From a virus, in the IMG/VR virus record IMGVR_UViG_3300013093_000077, positions 1 to 47,708 of that record: 47,708 nucleotides of DNA; one strand, written 5' to 3'. How positions within the stretch are numbered: the first letter of the stretch is position 1; each line of letters opens with the position of its first letter. Below are positions 1-47,708 of the stretch, in pieces. Both the position numbers and the translations under genes were made by a program. The notes under the pieces are model-generated. The model made no database searches. It was not told where the DNA came from and worked only from the letters and a program-made list of their open reading frames with translations.

Positions 1-314
1 GTTTGATCAGGATGGAACATGGCATACCATAACAGATATGCTGATGCACAAGTTGTCTTACCACTTTGACGAGGTAGCATATTAATATTAAATCGATAAT
101 CATGATATGCTTGTAATAATCTTTCCTGATAATCAAACGGTTCGAATTTAACTTTACCTTGTACAGGATGTTGAATGTGGAAGAAGTTTTTAGCAAAATG
201 CAAATAGCCCTCAGTGGGGTCGGCACACTTCATCAAGTGTTCAACTTGTTCTTCTGTAAACTTTTCTTTGGTGTGAGCCTTTTTTGTTAAGACCCCGTCG
301 AGACTTTTTGCCAT
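1..314 (-). CDS. 17: Terminase large subunit, N-terminal part (T4 gp17-like), cut by window edge
   Basis: This is the first 104 residues of the packaging motor ATPase and nuclease, which drives DNA into the prohead. The reading frame opens at the ATG at 312-314 and runs off the window at base 1. It was read by hand because no stop lies in the window. Around residues 77-88 it has LPRQSGKTTCAS, an ATPase Walker A of the RQxGKT type found in T4 gp17, preceded by a FEPFDYQERLLQAYHDY segment typical of the adenine-binding region. It follows a strong terminator by only a few bases and is preceded by a late-promoter-like box 5 nt upstream of ATG, with no Shine-Dalgarno. Its partner gp16 lies about 1.5 kb upstream on the same strand. 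The nuclease domain is outside the window. Confidence 0.9.
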   Translation of the reverse strand, partial: MAKSLDGVLTKKAHTKEKFTEEQVEHLMKCADPTEGYLHFAKNFFHIQHPVQGKVKFEPFDYQERLLQAYHDYRFNINMLPRQSGKTTCASAYLLWYAMFHPDQ

Positions 315-319
315 ATGTT

Positions 320-327
320 TATTTAAT
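320..327 (-). promoter_or_regulatory. Late-promoter-like box for terminase gene 17
   Basis: On the minus strand the box reads ATTAAATA, followed by AACAT and then the ATG of gene 17. T4 late promoters have TATAAATA at about -13 to -6, so transcription should begin at the A of ATG. It directly follows the U-tract of the upstream terminator. The first bases differ from T4 TATAAATA, so this is a family-based call. Confidence 0.55.
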
Positions 328-328
328 C

Positions 329-355
329 AAAAAAATAGACTCCGAAGAGTCTATT
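329..355 (-). terminator. Intrinsic terminator with UUCG loop
   Basis: A perfect 9-bp stem (334-342 with 347-355) closes on a C(UUCG)G tetraloop on the minus strand and is followed by a run of seven T at 335-329. It ends the unit that finishes with the gene at 392-1183 and insulates terminase gene 17. Confidence 0.9.
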
Positions 356-391
356 TGGCACTATCGGACAGAGTGCTAACTGCGACGAAAT

Positions 392-1183
392 TTAACCTCT
401 TAACATTTTTGCCAATTTAATTATATCGGCTGATTCGTTTAATTCTATACTTTCACGTTCCATACGAGCGTCAAAATCTGCACGACGTCCTGCATCATTC
501 TCTTCGGCACGTTTTAATGTTGCTTTAGCACGTTCGTCACCTGCGTCTGCTTTCTTTTTAAGTTCTGCTCTATGGTGTGCCTTCATATCACGGGCATGTT
601 GTGCACTTACATTATTTGGATTGTATGCTTCTTCAATTGATTCACCTTTGATTTCTTCATACATTGCAGAAAGTTTGTTAACTAATGATTCATGGTAATG
701 TATCATAGTGTTCGACCCCGGAGCACGAGCCAGTGGACTTTGTCCGCCTTTACTATTCATGTCATCGCCTTTCATAGTAACAGCATCGATACCATGAGTA
801 TGTGCTCCAGCATCGCCGTGCGCACTATTACCCCATGTTTCGCCGTCATCACCCATCTCTTCTTCCATCTCTTCTTCTTGAGCTTCCATATCGCCCAACA
901 ATGGTTCATCTTCTACATCATCGTGTCCTGTTGGTTGTTGAACAGGTTCTGCATCGTGATGAACAGGTTCGATTTCTTTTTCAACACCTTTTTCGATATC
1001 GCGTAAAATATCCATTAAATCTTTAACGCCTTGAGCACCAGATCCATTTAGGCTAACATTCATATTAATGCTATCTTGTTGTTTTGGTGCGTCAGCATGT
1101 CCTTGTACAGGTATTGGCCCGCCAATAACTTCGATACCCTCATCGATGTTTTTTAATTTTGACATTAAATCTTGTAAGTTCAT
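392..1183 (-). CDS. Unknown acidic, His-rich protein between gp16 and gp17
   Basis: A 263-residue protein I do not recognise. Residues 1-16 and 51-70 contain two similar short helical segments (LQDLMSKLKNIDEGIE and VKDLMDILRDIEKGVE), which suggests an internal duplication. Residues 70-115 are very acidic (runs of Glu with Met and Asp), and a His-containing stretch follows. The C-terminal third is charged and probably helical, ending in DIIKLAKMLRG. A Shine-Dalgarno AGGAG sits upstream of the ATG, and the start overlaps the preceding stop region. It is the last gene of its unit, just before the UUCG terminator. The position and charge would suit a scaffold or packaging accessory role, but this is inference only. 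Confidence 0.8.
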   Translation of the reverse strand: MNLQDLMSKLKNIDEGIEVIGGPIPVQGHADAPKQQDSINMNVSLNGSGAQGVKDLMDILRDIEKGVEKEIEPVHHDAEPVQQPTGHDDVEDEPLLGDMEAQEEEMEEEMGDDGETWGNSAHGDAGAHTHGIDAVTMKGDDMNSKGGQSPLARAPGSNTMIHYHESLVNKLSAMYEEIKGESIEEAYNPNNVSAQHARDMKAHHRAELKKKADAGDERAKATLKRAEENDAGRRADFDARMERESIELNESADIIKLAKMLRG

Positions 1184-1818
1184 TATCTTGCTCCTATAAC
1201 TTTTGCAACCATGTCAACTGGTTTTTTAGCAACAGGGCTTTTATGAGCTTTTTCAACTGTGCTTTCTTTTGTTGATGTACGATATTCTTTGGCTGACCCA
1301 GGCACACTTGATGCCAATAGTTCGTCATTGTAACCTTTAATCTGCGTACCTTGATGTTTTTCTTTTGTTAGTTCGTGTAGAAAATTCATCTTGTGTTTTT
1401 CACCAACTAAGTCGCTATAATCATTTTCTTCTGTAGGAGTTCCAATAAGAGCTTTACCTGTACGTTCGTCGTGTTCATGATTAATTTCGTGTTCTTTTTC
1501 TTCTGCCATGCTTTTAACTTTGATATTACTAGCTGGCATTCCTAAACTTGACGATAATAAATCGTGTAATTGTTTATTTGTTGCTGGGTAATCTGTTGCA
1601 ACATCAAAAATCGTCATGTTAACATTCTTATGTTCAGGAAATTCGCTGTGACGTTCTTGAATTGGAGTACGTTTGCCTGCACTTACGCTAGTCACGTGAA
1701 ATTGTGCTAGACTTGCTTTAATTCTTGAGCTACAATCAGATGGACATTCTCCGGCAATTTTTACCTTAAATTCGTATATCTTCTTGCTCTCAGTTAAGTA
1801 TTCTTTGAATGATTTCAT
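1183..1818 (-). CDS. Conserved T4-like phage protein of unknown function
   Basis: A 211-residue protein. It opens with MKSFKEYLTESKK, a short N-terminal peptide seen on several virion or core proteins of marine T4-like phages. Residues 14-105 look like one compact alpha/beta domain with conserved-looking TPIQE and FDV..DYP.T elements. From memory this domain is conserved in cyanophages, without a known function. The second half is polar and probably extended, ending in AHKSPVAKKP and a basic tail. AGGATCCTATT precedes the ATG as ribosome site. It is cotranscribed with gp16 upstream and the acidic protein downstream, and the two separate gp16 from gp17. Confidence 0.8.
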   Translation of the reverse strand: MKSFKEYLTESKKIYEFKVKIAGECPSDCSSRIKASLAQFHVTSVSAGKRTPIQERHSEFPEHKNVNMTIFDVATDYPATNKQLHDLLSSSLGMPASNIKVKSMAEEKEHEINHEHDERTGKALIGTPTEENDYSDLVGEKHKMNFLHELTKEKHQGTQIKGYNDELLASSVPGSAKEYRTSTKESTVEKAHKSPVAKKPVDMVAKVIGAR

Positions 1819-1839
1819 AATAGGATCCTAGTATTGTAT

Positions 1840-2322
1840 TTATTTCATCTGCTTGAGTTTTTCTAGTAGGCTATTGCGATCAGTAATAATAACACCTTCC
1901 CCTTGTAGAGTTACACCATCATCTGCTGAGTTTGCTTCTTGATCTAACTTTTGTTTTTTAAGTTGAAGATCTATCATTTTTAATTTTTTATCTAGTTTAG
2001 CAGCCTTAGCATCGATTGCATTTTTAAGCATTGTTCCAGCAACTTCAAACAGTCGTGCACTATATCTAGCTTCGACATTCATACCTAGATCCATTAGGTC
2101 ATCGTATGCATCTGTGGCTTTTTTTGCAAGATCGTCTAATTCATTATCTGCAATATCACCTAAGCCTTTTACTTGTGGTAGTGCGGCAGATATCTTGTCA
2201 AATTCGTCCATGTTGCGAATAAAAGGAGCGGCAACTTCTGCTTTTTTAGCTCGCTTTTCTTCTTCTTTGGCAATTTTTTTGCTTTCGGGTAAGTTGAGGA
2301 TTTCTTCAAGTTTCTTAGTCAT
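1840..2322 (-). CDS. 16: Terminase small subunit (T4 gp16-like)
   Basis: A 160-residue, mostly helical, charged protein, the size of T4 gp16 (164 residues). Residues 90-123 (RLFEVAGTMLKNAIDAKAAK and the following LDKKLKMI) align by eye with the central oligomerisation helices of gp16 ([20 protein letters not shown], then LHKDMKDI). The protein recognises DNA and regulates the gp17 motor. Position supports the call: it sits with gp4 and upstream of gp17 on the same strand. The middle segment KAAKLDKKLKMIDLQLKKQKL is a likely coiled coil. No strong Shine-Dalgarno is visible. The weak primary sequence match is the main uncertainty. Confidence 0.72.
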   Translation of the reverse strand: MTKKLEEILNLPESKKIAKEEEKRAKKAEVAAPFIRNMDEFDKISAALPQVKGLGDIADNELDDLAKKATDAYDDLMDLGMNVEARYSARLFEVAGTMLKNAIDAKAAKLDKKLKMIDLQLKKQKLDQEANSADDGVTLQGEGVIITDRNSLLEKLKQMK

Positions 2323-2336
2323 AACATTACTTATGC

Positions 2337-2765
2337 TTAGACTTGACTAAAGATATCATTTTCGTTAAGAATACGAAATTTAATTCCTTGCTGTTTACAC
2401 CAAAGTTGAGCACTGGCCCACTTGGCTTGATTTTTAACAAATTGTGCTTGATTATATTTGTTTTTACCCACACGCTCTAATATAGTTTGACTAGCAGGTT
2501 TAATTTCGATTAATTCTGTTAAAATACGACCTTTCTTATCTGTGTACTGAATAAAAAAATCAGGTACATAGACTGTTTGTCGATTAGTTAATGGATCTCT
2601 ATATGGGATTTGTATAGCTTCACTTGCCCATTTCATTATACCAGGATTATTATCACAAAAATTCATGAAACTCCATTCCCAGCTTGATCGATATGTAGGA
2701 ATTTTTGTACCTACATATTTTTCAGGATGTTTCATTACAAACTTGCCGTGTGCAAATTTTGCCAT
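2337..2765 (-). CDS. 4: Head completion protein (T4 gp4-like, nuclease-fold)
   Basis: A 142-residue protein matching T4 gp4 in size and sequence. The signature is KYVGTKIPTYRSSWEWSF near residues 16-33, then N-P-G-I-M-K-W-A-S-E, then a PDFFIQY strand and EIKPASQ around residue 88. The PD...EIKP pattern is the PD-(D/E)xK/TnsA-like fold expected of this family. gp4 acts after packaging to make filled heads competent to join tails. The gene begins 3 nt after the stop of the upstream gene with no visible Shine-Dalgarno, so translation is probably coupled. Confidence 0.85.
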   Translation of the reverse strand: MAKFAHGKFVMKHPEKYVGTKIPTYRSSWEWSFMNFCDNNPGIMKWASEAIQIPYRDPLTNRQTVYVPDFFIQYTDKKGRILTELIEIKPASQTILERVGKNKYNQAQFVKNQAKWASAQLWCKQQGIKFRILNENDIFSQV

Positions 2766-2768
2766 ATG

Positions 2769-3131
2769 TTAAACTAAAATATTTCTACTTTCGTAAGTGT
2801 CGACTAATTGAGCGACTCTAAAACCAAGTAAACTAGTATTTTCTCTGTATGAATTTAAAACTTGTGCAACTACTTGACTTAATTGTATATCTGTTAAACT
2901 TTTAAGTTTATCTAATAAAGAAAATACACTGACATGTTCAACTCTTGCTTGTGTTAACAATACAATTGCTGTGCTTCTTGCACTACTATTATCAAATCCT
3001 CGTTTTTGAAAAAAACCTACGGTAGCATCAATTTGCGCCGCAGGAAAACTAATAGGAGTTGTGAAATAATTATTAAAAAATGTTTTAACATTTTCGACAT
3101 TATTAGATATTGGTAAATTTCCAGTTGACAT
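2769..3131 (-). CDS. Small unknown virion-module protein
   Basis: A 120-residue protein with no recognised domain. It is predicted helical, with a conserved-looking RGFDNSSARSTAIVLLTQA segment at residues 44-62 and LLGFRV near the end. It lies 3 nt from both neighbours, the tail-tube-like gene upstream and gp4 downstream, so it belongs to the same structural operon. No Shine-Dalgarno is visible before the ATG, suggesting coupling to the upstream gene. A small tail or neck accessory role is possible, but nothing in the sequence proves it. Confidence 0.75.
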   Translation of the reverse strand: MSTGNLPISNNVENVKTFFNNYFTTPISFPAAQIDATVGFFQKRGFDNSSARSTAIVLLTQARVEHVSVFSLLDKLKSLTDIQLSQVVAQVLNSYRENTSLLGFRVAQLVDTYESRNILV

Positions 3132-3134
3132 ATA

Positions 3135-4457
3135 TTAAAAATCCGCTTGATCGTAATTTATACTGCTCGATGGGCCAGTATCTGTAGGAGTTTCTCCTGC
3201 TCCTGGAACATTTTCATCTCCGCTTTCTCCAGAATCAGATGTTGCACCGTTATCATCGGTGTTAGAATCTGTATTGCTTTCCGCATCTGTATTAGCTGAT
3301 CCAGTATTGCTCCAACTATCTTCATTTTCTCCAGCATTATGTTCTGCTTGAGCAGCCGCAACTTGATCGTTAGTATTTGCATCTTCTACTGCTTGTTGGT
3401 TAGCCGCTTCTGTATCTGTATCTTCTTCTTGTGCCGCACTTGCATCATCTATTGAACTAGGTGTTGCGTTTGTTATATCACTAGCAGTATTTGAAGATCC
3501 TGGAAATTTAAATCCAGATAAACCGCCCAACGCATTAATTCCGGCAGCAACTGCACCTAAACCTAAGGCAATTCCTACTGCTGAACTTGTTGATCCAGCT
3601 GATGATGGAGTGTTTTGATAATTATTAACTGTTTGAATTGCATTATTTAAAATACTACTTGCCAACCCTGTTGTATCAAGTGACTGTGCAAAACTAGGAT
3701 CACGAACAGTTGGGTCTGGATTAATACCTGTTAACGGACTAGGAGTCAAATCATAATGCGATATATCAACACCTTCTGGTGGATTTGTTAGTGTCGAATC
3801 TACACTATATGTTATTGCCTCTGCTTTAAGTCGCATGTCGTTATCGTGTGTTTTATTTGAAAAATAATCAACTTTTTTATGTGCCCAACTGGTTATGATA
3901 GGATTGATAAGTGTGTAACAAACATACTCGTGTCGAGCCATTTGATAAATTTTAATATAGTTGAAAAATGGTGCTGTACTGTTATTGTCTAAACCGTATG
4001 GAGTTATGATATAATCACTTTTTAAAGTTGCATTTCTTGAATATGCACCTGTTTGTTGGGCACTGGTTGAATCAGCAAAATAATAACTATAATAATTTTG
4101 CCATAACTGATTTATAAGACCCATATTATCATCGTGAAATGTTAATGAAAATTCTCCGATAGTATGTGTTGTCTGTATATTCTTTTTTCTATTGTATTGA
4201 TTTACTGTATCAACAGTTACCGTAAATGATGGTAAATCTATATTTTTAACCAACATGTTTATTTCAGTGCCGTATCTTTGAACAATGGCAGTATTTTTTA
4301 AACTATTGATATTGATCCCAAATGAAACATGGAATAAAAAGTCAAATTTAGGAGCGAGCCTAAACTGATCTGTGTTGAATAGTTTGGCGGCATGTTGCTG
4401 ATCTCGAAGAATCGTGGTCGGATCGGAATTTAAATTAGTATTTGCGGTAAAAGCCAT
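3135..4457 (-). CDS. Tail-tube-like structural protein with acidic C-terminal tail (possible tube initiator)
   Basis: A 440-residue protein. Residues 30-235 have features of the tail-tube/gp54-type fold of marine T4-like phages: LAPKFDFLFHVSF, a LVKNIDLPSF strand, a FSLTFHDD motif, a YYSYYF motif and YTLINPIITSW. I infer a baseplate-proximal tube or tube-initiator role next to gp19. Residues 275-310 are Ala/Gly-rich and hydrophobic. Residues 335-440 are low-complexity Asp/Glu/Ser/Thr/Asn and strongly acidic, which is unusual for a tube protein. It is the first gene after the gp19 terminator. Its ATG lies 5 nt after a late-promoter box, with no Shine-Dalgarno. It could equally be a virion protein with only a tube-like fold. 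Confidence 0.6.
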   Translation of the reverse strand: MAFTANTNLNSDPTTILRDQQHAAKLFNTDQFRLAPKFDFLFHVSFGININSLKNTAIVQRYGTEINMLVKNIDLPSFTVTVDTVNQYNRKKNIQTTHTIGEFSLTFHDDNMGLINQLWQNYYSYYFADSTSAQQTGAYSRNATLKSDYIITPYGLDNNSTAPFFNYIKIYQMARHEYVCYTLINPIITSWAHKKVDYFSNKTHDNDMRLKAEAITYSVDSTLTNPPEGVDISHYDLTPSPLTGINPDPTVRDPSFAQSLDTTGLASSILNNAIQTVNNYQNTPSSAGSTSSAVGIALGLGAVAAGINALGGLSGFKFPGSSNTASDITNATPSSIDDASAAQEEDTDTEAANQQAVEDANTNDQVAAAQAEHNAGENEDSWSNTGSANTDAESNTDSNTDDNGATSDSGESGDENVPGAGETPTDTGPSSSINYDQADF

Positions 4458-4462
4458 ACTAT

Positions 4463-4470
4463 TATTTATT
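4463..4470 (-). promoter_or_regulatory. Late-promoter-like box before the tail-tube-like gene
   Basis: The minus strand reads AATAAATA, then ATAGT, then ATG. The 5-nt spacing puts the expected T4-type transcription start on the A of the start codon. It follows the gp19 terminator, so it would start a new unit. Confidence 0.6.
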
Positions 4471-4504
4471 TAAATAATAAACTACGTATATAATGAATAG
4501 TCAA

Positions 4505-4530
4505 CAAAAAAGCCCACTTAGTGAGCTTTT
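4505..4530 (-). terminator. Intrinsic terminator after tail tube gene 19
   Basis: On the minus strand AAAAGCTCAC pairs with GTGGGCTTTT around a TAA loop (one G-U pair), followed by TTTTTTG. It sits right after the gp19 stop. The stem is A/T-flanked on both sides, so it may work in both directions. Confidence 0.85.
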
Positions 4531-4540
4531 TGTTTAGTTA

Positions 4541-5185
4541 TTAACTACCCATTACATTATTACTTGTAGTATTGTTATTCATTACTGCTGATTTTGATCC
4601 TAATGTGCCACCTTTTGTTTGAACAGCATTATCAAAACGTACTGTAAGTTCAATTACAACCGGTCCTTGCTCTTTATAATCAAGTGTTGCGTAAACAGTT
4701 TTTTCTAAGTAACAACCATATAGTTCCCAAGTTTCTAATGAACTATTGCTATCGCCTTGATAAACACTACCATTACTGCCGTCTAACATTTCAATACGCA
4801 TTGTAAATTTGTAATCACCTGCACTTGCCGCTGAACTTTGTTCAAAGAAATCAAATTGTCTTTGATTTTGTTCACCAACAAGTTTAGTTACAAAACCTGT
4901 TACATCGTCACGTAACTTAACGCTAAGAGCTTCCCATGTTGGTTTTCCAGCATAGTTGATCTTACTGTTATAAATTTCAATTACTTGATTGGTAAAACCT
5001 ACTGTTGGACGAGCACAGTCTTGAACCTGCTTTGTTAATTCAACATTATCTGCAACGGTAATTCCCATGTTTTCAAAATTGATTCTGAAGCGATACTTCA
5101 GTTTCGGCATTAGCATACCTTGAGTGACTGCACTCTGATCGGATGCTAATGGTACTGTAAAATTTGATAAGGCTGCGATTGACAT
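4541..5185 (-). CDS. 19: Tail tube protein (T4 gp19-like)
   Basis: A 214-residue major tail tube subunit. The MLMPKLKYRFRINFENMG segment at residues 24-41 is the hallmark of marine gp19 proteins, followed by VELTKQVQDCARPTVGF and WELYGCYLEKTVY. T4 gp19 is 163 residues, so this version is longer. The extra length is mainly a Ser/Asn-rich C-terminus ending NNTTSNNVMGS. A good Shine-Dalgarno (TTAGGAG) lies 6 nt upstream of the ATG in a 13-nt gap after gp18, the usual gp18-gp19 order. A terminator follows at once, which allows high expression with the sheath. Confidence 0.92.
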   Translation of the reverse strand: MSIAALSNFTVPLASDQSAVTQGMLMPKLKYRFRINFENMGITVADNVELTKQVQDCARPTVGFTNQVIEIYNSKINYAGKPTWEALSVKLRDDVTGFVTKLVGEQNQRQFDFFEQSSAASAGDYKFTMRIEMLDGSNGSVYQGDSNSSLETWELYGCYLEKTVYATLDYKEQGPVVIELTVRFDNAVQTKGGTLGSKSAVMNNNTTSNNVMGS

Positions 5186-5198
5186 GTATTTCTCCTAA

Positions 5199-8100
5199 TT
5201 ATGCGCTTAGACCAGCAATAGCGCCAGTATTTTCTAGACGTAATGGAATGTAAATAAATTCCACTGCCTTGACTGGTTCGATAGCAATATCAACGTATAG
5301 TTCGCTTGCATCGATTCTAGCCGGTGTATTATTACTTGAATCGCACACTACTAGATAATCATATAGAGCACGTTCAGCTGTTAATGTTAACAATAGTTTT
5401 TCAACTTGTTGTTTAATTTGATTACGTGTAATAGTATCATTTGGTTCAAATATAAATGGTTTAGCCAAAGCATTTAATTGCTGACGTAAGTAAATTACTA
5501 AACGAGCAACATTTATACGATCTAAACTACTTGCAATCAACTGACGTGTGTATTGTCCGTAAGCAACTAATCCAGTTCCAGCAATATATGTAATTGGGTT
5601 AACATGGATGCTAGCTAAAGTATCGCGTTGTCCGCCATTTAATGCTACTGTTACAAATTCACCGTTTGATGCATTTACATAACCTACTGAGCTAGCATTT
5701 GTTACACCACCACGACGTACACCAGCTGGTGCAAACCATGGATAAGAAACGTTATCACTTAAAGCAATTGTACGTAACATAATGTGACTTGGAGGAACAA
5801 CAATATTGTTACCTGTTAAATCTTGGGTATAACCCCATGGGTAATAAACTGCTGTATATGAATCAGTTGTAATTAAACCGTCTTCACCATCTACTGCGGC
5901 TCCTGCTGTATTATTACCCCAGTTACTTAGTGTAGTAGCATCGGGTGTTAAACGTGCTGGTGCATCTGCAACAATAAATGCTGATAAACCGTTATCATTA
6001 TTCAATCCAACTAAATCGCTGACTGTTTCTAAGTAGCCAGGGCAACTTAACAAGTTGAAAATAACTGTGTCCGGTTGACGAATATTTGTATTACTTTGGA
6101 TTGTTGCTACGAGTGCTTTTAATACAACTGCACGTTGAGCTTTACGTCCAAATTGACCAACTCCGTTGTTGTCGTTAGGAGCATCACTCACCCAACGATT
6201 TGGGAAATAGTTTGTCATTAATGATGGACTATTGGCGTTATAAATTGTGTTGTAAGCATTAGTATTAACATAATTTACAACATATTTCTTAACATTAAAT
6301 CCTGAACGACGTAAGTTCCATAGCAACATTCCTTTTGGATATAGTGCTGGACTTGGACAATCAAAGTCAACAAAGTTTGTTGTTAGCAATGATTGGATTG
6401 TTGCTGGAGTTGCACTTGTACCGTCCATATCCCAACGTGCATCAGCAAATATAATACCGTTACCTGTTAAGTGATCTTCATTGTTAACTAGAACCCAGTT
6501 CTTAGTTAGATAGTTATATTTCCAAATTATTGGGAAAGAATCTAAATCTGCTAAATCTGTTTGAATCCACAAATCGCCATTAGCTAATCCTGTACCGTCA
6601 GATTGTAATGTTGGCATTGATGCACTAATAATAGGTCCATTAGTATCTGTTGATGTACCACCTACTTGATTTTGCACATAGTTCAAATAACCAACCCATT
6701 TAGTACCGTCATTGACTAAGATATCAACTTCTTCTAAATTATTGTTGTACCATAAAGTTTGATCCAATGGTGTAGCTGTCGGTGCTACTGAACTTGCAGG
6801 AGCAATTGCTGAACCGTTGACCACTGCGGCCCATAAAGTTGCAATGTAATTATTTGATGTGCCAGTTGGGCTAGTATAATAATTAGCAGTACCTGTACCT
6901 GCATCATTGACTGAGAATAATTTAGATAAAGGTGTTCCTGTACCATCGACAAATCTTATATCACCACCTGCTAGATGTGAAATTGTAATTGTATTTGTAG
7001 TAGTGTTTAAACTAGCAACAATATTTGAATCAGTTACTGCGGCACTAAACGCTGCCAAGAATGCATTTGCATCGCTTGTTGCATTTTGTGTAGCTGTAAA
7101 CGATACAGTTACTGCATTTGTTAATGTACCAGAACCAATTTGACTTTCTTGAATAGTAAAGCTATATGTTTCGTTATAAGATGTACCAGTAATAGTAACT
7201 GCTGAAGAAATAGTTTGGCTTGTACTTACAGTATAACTTGTAGCAGTTGTTACAGTTCCAGTTGTACTTTGATTCAAATTATATGTACCAGTACTGCCAG
7301 AACCTCCAGCGAATGATGTAATGTATGAACCTAATGTTACACTTGTTCCACTTAGTGCCATACCCACACTGATTGTGCCAGTTACTGCTGTAACATTCAA
7401 CACACTTAAAGTAGTTGTTAAACCACTTACAGCACCTTGTGTAGTTGTAATTGCTGTACCACCTTTTGTAGCAGACAATTGAATACTTGTACTAGTTGGG
7501 CTACCAATAATATAGTATGTACCAGCACTAATACCCTGGCTAGTTGATCCTGTAATAACAACTTGCATACCTGCTTGCAATGTATAAGTGTTAAATGTAC
7601 TAATTGTACAATTACCACTTGTGCTTGTAGTAGCTGTAATTGTTAATGCCGCATTTGATGTAGCTGTAATTGCTGTTGCTGAATTAATAGTTGAAATAGT
7701 TGTTCCAGCAGTTACACCAGTTCCAGTTAATACCATACCAGTTGCGTATGTACCAGTTATTGATCCTGTTGGTGTGAATACTGTACCTGCCCCAGTATTA
7801 GAACCGTTGCCGATAATACCTAATGCACTAGCAGTTGCAGTAGCACTTCCAGGGAAAGTATTTGATGTTACTGGAAGCGATGTAATAGTAGTTGCACCTA
7901 CACCGCTTCTTGCATAAATTTTAAAATTTGCGTAAGCAGGAGAAAATTCACCGTCATTGTATTTTACATATAGTTTACCGATTGGTAAATTAATACCACC
8001 ACCTGTTGGGTCTAATGCTGCCAACGCAGATTGCCCGTTTGGATATAATGCAATTGGCTGTGCAACCCATGTACTTGTAGAAGAAAAATATTTTTTAACA

Positions 8101-9251
8101 AACCAATTTGCTCCTAGATTTACAGCAGTTGTTTTAATCCAAATAGAACCTGTTGGTGCACCGTTTACTGTAGTCAATGGAGCATTTTGTGTGCCATATT
8201 GTACAAATCCGTCATAAGTTCCGTATAGTGGAACATTGTAGTGAGGACTAATTTGTAGTTGTGGTGCTAAGTAAGTTCCTGAAAGAATACCTAATGGTCC
8301 AGCATTTTGAGCTGAAGACCCTGTTAATGTTCCTGAAACAACAAGATTTACACCTGTTGAATAAATTTGTAAGCTGCCGTTTATTACTGCGGCTGTTACA
8401 CCAGAAATACTTGAACCATTAATTAAACTTGCCAATGTAGTCAGTGAACTAGTCGATGCTGTAATTGTTGAACCATTGATAATTAATGTACCAGTTACAG
8501 TTGATGGACTTAATGTAGCCGCAACTGCTGGCCAACTTGCAGACCATGCACTTGTACCTACTTGCACCCATGTGCCGCTAGCAGTTGATGTTTGATATTT
8601 TTTCAACCAAAGAGAATTTAAATTTGTCGGTGTTGTACTAGTTGTAGAAACAATTGCATAATCGCCTTGTTGTCCATAACTTGCTACAGGACCGCCTGTA
8701 ATACTACTTACCAATGCAGGATTTGTAATTACACTTATATTGTTTACAGTACTTTGATTTACAAATAACTGACCGCCAGTGACATTTGCGGCTGATGCAT
8801 TCCACTGGAATACACCAAAATTAGTTTCTGTTGTATCAAACCATAATGTCTGATCTGCAGGAGGTGCTGTAGGAATAGTTGGAGTGCCTTCTAATTGAGA
8901 CGTATTTAAATCTGCACGTACAACATAAGCACGATTTGCTACACCTAAAAAACTATAAGCGGCTTGTAGTCCATATTCATTTAATTCGCCAGCATGTACT
9001 GGGTTGTTTTCTGCGTCAGTTTGGAAATAAGGAATACCAAATGTTGAACCTAAATCTGCTTGACTGGTTAACAAATATACTTTGCCAGCATTTGCGGCTA
9101 GTGTTCCTGGAGCAATTCCTGTTCCAGCTGAATTCATTTTGTTTGCTTGTGAAGCAACGATAATCAAAGGTACGGTGCCAGGAGCGGCAGGTGTATAGAA
9201 CGATTCGTCTACTACTGTTACGCTTACGCCTGGTGAACTAAGTTGAGCCAT
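5199..9251 (-). CDS. 18: Tail sheath protein (T4 gp18-like) with large inserted repeat region
   Basis: The contractile sheath subunit, 1350 residues against 659 in T4. The N-terminus (LSSPGVSVTVVDES, residues 4-17; FLGVANRAYVVRADL, residues 101-115) and C-terminus (from about residue 835, with RLVIYLRQQLNALAKPF and FEPNDTITRNQI) match gp18. Between about residues 190 and 810 there is a Ser/Thr/Gly/Ala-rich beta region. Residues 487-687 contain repeat modules of the kinds GMVLTGTGVTAGTTI and AGTYYIIGSPTSTSIQLSAT, which also occur in the fibre proteins of this window. They probably form extra domains on the outside of the sheath. GGAG lies 8 nt upstream of the ATG and a late box about 33 nt upstream. 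gp19 follows 13 nt downstream. Confidence 0.93.
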   Translation of the reverse strand: MAQLSSPGVSVTVVDESFYTPAAPGTVPLIIVASQANKMNSAGTGIAPGTLAANAGKVYLLTSQADLGSTFGIPYFQTDAENNPVHAGELNEYGLQAAYSFLGVANRAYVVRADLNTSQLEGTPTIPTAPPADQTLWFDTTETNFGVFQWNASAANVTGGQLFVNQSTVNNISVITNPALVSSITGGPVASYGQQGDYAIVSTTSTTPTNLNSLWLKKYQTSTASGTWVQVGTSAWSASWPAVAATLSPSTVTGTLIINGSTITASTSSLTTLASLINGSSISGVTAAVINGSLQIYSTGVNLVVSGTLTGSSAQNAGPLGILSGTYLAPQLQISPHYNVPLYGTYDGFVQYGTQNAPLTTVNGAPTGSIWIKTTAVNLGANWFVKKYFSSTSTWVAQPIALYPNGQSALAALDPTGGGINLPIGKLYVKYNDGEFSPAYANFKIYARSGVGATTITSLPVTSNTFPGSATATASALGIIGNGSNTGAGTVFTPTGSITGTYATGMVLTGTGVTAGTTISTINSATAITATSNAALTITATTSTSGNCTISTFNTYTLQAGMQVVITGSTSQGISAGTYYIIGSPTSTSIQLSATKGGTAITTTQGAVSGLTTTLSVLNVTAVTGTISVGMALSGTSVTLGSYITSFAGGSGSTGTYNLNQSTTGTVTTATSYTVSTSQTISSAVTITGTSYNETYSFTIQESQIGSGTLTNAVTVSFTATQNATSDANAFLAAFSAAVTDSNIVASLNTTTNTITISHLAGGDIRFVDGTGTPLSKLFSVNDAGTGTANYYTSPTGTSNNYIATLWAAVVNGSAIAPASSVAPTATPLDQTLWYNNNLEEVDILVNDGTKWVGYLNYVQNQVGGTSTDTNGPIISASMPTLQSDGTGLANGDLWIQTDLADLDSFPIIWKYNYLTKNWVLVNNEDHLTGNGIIFADARWDMDGTSATPATIQSLLTTNFVDFDCPSPALYPKGMLLWNLRRSGFNVKKYVVNYVNTNAYNTIYNANSPSLMTNYFPNRWVSDAPNDNNGVGQFGRKAQRAVVLKALVATIQSNTNIRQPDTVIFNLLSCPGYLETVSDLVGLNNDNGLSAFIVADAPARLTPDATTLSNWGNNTAGAAVDGEDGLITTDSYTAVYYPWGYTQDLTGNNIVVPPSHIMLRTIALSDNVSYPWFAPAGVRRGGVTNASSVGYVNASNGEFVTVALNGGQRDTLASIHVNPITYIAGTGLVAYGQYTRQLIASSLDRINVARLVIYLRQQLNALAKPFIFEPNDTITRNQIKQQVEKLLLTLTAERALYDYLVVCDSSNNTPARIDASELYVDIAIEPVKAVEFIYIPLRLENTGAIAGLSA
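7190..7800 (-). repeat. Surface-type repeat modules inside the sheath gene
   Basis: Three consecutive protein modules are encoded: a GTGVTAGTTI type (about 7790-7625), a TYYIIG...QLSATKGG type (about 7617-7430) and a second GTSVTLGSYI/SGSTGTYNL type (about 7425-7190). The same families recur in the giant proteins at 21205-39224 and in the genes at 39969, 42719 and 45435. The boundaries are read from protein similarity and are approximate. Confidence 0.7.
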
Positions 9252-9284
9252 ATTATAATCTCCATGAGTACATGTTTCTTAATG

Positions 9285-9292
9285 TATTTATG
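9285..9292 (-). promoter_or_regulatory. Late-promoter-like box for sheath gene 18
   Basis: The minus strand reads CATAAATA, 33 nt upstream of the gp18 ATG. The expected start leaves a leader of about 28 nt that includes the GGAG ribosome site. It lies in the divergent gap between gp18 and the HNH-like gene. Confidence 0.6.
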
Positions 9293-9353
9293 GTATTTTG
9301 AAAAAATAGTACTTATATACACCTAAGGAAAGGTTTAAAAAAGGCTTATTTTT

Positions 9354-9361
9354 TGTAAATA
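9354..9361 (+). promoter_or_regulatory. Late-promoter-like box for the HNH-like gene
   Basis: TGTAAATA is followed by TAATT and the ATG at 9367. The 5-nt spacing would give a leaderless mRNA. No Shine-Dalgarno is visible in the last 15 bases before the ATG. Confidence 0.5.
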
Positions 9362-9366
9362 TAATT

Positions 9367-9693
9367 ATGAGACCACTATGCAGTTGCGGAATTCGGCCAG
9401 TAGCAGTTAATTACTATAAAAATAATAAACCTTACTACAGATCAGTATGTGGTACTTGCCTACGAGGTGTAAAATTACCTCGTTGGTATACTAGCGGATA
9501 TCGACCTAAAAATACATGCGACAAATGTGGATTTAAAAGCCCACATTCAGAAGTATTTTCTGTTTTTCATGTAGATGGTGATTTGAATAATTGTAAATTG
9601 CCTAATTTAAAAACAGTTTGTGCAAACTGTAGTAGAGTTTTACACAAAGAAGGTATCAAATGGCGCCAGGGAAGTCTTACGCCTGATTTATAA
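9367..9693 (+). CDS. Small zinc-binding HNH endonuclease-like protein
   Basis: A 108-residue protein with cysteine pairs CSC (6-8) and CGTC (28-31), then a core at about 50-88: C-D-K-C-G-F, FHVDGDLNN, NLKTVCANC and a final HK. This is the C-x2-C / H-x-x-G-D-x-x-N-N / N-L-x-x-x-C-x-x-C layout of zinc-ribbon HNH nucleases. The first His (HVDG) and the Asn (NN) are present. The last catalytic His is in VLHKEG. It stands alone on the plus strand between gp18 and dNMP kinase, and its 3' end overlaps the converging kinase gene by 17 nt. It could be a homing-type nuclease, a packaging-linked HNH protein or a DNA-binding relic. Confidence 0.72.
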   Translation: MRPLCSCGIRPVAVNYYKNNKPYYRSVCGTCLRGVKLPRWYTSGYRPKNTCDKCGFKSPHSEVFSVFHVDGDLNNCKLPNLKTVCANCSRVLHKEGIKWRQGSLTPDL

Positions 9694-10312
9694 CTTTTAA
9701 AACTTGTTCATATAAATCATCTATACTAGTATTATTATCTAGTACGTGATCAAATTTAGTACCAACCCATGCAGTCTCACTTGCATGAATTTTTAGCTTG
9801 TCCATACGTGTTTTTGCCAGCATCCAATTCATGTGGTGATCTCCGGCATTCATAGCTACTGCGTCTTGATACCATTCAGGTTCGGGACCTCGTTTTACAC
9901 GGATAACAATACCACCGGCATCTTTAATTGATTTAATTTCATTAGGAAAACGGCAATCACTAATGACAATGTCGTCTTTACTATTGCGTAATTTATTTTC
10001 TAAACTAGCAATCCACATATCATCATGAAAACCGTTACGGCAGACTTCTGTGCCCCAGTATTGTAGTATCCAACGCGGGGTAAGTTCAGGCATACCTAAG
10101 CGGTTTGCCCACCATGTATCTACTTCTTCTCGCCATTCACGGGCTTGTTTTGTTCGGCCTTCTAGCATAGTACGATCCCAGCCAAATACCATGCTGACAG
10201 CATCTTTTAGGGAGTTTGCAAACGATTCGCGCCTGTAACCATGAAAATTAGTAAGATAATCGGCAATAGTATCCTTGCCAGAACCAATAAAACCGCACAC
10301 ACCTATAATCAT
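9677..10312 (-). CDS. 1: Deoxynucleoside monophosphate kinase (T4 gp1-like)
   Basis: A 211-residue P-loop kinase that phosphorylates dNMPs for phage DNA synthesis in the cytoplasm. The Walker A is GFIGSGKDT at residues 7-15, followed by IADYLTNFHGYRRESFANSLKDA. The segment LQYWGTEVCRNGFHDDMWI (about 84-102) is characteristic of the dNMP kinase family, and DIVISDCRFPNEI (about 114-126) supplies the Walker B/substrate strand. A strong AGGGGG ribosome site precedes the ATG. A sigma-70-like promoter lies upstream, unlike the late boxes of its neighbours, as expected for an early or middle nucleotide-metabolism gene set in a late region. Confidence 0.9.
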   Translation of the reverse strand: MIIGVCGFIGSGKDTIADYLTNFHGYRRESFANSLKDAVSMVFGWDRTMLEGRTKQAREWREEVDTWWANRLGMPELTPRWILQYWGTEVCRNGFHDDMWIASLENKLRNSKDDIVISDCRFPNEIKSIKDAGGIVIRVKRGPEPEWYQDAVAMNAGDHHMNWMLAKTRMDKLKIHASETAWVGTKFDHVLDNNTSIDDLYEQVLKVINQA

Positions 10313-10334
10313 ACGAACCCCCTGTAGATATACT

Positions 10335-10363
10335 AGTATATAACAGTTTTGTTACAAGGTCAA
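10335..10363 (-). promoter_or_regulatory. Sigma-70-type promoter for dNMP kinase
   Basis: The minus strand has TTGACC (10358-10363), a 17-bp spacer and TATACT (10335-10340), followed about 23 nt later by the kinase ATG. Both hexamers are near consensus and the spacer is optimal. The -10 is embedded in a 14-bp perfect palindrome, ATATACTAGTATAT, at 10328-10341, which could be a protein-binding site. Confidence 0.65.
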
Positions 10364-10412
10364 GAATTTTTATTTCGTTTTTTTTTAAGATAATTACATG
10401 ACAAGGTTAAAA

Positions 10413-11138
10413 ATGACAACAATTAAATGGATTCCTTCATACAATTTACATATGGCTAATTCTGCAGAAGATATAACTCATTTTGCACCCGAACCTGCTT
10501 TTAAATTTTTCACTCAAAACCGTAATGCAAGTCCATATCTTAAATGCCCGGCATTCTCAGGGTTTTTAAAAAATACATTTGTTATTAAAAGTCCATACGA
10601 TTTAACAGTATTTTTAAATAGATCTCAAAAAGCTATCAAAGTACAAGGGCACGATCATGCATTTTTTCACAATAATATAAAAATGCATGACATTTCTAGC
10701 CCAACAGATCCGATAGTGCTGTCATTACCTCCAAGATACATTTTTATCACGGATAGTAAAACGCCGGTGAATATAGTATCATTACCTATGATGTTACAAC
10801 CAAATAATTACGGGGTAATTCCAGGAGGATTTGATATTACTAGATGGATTAGACCGTTAGAGTTTTCTATAGAAGTATACAATGATACTGTACCTGTTGA
10901 AATTAAAAGGGGAGATCCTCTTATGATGGTTAAATTTATAACCGAAGACGGGAGTTCAGTAATTTTGGAAAAAGATATATTGAATCAAGAAATTGCTGAT
11001 GTAGTTAGCAGATGCATGTCTGTTAAGAACACTATCAAAGGGCAGAATTTAAAAAGTCTATACAACATGGCATACGACTATATTGAAATGATGAAGTCTA
11101 AAATATTTAAAAAACGAAAGTTTTTTAACCTGTTATAA
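10413..11138 (+). CDS. Conserved unknown protein (possibly DUF6065-like)
   Basis: A 241-residue protein, or 246 if the upstream ATG at 10398 is used. I prefer 10413 because AAGG lies 6 nt upstream of it, whereas 10398 has only a weak AAGATAA. Residues 40-70 contain YLKCPAFSGFLKNTFVIKSPYDL, which recalls from memory the KxCPAF...F.IKSP.D pattern of DUF6065-type proteins common in marine phages. That link is uncertain. The middle ends with PLEFSIEVYND and VEIKRGDPLMMVKF, a beta-rich jelly-roll-like pattern. The C-terminus is helical and basic (KSKIFKKRKFF). It converges on gp13 with a 14-nt 3' overlap. No catalytic motif is evident. Confidence 0.75.
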   Translation: MTTIKWIPSYNLHMANSAEDITHFAPEPAFKFFTQNRNASPYLKCPAFSGFLKNTFVIKSPYDLTVFLNRSQKAIKVQGHDHAFFHNNIKMHDISSPTDPIVLSLPPRYIFITDSKTPVNIVSLPMMLQPNNYGVIPGGFDITRWIRPLEFSIEVYNDTVPVEIKRGDPLMMVKFITEDGSSVILEKDILNQEIADVVSRCMSVKNTIKGQNLKSLYNMAYDYIEMMKSKIFKKRKFFNLL

Positions 11139-11913
11139 AGTAATAACCTGTTCCGCCTGCAACTAACGTTTCTAATTCTTTGTCTAATTTTTCCAATTCT
11201 TCTTTGGCTTCTGCTAAAAGCGATGTACCATTAAGTGTAATTGGACTACCAGGACCTGCTATAGAACCAAATTTACTACGAGCTTGCCCTAAACTAACTT
11301 TACAAGTAGCTAATGCGTAATCTTTTAACCATTGATTAGCATAAGGATCTTGCAACAATACCCAATCTGGACGGAAATTGTAACTTTGTATTAAGATCTG
11401 CTCGCCTTGTGCAAAAGGACGTTGTAAAATGTCTAGTAAATGACTAGTTGGCTTCCATAAAAATTCAATATAACTACCAAACATACGTCCAACTAGTTTT
11501 TGATAACCAGCAAACGCATCATAAGTTGCCAGACCGCCCATCATACTACCTGACATTAGATAGGTGTTTGTATAAGCTAGATTAAACGGCTCGAATAGTG
11601 TACCACCCGCACCAATTCCACTTCTTGAGCCAATAGCTCTACGAAACACTTGACGCACTGAGATAACTTCATCTGGTAATCTATATTCATTTTGATCCTG
11701 TATAAGTTCAAGAAATAAGTAGCTTTCTTCTACACTATTAGGACTACGCTGACGATAACGATTTAGCGCACGATCTAACGCATTTTCATAATGTGTTGGA
11801 TCTAATTCTATATCTATCATACCGTCACCCAGCATTAGCTTGCAATAATCAAATACTTTATTGCGTTCTACAGTTGAATTACTCTGGGTTGTTGATGGTA
11901 GTGGATCGGCCAT
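11125..11913 (-). CDS. 13: Neck protein (T4 gp13-like)
   Basis: A 262-residue head-completion/neck protein. It has RNKVFDYCKLMLGDGMIDIE at residues 17-36, YRLPDEVISVRQVFR at about 77-91, and the strongly characteristic C-terminal stretch WLKDYALATCKVSLGQARSK followed by GS...GSPITLNGTSLLAEAKEELEKL, as in marine gp13. Together with gp14 it forms the neck that joins tail and head. T4 gp13 is 309 residues, so this one is shorter. It is transcribed away from gp14 through a shared 43-nt region containing back-to-back late boxes. The usual gp13-gp14 adjacency is kept, but the genes are divergent. Confidence 0.87.
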   Translation of the reverse strand: MADPLPSTTQSNSTVERNKVFDYCKLMLGDGMIDIELDPTHYENALDRALNRYRQRSPNSVEESYLFLELIQDQNEYRLPDEVISVRQVFRRAIGSRSGIGAGGTLFEPFNLAYTNTYLMSGSMMGGLATYDAFAGYQKLVGRMFGSYIEFLWKPTSHLLDILQRPFAQGEQILIQSYNFRPDWVLLQDPYANQWLKDYALATCKVSLGQARSKFGSIAGPGSPITLNGTSLLAEAKEELEKLDKELETLVAGGTGYYFITG

Positions 11914-11931
11914 AATTTTACTCTCTTACTA

Positions 11932-11939
11932 TATTTAGC
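11932..11939 (-). promoter_or_regulatory. Late-promoter-like box for gene 13
   Basis: The minus strand reads GCTAAATA, 18 nt upstream of the gp13 ATG. It lies back to back with the gp14 box, only 4 bp away. Confidence 0.55.
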
Positions 11940-11943
11940 TAAC

Positions 11944-11951
11944 GATAAATA
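11944..11951 (+). promoter_or_regulatory. Late-promoter-like box for gene 14
   Basis: GATAAATA followed by TCATT and ATG closely resembles the extended T4 late promoter TATAAATACTATT with the start codon at +1. This predicts a leaderless gp14 mRNA. No Shine-Dalgarno is present. Confidence 0.65.
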
Positions 11952-11956
11952 TCATT

Positions 11957-13423
11957 ATGCCACGTTTATCTTTATACAAACCAGAAAAAGGCAACGACTA
12001 TAAATTTATAGATCGTCAAGCCAGCGAAATGTTCCAAGCAGGAGGTACTGATGTATATCTGCACAAGTACTTAGGTGCCAATACGACCGAAGAAAATGCT
12101 ACTGCGGATCAGCCTAATTATGCTACAAATTCTGTTACAAATATACAAGATTTGTTATTTTTAGAAAATCGCGATAGAACATATGATACCGAGATATACA
12201 GAATTCGTGGATTGTACAATGTACAAAATATTGATTTTAATTTAAGTCAATTTGGCTTGTTTATTGATAACGATACTTTATATATGACTGTACATATTAA
12301 TGATTTTATAAAGTATATAGGACGAAAACCCGTAAGTGGAGATGTATTAGAATTGCCTCACTTGCGAGATGACTTTGCTTTAAATAATTTTGATTTTGCA
12401 TTGCCTAGATATTATGTTATTGAGGATGTTGGTCGCGCTAGTGAAGGATTCAGTGTTACATGGTTCCCACATTTATTTAGATTAAAACTTAAGAAAGTAA
12501 TAAATAGTCAGCAATTCTCACAAATTTTTGACGCACCGGCAAAAGATGCCAACGGTGATCCAGTAGCAGGAACCACTTTGCAAGATTTACTCAGTACATA
12601 TAATCAAGAACTAGCGATTAACGACCAAGTTATTGCTCAATCCGAAGCAGATGCGCCATTGAGCGGTTACGAGACTAGACAATTTTATACACTAGCAGTT
12701 GATCCTAACACTGGTAAAGCAGTTTTAACTACCGCAGATGAAACAGATATATTAGCAAGTTCGAATGGAGCTAGTATATTGGCAAGCGCAGAACAAGGCA
12801 TTCCGCAACGTACAGGTTATACAGGATATTTAATCGGTAATGGTTATCCTCCTAATGGCTATGAATTTGGGTTTGGTATACAATTTCCGGCAAATCCTGC
12901 CGCAGATGATTTCTTTTTGCGTGTAGATATGTTGCCAAATAGATTATACAGATATGATGGTGGACAAAATGCATGGATAGCATACGAAGATGCAGTACGT
13001 ATGACAATGACTAATAACGATACACGAAGTACACTAAAAACTAGTTTTATTAATAACACTAATTGGTTGTATAACGATGCTATTGAAAATGGATCTGGGT
13101 TTTCTCACAACCCGACCCCTGTGTCAGGAGAGCCAGCTGGATACATTTTACAAGGATCCACAATTGTCTACACATTAATGAACTATATTACAGCACCTTT
13201 TGTAGTATTAAAATTAAATTCTATAGAGTTAGATTTTGACTTAGCAACTTATCCTAATTTATTCACTAATAATTTTGGATATTTACAAATTAATCTACCA
13301 GTTATTAACAACGAACAACAAATAATTCCATTTAATGGTGTTTGGACTGTTACATTATATAATAACAGAGAAGCAGTAAGACAATCAATTTCTAAAGTTC
13401 TTAAACCACAGGCGGATTTCTAA
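11957..13423 (+). CDS. 14: Neck protein (T4 gp14-like)
   Basis: A 488-residue neck protein, partner of gp13 in the head-tail connector. The N-terminus has KFIDRQASEMFQAGGTDVYL at residues 17-36, typical of marine gp14, and GDVLELPHL near residue 130, which corresponds to the GDLIYFP region of T4 gp14. T4 gp14 is 256 residues, and the extra C-terminal half here is beta-rich (GYTGYLIGNGYPPNGYEFGF and following strands). The first gene of a plus-strand unit, it overlaps gp15 by one base in TAATG, so translation is coupled. Its start codon is set by the late box 5 nt upstream. Confidence 0.85.
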   Translation: MPRLSLYKPEKGNDYKFIDRQASEMFQAGGTDVYLHKYLGANTTEENATADQPNYATNSVTNIQDLLFLENRDRTYDTEIYRIRGLYNVQNIDFNLSQFGLFIDNDTLYMTVHINDFIKYIGRKPVSGDVLELPHLRDDFALNNFDFALPRYYVIEDVGRASEGFSVTWFPHLFRLKLKKVINSQQFSQIFDAPAKDANGDPVAGTTLQDLLSTYNQELAINDQVIAQSEADAPLSGYETRQFYTLAVDPNTGKAVLTTADETDILASSNGASILASAEQGIPQRTGYTGYLIGNGYPPNGYEFGFGIQFPANPAADDFFLRVDMLPNRLYRYDGGQNAWIAYEDAVRMTMTNNDTRSTLKTSFINNTNWLYNDAIENGSGFSHNPTPVSGEPAGYILQGSTIVYTLMNYITAPFVVLKLNSIELDFDLATYPNLFTNNFGYLQINLPVINNEQQIIPFNGVWTVTLYNNREAVRQSISKVLKPQADF

Positions 13424-14901
13424 TGCAGTTCTTTTACGACGGTCAAGTAAGACGATATATCACACAAGTTATTCGTGTATTCAGTAATTTTGTAGTCAAG
13501 TACGGCGACGGTAGTTTACATAGAATACCTGTAATGTACGGTGATCCTGATAGACAAGTTGCTAGCATTATTAGGCAAAATAGTGAGAATGTTGTTAATA
13601 GTGTTCCACGTATTGCTGTTTATATTAGTGCATTAAGTTTAGATAGGACTCGTATAGGAGATTCTACATTTACCGATAAAGTACAGATTAGAGAACGAGA
13701 TATAAATCTCGAAACAAACAAATATACACAAGGTCAAGGTAAAAACTATACAATTGAAAGGTTAATGCCAACACCTTTTGAACTTAAATTTAAAGTCGAT
13801 ATTTGGAGCTCTAGTACTGAACAAAAATTGCAAATATTAGAACAGATACTGGTGTTGTTTAATCCAAGTCTTGAATTACAAACAACCGATAATTATATTG
13901 ACTGGTCTAGTTTAACTGTTTTAGAATTAGATGAAATTAATTGGTCTAGTCGTCAAGTTCCTGTAGGCACCGACACACCTAATGAAATTGCCACATTAAG
14001 TTTACACACACCTATATGGATTAATCCGCCTGTAAAAGTTAAACATATGGGCGTTATTACAAAAATTATTACAAGTTTATACAATAACGCCAATGCTAGT
14101 CCTACATATATAGAAGGATTAGGTCAAGATCCGTTAGCAGGTCAAGTAACATTAAGTGAATTGATTGATCAAGAAATTACAACAATTACAGACTATAAAA
14201 TTGAAGTATATTCAAATTCAATAAAATTATTAGGTAAAGGTAATGCCATTGTTCCTAGAGAACCAAACAATATCCCACAACCAAGTTTAGTAGGACAAGC
14301 AGTAAGTTGGGCAAATGTATTCGATTTATATCCTGGAAAATATGTTGCGGGTTCTAGTAGAATTTATCTAACGCAGTCTGATGGAACTATTATAGCGGGT
14401 ACAGTTGCATTAAATCCTCTAGATTATACTACTTTACAAGTAAATTGGAATCCAGATACCTTAGTAGTTAATACAGGAATAGATAGTACTGGAAAATTAG
14501 ATAATATGCAAGGATATAACGCATCTACTAGTTATAGACCCAACAGCACTGGTACATTTGATGCTATTATAAATCCTCAAACATTTAATCCATACAGACC
14601 AACTGGTTCAGAACAAACTGATCAATCACTCACTATAGGATTACGATTTTTATTAGTCGAAGATATAGGTTCTTCTGACAATACAACCGAAGCTTGGGGA
14701 TCGTTAATTGCCAAAGCAAATGACATTATTGAATGGTCTGGAACTCATTGGCAAGTTATTTTTAATTCAAGTCAGTTTCCTGATACAATAGTATGGCAAA
14801 CAAATACATACACTAGTGTTCAGTACATGTGGAATGGTATCTCATGGACTAAGAGCTTTGAAGGTGAGTATAACGTTGGCCAATGGAAAATAATACTGTA
14901 A
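13423..14901 (+). CDS. 15: Tail completion / sheath terminator protein (T4 gp15-like)
   Basis: A 492-residue protein that caps the finished tail and stabilises the sheath. MQFFYDGQVRRYITQVIRVF matches the start of T4 gp15 (FYNSSFRRYATLMGDLFSN), followed by RIPVMYGD and QILEQILVLFNPSLEL, which match T4 RVPITYAS and QIVEQILPYFQPHF. The N-terminal half (about 1-215) is the gp15 domain. The C-terminal half, from about 260, is an extension absent from T4 (272 residues). It ends with repeated Trp-containing motifs (WSGTHWQVIF, MWNGISW) that look like a small beta domain. It is coupled to gp14 and overlaps the Nudix gene by 19 nt. Confidence 0.87.
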   Translation: MQFFYDGQVRRYITQVIRVFSNFVVKYGDGSLHRIPVMYGDPDRQVASIIRQNSENVVNSVPRIAVYISALSLDRTRIGDSTFTDKVQIRERDINLETNKYTQGQGKNYTIERLMPTPFELKFKVDIWSSSTEQKLQILEQILVLFNPSLELQTTDNYIDWSSLTVLELDEINWSSRQVPVGTDTPNEIATLSLHTPIWINPPVKVKHMGVITKIITSLYNNANASPTYIEGLGQDPLAGQVTLSELIDQEITTITDYKIEVYSNSIKLLGKGNAIVPREPNNIPQPSLVGQAVSWANVFDLYPGKYVAGSSRIYLTQSDGTIIAGTVALNPLDYTTLQVNWNPDTLVVNTGIDSTGKLDNMQGYNASTSYRPNSTGTFDAIINPQTFNPYRPTGSEQTDQSLTIGLRFLLVEDIGSSDNTTEAWGSLIAKANDIIEWSGTHWQVIFNSSQFPDTIVWQTNTYTSVQYMWNGISWTKSFEGEYNVGQWKIIL

Positions 14902-15332
14902 AAGATCCTATAATTTGTAGTGGAGCATTATTTTATGCTAAATCTACTGGGCGGTTTTTGTTGTTACAAAAAGCAACTGGTAAACACGAAGGGACATGGG
15001 GGTTAGTTGGCGGTACTAATGTATCAGGCGAAACACCGTGGCAAGGACTACAACGCGAAATCAATGAAGAAATTGGTGTTTGTCCTAATATAATGAAAAC
15101 TATTCCGCTTGAAACATTTGTTTCTAATGATCGAGTTTTTAATTTTCATACATATCTTTGTGTAATAGAAAAAGAATTTGTTCCTGAACTTAGTAATGAA
15201 CATCAAGGGTGGGCATGGGTAACTATAGATCGTGCACCTAAACCCTTACACCAGGGTCTTAGAAATAGTTTTAGTAGTAAAATTATAAGAACTAAATTAC
15301 AAACAGTATTTGATTTAATTAATTTAATTTAA
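14883..15332 (+). CDS. Nudix hydrolase
   Basis: A 149-residue Nudix enzyme that cleaves nucleoside diphosphates linked to another group. The Nudix box is complete at about residues 43-65: G-TNVSG-E-TPWQGLQ-REINEEIGV, exactly Gx5Ex7REUxEExGU, so it should be active. The substrate cannot be told from sequence. Candidates include dNTP, ADP-ribose or cap-like compounds. The start lies inside the end of gp15 (19-nt overlap), placing it in the gp14-gp15 late unit rather than an early operon, which is unusual for a metabolic gene. Its 3' end overlaps the converging halogenase-like gene by 9 nt. Confidence 0.93.
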   Translation: MENNTVKDPIICSGALFYAKSTGRFLLLQKATGKHEGTWGLVGGTNVSGETPWQGLQREINEEIGVCPNIMKTIPLETFVSNDRVFNFHTYLCVIEKEFVPELSNEHQGWAWVTIDRAPKPLHQGLRNSFSSKIIRTKLQTVFDLINLI

Positions 15333-16511
15333 AAATCTATTTAAATCTATTTTTAATCCCATCAAATATTGACTCATGATTTTATCATCGTGTTTCCAGT
15401 ATTCTGAAATTTCGTTTGTTGCTATAGCTTTTTTACACCAGTTTATAAAATTATAAGAATTTTTTAATTTAATAAAAGATTTTTCTTTAGCATAGTGCCA
15501 AAATTCAGAATTTATATTATTTTCTCCTACATAATTTATTGCAATTAATTCTTGTATTAAATTAATTGTTATATTATGTTTATTATTAACATGATTTTCA
15601 ACGGACGAATACTTGTCGCTGATTATGGTAGAGAAAAAATTATTCGTTAATACCAAATAATAATGTAATGGTAGTGCTTGTGCTGGCTCGAAAAAATATA
15701 ATTTATTACCTAGATATAAAATTCTTCCTTCAACTGCTTCTTTTTTATAGTAAGGATTCCATGAAAATTTTCTAGATTTAGATGTATCTATGTTTTTTAT
15801 TTTTTCAAAATCTTTTACAGCTTCTTCTTGTGTTGTTATATTGTTGTTATAAAGGTATCCAAACGCTTTTCTATGCTGTAAAGGAACTCCAAACATCCAA
15901 CCGTTATTATGGATGTATGCCGAAGTAAAGTCTTCGTGATAATTTTTAAAATCTGGATATAATATAACAGAATTAACGCTGATAAAATCAGGTATTACAT
16001 ATTTGTCACTATTTAATTCATCCGATGTAGGAGTTCCACGGCAATCTATAAGATAATCGAATGTGTAGTTTGATTGTGTACCATTAACTATAACTGAATT
16101 TGCAGTTTGATCTACAGTTATTACAGTATCGTGTATTTTTTTTAAATTATATATTTGAGAAAGTTTTTCAATTACAAATAAACTGAATTTTTCACTATTA
16201 ACATGCAATCCTGGATTACCGTGATTTATGAAAAATGTATTAGTATTTGCTTCTTCCCAATAATATCTTGTGCCCCAACGTAATGTTCCGTCAAACTTAT
16301 CTATATCGTCTGGCACACAGAAATTTAATACACGATATAAAAGGAATGAAAGTGCAGGGCTAGTACTTTCACCAACATGTGTTATTGGAATATTAGGATC
16401 GTAAATACACGATATTTCAATATTTTGTATTTTTTTATCGTGTATTGTTTCAAATATTTTAAGTAGTGCTACTGCACTTGCAGTTCCTGCACCAATAATG
16501 CCAATTTTCAT
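15324..16511 (-). CDS. Flavin-dependent halogenase-like protein (tryptophan halogenase family)
   Basis: A 395-residue flavoprotein. It has an N-terminal dinucleotide fold GIIGAGTASA (4-13), ITHVGESTSPA (43-53) as in the GEST/GEAT motif, LIDCRGTP (154-161), GWMFGVPL (204-211) in place of the WxWxIP signature, and LGNKLYFFEPAQALPLH (267-283) for the FAD/active-site region. By eye, the catalytic lysine of PrnA/RebH (K79) falls on Arg78 in GTLRWGTRYYW, and the second Trp of WxWxIP is Phe207. A viral halogenase of this family, VirX1 of cyanophage Syn10, is known. It may therefore be an atypical halogenase, a monooxygenase or an altered enzyme. It is the last gene of the cassette with the radical SAM enzyme, and its ribosome site sits in a hairpin. 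Confidence 0.8.
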   Translation of the reverse strand: MKIGIIGAGTASAVALLKIFETIHDKKIQNIEISCIYDPNIPITHVGESTSPALSFLLYRVLNFCVPDDIDKFDGTLRWGTRYYWEEANTNTFFINHGNPGLHVNSEKFSLFVIEKLSQIYNLKKIHDTVITVDQTANSVIVNGTQSNYTFDYLIDCRGTPTSDELNSDKYVIPDFISVNSVILYPDFKNYHEDFTSAYIHNNGWMFGVPLQHRKAFGYLYNNNITTQEEAVKDFEKIKNIDTSKSRKFSWNPYYKKEAVEGRILYLGNKLYFFEPAQALPLHYYLVLTNNFFSTIISDKYSSVENHVNNKHNITINLIQELIAINYVGENNINSEFWHYAKEKSFIKLKNSYNFINWCKKAIATNEISEYWKHDDKIMSQYLMGLKIDLNRFLN

Positions 16512-16513
16512 AA

Positions 16514-16531
16514 AGTACCCTCCAGGGTACT
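16514..16531 (-). promoter_or_regulatory. Hairpin covering the halogenase-gene ribosome site
   Basis: On the minus strand AGTACCC (16531-16525) pairs perfectly with GGGTACT (16520-16514) around the loop TGGA. The Shine-Dalgarno GGAGG (16523-16519) lies in the loop and 3' arm, 7 nt before the ATG. There is no following U-tract, so this is not a terminator. Confidence 0.65.
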
Positions 16532-16532
16532 C

Positions 16533-16540
16533 TATTTATT
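16533..16540 (-). promoter_or_regulatory. Late-promoter-like box before the halogenase-like gene
   Basis: AATAAATA on the minus strand contains the TAA stop of the gene upstream. With T4 spacing, the transcript would begin near 16527, inside the 5' arm of the hairpin, which would free the ribosome site. Confidence 0.55.
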
Positions 16541-17531
16541 GAACAGTTACTACACAGTCATCTGTTCCGGTGTAGAATTTAAAACCGCATTTTACTTTTG
16601 CAATTTCACCTGATGTTAGGTGAGATGCAATTAAACGAACAGTACCTACACCATTTTGAGTAGTTACTTTTTGCTTGTTTAGTACACCCGCAGTTGTATC
16701 TAAATATACATCAGCATCGTGTCCAGTAATTGTTGTACCTGAACTATCTCCAAGATAGAACGAAATATCAACATATCCGTCTGGTGTGACAGTTGCTGTT
16801 TTAGTATTAAACCATACTTTAGGATAACTCTTATCTAAGAAAGTATTTCCTAATTGTCCAGGCATTAATGTTGTAGTTTCACCTGTATTAATTTTTAATA
16901 ATCCAGCATCTTCCATTTTAAAGATCAAATTCCAATCGCTAAATGGGGAATCTGCAAATGGAACACAAATACTAATCATTCTGCTTACTGCTTGATTATG
17001 ATGCCATGTATAATCAAATGGATTCATTTTATGAGATGTAGTTAACGCATAAATGTTTGTATATGGCATTCTAGGACGTCTATCAGTCATTGACTTACCT
17101 AACATAGCTGGTTTAAGATCAGCAGTTGTGTTAAGGTCATCTGTAGGATCGTCTTCGTTATTATTGCCTTTTGCTAAATCGACTAATACAGTATTTCCTG
17201 AAATAGTTGTCGACGTCCAAGGAGAATAAATGATATATAAACCGTGATCTGAAAAATCTTTAGATTTTTTTATATCATTAAAATCTACAGTAATTTCATA
17301 AGCTAGCGGATCTTTAAAAATTGACCATTTATCGGTAGTCCATAATGGAACGGAATCTACTGGAGGAGCACCGTGTTTGATATTTGCTGTTCCATCTCGC
17401 ATTTGTTGCCAGTATTGTGCTAACGATGCTGTTTCATATGCCAAATGAGTAATATAGGTAAATCCAGAATCGTTAAATGACATTTCTAGTCCAAATGGAC
17501 AATTTTTTGTTATACTTTCATATAAATTCAT
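16536..17531 (-). CDS. Unknown protein with Ig-like C-terminal domain, in the radical SAM cassette
   Basis: A 331-residue protein. Residues 1-215 are not recognised. They contain many Trp, His and Pro residues (for example MPYTNIYALTTSHKMNPFDY, YTWHHNQAV), a mixed alpha/beta pattern and no signal peptide. Residues 235-331 look like a bacterial Ig-like (Big_1-type) domain: ATVTPDGYVDISFYLGD, then ADVYLDTTAGVLNKQKVTT and GVGTVRLIAS. Only two Cys are present, both close to the C-terminus. It lies between the radical SAM and halogenase-like genes and has its own late box overlapping the radical SAM stop. It may be a virion or fibre component that carries or receives a modification, but this is inference. 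Confidence 0.75.
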   Translation of the reverse strand: MNLYESITKNCPFGLEMSFNDSGFTYITHLAYETASLAQYWQQMRDGTANIKHGAPPVDSVPLWTTDKWSIFKDPLAYEITVDFNDIKKSKDFSDHGLYIIYSPWTSTTISGNTVLVDLAKGNNNEDDPTDDLNTTADLKPAMLGKSMTDRRPRMPYTNIYALTTSHKMNPFDYTWHHNQAVSRMISICVPFADSPFSDWNLIFKMEDAGLLKINTGETTTLMPGQLGNTFLDKSYPKVWFNTKTATVTPDGYVDISFYLGDSSGTTITGHDADVYLDTTAGVLNKQKVTTQNGVGTVRLIASHLTSGEIAKVKCGFKFYTGTDDCVVTVQ

Positions 17532-17556
17532 AGTTTTTGCTCCTGTGTAGCTTAGT

Positions 17557-17564
17557 TATTTATC
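17557..17564 (-). promoter_or_regulatory. Late-promoter-like box before the 331-residue gene
   Basis: GATAAATA on the minus strand overlaps the TGA stop of the radical SAM gene and lies 25 nt upstream of the ATG. The ribosome site CAGGAG is between them. Confidence 0.55.
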
Positions 17565-19005
17565 AGGCTACTACTGTACTTTTTCCGTATACTTCTACAT
17601 CGTCAATTACAGCAACTTTTTCTGCAACTACTTTTATAGGTATTACTTTTTTCTTTGTTTCTTCCTCGTGTTTTAGATTCCAACCAAAGATATCTTTTCT
17701 TTCAGGAGGTAATTCGGGACTATTGATATAGTATACTTTATAACCTTCTGTAATTTTTTCTAAACTTAATACAAATAATGGAATAGCATCGCTAAATGCA
17801 TTATCACAGCTTCTAGTCCAGTATTCACCATCTAAGAACATACACGCACCTTTGCATATGTGTAATACTGGGCATTTAGGACATTCTAAACGATTTGACC
17901 AGTGAGTTGCTGTTTTAATCTCTACATTTTCAATATCTGTAATACTTCCGCCTAAATGGCTTTCTCCATTCTTGCCTATTTCTAGTGCACTAACATTTTG
18001 ACAAGTAATAACATTTCCTCTTAGATCAAATGCTATAGTTTGTTCATCATCCATGCCACATTTTTGACCTAAATATGTAGATTCTTTATGTGTTAAAACT
18101 GTTTCTGTGAAATCGTCAATTTTTTGCAGTATGCCGCCAAAGCCAATATCGCCCTGACTGACAAAAATATCTGCAAAACTTTGTAATCTATAATCAAAAT
18201 GTTCTTTTTTAGTATTGAGACTATTTTCAAGACCTTCTTCGTCATATGCATCAACAAATGCACCCTCACCTAATGGTACAAACGGGTCACCTGTTAGTTC
18301 AACAAACCAGTCAAATATTGCTTTTCTACTTGTATTTTTGCTATTCATCATCGCATTAAAACTAATACGATTATGAGGTTTCATAATTTCATAAAAATTA
18401 AGAATAGTTTCTTTTTTAATAGGGTCGTCAAAAGGATCTGGACCGCGAACACTTTGTCCAGGACCGTCGTGACTGATAGATACACTAAATCCCATAGAGT
18501 ATAACCAGGCACAGATTTCTTCTGTTAACAAACTACCATTAGTGATCATACTAAAATAAGGAGCTTGTTCCCAATCTTTAAATTTATCTGCAATTGCCTC
18601 AGCTAGCGGTTTTAGTGTTTTCCAATAAACTAACGGTTCCCCGCCCCAAAATTCAACTCTTAATCCAGTTGCTTCGTTAAATTCTAAATTATTAAACATT
18701 TCCATAAACTGTTCAATATCTTTAGGATTAGTTTCTTTTGGTCGTTCTACAAACTTTTGACTACAATAATCACATGTATAATTGCAACTAAGACCTAGCT
18801 GTATTTTTACAGTTTTTACACTACGTGATTTTTTAAGAGGAAGATCTTTATTGAACGGTATATAAGCCGGCAAATTTGCTTGAGGCTTTGCTTCTGGGTA
18901 TTCAAAAACATGCCCAGATTCATCTGTTAATATATTTTTTTCGTTGTCGTAAAAAAATATTTTTCTATTACCTTCTTCTTTCTCTGCCCATAATTCGAAA
19001 ATCAT
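17563..19005 (-). CDS. Radical SAM enzyme with SPASM domain (peptide maturase type)
   Basis: A 480-residue enzyme. The radical SAM 4Fe-4S site is C74-NYT-C78-DY-C81, followed by FWGGEPLVYW (119-128, SAM binding), ITNGSLLTEE (154-163) and SISHDGPGQ (176-184). The C-terminal SPASM domain is complete: C316, G330-NVIT-C335, then C375-x2-C378-x5-C384-x3-C388-x11-C400, enough for auxiliary clusters. This is the architecture of sulfatase-maturase-like and RiPP-modifying enzymes that act on peptides or proteins. Residues 1-60 and 430-480 lie outside the known core and could contact the substrate. The ribosome site AAGGA lies 6 nt from the ATG. It starts 11 nt after the Asn-Cys repeat gene, its most likely substrate. 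It is a rare type of gene in phages. Confidence 0.92.
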   Translation of the reverse strand: MIFELWAEKEEGNRKIFFYDNEKNILTDESGHVFEYPEAKPQANLPAYIPFNKDLPLKKSRSVKTVKIQLGLSCNYTCDYCSQKFVERPKETNPKDIEQFMEMFNNLEFNEATGLRVEFWGGEPLVYWKTLKPLAEAIADKFKDWEQAPYFSMITNGSLLTEEICAWLYSMGFSVSISHDGPGQSVRGPDPFDDPIKKETILNFYEIMKPHNRISFNAMMNSKNTSRKAIFDWFVELTGDPFVPLGEGAFVDAYDEEGLENSLNTKKEHFDYRLQSFADIFVSQGDIGFGGILQKIDDFTETVLTHKESTYLGQKCGMDDEQTIAFDLRGNVITCQNVSALEIGKNGESHLGGSITDIENVEIKTATHWSNRLECPKCPVLHICKGACMFLDGEYWTRSCDNAFSDAIPLFVLSLEKITEGYKVYYINSPELPPERKDIFGWNLKHEEETKKKVIPIKVVAEKVAVIDDVEVYGKSTVVA

Positions 19006-19016
19006 CTATTATCCTT

Positions 19017-19394
19017 TTAACAGTTACAGTTGCAATTGTAGCTATATTGATTTTGGCCACAATTGTATGTACACGCACAGTTACAGTTGTTTTGTAACCA
19101 TGATTGTGTATCACAGTTTGTACAGTTAATATTATAACAGTTATAGCAATTAAAGCAATTGACACTACCGTAAAATCCACAATTAAATGAAGGACAATTA
19201 CCGTTATTACAATTACCTTGATTATTATGTCTAAAATATGTCTTATTATACCACTCAGTCATCTGCTCATAGCTTTGGCGCAAAGACGGTAATACTAAAT
19301 TATGAATAGTATTAAATCCAACATTACTATTAGATAAACCAATCTCTGCTGTTGCATTGCTAACAGCAATCTGTGGGCCGCCTGTAATAGTCAT
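19017..19394 (-). CDS. Asn-Cys repeat protein, candidate radical SAM substrate
   Basis: A 125-residue protein in two parts. Residues 1-60 lack Cys and look like a leader or anchor (VSNATAEIGLSNSNVGFNTI, then LRQSYEQMTEWYNK). Residues 61-125 contain 15 Cys at 62, 67, 72, 80, 83, 86, 91, 94, 104, 106, 108, 112, 121, 123 and 125. Fourteen of them directly follow Asn, and the last residue is Cys. Other core residues are mainly Asn, Tyr, Phe and Gly, with a single Trp at 99. There is no signal peptide and no recognised domain. GAGG in the end of the fibre gene upstream serves as ribosome site. The radical SAM/SPASM gene starts 11 nt downstream. It could be a RiPP-like precursor, a crosslinked fibre tip or a metal-binding protein. 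Confidence 0.85.
   Translation of the reverse strand: MTITGGPQIAVSNATAEIGLSNSNVGFNTIHNLVLPSLRQSYEQMTEWYNKTYFRHNNQGNCNNGNCPSFNCGFYGSVNCFNCYNCYNINCTNCDTQSWLQNNCNCACTYNCGQNQYSYNCNCNC
19020..19214 (-). repeat. Asn-Cys coding repeat
   Basis: The 65-codon 3' half of the gene is an irregular repeat of AAY-TGY codon pairs, encoding Asn-Cys 14 times with spacers of 0 to 8 residues. The spacing is irregular, unlike zinc fingers. Confidence 0.85.
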
Positions 19395-19396
19395 AT

Positions 19397-20839
19397 TTAA
19401 TTACCTCTATTTTTGAGATCTTGAATTTCTGCTTTTAATAAACGTAATTCTGCTCTCAATTCTTTGATACCTTCTACAAATAACGGTGCTAATCTTTCGT
19501 ACAAAACTGTTAGATACTTATCATCTATAGGAGCTGGTTTTACAGCTTCTGGCAAGGCAGCTTGTACTTGCTGAGCACTAACACCCACTTCTCTTTGAAC
19601 AGTATAACCTAATGATTGTGCAATTTCATTAGCTTCGTAATAAAATCCGTCTAATGTATCGATTTTATCTAGAGCATTTTCAATTTTTCCAAGATTTACT
19701 TTTAATCGATCATCTGAATAGTACGCAATAATGTTACCAGTAGCATAAATTTGTCCCGAACCTGGGTTACCAGTACCAACACCTAAACCACTGTTAATCT
19801 GTGCGCCAGATGCGGCATAAAAACTTCCGTTGTTAACGTTTAAGTTACCGTTATTAACAGTTTCACCACCAGAGTTAATTGTAATACCACTACCATTAAC
19901 GTTTATACCAGCGGCAGCACCGATAGCACCACTATTAACGGTTATACCACCAGAGTTAACTGTAATAACGTTACCAGCTGTTAGTCCTGAACCAGCTGAA
20001 ATGGCTGCATTAGGTGTTGATAATGTATTTCTAATAGTAGTTGTACCACTAGTGGCTGCCATTGTTAAGGTAGTAGCTGCCTGAGCAAAGTTAACTGTAG
20101 TAGCTGTACCGTTTACTAAGTTAAATGTACTTTGGTTTGTAGATAATGTACTGTTATTAATTTGAATATTTTCACTGCTGTTCCAGCCAGTACCACTGCT
20201 CGACCATTGGAATGTTTTATTAGTAGAACCATACAACAATATGCCACCGCCATTCGCTGTAGTATCTGTTGGGCTTGCTACGTTACCTAAACGAATGTCA
20301 ATATCTTGAACAGTCATTGTAGTTGAATTGATAGTTTCAGTAGTACCTTGAACTGTTAAATTGCCTTTAATATAAGTAGTACCTGATGAAGATCCTAAGT
20401 TTAGTGTTGTTGCCGCGCCACCAAGGTTAATTGTAGTAGCAGTTGTATTTGCAATATTTGTAGTTGCACCAGTAACAATAAGATCAGAACCGTATGTTAA
20501 ACTACCTGATGTAACAACTGGACCACCTGGCCAACCTGCAATAATATAATTAGTGCCGTCTGACTGAATAACTAATGTACTAGCTGATACTAGCGATTGT
20601 GATGCTGAACCGCTTCCACCTGGGCCTGTAAATATACCACTTGGAGTAGTTAACGTAATAGTACCGCTAGTTGCGTTATAGTAGGTTAATGGATTAATCC
20701 TATAAATTGTAGGATCCGGAATAGTAATAGTATAAGGTGCAGTACCGGTTAATTCTGTAAATAATCCCTGAGTAGGACTAAGAAAAGTTCCGCCGCCACC
20801 TGTATTTTGAGTTGGGTTAGTGGTAATATAACGTGCCAT
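19397..20839 (-). CDS. Tail fibre protein with C-terminal S74 chaperone domain
   Basis: A 480-residue fibre protein. The N-terminal 60 residues are Gly/Pro/Thr-rich, and the middle is a repetitive beta shaft (TTINLGGAATTLNLGSSSGT; NSGGITVNSGAIG; NGSGITINSGGETVNNG). The last 106 residues form the intramolecular chaperone (Peptidase_S74): SDDRLKVNLGKIENALDKI from residue 375, then GVSAQQVQAALPEAV and a terminal coiled coil. Such domains guide trimer folding and cut themselves off at a Ser in the SD dyad, here Ser375. It lies 2 nt upstream of the Asn-Cys repeat gene, so the two are translationally linked. AGAGAG precedes the ATG. Confidence 0.88.
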   Translation of the reverse strand: MARYITTNPTQNTGGGGTFLSPTQGLFTELTGTAPYTITIPDPTIYRINPLTYYNATSGTITLTTPSGIFTGPGGSGSASQSLVSASTLVIQSDGTNYIIAGWPGGPVVTSGSLTYGSDLIVTGATTNIANTTATTINLGGAATTLNLGSSSGTTYIKGNLTVQGTTETINSTTMTVQDIDIRLGNVASPTDTTANGGGILLYGSTNKTFQWSSSGTGWNSSENIQINNSTLSTNQSTFNLVNGTATTVNFAQAATTLTMAATSGTTTIRNTLSTPNAAISAGSGLTAGNVITVNSGGITVNSGAIGAAAGINVNGSGITINSGGETVNNGNLNVNNGSFYAASGAQINSGLGVGTGNPGSGQIYATGNIIAYYSDDRLKVNLGKIENALDKIDTLDGFYYEANEIAQSLGYTVQREVGVSAQQVQAALPEAVKPAPIDDKYLTVLYERLAPLFVEGIKELRAELRLLKAEIQDLKNRGN

Positions 20840-20854
20840 TTATTATCTCTCTAA

Positions 20855-21184
20855 TTAAGATGTTGAAGTTTCAATACCGTATACTTGAGCATTAACTTGC
20901 GAGCCTGTGCTACTTAGTGCAACTAAGCTGTAACCAGCTTGTAATACTAAACCAGTACGCTCATATACACCGTATCCTACTAATGTAGTTTGTTGTTCTA
21001 TTGCTTCGTTAGCATTTGGGCTAGTTGTAGATGCTAGGTATAACTTAAAAGTCACTGCACCGCTACCAGTATTTGTTAATGCCACATTACAAACAGCGTA
21101 ATAACCTGTTGGTACTGTGTACAATGTTGTGTTGGTTGTACCTAATTGCGTTGCACCAACTGTTCCTAATCTTCCTGTTGCCAT
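20855..21184 (-). CDS. Small beta-sandwich virion protein, copy 1
   Basis: A 109-residue protein with a pattern frequent in marine T4-like phages: TTLYTVPTGYYAVCNVALTN, then VTFKLYLAS, LVLQAGYSL and a final VYGIETS. It resembles the proteins at 39632-39964 and 44020-44346 in length and strand pattern. It probably forms a small structural or fibre-associated beta sandwich. TTGGAG precedes the start. It sits between the giant protein and the S74 fibre in one operon. Confidence 0.75.
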   Translation of the reverse strand: MATGRLGTVGATQLGTTNTTLYTVPTGYYAVCNVALTNTGSGAVTFKLYLASTTSPNANEAIEQQTTLVGYGVYERTGLVLQAGYSLVALSSTGSQVNAQVYGIETSTS

Positions 21185-21204
21185 GGTTTATTTCTCCAAT
21201 TTTT

Positions 21205-24200
21205 TTAATGTTGTCCAAAGAATACTAGGGCGACTGGTGATCCATCAACTCCCCCTACGAAATTCATCTTGCTACTTACGTAAATCTGTGAGCCTGTTGT
21301 ATTCGATATTGTGTTATTTGCAATAAAGATCTGACCTGCTGTCAATGTATTTACGTTCAACTGACTTTGTCCGCCACCAATTTGAGCTGTAATATAGCTC
21401 TTAATTGCTTTTTGTGTTGGAACAATGTTGTCACTATTAGCTGTAAAGTACGGATCTGTACTAAATTGTGTGATAGTTGCCGATCCTACACCTAATGCTA
21501 AACCGCTCAATGTCAAACTTTGCAATCCAGCTAAGTTAAATGCATTAGCATTTAAACTAGCAGTACCAGTTGCCTGTTGTACACCGAATAAATTACCAAC
21601 GTTAAAGTTACCGTCTTGATCAGTAGCTGTAAAGAAGTTACGACCGCCACCTGTACTATACTGTTGATTTGCTTGAATTGCATTTGCAGTAATAACATTT
21701 GGATAATTTGTTTGTGTCTGATTACCTGTACCAACGTACAAGAAGTCATGTCCTGTTAAACGCACTTGACTATATTTTAGTCTTGTTGTTACAACTGTGC
21801 CGTTTGGAGGAGCAAGTAATGTAGTTAATGCAGGACTAACTTGGAATTGCGCGGTATAATTACCAGCAGAACCTAATATGTTAGTAACAATAACTAATTT
21901 ATACCATTGGCTAGTTCCGGTAATAGTTGCAAATTGTACATTACATCCAGCATTTGGTATGCTGTACAAGTTAGCAATATTGATATAAGCTGAATTTTGA
22001 TATAAATCTGCATAACCGTCACCTTGCTGTGTTGCTGTAGCTGTACTATTTCCACTACCTCTATTAGCAAAGCTTGGGTTACTTAATGCACCGTCGCCTG
22101 TACGTACACGAACAGGTGCAGTATTAACGTGATTTGGATCAGTAATTGTAATGATCGGACCAGCAGTATAAATCATACCCGATGGTGTAGACGTTGTTAG
22201 TGTAACTGGAGTAGTACTACCGCTAGTAGCTGCCACTTGGAATTGTGTACTAGTAATACTGGAACCAATTACATAGTAAGTTGTATTAGTTGTTAAACCT
22301 CCGCTACTTACTGTATTAAATTCTACTGGTTGATTTGCTATTAAGTTTTCAGTATTATCTACTGTAATCAAATTAGTTGTTGCTGTTGTTGCAGTAACAT
22401 TTCCTTTTGGATAACCACTGCCTGGTTCCCACATACGTATTTCTGAAACAGCATTGCTTGTTACTTTAACACGACCAATTGTTGTAGCACCTGTATGTAT
22501 ACTTGCACCAATAGTTCCAGATGTAGAACTTACTGCAACCCATAATGGATTAACTCCCACATTAGTTGCAGTTGGGTTACCAAACGTAATACTAGACCAG
22601 TTGCTAGAACTTGGCATAGCTTGTGGTACCCAATTAATTCCATCCCAACTTGTTGCGCAAATATTGCTACTTGGAGCAATTGCTACAAATAATCCTTCAC
22701 CATACGATACTTGGTTCCAGTTTTGACTTACTGGTAAACCTGCCGGTGCGGCTGTCCATGTCGCGCCACCATTAATACTGTATGCAATGCTAGTACCACC
22801 TGATGCAACTGCTACAAAACGTCCGTTGCCCCATGTAATACTGGTCCATGTTGTTGAACTAGGTAAGTTACCACCTTGTGTCCATGTAGTACCGTTTGTA
22901 CTGTAAGATGTTACGTTGCTACCAGTTGAAATAGCTACAAATAAACCAGAACCAGTAGCGGTGGTGCTATATCCAGTTGGACCCCATGCGACTGCTGAAT
23001 ATGTAACACTACCTGGAATAGTTCTACTTACCCATGTAACACCGTTATCACTACTTGAACATGCTGCCGGTGTAGTACCTGTTCCGCCTACTGCAACATA
23101 TACACCACCACCGTATACTAAACTTGTAAAGTTAGCACTTGGTAAAGCTCCGCCAGCTGTCCATGCACCGCCTAAACCTGTTGGTAACACATATGCAGAT
23201 TGTCCGCTATTTGATATTGCAACAAACTTTGAAGCACTATCTGTAATTGTTAATGTTGGTACTGAAGAATATCCGTAACCTCCATTAGTTAAAGAATAAC
23301 CGCTAATTCCGCCGTTAGTTATTACAGGAGATACAACTGCTAAAGTTCCAACGTAAGTTAATGATACTCCGTATCCAGTTGTCTGTGTACCGCTTGTAAA
23401 TGTAGGAGGACTGCTATTAAACGTACCACTAGCATTTGCTTGATAATAGTTTGTAGCTTGTGTACTACTATTATAATAATAATAGTAGTTTCCGCTTGTT
23501 ACAGAACCACTTGAACTCCAAACAGTACCGCTAAATGGTGCACTAACAACTGTTGTTACAGTACCGTAATTTTTACCGTATGTTATTGGAGTAATTGATA
23601 ATACAGTACTTGTTACAACATTTACTGTAGGTGCTGTATTATAACCAGAACCATTAATTGTAACTATTACACTAGTAACTGCACCGTTTAATACTGTACA
23701 AGTTGCAGTTGCACCACTACCGCCGCTAGTTGGTGTAAATGTAATTGTTGGAGGAGTTGTATAGTTATAACCACCATTAATAATATTTACACTTACAACT
23801 TGGCTTAATGTGGATCCTGTGCCTAGTACTGCTTGCAATACTGCTCCCGAACCTCCAAAACCGCCTACTGTAATCGTAGCAGTTGCACCTTGACCACCAC
23901 CGTATGTAATTTGATTCCATGTCTGGGTACTAGGTAATGCTCCACCGGTAGTCCAAGTTTTCCCGTTTGGACTAAATCCTGTTGCTGTTCCACCTGATGT
24001 AACCGCAACATAGTTTTGAGCACCGTATGCTACAGAAGTCCAAGTTCCGCTACTTGGCATTGTTCTTGATGTTGCGGTATAGCCTGGACCAGTATAAGAC
24101 ACAGCTGGTTCAATAATGTATGCACTAGTTAAGTCCAATGCGTTTACTGTTGTTGTACCAGGAACAATATGATCCCAACCTGCGGCATATAATGTAACAG

Positions 24201-27200
24201 ATTGACCTGTTGTTAATGTTGTTGTTACAGCACTTCCGCCTGAACTTGTTGACACAGCAAACTGTGTACTAGAAAAGTTAGCTGAAATAATATAGTAAGG
24301 AACATATGCTGTTAATCCGCCGAATGTTGTGTTAACAAATACTACTTGGCCTACGTATAAAGTTGCGGTACTTGCAACTGTCAATAGGTTATTACCACCC
24401 GCAGTAGTTGCTGTAACAGTTAATGGTACAAATGTTGGACGTACGATTTGTGCAACTTTACTACCGTTAGTGTATGTTACAATATTACCATATTGTCCTA
24501 CACCAGTACCTGCTGTAATTTGGATACGCATTCCAACATATCCACCAGTTAAAGCAGTATCAGTAGCCGCAATAGTGATGTATCCAACTCCGCCACCTTG
24601 TGAAACATTTGTTACAGATACATAGTAACTTCCACCAACGCCTTGACCGTTGTTTAAGTCAATTAATCTGTTTTCAAATACTGCGGCATCTCGGAATTCA
24701 TCTTGTGTTGCTAAAATGTTATAACCAGTTCCGCTAATATTAACAATACTATTTGTATATGCACTACCTGCATTTTCATATTCTAGACGTAAAATTTGCG
24801 TTGTTGTATCGGTCACAACATTAGTAACTTGCGCACCAAATGCTCTATTGTTAACAGTACCGTAAATTGGAGTTTCAAATGTGTCGACTGTTTCACTAAC
24901 AACACCGTATGTACCATACGAGCTGTTACCGTTTGTAGCACGAATACGTCCACCTAGCTCTGCTAGATAACCTGCATAACTATAATAATTGAACACTGAA
25001 ACTAACTCAGCTAGACTTCCTGAACCGGTATTCCACCAGCCAATACCGTCACCGATAACACAAGTATAGTCATTAGAAACAATAGATTTGTTACCAGCAC
25101 TATGCAATGCACCGTCAACTTTAGCACCAACTGCGGCATATCCGAACATTGTACAGTTTTGTACGTATGTACTACGTGTTAAGATTTGTACATTTGTATC
25201 GTTTGGTCCAAATCCTGGATCTAAACTTGTATATGCACCGCCTGTTGGGCGACGTGTTCCAAAACTGTTTACACCACTCAAGTAACCTGTAATACCAGTT
25301 AAAGTTTGATTTCTAACACCGCAAGCATTTCTTACAAGATACATATTGCTAGATGTTGATCCAGCAACTGCATTATTGTAAAGTTCAGCCGCACGTTGAG
25401 TTTTATAGTTACCTAAATAATTAATATCATAAATGATGGCATTTAAGTAATTGGTTGTATCACGTATACACTTGGTGTAATTATAATAATAGTTTACAGT
25501 TGCAATACCGCTTGCAGTAGTCAGAGTAACACTTGTTTGTGAACCTGAACTTGCTGGAGTAGCAGATATAGTAAATGTTGTAGTTGTTGGTGTTGTTAAT
25601 ACATAGTATTCGGTATTTAAAGCCAATCCACCAAATGTTCCACCAGCTGTTACATTTAACGTGCCAGTACCAGTACCTGCGGCAAATGTTGATCCACCCT
25701 GTGTTGTACTAACTGTGATAGTTGTACTAACACCTGCACCACCTGGAATTGTTAAAATATAATAAGTTGTATTTGCTAAATTTCCAAACGGAGTTCCAGT
25801 AAATGTAATTGGCATTCCAATTACCATACCAGCTGTTGTACTAACTGTAATTACATTGCTTGTAACGCTTGTTGCAAGAGTTGTAACTGTTGTTGCGCTA
25901 AATTGTACAGGGTCACCAATTACAAAATTATGTGCAGAACTAGTTGTAATTACGTTTGTACTTGCAGTTGTAGTAGTTACTGCATTTGCGCCACCGCCGT
26001 AACTTGCACTTGTGTATGCGGCTGCTTCTGCGGCTAAAAACGGTATATTTGCACGTATAATTTCCGAACCTTGAATTGTTGTCAGTACATCGTTGTACGA
26101 TGTTGAACCGTTAATCATTGGATTATTCAAATACAATACTGTCGATACATATCCTGCTGTAGCAACAGCACTCATACTACTTACAGTATTATTAATTGCA
26201 TATGCATTTCCACTCTTAAAGCTAGTAGTAACTGTAATTTGACTTCCAGATATGCTATTAATCCAATATACATTATTATTCCATAAATTTCCAGAGTTAT
26301 TAACTGTTACATTCATACTACCACTAGCAACTGTAATTACATTAAATGTACTTCCGCCGTTAGTTAAGCTAATAGTAATGTTATTACTGGATACTCCTGC
26401 AACATAATACATTTGATTAGGTACAACATTACCAAAAACTGTACCTGTGAAATAAATTTGTTGTCCAATTTGTACACCGGATGCACTTGCTAATGTAATA
26501 GTGTTTCCGCTTGAATTACTTGCTGTTGCAGTTGTGGTAATTGCGGCTGGTAATCCTGTAAAAGATATAGGTTGATTTACAACCATACCAGTGGTATTGG
26601 TAAATGTTAATAAATTTGTCGAAGTTGTAGCAGTAGTTAATGTTGGACTAAATGTTGCTGAAACTTGACCAGTTACTGTATTTGCTGTTCCTGCGGCAAA
26701 CGCAGAACCTCCATAACTTGTTGATACTGTTATTATATTTGAGCTAACTGATAAAACATAATACGTCGTACCTTGAACTAAGTTTGCTAAATTTGCACCA
26801 AATATCACACTATTTCCAATTACAACATTAGTACCGCTTGTTAGCGTAATATTGTTATTTGTGACAGATATTGCAAATGTATTAACTTTTGCTTGACCAT
26901 TAATAGTTGTTATTATATCATCTATTAATAAGCTTGCTTGTGTAGTAGAACCACTTGCGGCTGCTAATTTAGCTTTAAAACCAATAAATGTCAATGCGGC
27001 TAGCGTAGCTGTTAGTTCATTGTTTGTGTTTGCTCTTAACGCAAGTGCTGATGTGTTTAATCTATTAAAAGCACGACCTGCCGCAATAGAGTTTGCATTA
27101 GAACCTAACAACAAATCCCAGCTTAGTGCATCAACAATTAAACCAGCATCTCTATTAGTCAATGATGTACTGATAGGATAAGCTTGATAGTATTTTGTAA

Positions 27201-30200
27201 CATATGCTTGAGCATCGGCAGCAATTTCAGTTCTTCTATTTTGTAAATTTGTATATACATTTTGTAAAGTAGCACTTGCTAGTGAATACGCACCTGATGT
27301 TACAGGAGTAATTATCGAAACACCAGTTATATAAGTACCAGATGCAATAGTCTGACTTACACTCATTGTCCATGTTGAACCTGAACCGCTAACAATGTAT
27401 GTTCCAGCGGCAACACCAGTACCAGTGATACACATACCAATTGCAAGAGAACCGCTTACAAAAGAGCTAACGCTTAGTGTAGTTGAAGAACTACTAGATC
27501 CTATAAACACCGTTGAGCTTGAATTACTAGAACCATTGGCTAACCAATATAGTACATCGCCAACACGAGCTTGTGCAAATGCTCCTGCCGCAGTAGAACC
27601 AGCAGTTCCTGATATTAACTGAACTACTGTATTACCAGTAGTAGCTGTTACTGATTGTGCAGTAACAATTTGCGTGATAATTGTTTGTAGTCTTGTTAAT
27701 GCCGCAGTTGTTGCTGCCGAATAAGCAGTTAAAATTTGTGGAACTTGTAAACTATAATATGCACTACCATTAATTAAACTTTGATTGTTACAACCATAAG
27801 TCATATCATAGATAATACCATCTAATACAAAACCAATATCTCGTAATGTTTCAGTTTGATTAGTTGAACCAAACGTTGTCCAAATACTGCTATAATAAGT
27901 ATTTAAATAAGCGGCAATTTCTGCTTTAATAAAATTATAATTTTGTAAAATTTGAGCAGTACCGTAACCATATCCAACTAGATAACTAGTGTTATAATTT
28001 GTTGGATTTGTATAACTGAACGCAGGTGCTTGTTGTAAACCATTGCTAATCATATTTTGTATAATTGCAATGTTTGATAAAGTTGAGTTTGCACTTGCAC
28101 TACTACCGACATCACCTGCTGGTAAATTAGTAACTTGTGAAGCTGTATTACCAGTAGTAGGAGTAATTGTAGTATTTTGTATTAAGTTAGGCAATAATGA
28201 TTGAATTCTTGTTAATGCCGCAATTGATTTTGGTTTATCATTTACCAAATTCAAGTTAGCTGTTGCAGGCTGGACTACGGTACTACGCAATTCGTCTCCA
28301 ACAATAGCAGTAAATGAAGGAACTACGATAGGCAATACTTCATTATAAGTACCTGTCTTAACACTAATTGTTGTGTTAGGAGTTTGTAATGCTGGAACAC
28401 CAACAGTAGATTGCAAATTCAATGCTGTTGTAATAATTTGCACTAACGGAGCAACTTTAGTTTGATCAGCTGATACAGTTGTCAAACCTGAAGTAGTATT
28501 TTGTATAGCTCTGTTGCCTGATGAAATACCATTCAATGCTTGATAATTATTAGTTGGTGCAACATTAGTTACTGCACAAACACATAATGTACCAAAATAA
28601 TTTAATGCCGCAATAAACGGTGGTATGTCATATGTATTCACACCAGAAGCTAATGTAGTGCTTGGGTATGGATATGCAAAATACGATTGAGTATTTGTTA
28701 CAGTTTTCCAGTTACCACCGTGACTAATATCAAAAATAATACCATCTAAAATAATACCAGTATCTCTTTCAGTTTTAGTACTGCTATATGCATATGTTCC
28801 AGTATTAGTTGAACCAGTACCTACATTAAACAATGCAGGAATAAAGGCATTTGCATAACTTATTGCAATACTGAAAGTTGTCGAAGATCCAATACTAGCT
28901 ACGTAATAAGTTGTACCAGCTACAATATTACCACTGTTTGTTGAGAACACAATTGGCATACCTTGATACAAGTTTGCAGTTGTTACTTGTGAACTTGTAC
29001 TAGACCCGCCTACTGTAATAGTTGAACCTGATGTACCTGTTACATTAACACTATATTGATTTTGAACATAGTTGTTAGTTTCTTTTAAAATAAATTGTTT
29101 ATTAATTTGCAATAATGTTGCGGCATTTGTACTTAAATAACCGTTTTCAATTTGATAACATGCATAGCGTACTGTAGCCCATGGTTTATCAATGGTTAAA
29201 CCTTGTCCTGATGCTGTTGTATCAACACCTGCAGGAGAGACATAAACAATATTATTAATTAAACCATAGTATGCCCAACTTGGTACATTACCTGTTACAC
29301 GTAAAATTTGTCCGTCTGATCCTACTGGTAAACGTGTTGGTCCAGTTGCGCCGTAGTATGCCAAATCGCCTGTTGTAGTTAGAACAGCAGATTCAGAACC
29401 GCTTGCTAATAAATTCCAATATGTTCCTGTTGTATCTGCATCAGGACGATTTCCGCTGGCAGCAATATGAACATTGATACAGATATAAGTATTTGCACCA
29501 AAATATACAGCATCACCTAATACATAACTTGTACCTGTTGCCCATGTTACGCTAAAACCTGTGCTTGTAAATGTACTAATTGCTCCGCTTATTGTACCAG
29601 TGATAGTAATTGTAATATCGTTTGCTGGACTTAACCCGCCTAAACTTGAACCTAATATTTTAATTGTATTAGATCCAGAAGTAGCAGAATATCCTGTACC
29701 GGCTGCGTTCAGTGTAACTGAATAATTTGTTTTAGTTGCAAGAACGTTAAACGTTGCACTTGAGCCAGTTCCTGTTACATTAGTTGCGGCAATTGCAGTA
29801 TATGAACCTGTAGTTGCATTCCAACGAATACCTGAATTCAATTTTGACCAATATGTCGAAAATGGTGGACTTGGATTAGAAGTTACAGTAACAGCTTGCG
29901 ATGTTGTTGTAGTTAATGTTACCGGTGTACTACTACCCGATGTTGCAGATACTTGGAATGTCGTTGAAGTAATAGACGAACCAATTACATAGTACGTTTG
30001 ATTAGAATTTAATCCTCCAAATGTTGAACCAAATGATACTGGTAAACTATTAATAAGACCAGTTGTAGATGGTACAGTGATAACATTTGTCGTAGCTGTT
30101 GTTGCTGAAGCTACTACTGAAACAGTAGAACTGTCAGCAATTGCTAGATATGAATATCCGCCTAGTCTTACTACATTACCAATTTTATAGGCATTTGCAC

Positions 30201-31281
30201 CTGACCAATCGTTTTGAAAGCTAAATCCTGACGTAAATAATTGCCAATATGTTGATGCAGTACTTGGAGTTTGATTAATTCCGTTTTGAATTGCAGTATA
30301 AGTATTGCCACCGTATGTAATAATATCACCAATGACATAATTTGTAGAACTACTCCATACATTTAAAAATTCAACTCCATTTACAAAAATACTAAATTTT
30401 GTAGTATCAATTGTTGCACCTGAAGAAGTATGCTGAGTTGTACAAATCCAAAGACTTGCTCCTGCTTTGACAATATCGTTTAGTTTATAACGAGTACTAG
30501 CACTCCAAGTACCAACGTAATTTATTCCTGCATTAAATGTGTCCCAATTGCTAGAATTAGTTTCTAATCCTAAGGCTGTTGTTGCGGCGCTAACATGTCC
30601 AGCATTACACACGTATGTAACGCCATCATAGTTAATTAAATCTCTATATTTGTAACGTGTATTTGCTTGCCAACCGCCAGCAATCCAGTTTAAGTTTGCG
30701 GCAAAAACTGTCCATGAACTTGCATTTGCTTCTAAACCTAATTGGCTTGTACCAGCAACTGTACCCATTACAGTACCAGTTAATGTTTGCGATAATGCAT
30801 AACTAACTGTAGTTGTAGTACATGCTGTTACTGTAAATGTTCCGTTAAAACCAGTTTGACTAGTAAATCCTGAAACAGTAATCGACGATCCTACTAGATA
30901 TGGTTGTACTACTTGTATGGCAAATGTAATAGTTGCAGTAGTACCATTAGCAGTTGCGGCAGTTGCAGTTATTGTAGCAGTCGAACTAGTACTGTTATGA
31001 CCGGTAGTACATAAGTAAACTACTCCGCCGTATAATACTTGATCTCCTAATTGGTAATATGTACCGTTTGCCCAATTTCCTGTCCAACGAGATCCGTCAG
31101 CAACTATGTTCCAATATCCAGAATTAAAATCTGTTGTAAATATTGACGAAGATGTGTTACTCTGAACACAAATATAAGTTTTACCGCCTACTGTAACTAC
31201 ATCGTCTACTACATATGCGACGCTTGATGCCCAAGCACCTTGATAAACAAATTTAATTCTACCTAGTTTGAATTCTGCCAT
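21205..31281 (-). CDS. Giant tail fibre/adhesin-like virion protein A (3358 residues)
   Basis: One of the largest proteins expected in such a phage. Approximate architecture: residues 10-625, seven CBM5/12-like modules (W..Y..GD.V..GG..Y.C...H.S), some split by inserts; 677 onward, a beta-helix entry (NIVYVSPAGVDTTASGQGLT); 1960-2145, a beta-helix core (GPNDTNVQILTRSTYVQN, RIRATNGNSSYGTYGV); 2400-2930, BNR/Asp-box-like propeller repeats (WTSITWGNGRFVAVASGG, WDGINWV); 3210-3358, a conserved end (DQDGNFNVGNLFGVQQATG, STDPYFTANSDNIVPTQKAI). Repeat modules of the TYYVIGSSITST type are scattered throughout. The parts suggest carbohydrate contact on the host surface. It has its own late box and AGAGGA ribosome site. 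Confidence 0.85.
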   Translation of the reverse strand: MAEFKLGRIKFVYQGAWASSVAYVVDDVVTVGGKTYICVQSNTSSSIFTTDFNSGYWNIVADGSRWTGNWANGTYYQLGDQVLYGGVVYLCTTGHNSTSSTATITATAATANGTTATITFAIQVVQPYLVGSSITVSGFTSQTGFNGTFTVTACTTTTVSYALSQTLTGTVMGTVAGTSQLGLEANASSWTVFAANLNWIAGGWQANTRYKYRDLINYDGVTYVCNAGHVSAATTALGLETNSSNWDTFNAGINYVGTWSASTRYKLNDIVKAGASLWICTTQHTSSGATIDTTKFSIFVNGVEFLNVWSSSTNYVIGDIITYGGNTYTAIQNGINQTPSTASTYWQLFTSGFSFQNDWSGANAYKIGNVVRLGGYSYLAIADSSTVSVVASATTATTNVITVPSTTGLINSLPVSFGSTFGGLNSNQTYYVIGSSITSTTFQVSATSGSSTPVTLTTTTSQAVTVTSNPSPPFSTYWSKLNSGIRWNATTGSYTAIAATNVTGTGSSATFNVLATKTNYSVTLNAAGTGYSATSGSNTIKILGSSLGGLSPANDITITITGTISGAISTFTSTGFSVTWATGTSYVLGDAVYFGANTYICINVHIAASGNRPDADTTGTYWNLLASGSESAVLTTTGDLAYYGATGPTRLPVGSDGQILRVTGNVPSWAYYGLINNIVYVSPAGVDTTASGQGLTIDKPWATVRYACYQIENGYLSTNAATLLQINKQFILKETNNYVQNQYSVNVTGTSGSTITVGGSSTSSQVTTANLYQGMPIVFSTNSGNIVAGTTYYVASIGSSTTFSIAISYANAFIPALFNVGTGSTNTGTYAYSSTKTERDTGIILDGIIFDISHGGNWKTVTNTQSYFAYPYPSTTLASGVNTYDIPPFIAALNYFGTLCVCAVTNVAPTNNYQALNGISSGNRAIQNTTSGLTTVSADQTKVAPLVQIITTALNLQSTVGVPALQTPNTTISVKTGTYNEVLPIVVPSFTAIVGDELRSTVVQPATANLNLVNDKPKSIAALTRIQSLLPNLIQNTTITPTTGNTASQVTNLPAGDVGSSASANSTLSNIAIIQNMISNGLQQAPAFSYTNPTNYNTSYLVGYGYGTAQILQNYNFIKAEIAAYLNTYYSSIWTTFGSTNQTETLRDIGFVLDGIIYDMTYGCNNQSLINGSAYYSLQVPQILTAYSAATTAALTRLQTIITQIVTAQSVTATTGNTVVQLISGTAGSTAAGAFAQARVGDVLYWLANGSSNSSSTVFIGSSSSSTTLSVSSFVSGSLAIGMCITGTGVAAGTYIVSGSGSTWTMSVSQTIASGTYITGVSIITPVTSGAYSLASATLQNVYTNLQNRRTEIAADAQAYVTKYYQAYPISTSLTNRDAGLIVDALSWDLLLGSNANSIAAGRAFNRLNTSALALRANTNNELTATLAALTFIGFKAKLAAASGSTTQASLLIDDIITTINGQAKVNTFAISVTNNNITLTSGTNVVIGNSVIFGANLANLVQGTTYYVLSVSSNIITVSTSYGGSAFAAGTANTVTGQVSATFSPTLTTATTSTNLLTFTNTTGMVVNQPISFTGLPAAITTTATASNSSGNTITLASASGVQIGQQIYFTGTVFGNVVPNQMYYVAGVSSNNITISLTNGGSTFNVITVASGSMNVTVNNSGNLWNNNVYWINSISGSQITVTTSFKSGNAYAINNTVSSMSAVATAGYVSTVLYLNNPMINGSTSYNDVLTTIQGSEIIRANIPFLAAEAAAYTSASYGGGANAVTTTTASTNVITTSSAHNFVIGDPVQFSATTVTTLATSVTSNVITVSTTAGMVIGMPITFTGTPFGNLANTTYYILTIPGGAGVSTTITVSTTQGGSTFAAGTGTGTLNVTAGGTFGGLALNTEYYVLTTPTTTTFTISATPASSGSQTSVTLTTASGIATVNYYYNYTKCIRDTTNYLNAIIYDINYLGNYKTQRAAELYNNAVAGSTSSNMYLVRNACGVRNQTLTGITGYLSGVNSFGTRRPTGGAYTSLDPGFGPNDTNVQILTRSTYVQNCTMFGYAAVGAKVDGALHSAGNKSIVSNDYTCVIGDGIGWWNTGSGSLAELVSVFNYYSYAGYLAELGGRIRATNGNSSYGTYGVVSETVDTFETPIYGTVNNRAFGAQVTNVVTDTTTQILRLEYENAGSAYTNSIVNISGTGYNILATQDEFRDAAVFENRLIDLNNGQGVGGSYYVSVTNVSQGGGVGYITIAATDTALTGGYVGMRIQITAGTGVGQYGNIVTYTNGSKVAQIVRPTFVPLTVTATTAGGNNLLTVASTATLYVGQVVFVNTTFGGLTAYVPYYIISANFSSTQFAVSTSSGGSAVTTTLTTGQSVTLYAAGWDHIVPGTTTVNALDLTSAYIIEPAVSYTGPGYTATSRTMPSSGTWTSVAYGAQNYVAVTSGGTATGFSPNGKTWTTGGALPSTQTWNQITYGGGQGATATITVGGFGGSGAVLQAVLGTGSTLSQVVSVNIINGGYNYTTPPTITFTPTSGGSGATATCTVLNGAVTSVIVTINGSGYNTAPTVNVVTSTVLSITPITYGKNYGTVTTVVSAPFSGTVWSSSGSVTSGNYYYYYNSSTQATNYYQANASGTFNSSPPTFTSGTQTTGYGVSLTYVGTLAVVSPVITNGGISGYSLTNGGYGYSSVPTLTITDSASKFVAISNSGQSAYVLPTGLGGAWTAGGALPSANFTSLVYGGGVYVAVGGTGTTPAACSSSDNGVTWVSRTIPGSVTYSAVAWGPTGYSTTATGSGLFVAISTGSNVTSYSTNGTTWTQGGNLPSSTTWTSITWGNGRFVAVASGGTSIAYSINGGATWTAAPAGLPVSQNWNQVSYGEGLFVAIAPSSNICATSWDGINWVPQAMPSSSNWSSITFGNPTATNVGVNPLWVAVSSTSGTIGASIHTGATTIGRVKVTSNAVSEIRMWEPGSGYPKGNVTATTATTNLITVDNTENLIANQPVEFNTVSSGGLTTNTTYYVIGSSITSTQFQVAATSGSTTPVTLTTSTPSGMIYTAGPIITITDPNHVNTAPVRVRTGDGALSNPSFANRGSGNSTATATQQGDGYADLYQNSAYINIANLYSIPNAGCNVQFATITGTSQWYKLVIVTNILGSAGNYTAQFQVSPALTTLLAPPNGTVVTTRLKYSQVRLTGHDFLYVGTGNQTQTNYPNVITANAIQANQQYSTGGGRNFFTATDQDGNFNVGNLFGVQQATGTASLNANAFNLAGLQSLTLSGLALGVGSATITQFSTDPYFTANSDNIVPTQKAIKSYITAQIGGGQSQLNVNTLTAGQIFIANNTISNTTGSQIYVSSKMNFVGGVDGSPVALVFFGQH
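25500..26800 (-). repeat. Cluster of TYYV-type modules in protein A
   Basis: At least four modules follow one another here (TTYYVLSVSSNIITVSTSYGG, MYYVAGVSSNNITISLTNGG, TTYYILTIPGG, TEYYVLTTPTTTTFTISATP). Each has a preceding half of the form G.P..F.G..FG.L. Further copies are near 30030-29880, 28960-28790, 24330-24190 and 22310-22170. Confidence 0.7.
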
Positions 31282-31300
31282 TTTAATGTTCCTCTAATAT

Positions 31301-31308
31301 TATTTATC
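31301..31308 (-). promoter_or_regulatory. Late-promoter-like box for giant protein A
   Basis: GATAAATA on the minus strand lies in the 38-nt gap between the two giant genes, 19 nt upstream of the ATG. It leaves a short leader with AGAGGA. Confidence 0.6.
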
Positions 31309-31319
31309 TTAATCGTTTC

Positions 31320-34300
31320 TTATACTGGATTGGATGGCCAGTAGAATGTATCGCCTGTACCCTGGAGTGCGGAAGATTTAGTTCGTGCGGCACTCATAAA
31401 GAATGCAAGTGCATTTAAATTACCACTTGTACCATACGCATTAAAATAGACTTTATTGACCATTTTAATAACAGAACCAGAATAACCATTTGGGATACTG
31501 GAACGAATAAAGTTTGGTCCGCCTACTACAGTTGTACCAGCAGTTAATTGACCGGTATATGTATTTGCACCACCTTGACTAAATCTACTAGCCAAATACG
31601 CTTTAATAGCACGTTGTGTTGGAATTACATTATCACTATTTGCGGTAAATGATGCATCTGTACTAAATCCATAAATTGTAGTACTTGATCCACCGACTGC
31701 AATGCCACCTAACGCTAAGGTACTTAAACCAGATAATCCAAACTGGCTGGTACTTAATGTGACAATACCTGTCGCTTGTTGAACACCGAACAAATTACCA
31801 ACTTTAAAGTTACCGTCTTGGTCTGTACTTGAAAAGAATACACGCCCGTAATTAGTTTCAATAATTTGATTATTTGCAAGGGCTACATACCCTGTCTGTG
31901 GGAATCCTGGATAGTTTGATTCAACTTGATCTCCATAGCCAATGTTCAAGAAATCATGATTAGTTAAACGTGCTTGACTATATTTTACACGAATTTGAAT
32001 TTGTGTTCCATTTGCAGGACTTTGCGCAACTGTTAATCCTGGACTTAGTGCAAGGTTGGCTTCTATGTTAGGTGCAGTAGTTCCAAATACAGCAGTTGCA
32101 CTAGTAATTTTAAATACACCGGATATACCAGTGATTGTCAAGTTAGATCCTGGGCTGGGTAATGCTGTTAAATTGTTAACTATTAATATTAATCCATTCT
32201 GTGCTTGATCTGCATAACCATTACCAGTTATTAATGTAATTGTACTTGTACTATTATATCCTATTCCTTTATTGACAAATGTTGGACCGCTCAATGTACC
32301 ACTAGTACCGACTCTTAAATTAATCGTAGGGCCAGTGGTATGATTTGGATCTGTAATAGTAATAGTTGGAGTAGCTATATAATTTGACCCAGTTTCCCAG
32401 AAGTTCAATGAACTAATACTACCTGACGATATCGATACACGGCCTTGGGCTTGTACACCTGCTTGAATAGTACTACCTACTCCTGCGCCTGATAATGTTA
32501 CAAATACACCTACATTGTTTGTATTAAGTCCATATGTACAACTACTATAACCGTCTGTTGTTACTGTTGGCTGTGTCCAATCAATTCCGCCATTGGTCTG
32601 ATATGCAGTTGTACCGGTAGTTGCAAATGCTATAAATGTACCTTGTCCGTAGACAATTTGATTTGCCGCAAATTTTACTGGAGCAGAATACCATGTAGAT
32701 CCGTTAAAAGAATAAATTGGTGCAGTATTCGAGCTAGAAGGTACTGCTAAGAATCTGCCATTACCCCATGCTACACTAGCAAAAGTTCCTGCTGGGATAG
32801 TTGATTGAGTCCATGTAGATCCATTTGTACTATATGCCGCTTTTGCTGCCGCATCGTTTGAAATTGCAACAAATATACCTGATCCGTATACTACTTGATT
32901 CCATGTTTGCGATGCAGGTAAACTTGCACTTGTCCATGAAGAACCAAAATTGGTAGAATATGCCGCAGTTGTACCGCTTGATGCAATTGCTACAAACACA
33001 CCATTACCATATGTAATGCTACTCCAAGTAGTGTTAGATGGTAAATTCGAACTTCTCCAACCTATTCCATTACTGTTTGAATAGTATGCTTTGCCGTTTG
33101 AAGAATTTATTGCTATCCAATATCCATTACCATATGCAATACTAGTCCAGGATACGCTAGTAGGTAAAATAATAGTATTCCAGGTCGATCCGTCGAGACT
33201 ATATGCTCCTACGGTACCTGTACTTGGTAATGCTATAAATCGATTTGCGCCATACGCCATACTAATCCAATTACCTGTACCCAATGTAACATTAGTTGTG
33301 CTTGTAGCTACTGTTTGTACGAATGGAGGCGTAGAAAATGTTGGTCTTGGTTCAATAAAATATGCACTGGTTAAATCTAGTGTACTTACAACAGGAGTAC
33401 ATGGATTTACATGATCCCATCCTACCGCGGCTAAGTTCATTGATCCAAAATTATCAGTTAATGTTATTGGAGAACCATTCGATGTCGTGGATACTTGGAA
33501 TGAACCTGGAGATCCTTGATTAACTGTTACAACGTAATAATTAGTTCCAAAACTCACCCCACCGAATAGTTGAGTATTATACGATCCAATCATTGTGCCT
33601 TGACTCAATGTTAATGTTGTCTTTTTATTTGTACTTGTTGCTGTGCATCCTGTAACACCTGTTATTGTTGATACACCAGTTGCTCCACTTGTAGTTTTTG
33701 CAGTAAAATTACCAAGTGTAGTTGTTAACGTAACTGCTCCACCGCCAACTGTTTGACTAACACTGAATAATGTTCCGCCGGCATTTATACTTTGAATATA
33801 ATATATAGTTTCAGATACAATACCACCCGCTACTGTTCCTACAAATATAATAGGTTGTCCTACTACAAATCCTGCTGTACTTGAACATACAATATAGTTG
33901 ACAGTTGCTGTTGTGCCTGAACAATTAACAGATATAATACTACTAGCTATTGTAAAATTAAAACTATCAATAACGCTATTAATATAATATTTTGTATTAT
34001 CAGTTAATCCAAGTGAAGATGAACCAACAAATGATATTGGATTTAATAAAACTAACGCACTTGTGCTATTACATGTTAATGCGTTAGTAGAATTATTACC
34101 TGCAGATACAGTCACTGATACTAAACTATTTGCAATTGTAAAATTATTACCATCTATAATATCTTGAATATAGTATGTACTACCAATTGTTAATCCTCCA
34201 AGTGGTGTTCCAGTAAACACAATCGGATAATTAATAATCATATTAACAGTGGATGTACCGAATAGATAACTAGTGTTTGATGTGAAATTCATAGTCATCG

Positions 34301-37300
34301 ATCCACTAGCTGTTACTTGCGGCCATACATTACCGTATTGTACATTGGTAATTTGTATAGTAACGGCATCAAGAATTGCAGATATAAAATAAGTAAATCC
34401 TGATTGAACTGTACCAAAAGTTGTTCCGCTAAAGGTAACAGCCGCATTTAAACGTAATCCAAGTGTACTGGCAACTGTCATAGTATTAGTAGTACCGCCT
34501 ACTGTTGCAGTAACTGTTGTTTGTGCTAAAGATGATGAACTAATACTAGTTGCATAATATGTTGGTATAAATTGTACAAGCTGACCTACATATAAATTAG
34601 TGCCATTTAATGTTGCACTTGTTGAGTATAGTCCAGTTAAGCTAGCAGAACTTGTTACAGGTATTGGTACAAAATTTTCTCTTAAAACCTGTGCTGTTTT
34701 AGTACTACTATTATAAGCAGAAATATAACCATATTGACCTGCACCTGTACCAGAATTAATAAAAATTCTCATACCTGAATAATTACTTTGAGTATTTGTA
34801 TCAGATTGGGCAAGCTGAATAGAAACTGTATCTCCAATCTGTGCAGTATTACCAGCTGTTAAATATCCAGAACCATTTGCTGTTAATACTCCTTGGAATA
34901 TGGAATAAGATCTTATTTCATCTGCAATTGTTTGTAATCCAGAACCAGAACCTGTAATATTTAAATTAGCATACGCAGTAAATTTATTTGAACTATTTGT
35001 TTCTAAATAAAAACTTGGGCTGTTAGCCGGTGAGAAGGTACTGTTAGAAACTTCAACTTGAGCTCCATAGATATAGTTGTACAAACCAGTTGCTCCGGTT
35101 ATACCTTTTGGATAAATTCTAAATTGTAAAGAACTATTCAAACCTGTTGTATCGTAAGCAGAGAACCATATTCTATACCAACCTGCAGATAACTGTTGTA
35201 GTGCTCCATAATTTACTGGAGTCATTCCGCTATTTGCTGAACTAGATGTTACTACACCGGTATTAAAATTGTAGTTTATAGAACTAGTAACAGAACTAGA
35301 TCCTGACCATATTGCTTGTAAATCTATCTGTGATCCAGTTCCTTGATATACATATAAACTAAAAGTATATGCTTGTGCACTACCTGCTGGAACTGTTCCC
35401 GCTGGAATAGCAGTTAACGCAATACCACTTAGTCCAATACTTGAAATTGTAAGGATACAATCATTTGCCGGACTTGCTCCGCCTAATGCTGTTCCTAATA
35501 TTTTTACTGTATCACCTACCGCATAACTTGCTCCATTTGCATTTACAGATGCAAGATATACAGTAGCAGTAACAGTAATATTGAATGTAACACCACTACC
35601 TACTCCAGACAAAGTTGCTGTAGTTAAATTAGTATATGTTGCTCCATTAGGATTTACAGATATATTTTGATAAACATATGCTGTACCAGATGCACCGGTA
35701 TTATCAACAATATAAGCTTCTGTTATACCAGTAGGTGCAACTTGAATTTTTTCAAATTGCAAATTGCCATCATTTGCCCAGCCAGTTCCAACAAAGTTGT
35801 TACTTGATAACAATAAGTTAGTTGTAGTTGTATTATAGTTAGAACCAGCGTTAGCATAATTTAATTTAATAATTTGTGCCGAACTTCCTAAACTACTTTG
35901 TACGGTTGCTTGAACTTGAGCGCTTCTATTATATACTGTGCCAGTTGCAGGTGTTTCTGTTAAATCATATCCTGATGAAATTACACCGTACACACCATAT
36001 GAACTGTTACCGTTGGCTGCACGTATTCTACCGCCTGCTTCAGCCATATATCCTGTATATCCATAATAGCAGAATACACTAATACATTCTGTTAAAGCAC
36101 CTGGCCCTGTACAGTATATACCAACACCATCATTAATAATTTGTGTAAAATCATTACATACCATGGATTTAGTACCACCGTTATGTAATGTGCCGTCAAT
36201 TTTCATTCCAACTGCGCCATTACCAAAATTAGTAACGTTTTGTGCATAAGGACTACGACGAATAATCCATACTGAAGAATCATTTGGGCCAGACCCTGGA
36301 TCAAACGCTACATAAGATCCACCACTTGGGTGCTGAATGCTGTATGCATCTGGTGCTAACAATGTTCCCTGTAAGCCAACAAGACTCATATTTCTCAATC
36401 CAGTACCATTACGCATACGGAACATGTCTTTTAAACAATCTCCGCCGTAAACGGTCATATTACCAGATCCCGATGTTAATGTTACAGGTATGCCTAATGC
36501 TGTTAAACTTACAGCAACTGATGATGCTGTAGCTACTGCTGACAAGGTAATACTTGAAAGTGAACTATTACTAGGTGCAGTAGTAACGGTAAGAATGGTT
36601 ACATTAGCGGGTATTCCAAAACCTGTAACAGTTGCCCCGACTGTTAATCCAATAATATTTGTAATATCAGAAATAATTGCACTTCCAGATGTTACTGTTC
36701 CTTGGAAATTAACAGTAGGAGTCGATGTAATACTAAAATTATTTGAAGTTATGCTACTACCCACTACGTAATAAGTCTGTCCCAATGTTATTCCGCCAAA
36801 CTGACCTGAATATGTACCATTACCTGTTATTACTGCAATATTAGGCGCAACAAATTGAACTGGCATTTGATCTGTTAAATTACTAGTTGTATTAACAACA
36901 AATGAATTTGTATTTAAATTAACACTAGTAGCGGTTAAGTTAATACTTACTAATGGCTGTACAACTACTCCTCGCAATTCATCTCCAACAATCGCAACGT
37001 TTGCAGGAACTACTATAGGTAATATTTCATTATATGTTCCAGTTTTAACAAAAATTGTAGAACTTACACCTTGATTTGCAGATGGTAAACCTAACGTACT
37101 AGCGTTCGTTAATGCTGTTGTTATGTATGCAAGTAAGTTACTAACTGTGGTAGCAGAACCTGTTTCAGCAGATGATAATGATGTAACTTGGTATATGTAA
37201 TTCGAAGCAGTTACATTGTTTAATGTTTGATAACTTATACCTGGTGATGTTTTTGTTAATACATTCTGTATTAAAGAACCTAATTCTGTTAGCATTGGCA

Positions 37301-39224
37301 AATAATATGGCATATCTGCGGCTACTGCTGTATTAAAAAATGTATTATTACTGCCATAGGCAAAATATGCTAATGCAGTCGCTACAGTTTGACTATTACC
37401 GCCTCTGGCAATATCGTATGCTAGTGCATCAATAATGTATCCAGCATCTCTGGCTGCTTTAGTAGAATTTAAACTATAACCACTATATGGATATGTACTG
37501 TTATTGATCTGATATAATGTCCAATTAATCATTTCTGATAACATCCAAGTTTTGTTAGCAGTTAATAATGCGGCTGCATTAACACTAACAGTACCTGCTC
37601 CAACTAATGTAGTTGCATATTGAATTGTTTTCCAGGGCTGATCCCATGACACTCCGTAGTCAGCTCTATCAATACCTGTAGTTGTTGACACATAAAAAAC
37701 GTTTGGACTTTGATTAATTTTTGACCAAGTTGGCAATGAACCTGTTGTTCTTAATGCAAGACCTAGATTTCCTAATGGAATATTCGTATACTGTGTGTTT
37801 GTTACTGTACCTACAGTAAACAAATCACCTTGTGTTGTCATTGCATTTTTTCTAAAATGATAAACATAAGCAACCCAATATGCATTATTTGTATCTGTAT
37901 CTGGTCTATTTCCTGATGAAGATGTATGATATGTTACGCATTGATATGTTGTATTTCCAAAATAAACAACATCTCCAGGAACGTATGTTTTAGAACTTGC
38001 CCAACGTCCTAAATATCCAACAGATGAAACAAGTATATTCCAATAAGTAGAATTTACTCCAGTAAATGTAATTGCTTGGTTATTTGTTAAAGTTATATCT
38101 GGTGCAAAGTTTAATATTACAGTAGTACCGTTTACTACTTGAGTAACAGTTTGTCCTGAATAGAATCCAGCACCTGTAACCATTGATCCAACTGCTACAC
38201 CGGTAGTTGTACTTACAACTAGTGTAGTTCCAGAACTTCCAGATGATGAATAAGTTGTTGCTATTGAATTTGCTAGAGGATGTTGTCCTGTACTACCCGC
38301 AGTAGCGACTAACAAGTAACTGTTTGCTCTTACTACATCGCCTACTCGATAGGCAAATACACTACTCCAGTCTGTTTGAATTTCATAACCTTTAACAATA
38401 ATAGTCCAGTCGGTTGAATCTGTTGCTGGAATATTATTGGTATTATTTGCGGTGTTATTTACATATTCATAACCGCCGTAAGTTACTATATCGCCAACTT
38501 GATAAGCTGTCGAACTATTCCATACTAAAGAAAATATTTCATCAGGAAGATATACGCCAAATTTTGTATTATCGAAAGTTGTAGTACTTGTGTGATAAGT
38601 TGTACAAATATATATTCCACCGTCTACTTTAACAAGATCATTTAAACAATATCTTGTATTAGTAGTCCATGTACCAGTATAAACAATACCGTTGTAGTAT
38701 ACTTGCCAACTAGACTGATTTGCTTCCAGACCTAATGTAATTGTTGAAGCACTGGTATGATTTGAAATACATTCGTAGATAATTCCGCCGTACCTTACTA
38801 TATCATTAGTTTGATAAACAGTATTAACTTGCCAAGTTTTTCTCCAGTCTGCAGATTCTGTATATATTGTCCAATCTCCGTTACTGAGATCTGTAGCAAA
38901 TACACCGCTGGTATGACCGTTTGTACATAGATAAACTAGTCCACCAACAATAACAATGTTACCAACGTTATAAGAAGTAGCAGTAGACCATGTGCCTTGA
39001 AAAGATTTTCCATCTACAATTAAGTTCCAATACGGTGCAGGCTGTCCTAAATTGTTAATATGATATAAATCAGTATAAAATGCCGATGAAGATGTATTAG
39101 GTGTTAAACATACATATGTTTTGCCGCCATAACTAACTACTGCGTCTCGAGAATATGATGTGCCAGGGGTCCACGGACCTGACCATGTAAAGCGTAATCT
39201 ACCAATTTTAAATTCTTGTGCCAT
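31320..39224 (-). CDS. Giant tail fibre/adhesin-like virion protein B (2634 residues)
   Basis: A tandem paralogue of protein A with the same order of parts. Approximate layout: residues 10-455, CBM5/12-like modules (GTSYSRDAVVSYGGKTYVC, YNVGNIVIVGGLVYLC); 510-575, a beta-helix entry (VFYVSTTTGIDRADYGVSWD); 930-1095, a beta-helix core (GPNDSSVWIIRRSPYAQN, RIRAANGNSSYGVYGV); 1965-2260, BNR-like propeller repeats (WSSITYGNGVFVAIASSG); 2455-2634, the conserved end (DQDGNFKVGNLFGVQQATG, FTANSDNVIPTQRAIKAY). It lacks some inserts that interrupt modules in A and carries others. A unique C-terminal tail ends GDTFYWPSNPV. The likely role is host recognition as a fibre or baseplate-attached spike. AGGAAAG precedes the ATG. 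Confidence 0.85.
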   Translation of the reverse strand: MAQEFKIGRLRFTWSGPWTPGTSYSRDAVVSYGGKTYVCLTPNTSSSAFYTDLYHINNLGQPAPYWNLIVDGKSFQGTWSTATSYNVGNIVIVGGLVYLCTNGHTSGVFATDLSNGDWTIYTESADWRKTWQVNTVYQTNDIVRYGGIIYECISNHTSASTITLGLEANQSSWQVYYNGIVYTGTWTTNTRYCLNDLVKVDGGIYICTTYHTSTTTFDNTKFGVYLPDEIFSLVWNSSTAYQVGDIVTYGGYEYVNNTANNTNNIPATDSTDWTIIVKGYEIQTDWSSVFAYRVGDVVRANSYLLVATAGSTGQHPLANSIATTYSSSGSSGTTLVVSTTTGVAVGSMVTGAGFYSGQTVTQVVNGTTVILNFAPDITLTNNQAITFTGVNSTYWNILVSSVGYLGRWASSKTYVPGDVVYFGNTTYQCVTYHTSSSGNRPDTDTNNAYWVAYVYHFRKNAMTTQGDLFTVGTVTNTQYTNIPLGNLGLALRTTGSLPTWSKINQSPNVFYVSTTTGIDRADYGVSWDQPWKTIQYATTLVGAGTVSVNAAALLTANKTWMLSEMINWTLYQINNSTYPYSGYSLNSTKAARDAGYIIDALAYDIARGGNSQTVATALAYFAYGSNNTFFNTAVAADMPYYLPMLTELGSLIQNVLTKTSPGISYQTLNNVTASNYIYQVTSLSSAETGSATTVSNLLAYITTALTNASTLGLPSANQGVSSTIFVKTGTYNEILPIVVPANVAIVGDELRGVVVQPLVSINLTATSVNLNTNSFVVNTTSNLTDQMPVQFVAPNIAVITGNGTYSGQFGGITLGQTYYVVGSSITSNNFSITSTPTVNFQGTVTSGSAIISDITNIIGLTVGATVTGFGIPANVTILTVTTAPSNSSLSSITLSAVATASSVAVSLTALGIPVTLTSGSGNMTVYGGDCLKDMFRMRNGTGLRNMSLVGLQGTLLAPDAYSIQHPSGGSYVAFDPGSGPNDSSVWIIRRSPYAQNVTNFGNGAVGMKIDGTLHNGGTKSMVCNDFTQIINDGVGIYCTGPGALTECISVFCYYGYTGYMAEAGGRIRAANGNSSYGVYGVISSGYDLTETPATGTVYNRSAQVQATVQSSLGSSAQIIKLNYANAGSNYNTTTTNLLLSSNNFVGTGWANDGNLQFEKIQVAPTGITEAYIVDNTGASGTAYVYQNISVNPNGATYTNLTTATLSGVGSGVTFNITVTATVYLASVNANGASYAVGDTVKILGTALGGASPANDCILTISSIGLSGIALTAIPAGTVPAGSAQAYTFSLYVYQGTGSQIDLQAIWSGSSSVTSSINYNFNTGVVTSSSANSGMTPVNYGALQQLSAGWYRIWFSAYDTTGLNSSLQFRIYPKGITGATGLYNYIYGAQVEVSNSTFSPANSPSFYLETNSSNKFTAYANLNITGSGSGLQTIADEIRSYSIFQGVLTANGSGYLTAGNTAQIGDTVSIQLAQSDTNTQSNYSGMRIFINSGTGAGQYGYISAYNSSTKTAQVLRENFVPIPVTSSASLTGLYSTSATLNGTNLYVGQLVQFIPTYYATSISSSSLAQTTVTATVGGTTNTMTVASTLGLRLNAAVTFSGTTFGTVQSGFTYFISAILDAVTIQITNVQYGNVWPQVTASGSMTMNFTSNTSYLFGTSTVNMIINYPIVFTGTPLGGLTIGSTYYIQDIIDGNNFTIANSLVSVTVSAGNNSTNALTCNSTSALVLLNPISFVGSSSLGLTDNTKYYINSVIDSFNFTIASSIISVNCSGTTATVNYIVCSSTAGFVVGQPIIFVGTVAGGIVSETIYYIQSINAGGTLFSVSQTVGGGAVTLTTTLGNFTAKTTSGATGVSTITGVTGCTATSTNKKTTLTLSQGTMIGSYNTQLFGGVSFGTNYYVVTVNQGSPGSFQVSTTSNGSPITLTDNFGSMNLAAVGWDHVNPCTPVVSTLDLTSAYFIEPRPTFSTPPFVQTVATSTTNVTLGTGNWISMAYGANRFIALPSTGTVGAYSLDGSTWNTIILPTSVSWTSIAYGNGYWIAINSSNGKAYYSNSNGIGWRSSNLPSNTTWSSITYGNGVFVAIASSGTTAAYSTNFGSSWTSASLPASQTWNQVVYGSGIFVAISNDAAAKAAYSTNGSTWTQSTIPAGTFASVAWGNGRFLAVPSSSNTAPIYSFNGSTWYSAPVKFAANQIVYGQGTFIAFATTGTTAYQTNGGIDWTQPTVTTDGYSSCTYGLNTNNVGVFVTLSGAGVGSTIQAGVQAQGRVSISSGSISSLNFWETGSNYIATPTITITDPNHTTGPTINLRVGTSGTLSGPTFVNKGIGYNSTSTITLITGNGYADQAQNGLILIVNNLTALPSPGSNLTITGISGVFKITSATAVFGTTAPNIEANLALSPGLTVAQSPANGTQIQIRVKYSQARLTNHDFLNIGYGDQVESNYPGFPQTGYVALANNQIIETNYGRVFFSSTDQDGNFKVGNLFGVQQATGIVTLSTSQFGLSGLSTLALGGIAVGGSSTTIYGFSTDASFTANSDNVIPTQRAIKAYLASRFSQGGANTYTGQLTAGTTVVGGPNFIRSSIPNGYSGSVIKMVNKVYFNAYGTSGNLNALAFFMSAARTKSSALQGTGDTFYWPSNPV
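33440..34420 (-). repeat. Cluster of TYYV-type modules in protein B
   Basis: Five consecutive modules: FTYFISAILDAVTIQITN, STYYIQDIIDGNNFTIAN, TKYYINSVIDSFNFTIAS, TIYYIQSINAGGTLFSVSQ and TNYYVVTVNQGSPGSFQVS, each with a G.P..F.G start. Another copy is near 36800-36720. Confidence 0.7.
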
Positions 39225-39239
39225 TTTATATCTTTCCTA

Positions 39240-39620
39240 TTAACCTAATGAAACAGTTTGAGCTTGCGTGTATGAGTAAGATTGATTAATTCTCACTACT
39301 AGTTCTCCGGTATTATCTAAGTAGTAATAACAGTTTTTATCATCCCAACGATATTGATCAAATACTAAATTAGGATAAGGACGACTATGATCGGTAGCTA
39401 AACGACCATCAAAAAAATCTACCCCGTATTCAAAATTTTCAAAATTTGCTCCGTTTGGACCTGGGTTATTCAATACTAAAGTAGCAGTACTGGTTAGTTG
39501 ATCGATTTTATAAAAATATAAAGTACCATCATCTAATCTTTGTAATGCATAAAAAAATCTAGGATTACCATCTCCTAATAAACTGCTTTGATTTAATTCG
39601 TTACCTGCATAGTATGTCAT
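39240..39620 (-). CDS. Small conserved virion-module protein
   Basis: A 126-residue protein with FFYALQRLDDGTLYFYKIDQ at 22-41, a GVDFFDGR motif and QYRWDDKNCYYYLDNTGELV near 89-108. This type is seen in tail fibre blocks of marine T4-like phages, but I know no function. It starts with AAGGAAT ahead of the ATG and is followed 15 nt later by giant protein B, so the two are made together. It may be a connector or a chaperone for the giant protein. Confidence 0.75.
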   Translation of the reverse strand: MTYYAGNELNQSSLLGDGNPRFFYALQRLDDGTLYFYKIDQLTSTATLVLNNPGPNGANFENFEYGVDFFDGRLATDHSRPYPNLVFDQYRWDDKNCYYYLDNTGELVVRINQSYSYTQAQTVSLG

Positions 39621-39631
39621 AATTTTATTCC

Positions 39632-39964
39632 TTAACTAATTTCAACCCAGCTCATTACTAGATCCACTGAACTTGCAGTATTGCTAGTTATAATCACGTT
39701 TGTACTAGGTCCCATAATAAGTTTTTCGCCACCTGTTACAATTCTTGCACTTGTATTTGTAGGTATTGTGAAATTATTAATATAGTACGCCTGAGTTCCA
39801 GCAATTGTATCTTGAATTTGAATACTAACTTGAATAATACCTGCTGTTGTATTAGTCATACTTAAACCAATAACTGTAGTCGAAGCAGTTGCATTTGTTG
39901 TCAACACCGTTGTAGGTGTTGTACCTAATCCTGGACTTAATAAATTTTTGAATACTGTTGCCAT
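39632..39964 (-). CDS. Small beta-sandwich virion protein, copy 2
   Basis: A 110-residue protein of the same type as 20855-21184 and 44020-44346. It has TTVIGLSMTNTTAGIIQVSI, then YYINNFTIPTNTSARI, a GGEKLIMGPSTNVIITS turn and a final SWVEIS. The spacing of strands (N-T, then IP, then the G-x-KL..G loop) is shared with copy 3. It is in the fibre operon, 4 nt after the 509-residue protein, with AGGATAA as ribosome site. Confidence 0.75.
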   Translation of the reverse strand: MATVFKNLLSPGLGTTPTTVLTTNATASTTVIGLSMTNTTAGIIQVSIQIQDTIAGTQAYYINNFTIPTNTSARIVTGGEKLIMGPSTNVIITSNTASSVDLVMSWVEIS

Positions 39965-39968
39965 TTTG

Positions 39969-41498
39969 TTATCCTAATGATAAAACTACACCGAGTGCAA
40001 TATCATTTGCTGTTTGTTGTGTTACACCGCTACTAGTGCCGGCAACAGTAATCCATACTGTTCCGTTAAAAATTTCTACGTAATTATAATCGGTATTGTA
40101 TCGCATCATTCCTAATTCGTAATAACCGTTAATTGGACGACTACTAGTTCCGCCAGAAGGAATTACAACACCATAAGTACCGCTAACCTTAACATAACTA
40201 GATATTATACCTGTTAGAATTTCTGATAATATTGATTGGCTTGGAGTAACGTAATACGTACCTGCGCTACCAGTTCCACTAGCAAAAGCTGTGATATTAG
40301 TACCAGGTATAACTCCATTTCCGCTAATAATCATATTATTTTCAATTGTTCCTGTTGGCGAACCTGTTACGGTCATTATAATTGGTGTACAATTAATTGT
40401 AGTAGTATTTACCGTTTGTGCATAACTCACAGTCCAAGTACTGCTAGATGATGTACCTGTTCCTGATAAATTTCCTTTAATAAACGTCCCGTCAACTATA
40501 CCAGATCCACTTAAAACCCATCCTATTGTGATAGTAGGTGTTGCTGGATTACCCCCGTCAACCCATGATGGTGTTGAACTAACAGACAATATATTACCTG
40601 TTATGCTCGCTGTAAATTGAATACTTGCACCTGGAGCGATACTTGCTGTAAAATTTGATGAAGCAGAAGTATTGTTAAAATTAGTGACACCATTTGGTAC
40701 AGTATTAGTTAAAGTATTTGCAGAAAATTTAAGCTGATTAATACTGATTCCACCGGTACCACTTGTTATAAGATTTATATCTGAATTTGTATTACGTGCA
40801 GTTATAGAATTACCACTAATATCCAACCCAGCAGTTTGAAAATCTGTAGTAGTAACTGTAGTTGCTGTAATATTTGTATAGTTTGCGTTTACAGCGTATA
40901 CATTATTCCATTGTAAGGTTGAAGATCCTAAATTGTAAGTGTTAGGAGCAGACGGTATGATATCGCTATTTACTTCGGCATCAAATGTAACAGTATCTGT
41001 AGCTTGATTACCTAATTTGATATTACCATCAGATCCGGCATCGGCAGTAATATTGCCAGTTACATGTAGATTTCCATTAATTAGAGTGTCAGAATTTAAA
41101 TTAATATTTCCAGTTCCACTTGGAGAAATATTAATATCTGTATTATTTGTTAAAGTAACTATTGTGTTACCGCTTATACCTATATTTCCAACATTAATAG
41201 TACCTTGGTATACTACAGGATTTATGCCATTTGGGCTAAGAGTCAATACAGAGTTTGTAGTAGATATTGTACTACCGCTGATAGAAATATCAGCTAGTGT
41301 TGCTGAATTACTTGCGGTTAAATTGGTAGTACGGGTTGTTCCATTTACTGATAGATCGTTAGTAGGCGCGGTTGTATTAATGCCCACTCGGCTGTTAACA
41401 ACATCTAAGTACAATAAGTTCGTCTCAAAGGCTAAGTTAACCCCATTGCGAAGGAGGTTGTCCTTTAAGAGCGGACCCGAAATTCGACCAACAGCCAT
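39969..41498 (-). CDS. Fibre-like virion protein (GRISGPLL family), long copy
   Basis: A 509-residue protein. The N-terminus VGRISGPLLKDNLLRNGVNL then AFETNLLYLDVVNSRVGIN is nearly the same as that of the tandem gene at 41643-42701, so this is a duplicated family. Residues 40-270 form a repetitive beta shaft (DINISPSGTGNINLNSDT; LHVTGNITADAGSDGNIKLG). Residues 295-435 carry inserted repeat modules (WVLSGSGIVDGTFIKGNLSG; NNMIISGNGVIPGTNITAFA), missing from the short copy. The end has the conserved RPINGYYELGMMRYNTDYNY and VEIFNGTVWITV. It is preceded by a long structured leader and a late box. Confidence 0.82.
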   Translation of the reverse strand: MAVGRISGPLLKDNLLRNGVNLAFETNLLYLDVVNSRVGINTTAPTNDLSVNGTTRTTNLTASNSATLADISISGSTISTTNSVLTLSPNGINPVVYQGTINVGNIGISGNTIVTLTNNTDINISPSGTGNINLNSDTLINGNLHVTGNITADAGSDGNIKLGNQATDTVTFDAEVNSDIIPSAPNTYNLGSSTLQWNNVYAVNANYTNITATTVTTTDFQTAGLDISGNSITARNTNSDINLITSGTGGISINQLKFSANTLTNTVPNGVTNFNNTSASSNFTASIAPGASIQFTASITGNILSVSSTPSWVDGGNPATPTITIGWVLSGSGIVDGTFIKGNLSGTGTSSSSTWTVSYAQTVNTTTINCTPIIMTVTGSPTGTIENNMIISGNGVIPGTNITAFASGTGSAGTYYVTPSQSILSEILTGIISSYVKVSGTYGVVIPSGGTSSRPINGYYELGMMRYNTDYNYVEIFNGTVWITVAGTSSGVTQQTANDIALGVVLSLG

Positions 41499-41625
41499 TT
41501 ACGCTCCCGTATACCCCGTGTTTCACGGTTAACCTAGTTTGGAATTACTTCCGCATCCTTTCGGCTCTTTGTCGGTTTACCACAGTTTAATATCGTAAAA
41601 TCTTGGTCAGATCTTACAGTAAAAG
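41499..41625 (-). promoter_or_regulatory. Long 5' leader with several hairpins
   Basis: About 120 nt separate the late box from the ATG, far more than in other units here. On the minus strand it can form GGAA-GTAA-TTCC (41541-41552, GNRA-type loop) and CCGTG-AAA-CACGG (41516-41528), the latter 7 nt from the GGGAG ribosome site at 41504-41508. No coding potential is evident in it. Confidence 0.45.
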
Positions 41626-41633
41626 TATTTATC
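41626..41633 (-). promoter_or_regulatory. Late-promoter-like box before the long GRISGPLL gene
   Basis: GATAAATACT on the minus strand, 10 nt after the stop of the upstream gene. It fits the T4 late consensus well, including the following CT. Confidence 0.6.
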
Positions 41634-41642
41634 GGAATTTTT

Positions 41643-42701
41643 TTAGAACCCTAGGATAAGCTCATTTAAGAAGGTAATTTGCTGAATCTCTGATTCGGTA
41701 ACTAATGATCCAGTCCCAACAATTGGTAACCATGTAGAAGTATTAGCATTATAAATTTCTAAGGTTGTATTTGTTGTATTAAAACGCATCGTTCCCGTTT
41801 CGGGATTCGAAGGATAATTGTTACTTGTGCCATACGGAACCACTAATCCAGGTCCTGTAAATTTTGTATAACCTTTTTGAGTATTATTTAAAATAAAAGG
41901 ATTAGTTGGAGTTGGATTATTAATAGTGGTTTCTGTTATATATGAATACCCATTAAATTTTATATTACCAGTGCCATTAGGTATTAAATTTAAATCAGTA
42001 TTAGTTAACGCATTAATCTGATTAGATGTTATTGTTATATTACCAGAATTTAAAGTTGTTGTTAAAAGAGTTTGTTGTGCTATGGAAGAAACTGTTGAAC
42101 TATTGGCATAGATAGAATTCCATGATTTATTTAAACTTCCTAAATTATATCCTTCTGCAGGTATAATATTGCTATTAATTTCTGCGGTAAACTTAACAGT
42201 ATCGTTACTGTTACTTCCTAATGTAACATTGCCATCGAATGTAATATTGCCTGTGGCATGTAGGTTTCCGCTTACTAATACATTACTATTAAGTATTATA
42301 CTTCCTGTAGGAGAAACATTAATCGTATCATTTAATACTGTATTTGAAATAACATTACTAGTGATTTGTAAATTATTAGTTGTTAAACCAGGAACAATAA
42401 TTGTTGGATTAGAACTTTGATTAGGACTTAGTGTAATAGAATTAGTTGCGTGACTAATTAAATCTGTTGATAAAGTAAAATCTCCAACAGATGTTAATGT
42501 ATCTACTAATAGATCGATTGTATCTATTGCATTAGGAGTATAAACTTGATAAGTAGGAATAGACCCAGCAAAGTTGAAACTAACTACTTTGTTTACTACA
42601 TCTAAGAATAAAACTTTTGTATTAAACGCTAGGTTAGTACCGTTACGTTTGAGATTATCTGCTAGTAACGGGCCGCTAATTCTACCTAATTCTCGCCCCA
42701 T
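41643..42701 (-). CDS. Fibre-like virion protein (GRISGPLL family), short copy
   Basis: A 352-residue tandem paralogue of the 509-residue protein. It starts ELGRISGPLLADNLKRNGTN then LAFNTKVLFLDVVNKVV. The shaft uses the same units (INVSPTGSIILNSNVLVSGN; LHATGNITFDGNVTLGSNSN; YNLGSLNKSWNSIYANSS) and the end has TGTMRFNTTNTTLEIYN. It lacks the inserted repeat modules of the long copy, which helps to define their borders. AGGAAT lies ahead of the ATG. It belongs to the unit that includes 42719-47446. Confidence 0.82.
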   Translation of the reverse strand: MGRELGRISGPLLADNLKRNGTNLAFNTKVLFLDVVNKVVSFNFAGSIPTYQVYTPNAIDTIDLLVDTLTSVGDFTLSTDLISHATNSITLSPNQSSNPTIIVPGLTTNNLQITSNVISNTVLNDTINVSPTGSIILNSNVLVSGNLHATGNITFDGNVTLGSNSNDTVKFTAEINSNIIPAEGYNLGSLNKSWNSIYANSSTVSSIAQQTLLTTTLNSGNITITSNQINALTNTDLNLIPNGTGNIKFNGYSYITETTINNPTPTNPFILNNTQKGYTKFTGPGLVVPYGTSNNYPSNPETGTMRFNTTNTTLEIYNANTSTWLPIVGTGSLVTESEIQQITFLNELILGF

Positions 42702-42718
42702 GGTAAATTCCTAGTCAG

Positions 42719-44020
42719 TTATTGATCAAAACCTAGAAGTGCAATTACTACCTTGCCATACGGAACAGGGCTGGTAAATTGTAAATAATATCCGCTTACA
42801 GTTTCGGACGCTCCTGCAATAGTAATATCAGTTAAAATTGATATAGTAGAACTTGGATTTTTACTTAAACTTATGCTAGTTAATGCATTTGTATTTGGAT
42901 CTGTTGTATAACTTAAAACACTAACCGGTAATGTATAAGTTAATCCGGTAGGTGTACCGGCTGTAACTGTAATTGCCGGACCTCCGGGAGTTTTTGATAA
43001 ACTAAATCCAGTAGTTCCATTTGTACTAATTATATAATACGACGTTGGATTAGCATACCCTGAGATACTACCAGTCCCACCGTAAGTTCCACTAATAGTT
43101 ACCATTTGATTAACAGCTAATGTAGTACTTGCACAGCTAAATTGATATGTAGTGTTAACAATAACGACTGAACCTAATGTTACTGGACTGGGAATATTTG
43201 TACCAGTTACAGTTGCCCCGTTTAAATTTATACTTGGAAATACTGCTGGGTAACTACCAGTAGTAGTGACAGTTCCACTATTATAATAAGTTCCTGGGTT
43301 TGTTGTTAACGCATATGTTATAGTAGTTGAAGTTCCGCCAGTAACAGTAAATGTTCCGTTATATGGACTTATTCCTCCTACTACATTTGAAGATAATACG
43401 CCAGTGACTGTGATAGTAGATCCTGTTGCGGCTGCATAACCAAAACCAGAAGTACTAGTATTTGATACAGTTAGTGTAGCAACATTGCTTGCCCAAGATG
43501 CTCCTGTTACATTTAGACTAGTGTTAAAATATAATGTAGGAGATCCACTTCCTGCTGATGTGCATAAAAATGCGTTATACGTTTCTGCACCAATTGTGGG
43601 ATTTTGTACAACACTATAATTAATACCGCTAACTTGGAAAACATTTTCAAGTAAAACAATAATATTTTGTCCGCCTAATGTAGTTCCATACGATACATTA
43701 GTAGGATTATAAGCAGTATTCAATGGTCCAAAAATTGTAGTAGAATTATCACCTGCACCTAAATTTTGCTGTACAATAGTAGTAGATTCTGCATAACGTA
43801 GAGCTCTCCATGACGATCCTTGAAATACTTCTACATTTCCTAATACATTGTTATAACGAATTCTACCAGGAGTTGTGCCTGAAGGTCTTTGAGTAGTACT
43901 ACCTGTTGGTAATAACAAGTTGCTGGTATTACCCATAACTACTTGTCCGTTTATATCAACATATAAACTTGGATCGTTAGCTACTCTTCGATTAAGTGTT
44001 TGTCTTTTTAAGTATCTCAT
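42719..44020 (-). CDS. Virion structural protein with inserted repeat modules
   Basis: A 433-residue protein. The first 165 residues look like the native protein (MRYLKRQTLNRRVANDPSLY; TPGRIRYNNVLGNVEVFQGS; GGQNIIVLLENVFQVSG). Residues 175-365 consist of repeat modules: GSTITVTGVLSSNVVGG then PYNGTFTVTGGTSTTITYAL, a family also in giant protein A, and TSYYIISTNGTTGFSLSKTP of the TYYV type. The end (SGYYLQFTSPVPYGKVVIAL) resumes the native part. Its ATG overlaps the stop of the upstream small protein (TAATG), so it is coupled. Confidence 0.8.
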   Translation of the reverse strand: MRYLKRQTLNRRVANDPSLYVDINGQVVMGNTSNLLLPTGSTTQRPSGTTPGRIRYNNVLGNVEVFQGSSWRALRYAESTTIVQQNLGAGDNSTTIFGPLNTAYNPTNVSYGTTLGGQNIIVLLENVFQVSGINYSVVQNPTIGAETYNAFLCTSAGSGSPTLYFNTSLNVTGASWASNVATLTVSNTSTSGFGYAAATGSTITVTGVLSSNVVGGISPYNGTFTVTGGTSTTITYALTTNPGTYYNSGTVTTTGSYPAVFPSINLNGATVTGTNIPSPVTLGSVVIVNTTYQFSCASTTLAVNQMVTISGTYGGTGSISGYANPTSYYIISTNGTTGFSLSKTPGGPAITVTAGTPTGLTYTLPVSVLSYTTDPNTNALTSISLSKNPSSTISILTDITIAGASETVSGYYLQFTSPVPYGKVVIALLGFDQ

Positions 44021-44346
44021 TATACTGGTAGTGTGCTTATAACTATTGTCATTGAAGTTGGATAAGTTCCGGCAACAACATAAATGCTATCACCTGTTCC
44101 TAATACTAATTTTTCTTGATCTAAACTTACAGTTTCACCTGCTGGTATAGGTAATGCATTTATAATCATAGTTGTATTACCAACTGATCCACCATTTGGA
44201 ACTGCATAAACTGAAATAGTGTCATTGTATGCACTATAATTGCAAATCATCATAGAAGTTATAGCATTACCAATACTGGGACTAGTTACTGATGGCAGAG
44301 TAACTGCTGTTGCTGAAGTTGTAACTAATTGTGCCGAAATTGCCAT
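44020..44346 (-). CDS. Small beta-sandwich virion protein, copy 3
   Basis: A 108-residue protein similar in plan to copies 1 and 2: NAITSMMICNYSAYNDTISV, then INALPIPAGETVSLDQEKL, a VLGTGDSIYVVAG turn and an MTIVISTLPV end. The loop IPAGETVSLDQEKLVLGTGD matches copy 2's IPTNTSARIVTGGEKLIMG. AAGGAAT precedes the ATG, and TAATG links it to the next gene. Likely structural. Confidence 0.75.
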   Translation of the reverse strand: MAISAQLVTTSATAVTLPSVTSPSIGNAITSMMICNYSAYNDTISVYAVPNGGSVGNTTMIINALPIPAGETVSLDQEKLVLGTGDSIYVVAGTYPTSMTIVISTLPV

Positions 44347-44355
44347 TTTTATTCC

Positions 44356-45396
44356 TTATAATAAGATGCTTAATAATACTGCTCTTCTTCTACTTATCAA
44401 CTCGTCTGGAGTTTGCGATCCATTTGTATTTGCAAAATATATACCAGTCTTTCCTGGACCAGTTGTACTGCTTGAGTATATTTTTGTTTTTCCTGATGTG
44501 TATGTTACTGTTCCAGATTGATCGTCTAAGTTAAGAACTCCAGAAACTTCTACACCTTGTGTTGATGCTAATACAAGATTATTTGTATTATTTGTAATTG
44601 TATTTTGATATGTATTAACATTACCAACTGTTAATCCTGATGTGTTTACTGTTGCTTCTAGTGTTTGAGCTACATAAAATGATATTGTTGTTGAACCTGT
44701 TTGGACAGAACTATTTGCCGCACTTAACAATCCAGAAACAGGATATTGCATAGATGATACAAGTGCCTGTCCTTGAGTAAATGGACTAGTTCCTGTATAA
44801 CTGCTTGCTACATATTTTTGTAAATATTCAATATTGGGTATTATATGTGTATCAGAATTGGCAATACGTTGATAATACGGAGTTCCGTTTGTAGTTTCAA
44901 TTCGTAAACGAACACTGGTATTGCGTGTATCAAAAATTAAATCATTTGTATCACTATCTTTTACAGAGATTGTTCTAAGTTGTAATCCTGAAAGATAACC
45001 GTCACCTGTTTGAAGAATAAAGGTTCCAACTTTATCTGCACTAGTAACAGAATCATAATGACTGATATTATCATTATATAAAAATTGTGCAGTTGTAAGT
45101 TTAGTTCCGCTAGGTGTTCCATTATTTGTTCCTCTATCAATTACAATACCTGCTTGGTAATTTAAAGAAGAACTAATACCTGTACCAGATCCATTATCTC
45201 CAACATTTAAATATAAAAGATTAAGGTTAACATCAACATTATTTGTTTCAACATATGTTGTGGCACCTTTAACATTAAGATTACCATAGACTATGATATT
45301 ACCTGTTGTACCGGCATTGCCTGTATCCAGTATAATATTTCCGCCAGTTTGTACTTGCAGTCTATAATCACCGTTAACTTTTGTAATCTTTGACAT
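44356..45396 (-). CDS. Fibre-like virion structural protein
   Basis: A 346-residue protein of a type known from cyanophage virions. MSKITKVNGDYRLQVQTGGN, NIIVYGNLNVKGATTYVETN and GIVIDRGT lead into a beta-rich body. The end SQTPDELISRRRAVLLSILL is characteristic of the family. It resembles the GRISGPLL proteins in shaft units (NGNL.V.G) but has a different N-terminus. AAGGATT lies ahead of the ATG, 10 nt beyond a strong UUCG hairpin. Likely a fibre or a capsid/tail surface protein. Confidence 0.8.
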   Translation of the reverse strand: MSKITKVNGDYRLQVQTGGNIILDTGNAGTTGNIIVYGNLNVKGATTYVETNNVDVNLNLLYLNVGDNGSGTGISSSLNYQAGIVIDRGTNNGTPSGTKLTTAQFLYNDNISHYDSVTSADKVGTFILQTGDGYLSGLQLRTISVKDSDTNDLIFDTRNTSVRLRIETTNGTPYYQRIANSDTHIIPNIEYLQKYVASSYTGTSPFTQGQALVSSMQYPVSGLLSAANSSVQTGSTTISFYVAQTLEATVNTSGLTVGNVNTYQNTITNNTNNLVLASTQGVEVSGVLNLDDQSGTVTYTSGKTKIYSSSTTGPGKTGIYFANTNGSQTPDELISRRRAVLLSILL

Positions 45397-45407
45397 TTAT
45401 AATCCTT

Positions 45408-45427
45408 GCGGGGACCGAAGTCCCCGT
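45408..45427 (-). other. Strong GC-rich UUCG hairpin upstream of a ribosome site
   Basis: CGGGGAC (45426-45420) pairs with GTCCCCG (45415-45409) around a UUCG loop on the minus strand, with one more wobble pair. The T-run is on the other side (45427-45434), so as a terminator it would point to the plus strand, where no gene ends nearby. On the minus strand it lies between two virion genes, just before AAGGAT. Confidence 0.7.
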
Positions 45428-45434
45428 CTTTTTA

Positions 45435-46766
45435 TTAAGCGTTTAGAATTTGAACTGTATCAGCAGTTGGTGTACCGAAAGTCCATTTATATTGCTTACC
45501 CGCAGTATAGACTGTACCTGCTTGGTTAGCAGTTACACCAAACGTGGCAGCTGGATTTGATCCTGCGCTTGGAATGGCTACTGGATTAACTGTACATGTA
45601 CGGTTGTACATTTTACGAACTAAGTATGTACCACCTGAAGCATCAACAGCAACAATGTTTAACTCTTTGCCTTCAGCAGTTGTAAATCCAGCTGTACCGT
45701 CAGCAGGTGCATCATAACGAATACGTCCAATTTCAGTACCTAAACGATTTACTTCACCACCTTTATTAAACTTGTAACGCTTTGTTGAAATTTGTTTTTG
45801 TAAATCAACTTCAACCAAACTACCGCCTGTATAAGCCCAAGCAAGAATTGCGTTTTCACGGTTATTTGATGTACCAACTGCTTGTGTTGTATCATCTGTG
45901 GCAGCTACAATATTAGCTGTTGCGGCAGCACCGTCATTACTTCCTGTAAATGTAACAGCAAGAGTTTGTGCTGAATTTCCAGTAGCATAACCATCACCGT
46001 AGTCGGTAATCGAAGCACCTGCTACTCCAAATGTTGCTGGAGTAACTGTTAATCCTGCACCGCCTGGAGTTGTAGTTGTTGTAGTTGCGCTTGGGCTTGC
46101 TACTAACGCTGTAATTGCGCTTTGAGCGTAGGTACCGCCTGCGGTTACAGTAACAGTTGCTACTGGACCAGCTGTTGTACCAACTAGTACAGCAGTTGTA
46201 CCTGTAACAGTACCTGCTGAAATTGTTAATGCTGTTCCAGCAATAGCATTGGCATATGAATTAGCAACAGTATATGTTGTTCCTGAACCTGCTACAATCC
46301 AGTAACGTGTTGATGCTACTAATCCTGAAGTACCTGTAATTGCTCCAGTTAAAAAATCCATACCTGGAATGTAAGCGGCGCTTGAACCAAATACAACTTG
46401 GTTTGAACCATTAACGCTAGCAATAGTATTGCCAGCTGAGCCAGCAATAGTAGCAACAGTAGCAGTTACAGTACCACTATTTGTACCAAATGTGATTACT
46501 TGACTAGTTTGATATGCTTTAGTACCTGTAGCACCAACTGTTAATGTTTTAACAGTAAATGTTGGAGCACCTAATGCTGTAACTCCGTTAGCAATTAATG
46601 GTGCTGGAAATGTAGTAGTCAATGCTGTTGCATGTGACGCATTATATGTGCCTGCGGCTGTAACTGTAATGCTAGCTAGCTTAGAACCACCGATACCATC
46701 ATCGCTTGGTCTTGCTTCTCCAATATTACGGTTACCTATATATTTTTTATTTAAAGGACGTCCCAT
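45435..46766 (-). CDS. Abundant-type virion protein (MGRPLNKKY family) with repeat modules
   Basis: A 443-residue protein starting MGRPLNKKYIGNRNIGEARP, an N-terminus familiar from marine T4-like virion proteins encoded near gp23. The ATG at 46764-46766 is chosen because AGGAG lies 9 nt upstream. A longer reading from a GTG at 46835 would translate the structured leader. Residues 30-300 are Ala/Thr/Gly-rich repeats, including STRYWIVAGSGTTYTVANSY of the TYYV type. Residues 320-443 return to a conserved body (AILAWAYTGGSLVEVDLQKQ, GRIRYDAPADGTAGFTTAEG, YLVRKMYNRTCTVNP). It may be a head or tail decoration protein. It sits one gene downstream of gp23. Confidence 0.8.
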   Translation of the reverse strand: MGRPLNKKYIGNRNIGEARPSDDGIGGSKLASITVTAAGTYNASHATALTTTFPAPLIANGVTALGAPTFTVKTLTVGATGTKAYQTSQVITFGTNSGTVTATVATIAGSAGNTIASVNGSNQVVFGSSAAYIPGMDFLTGAITGTSGLVASTRYWIVAGSGTTYTVANSYANAIAGTALTISAGTVTGTTAVLVGTTAGPVATVTVTAGGTYAQSAITALVASPSATTTTTTPGGAGLTVTPATFGVAGASITDYGDGYATGNSAQTLAVTFTGSNDGAAATANIVAATDDTTQAVGTSNNRENAILAWAYTGGSLVEVDLQKQISTKRYKFNKGGEVNRLGTEIGRIRYDAPADGTAGFTTAEGKELNIVAVDASGGTYLVRKMYNRTCTVNPVAIPSAGSNPAATFGVTANQAGTVYTAGKQYKWTFGTPTADTVQILNA

Positions 46767-46855
46767 TTTGTTTTCTCCTATTAGAAACAACGGCGTTCTA
46801 GGCCGTACGCGGTTGGATTTCCGCATAAAATTCACCCTATGTGAATCGTACTATG
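46767..46855 (-). promoter_or_regulatory. Structured 5' leader with a possible three-way junction
   Basis: On the minus strand P1 is GTAC (46851-46848) with GTAC (46808-46805). P2 is ATTCAC (46846-46841) with GTGAAT (46835-46830). P3 is GCGG (46824-46821) with CCGC (46812-46809), directly stacked on P1. A further stem ACGGC/GCCGT (46806-46802 with 46794-46790) overlaps P1 by two bases, so the two could alternate. The AGGAG ribosome site follows. Confidence 0.5.
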
Positions 46856-46863
46856 TATTTATG
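46856..46863 (-). promoter_or_regulatory. Late-promoter-like box before the MGRPLNKKY gene
   Basis: CATAAATAC on the minus strand contains the TAA stop of the upstream gene. With T4 spacing it yields a leader of about 84 nt. Confidence 0.6.
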
Positions 46864-47446
46864 CGTAGGTGATTCTTAAGCCTACTTGGTCAACATACGC
46901 AATATCTGTGTGTGGATATATTACATTGCTACGAAAACTAATAACGATACCAAATGTAGAATTGGATATATTTGATGCTGTAAGTCCTGTTGTACCCCAT
47001 AAGTCTGTTGGACTGCCGTATATGTTATAATCCCCAACTGGATTAATTGGTTCTAAAAGTTCACCTGTATACATATCGCTTTGTACAGGATTTACTGTAC
47101 TGGCAAGATTATCTCCAATTAATTCACCATTTAATGTTAATTGTATTATTAAATCTTCTATTCTTGCTGAACGTAAAATATTCAGTTGAAATTCAATACC
47201 TACTATTGTACCACTTATGGTAGGAATATTATATCCAGTGCACCATAATTGGCTTGTGTTACTTAAAAATCTTTCCATCCATAAACCACTGATAGTATGC
47301 AATGGTTTTTTAGTTGTTGCAAATGCATTAGAAGAAATAAGTGTAGGATTAAAATTCCAATCAATACTATCATTTCCTGGTACAACAGGATTGGGGATTG
47401 AAACTTGATTTATTACAGTAGGATTATAAAACGGAGTAGTGGTCAT
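46859..47446 (-). CDS. Phage surface beta-domain protein of unknown role
   Basis: A 195-residue protein starting MTTTPFYNPTVINQ at the ATG at 47444-47446. A longer form would need a TTG inside the promoter box, which is unlikely. The core TISGTIVGIEFQLNILRSAR, then DLWGTTGLTASNISNSTFGI then VISFRSN and YVDQVGLRITYA matches a beta-sandwich pattern I have seen in many phage minor structural proteins (D.WG...T...N.S.FG......VD...I.Y). The function is unknown. It is the first gene after the gp23 terminator, and the box GGTAAATA is 4 nt before the ATG. Confidence 0.78.
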   Translation of the reverse strand: MTTTPFYNPTVINQVSIPNPVVPGNDSIDWNFNPTLISSNAFATTKKPLHTISGLWMERFLSNTSQLWCTGYNIPTISGTIVGIEFQLNILRSARIEDLIIQLTLNGELIGDNLASTVNPVQSDMYTGELLEPINPVGDYNIYGSPTDLWGTTGLTASNISNSTFGIVISFRSNVIYPHTDIAYVDQVGLRITYA

Positions 47447-47450
47447 CTTA

Positions 47451-47458
47451 TATTTACC
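47451..47458 (-). promoter_or_regulatory. Late-promoter-like box after the gp23 terminator
   Basis: GGTAAATA on the minus strand, then TAAG, then ATG. The spacing is 4 nt instead of 5, so the expected start is at or next to the start codon. It lies 6 nt beyond the terminator stem. Confidence 0.5.
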
Positions 47459-47459
47459 C

Positions 47460-47488
47460 AAACAAAAAGGCTACCGAAGTAGCCTTTT
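47460..47488 (-). terminator. Intrinsic terminator after major capsid gene 23
   Basis: AAAAGGCTAC pairs with GTAGCCTTTT around a UUCG loop on the minus strand (47465-47488), followed by TGTTT. A weaker hairpin ACCC-TAAA-GGGT with TTTATT (47502-47513) comes just before it, so two hairpins follow gp23. Confidence 0.9.
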
Positions 47489-47519
47489 ATTTTACTAATA
47501 AACCCTTTAGGGTATCAAA

Positions 47520-47708
47520 TTAACTGAACTTAACGTTGCTGTTATTGATAGCTACTAGACCTAAATAGTCAGCGGCGTTACCTAAAGAAGATGCAGTATT
47601 TGACAACTCAACATAACCATAACGTGTCATGAATGATACGACTGGTTCAAATGTTGATGGGTCAAGAACAACACCACTGCTCATCAATGGAATGTATGGG
47701 CAATAGAA
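47520..47708 (-). CDS. 23: Major capsid protein, C-terminal part (T4 gp23-like), cut by window edge
   Basis: The last 62 residues of the capsid protein, read by hand from the window edge to the TAA at 47520-47522. FYCPYIPLMSSGVVLDPSTF then EPVVSFMTRYGYVELSN is the conserved C-terminal stretch of gp23 (YxPYIPL...DP.TFEPVVSFMTRYG). The final residues are NNSNVKFS. gp23 forms the hexamers of the head. It is followed by tandem hairpins, as expected for a very highly expressed gene. Fibre-type genes follow it downstream rather than the head vertex gene seen in T4. Confidence 0.88.
   Translation of the reverse strand, partial: FYCPYIPLMSSGVVLDPSTFEPVVSFMTRYGYVELSNTASSLGNAADYLGLVAINNSNVKFS

Follow-up and report, generated by a model that had tools for sequence, protein, structure and literature searches.

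The window, that is, the whole stretch of viral DNA analysed here (47,708 nt, IMG/VR record IMGVR_UViG_3300013093_000077), encodes on its minus strand a radical SAM/SPASM enzyme that starts 11 nt after the end of a gene for a small Asn-Cys repeat protein (Table 1). All 15 Cys of the repeat protein fall within residues 61-125, its first 60 residues being free of Cys. These 15 Cys are preceded by NNNNNNNNNNANNNN, i.e. 14 Asn and one Ala. The original prediction, made from the sequence alone, had described this arrangement of a SPASM enzyme 11 nt behind a 125-aa protein with 15 Cys in its last 65 residues, 14 of them following Asn, and it was confirmed to the base. When the Cys-rich half was shuffled 200,000 times, 14 Asn-Cys pairs were never reached (maximum 12). 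In the other proteins encoded on the minus strand Cys makes up 0.57% of residues, and the binomial probability of 15 Cys in 65 residues is accordingly about 4e-20.

The genes are transcribed in the order 2634-aa giant protein, 3358-aa giant protein, 109-aa protein, S74-type fibre, repeat protein, enzyme, 331-aa protein (orf331), and halogenase-family flavoprotein. Shine-Dalgarno-like sequences were found ahead of the repeat protein (AGAGG) and ahead of the enzyme (AAAGGA). The setting in a tail-fibre operon, which had also been predicted, held, with the S74 fibre and the two giant proteins situated upstream. The window also encodes a sheath domain and a tail sheath stabiliser of the T4 type, which show that it derives from a contractile-tailed phage. 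With 1350 aa, the ORF at positions 5199-9251 has an unusual length for a tail sheath; only its residues 1242-1336 match the phage sheath C-terminal domain.

Table 1. Positions of the genes and sequence features discussed in the text
Feature	Position	Strand	Evidence
Radical SAM/SPASM enzyme, 480 aa (phrog_1802)	17563..19005	-	ORF; PF04055 E 1e-9; phrog_1802 E 6e-63
Cluster motif CNYTCDYC (C74, C78, C81) of the radical SAM enzyme	18763..18786	-	invariant in 97/97 homologues
SPASM domain, C316-X13-G-X4-C335 ... C375-X2-C378-X5-C384-X3-C388 ... C400	17806..18060	-	alignment with sulfatase maturase and CteB
Asn-Cys repeat protein, 125 aa, proposed substrate	19017..19394	-	ORF; homologues in >100 viral contigs
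Cys-free N-terminal module, repeat-protein residues 1-60 (MTLPASGxIxxSDxxxExG in relatives)	19215..19394	-	alignments
Asn-Cys tract, repeat-protein residues 61-125, proposed modified region	19020..19214	-	Cys count, coupling, pN/pS; predicted by model to be disordered when unmodified
Tail-fibre protein with C-terminal Peptidase_S74 chaperone, directly upstream of repeat protein	19397..20839	-	PF13884 E 2e-11; tail-fibre PHROGs
orf331, 331 aa, possible accessory tail protein	16536..17531	-	relatives near enzyme in other loci
Tryptophan-halogenase-family flavoprotein, altered motif GWMFGVP instead of GWxWxIP	15324..16511	-	PF04820 E 5e-27; motif check

Motifs, family and fold of the enzyme

The radical SAM motif CX3CX2C (C74/78/81) and the seven-Cys SPASM motif CX(9-15)GX4C-CX2CX5CX3C-C (C316, 335, 375, 378, 384, 388, 400) are invariant in 97/97 homologues. 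An eighth SPASM Cys between C316 and C335 is absent from all 97, and beyond the ten cluster ligands no Cys is conserved in 30% or more of the 97 rows. Position 336 is occupied by Q in 91 of the 97 homologues, by H in four, by N and P in one each, and by Asp in none. Since the Cys completing the first auxiliary cluster of sulfatase maturase is missing, we infer, from sequence alone, that this cluster has three Cys ligands and an open site in the phage enzyme. Thioether maturases use a three-Cys cluster with an open site to hold the substrate Cys.

The enzyme matched phrog_1802 with 214 bits (E 6e-63). None of the NCBIfam equivalog cut-offs for known maturases was reached, and the margins were wide (bits/cut-off: PapB 72/340, SCIFF 42/425, QhpD TIGR03906 67/453, sulfatase maturase 50/349). 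The best models were PapB, QhpD, geopeptide, and CcpM, all of which describe peptide or protein maturases; the PapB ranthipeptide and QhpD models were matched by all 97 members, far under the cut-offs. The AlphaFold2 model of the enzyme (pLDDT 94) shows a partial barrel fold, and SPASM structures were its best matches. In the structural comparison CteB ranked first with a Z of 23.3 over 351 residues, followed by ChlB (19.8), sulfatase maturase (19.1), TigE (18.1), viperins (about 14-15), and EpeE (12.4). No Pfam match and no RRE were recognised in residues 1-60, which are modelled as three strands without a helix; CteB aligns from residue 1. We conclude that enzyme and repeat protein operate like a radical SAM maturase with its substrate, yet by score the enzyme is a member of no named maturase family.

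Co-occurrence of enzyme and tract

A search of viral contigs with the enzyme gave 16 loci, and a search with an alignment at least 527 relatives, 80 of which were kept. An ORF with an Asn-Cys tract was found on the same strand within 4 kb of the enzyme for 59 of 64 distinct viral enzyme genes, and for 54 of these 59 the distance was within 36 nt. The five exceptions are overlapping ORF-start calls (L004, L114) and contig ends (L049, L050, L087). Starting from the other side, the enzyme was present in 91 of the 92 loci found by the repeat-protein search, and the remaining locus (L231) stops at a contig edge. In addition, viral contigs were scanned blindly at the DNA level for potential coding of NCNCNCxC, an approach independent of either protein. 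The pattern was in an open frame in 60 of the 80 loci examined, and 35 of these 60 have the enzyme on the stretch examined. Where at least 3.5 kb was available downstream, the enzyme was found in 23 of 27 loci; the other four are open frames of only 46-80 aa. In the control, loci with the pattern out of frame, the enzyme was found once in 20.

In GTDB genomes a tract ORF lies within 4 kb of the enzyme in 49 of 62 loci. At the threshold used, 13 loci have no tract ORF; contig ends truncate several of them, but for L123, L167, and L169 this is not obviously so. The GTDB enzyme loci are prophage-like, with tail-fibre, terminase, or tape-measure genes surrounding the enzyme, and were found in Burkholderiales (Limnohabitans, Polynucleobacter, Paraburkholderia), Rhodospirillales, and others. 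On the enzyme tree the gene order of enzyme and tract was reversed at least once with the pair being kept, and the type of the protein carrying the tract changed too.

Among annotated phages the enzyme was found in Achromobacter phages JWF and 2-1, whose enzymes also belong to phrog_1802. A tblastn search with the repeat protein against annotated phages gave no match, which we ascribe to the scarcity of isolate phages of this group, and the N-terminal module alone gave no match against them either. Radical SAM genes of Campylobacter phages were considered as relatives and rejected; only the core domain matched (26% of the query) and the neighbourhood looked unrelated.

The side-by-side occurrence of the two genes is thus general among the enzyme and tract loci found. 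Neither of two outcomes that would have spoken against a dedicated maturase-substrate pair was met with: the repeat protein is not regularly found without the radical SAM gene, and the enzyme does not clearly match another substrate class. This part of the original prediction held and is strongly supported by the co-occurrence from both sides, the reversal of the gene order, and the change of carrier. That the enzyme acts on the Asn-Cys tract is an inference from co-occurrence, which we regard as very likely.

Some loci with unusual arrangements were also observed. Six viral contigs (L280, L281, L282, L287, L298, L329) contain short KNCNCNCHC frames with further Cys and no enzyme on the stretch examined; they form a separate small family, possibly of metal-binding proteins. 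In Sutterellaceae (L181-L185) divergent members of the enzyme family occur, up to several of them side by side (L182); L181 has CSYCSYCTYC-type repeats in place of NCNC. At L031:8385-12037 a relative of orf331, beside one tract gene, is flanked by two radical SAM enzymes that share 37-38% and 42-43% identity with that of the window. It is conceivable that one of the two acts on a second substrate.

The tract, its carriers, and its neighbours

In 75 homologues of the repeat protein Cys is preceded by Asn in 71% of cases, 3.3 times the background. In the repeat protein pN/pS is lowest for Cys, at 0.09, and rises to 0.13 for Asn that precede Cys, 0.26 for the remaining Asn, and 0.45 for the remaining residues; Cys is thus the most constrained residue of the tract. 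The Asn at position -1 is lost together with its Cys (phi 0.69-0.96). Coupling is highest for N85-C86 (0.96), N105-C106 (0.93), N82-C83 (0.91), and the pair 73-74 (0.86), and a value of 0.69 was obtained for both N71-C72 and N103-C104. Asn at -3 is outside the strongest coupling partners of Cys; polar residues are nonetheless common at this position. In C-terminal tails Asn is often replaced by Ala, Asp, or Val. From the joint loss of Asn and Cys and from the ranking of the pN/pS values we conclude that the Asn-Cys dyad is the functional, coevolving unit of the tract, which is gained or lost as a whole.

The AlphaFold2 prediction for the unmodified repeat protein gave no usable fold. The Cys half is predicted to be disordered, and only the N-terminal module was modelled, with middling confidence; no significant structural match to this model was found in the viral structure library. 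The alignment for structure prediction was the set without two phage-collection sequences.

The proteins carrying the tract share only the tract. After its removal they fall into clusters of 102 (the type of the window), 48 (tail-fibre type), and four rows, and single rows. In many loci the tract is situated on tail-fibre-type proteins of 200-600 aa. It is followed by the stop codon in most rows, by a helical domain starting with SKIIC in 59 rows, by a Hint domain in nine rows, and by an S74 chaperone in two rows. In Achromobacter phage JWF a Hint domain follows the tract (...NCNCDCNCNCSCFPAGT...). Hint and S74 domains are self-cleaving in known cases; therefore the mature tract would be C-terminal in those carriers too. 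Since the carriers are unrelated and the tract either forms their C-terminus or immediately precedes an end-domain (Hint, S74, or helical), the tract itself is probably the substrate. The original prediction can be refined in two respects. Because the tract is a C-terminal element that can be transferred between proteins, the phenomenon extends far beyond the 125-aa protein; furthermore, the coevolving unit is the Asn-Cys dyad and not the N-x-x-C spacing of one known Asn-Cys thioether.

In Synechococcus phage SynMITS9220M01 (L392:2675-4525) the same SKIIC-type helical domain comes after a glycine-rich part and a Pro/Arg run (about 35 Pro, 8 Arg), and not after a tract. This suggests that the domain serves phage fibres as an end module in general.

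In a subset of the repeat-protein relatives the last residue is Trp (...CACACW). When the DNA was scanned blindly for CACACW plus a stop codon, 17 genuine tract ORFs were obtained. Thirteen of these have 4.5 kb or more of downstream sequence, and all 13 are accompanied by the radical SAM gene and a tryptophan halogenase. The GWxWxIP motif is preserved in the halogenases of the Trp-ended loci. Among 51 relatives of the halogenase that were examined, the eight most similar to those of the Trp-ended loci (scores above 600) adjoin Trp-ended tracts, and the rest are without a tract. A distinct halogenase subclade is tied to Trp-ended tracts. On the tree only three independent pairs were available for the association of Trp-ended tract and halogenase (two agree, one shows no difference), which is not significant. 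With too few trait changes on the tree, we regard a halogenase acting with Trp-ended tracts merely as a lead, echoing QhpD and QhpG, which act on one polypeptide (PMC7876137). In the clade of the window the tract is without Trp and the flavoprotein has GWMFGVP; judged from this motif, its activity is likely to have changed.

Loci with a Trp-ended tract and an intact halogenase a few kb downstream include L068, L051, L025, L079, L101, and L111, among others. In L083 the halogenase is likewise intact, and the tract ends in ...CACFW before an S74 domain. The flavoprotein with a GSGTASA/GAGTASA-type start and GWMFGVP is common to the clade of the window (L004, L006, L009, L015).

Of the long loci, 35 of 44 bacterial and 9 of 41 viral ones contain a relative of orf331 close to the enzyme, and orf331 could be a third component of the system. 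Members of this family (relatives in L138, L150, L163, L031) have ends resembling RVKxGxxxxxGxxD and an Ig-like look; in the bacterial loci they are often situated between tract gene and enzyme. Genes of the 2OG-Fe(II) oxygenase family adjoin the pair in several loci (L025:7401-7973, L025:12131-12787, L138:6393-6950), possibly encoding further tailoring enzymes.

Proposed function, alternatives, and known systems

These analyses show the pairing and its generality, together with conserved cluster ligands, the fold, selective constraint on the dyads, and where the tract is placed. On this basis we propose that the enzyme-substrate pair finishes a part of the phage tail through thioether-type crosslinks in the tract. 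The balance tips slightly in favour of this reading as a whole, the bond, the presence in the virion, and the role in infection being inferred. A virion part and not a secreted peptide had been suggested as the possible product. This is well supported by the gene context and by the tail-fibre, Hint, and S74 carriers, and we consider it likely that the product belongs to the virion tail; virion proteomics is lacking. The crosslinks that had been predicted are not shown. Thioethers are plausible and, in view of the pattern of cluster ligands and the fold, we lean towards them, in the absence of mass-spectrometric data.

In the proposed mechanism the enzyme would recognise the Asn-Cys tract that its partner, a tail-associated protein, bears at its end. 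Support for this step is strong, by inference from co-occurrence. Hydrogen would then be abstracted from tract residues in a SAM-driven reaction, with a tract Cys placed on the open site of the first auxiliary iron-sulfur cluster, and the Cys sulfur would be joined to a neighbouring carbon all along the tract, as in ranthipeptide/sactipeptide maturases and QhpD. The support for this second, likewise inferred step is moderate. Finally, the disordered tract would become a compact, redox-proof, protease-resistant knob at the tip of the tail protein, and self-cleavage of Hint or S74, where present, would leave the tract as the C-terminus.

There are precedents for such chemistry: NxxcA contains a Cys-Asn S-Cbeta thioether (PMC8326336), freyrasin contains six Cys-Asp bonds (PMC8326336, PMC7876137), and QhpD crosslinks a protein subunit rather than a peptide (PMC7876137). 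An N-x-x-C bond as in NxxcA was considered for the phage tract and rejected; despite the common polar residues at -3, the coupling is to the Asn at -1. Because the dyad rule differs from the NxxcA spacing, the exact bond may be new. A bolder reading would be that several phage enzymes together mature the tail tips: the radical SAM enzyme would crosslink an exposed tract via its Asn-Cys dyads by an undescribed bond, and in one lineage a dedicated FAD tryptophan halogenase would act on the terminal Trp, so that the virion would bear a crosslinked knob, halogenated or oxidised in another way, that contacts the receptor. Taken jointly, these claims fall a little short of even chances in our estimation.

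We considered four alternatives. First, the tract could be modified by another radical reaction, i.e. epimerisation of alternate residues, C-C or C-O crosslinks, oxidation of beta-carbons, or an undescribed dyad-specific bond. The reactions of SPASM enzymes with a similar fold are diverse, the nearest structures include TigE and ChlB, and the alternating X-C pattern and the coupling to the Asn at -1 agree only inexactly with the N-x-x-C bond that is known. On the other hand, no residue is as conserved as Cys; carriers, flanks, and even Asn are more variable. In the known peptide epimerases (EpeE, PoyD) an extra Cys is required as hydrogen donor. Against epimerisation, no such Cys is conserved beyond the ten ligands, and EpeE is low in the fold comparison. 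This alternative remains possible.

Second, the target of the enzyme could be the S74 fibre, orf331, or the product of the halogenase-like flavoprotein, the Asn-Cys protein being a metal-binding or disulfide-bonded passenger of a host-recognition island. The frequency of orf331 relatives in bacterial loci and of S74 genes as neighbours would agree with this explanation. We consider it unlikely, as the other neighbours come and go (orf331 in only 9/41 long viral loci), whereas the tract is near-constant, on unrelated carriers and in both gene orders.

Third, the enzyme could be a formylglycine-generating maturase of the sulfatase type that oxidises one Cys, the tract otherwise forming a disulfide-bonded or metal-binding tip. 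Sulfatase maturases were among the first sequence-search matches, the JWF gene is so annotated, and the fold is similar (Z 19). The catalytic Asp of sulfatase maturase is D277, following the second SPASM Cys. In the phage enzymes this position is Gln in 91/97 and Asp in none, the extra cluster Cys is missing in 97/97, the NCBIfam score is 50 bits against a cut-off of 349, and neither a sulfatase gene nor a C-x-P-x-R motif in the tract was seen, which makes this explanation very unlikely.

Finally, a released RiPP-like peptide (toxin, signal, or anti-competitor factor) would fit the small Cys-rich substrate beside a SPASM enzyme, which is the usual RiPP layout, and a Cys-free first half that could be a leader, but it is very unlikely, as the tract is often found on 200-600 aa tail-fibre-type proteins or before S74, Hint, or helical domains, no RiPP protease or exporter was seen next to the pair within the window, and tail genes surround the pair in various kinds of phage.

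Secreted peptides and a small number of enzyme subunits are known to mature by radical SAM chemistry. In the literature searched, which excluded bioRxiv and most subscription papers, we found no account of the radical SAM maturation of a virus structural protein and no prior description of the phage enzyme-tract system, only precedents for the chemistry; to this extent the original statement that no such phage system has been described held. The system is present in more than 500 viral contigs, which is a lower bound, and in prophages of Burkholderiales and Rhodospirillales, and would therefore be a common but overlooked layer of phage biology. If the proposal of a crosslinked tail part is true, it represents a previously undescribed way of finishing a virus particle. 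It would point to a likely function for phrog_1802 and for one subfamily of the tryptophan halogenases of phages, and the system offers hundreds of naturally occurring enzyme-substrate pairs whose C-terminal substrate tags are transferable. The question whether the host-contacting tip of a phage is hardened or functionalised by covalent post-translational chemistry thereby becomes testable.

Among known systems, phrog_1802, annotated as phage 'radical SAM domain-containing protein', is the family of the enzyme itself; it has no assigned function and nothing ties it to a substrate. The anaerobic sulfatase maturase, the name given to the JWF homologue, shares fold and SPASM domain with the phage enzyme, which lacks the eighth cluster Cys and the catalytic Asp. 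CteB/SCIFF and PapB resemble the phage system in the SPASM fold, in a seven-Cys SPASM domain without the eighth ligand of the first auxiliary cluster, and in the Cys-rich substrate encoded next door, and CteB is the nearest solved structure. In contrast to these, the phage enzyme is far below the family cut-offs and has no clear RRE, and the phage substrates are tail proteins with Asn-Cys dyads in Caudoviricetes and prophages. As in RiPP systems generally, a dedicated precursor gene adjoins the modifying enzyme. NxxcB of streptococci is also a radical SAM/SPASM enzyme and joins Cys to Asn in a ribosomal peptide (PMC8326336); it forms one bond in an N-x-x-C core, whereas in the phage tract many Cys have a coevolving Asn at -1. 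QhpD differs in substrate, acceptor residues, and setting, and its model is matched with only 67 bits (cut-off 453). Like the proposed phage maturase, however, QhpD is a SPASM enzyme, and it installs several thioethers in a structural protein subunit, that of quinohemoprotein amine dehydrogenase; with QhpG the qhp operon also encodes a halogenase-family flavoprotein, and such a flavoprotein is present in sister phage lineages as well (PMC7876137).
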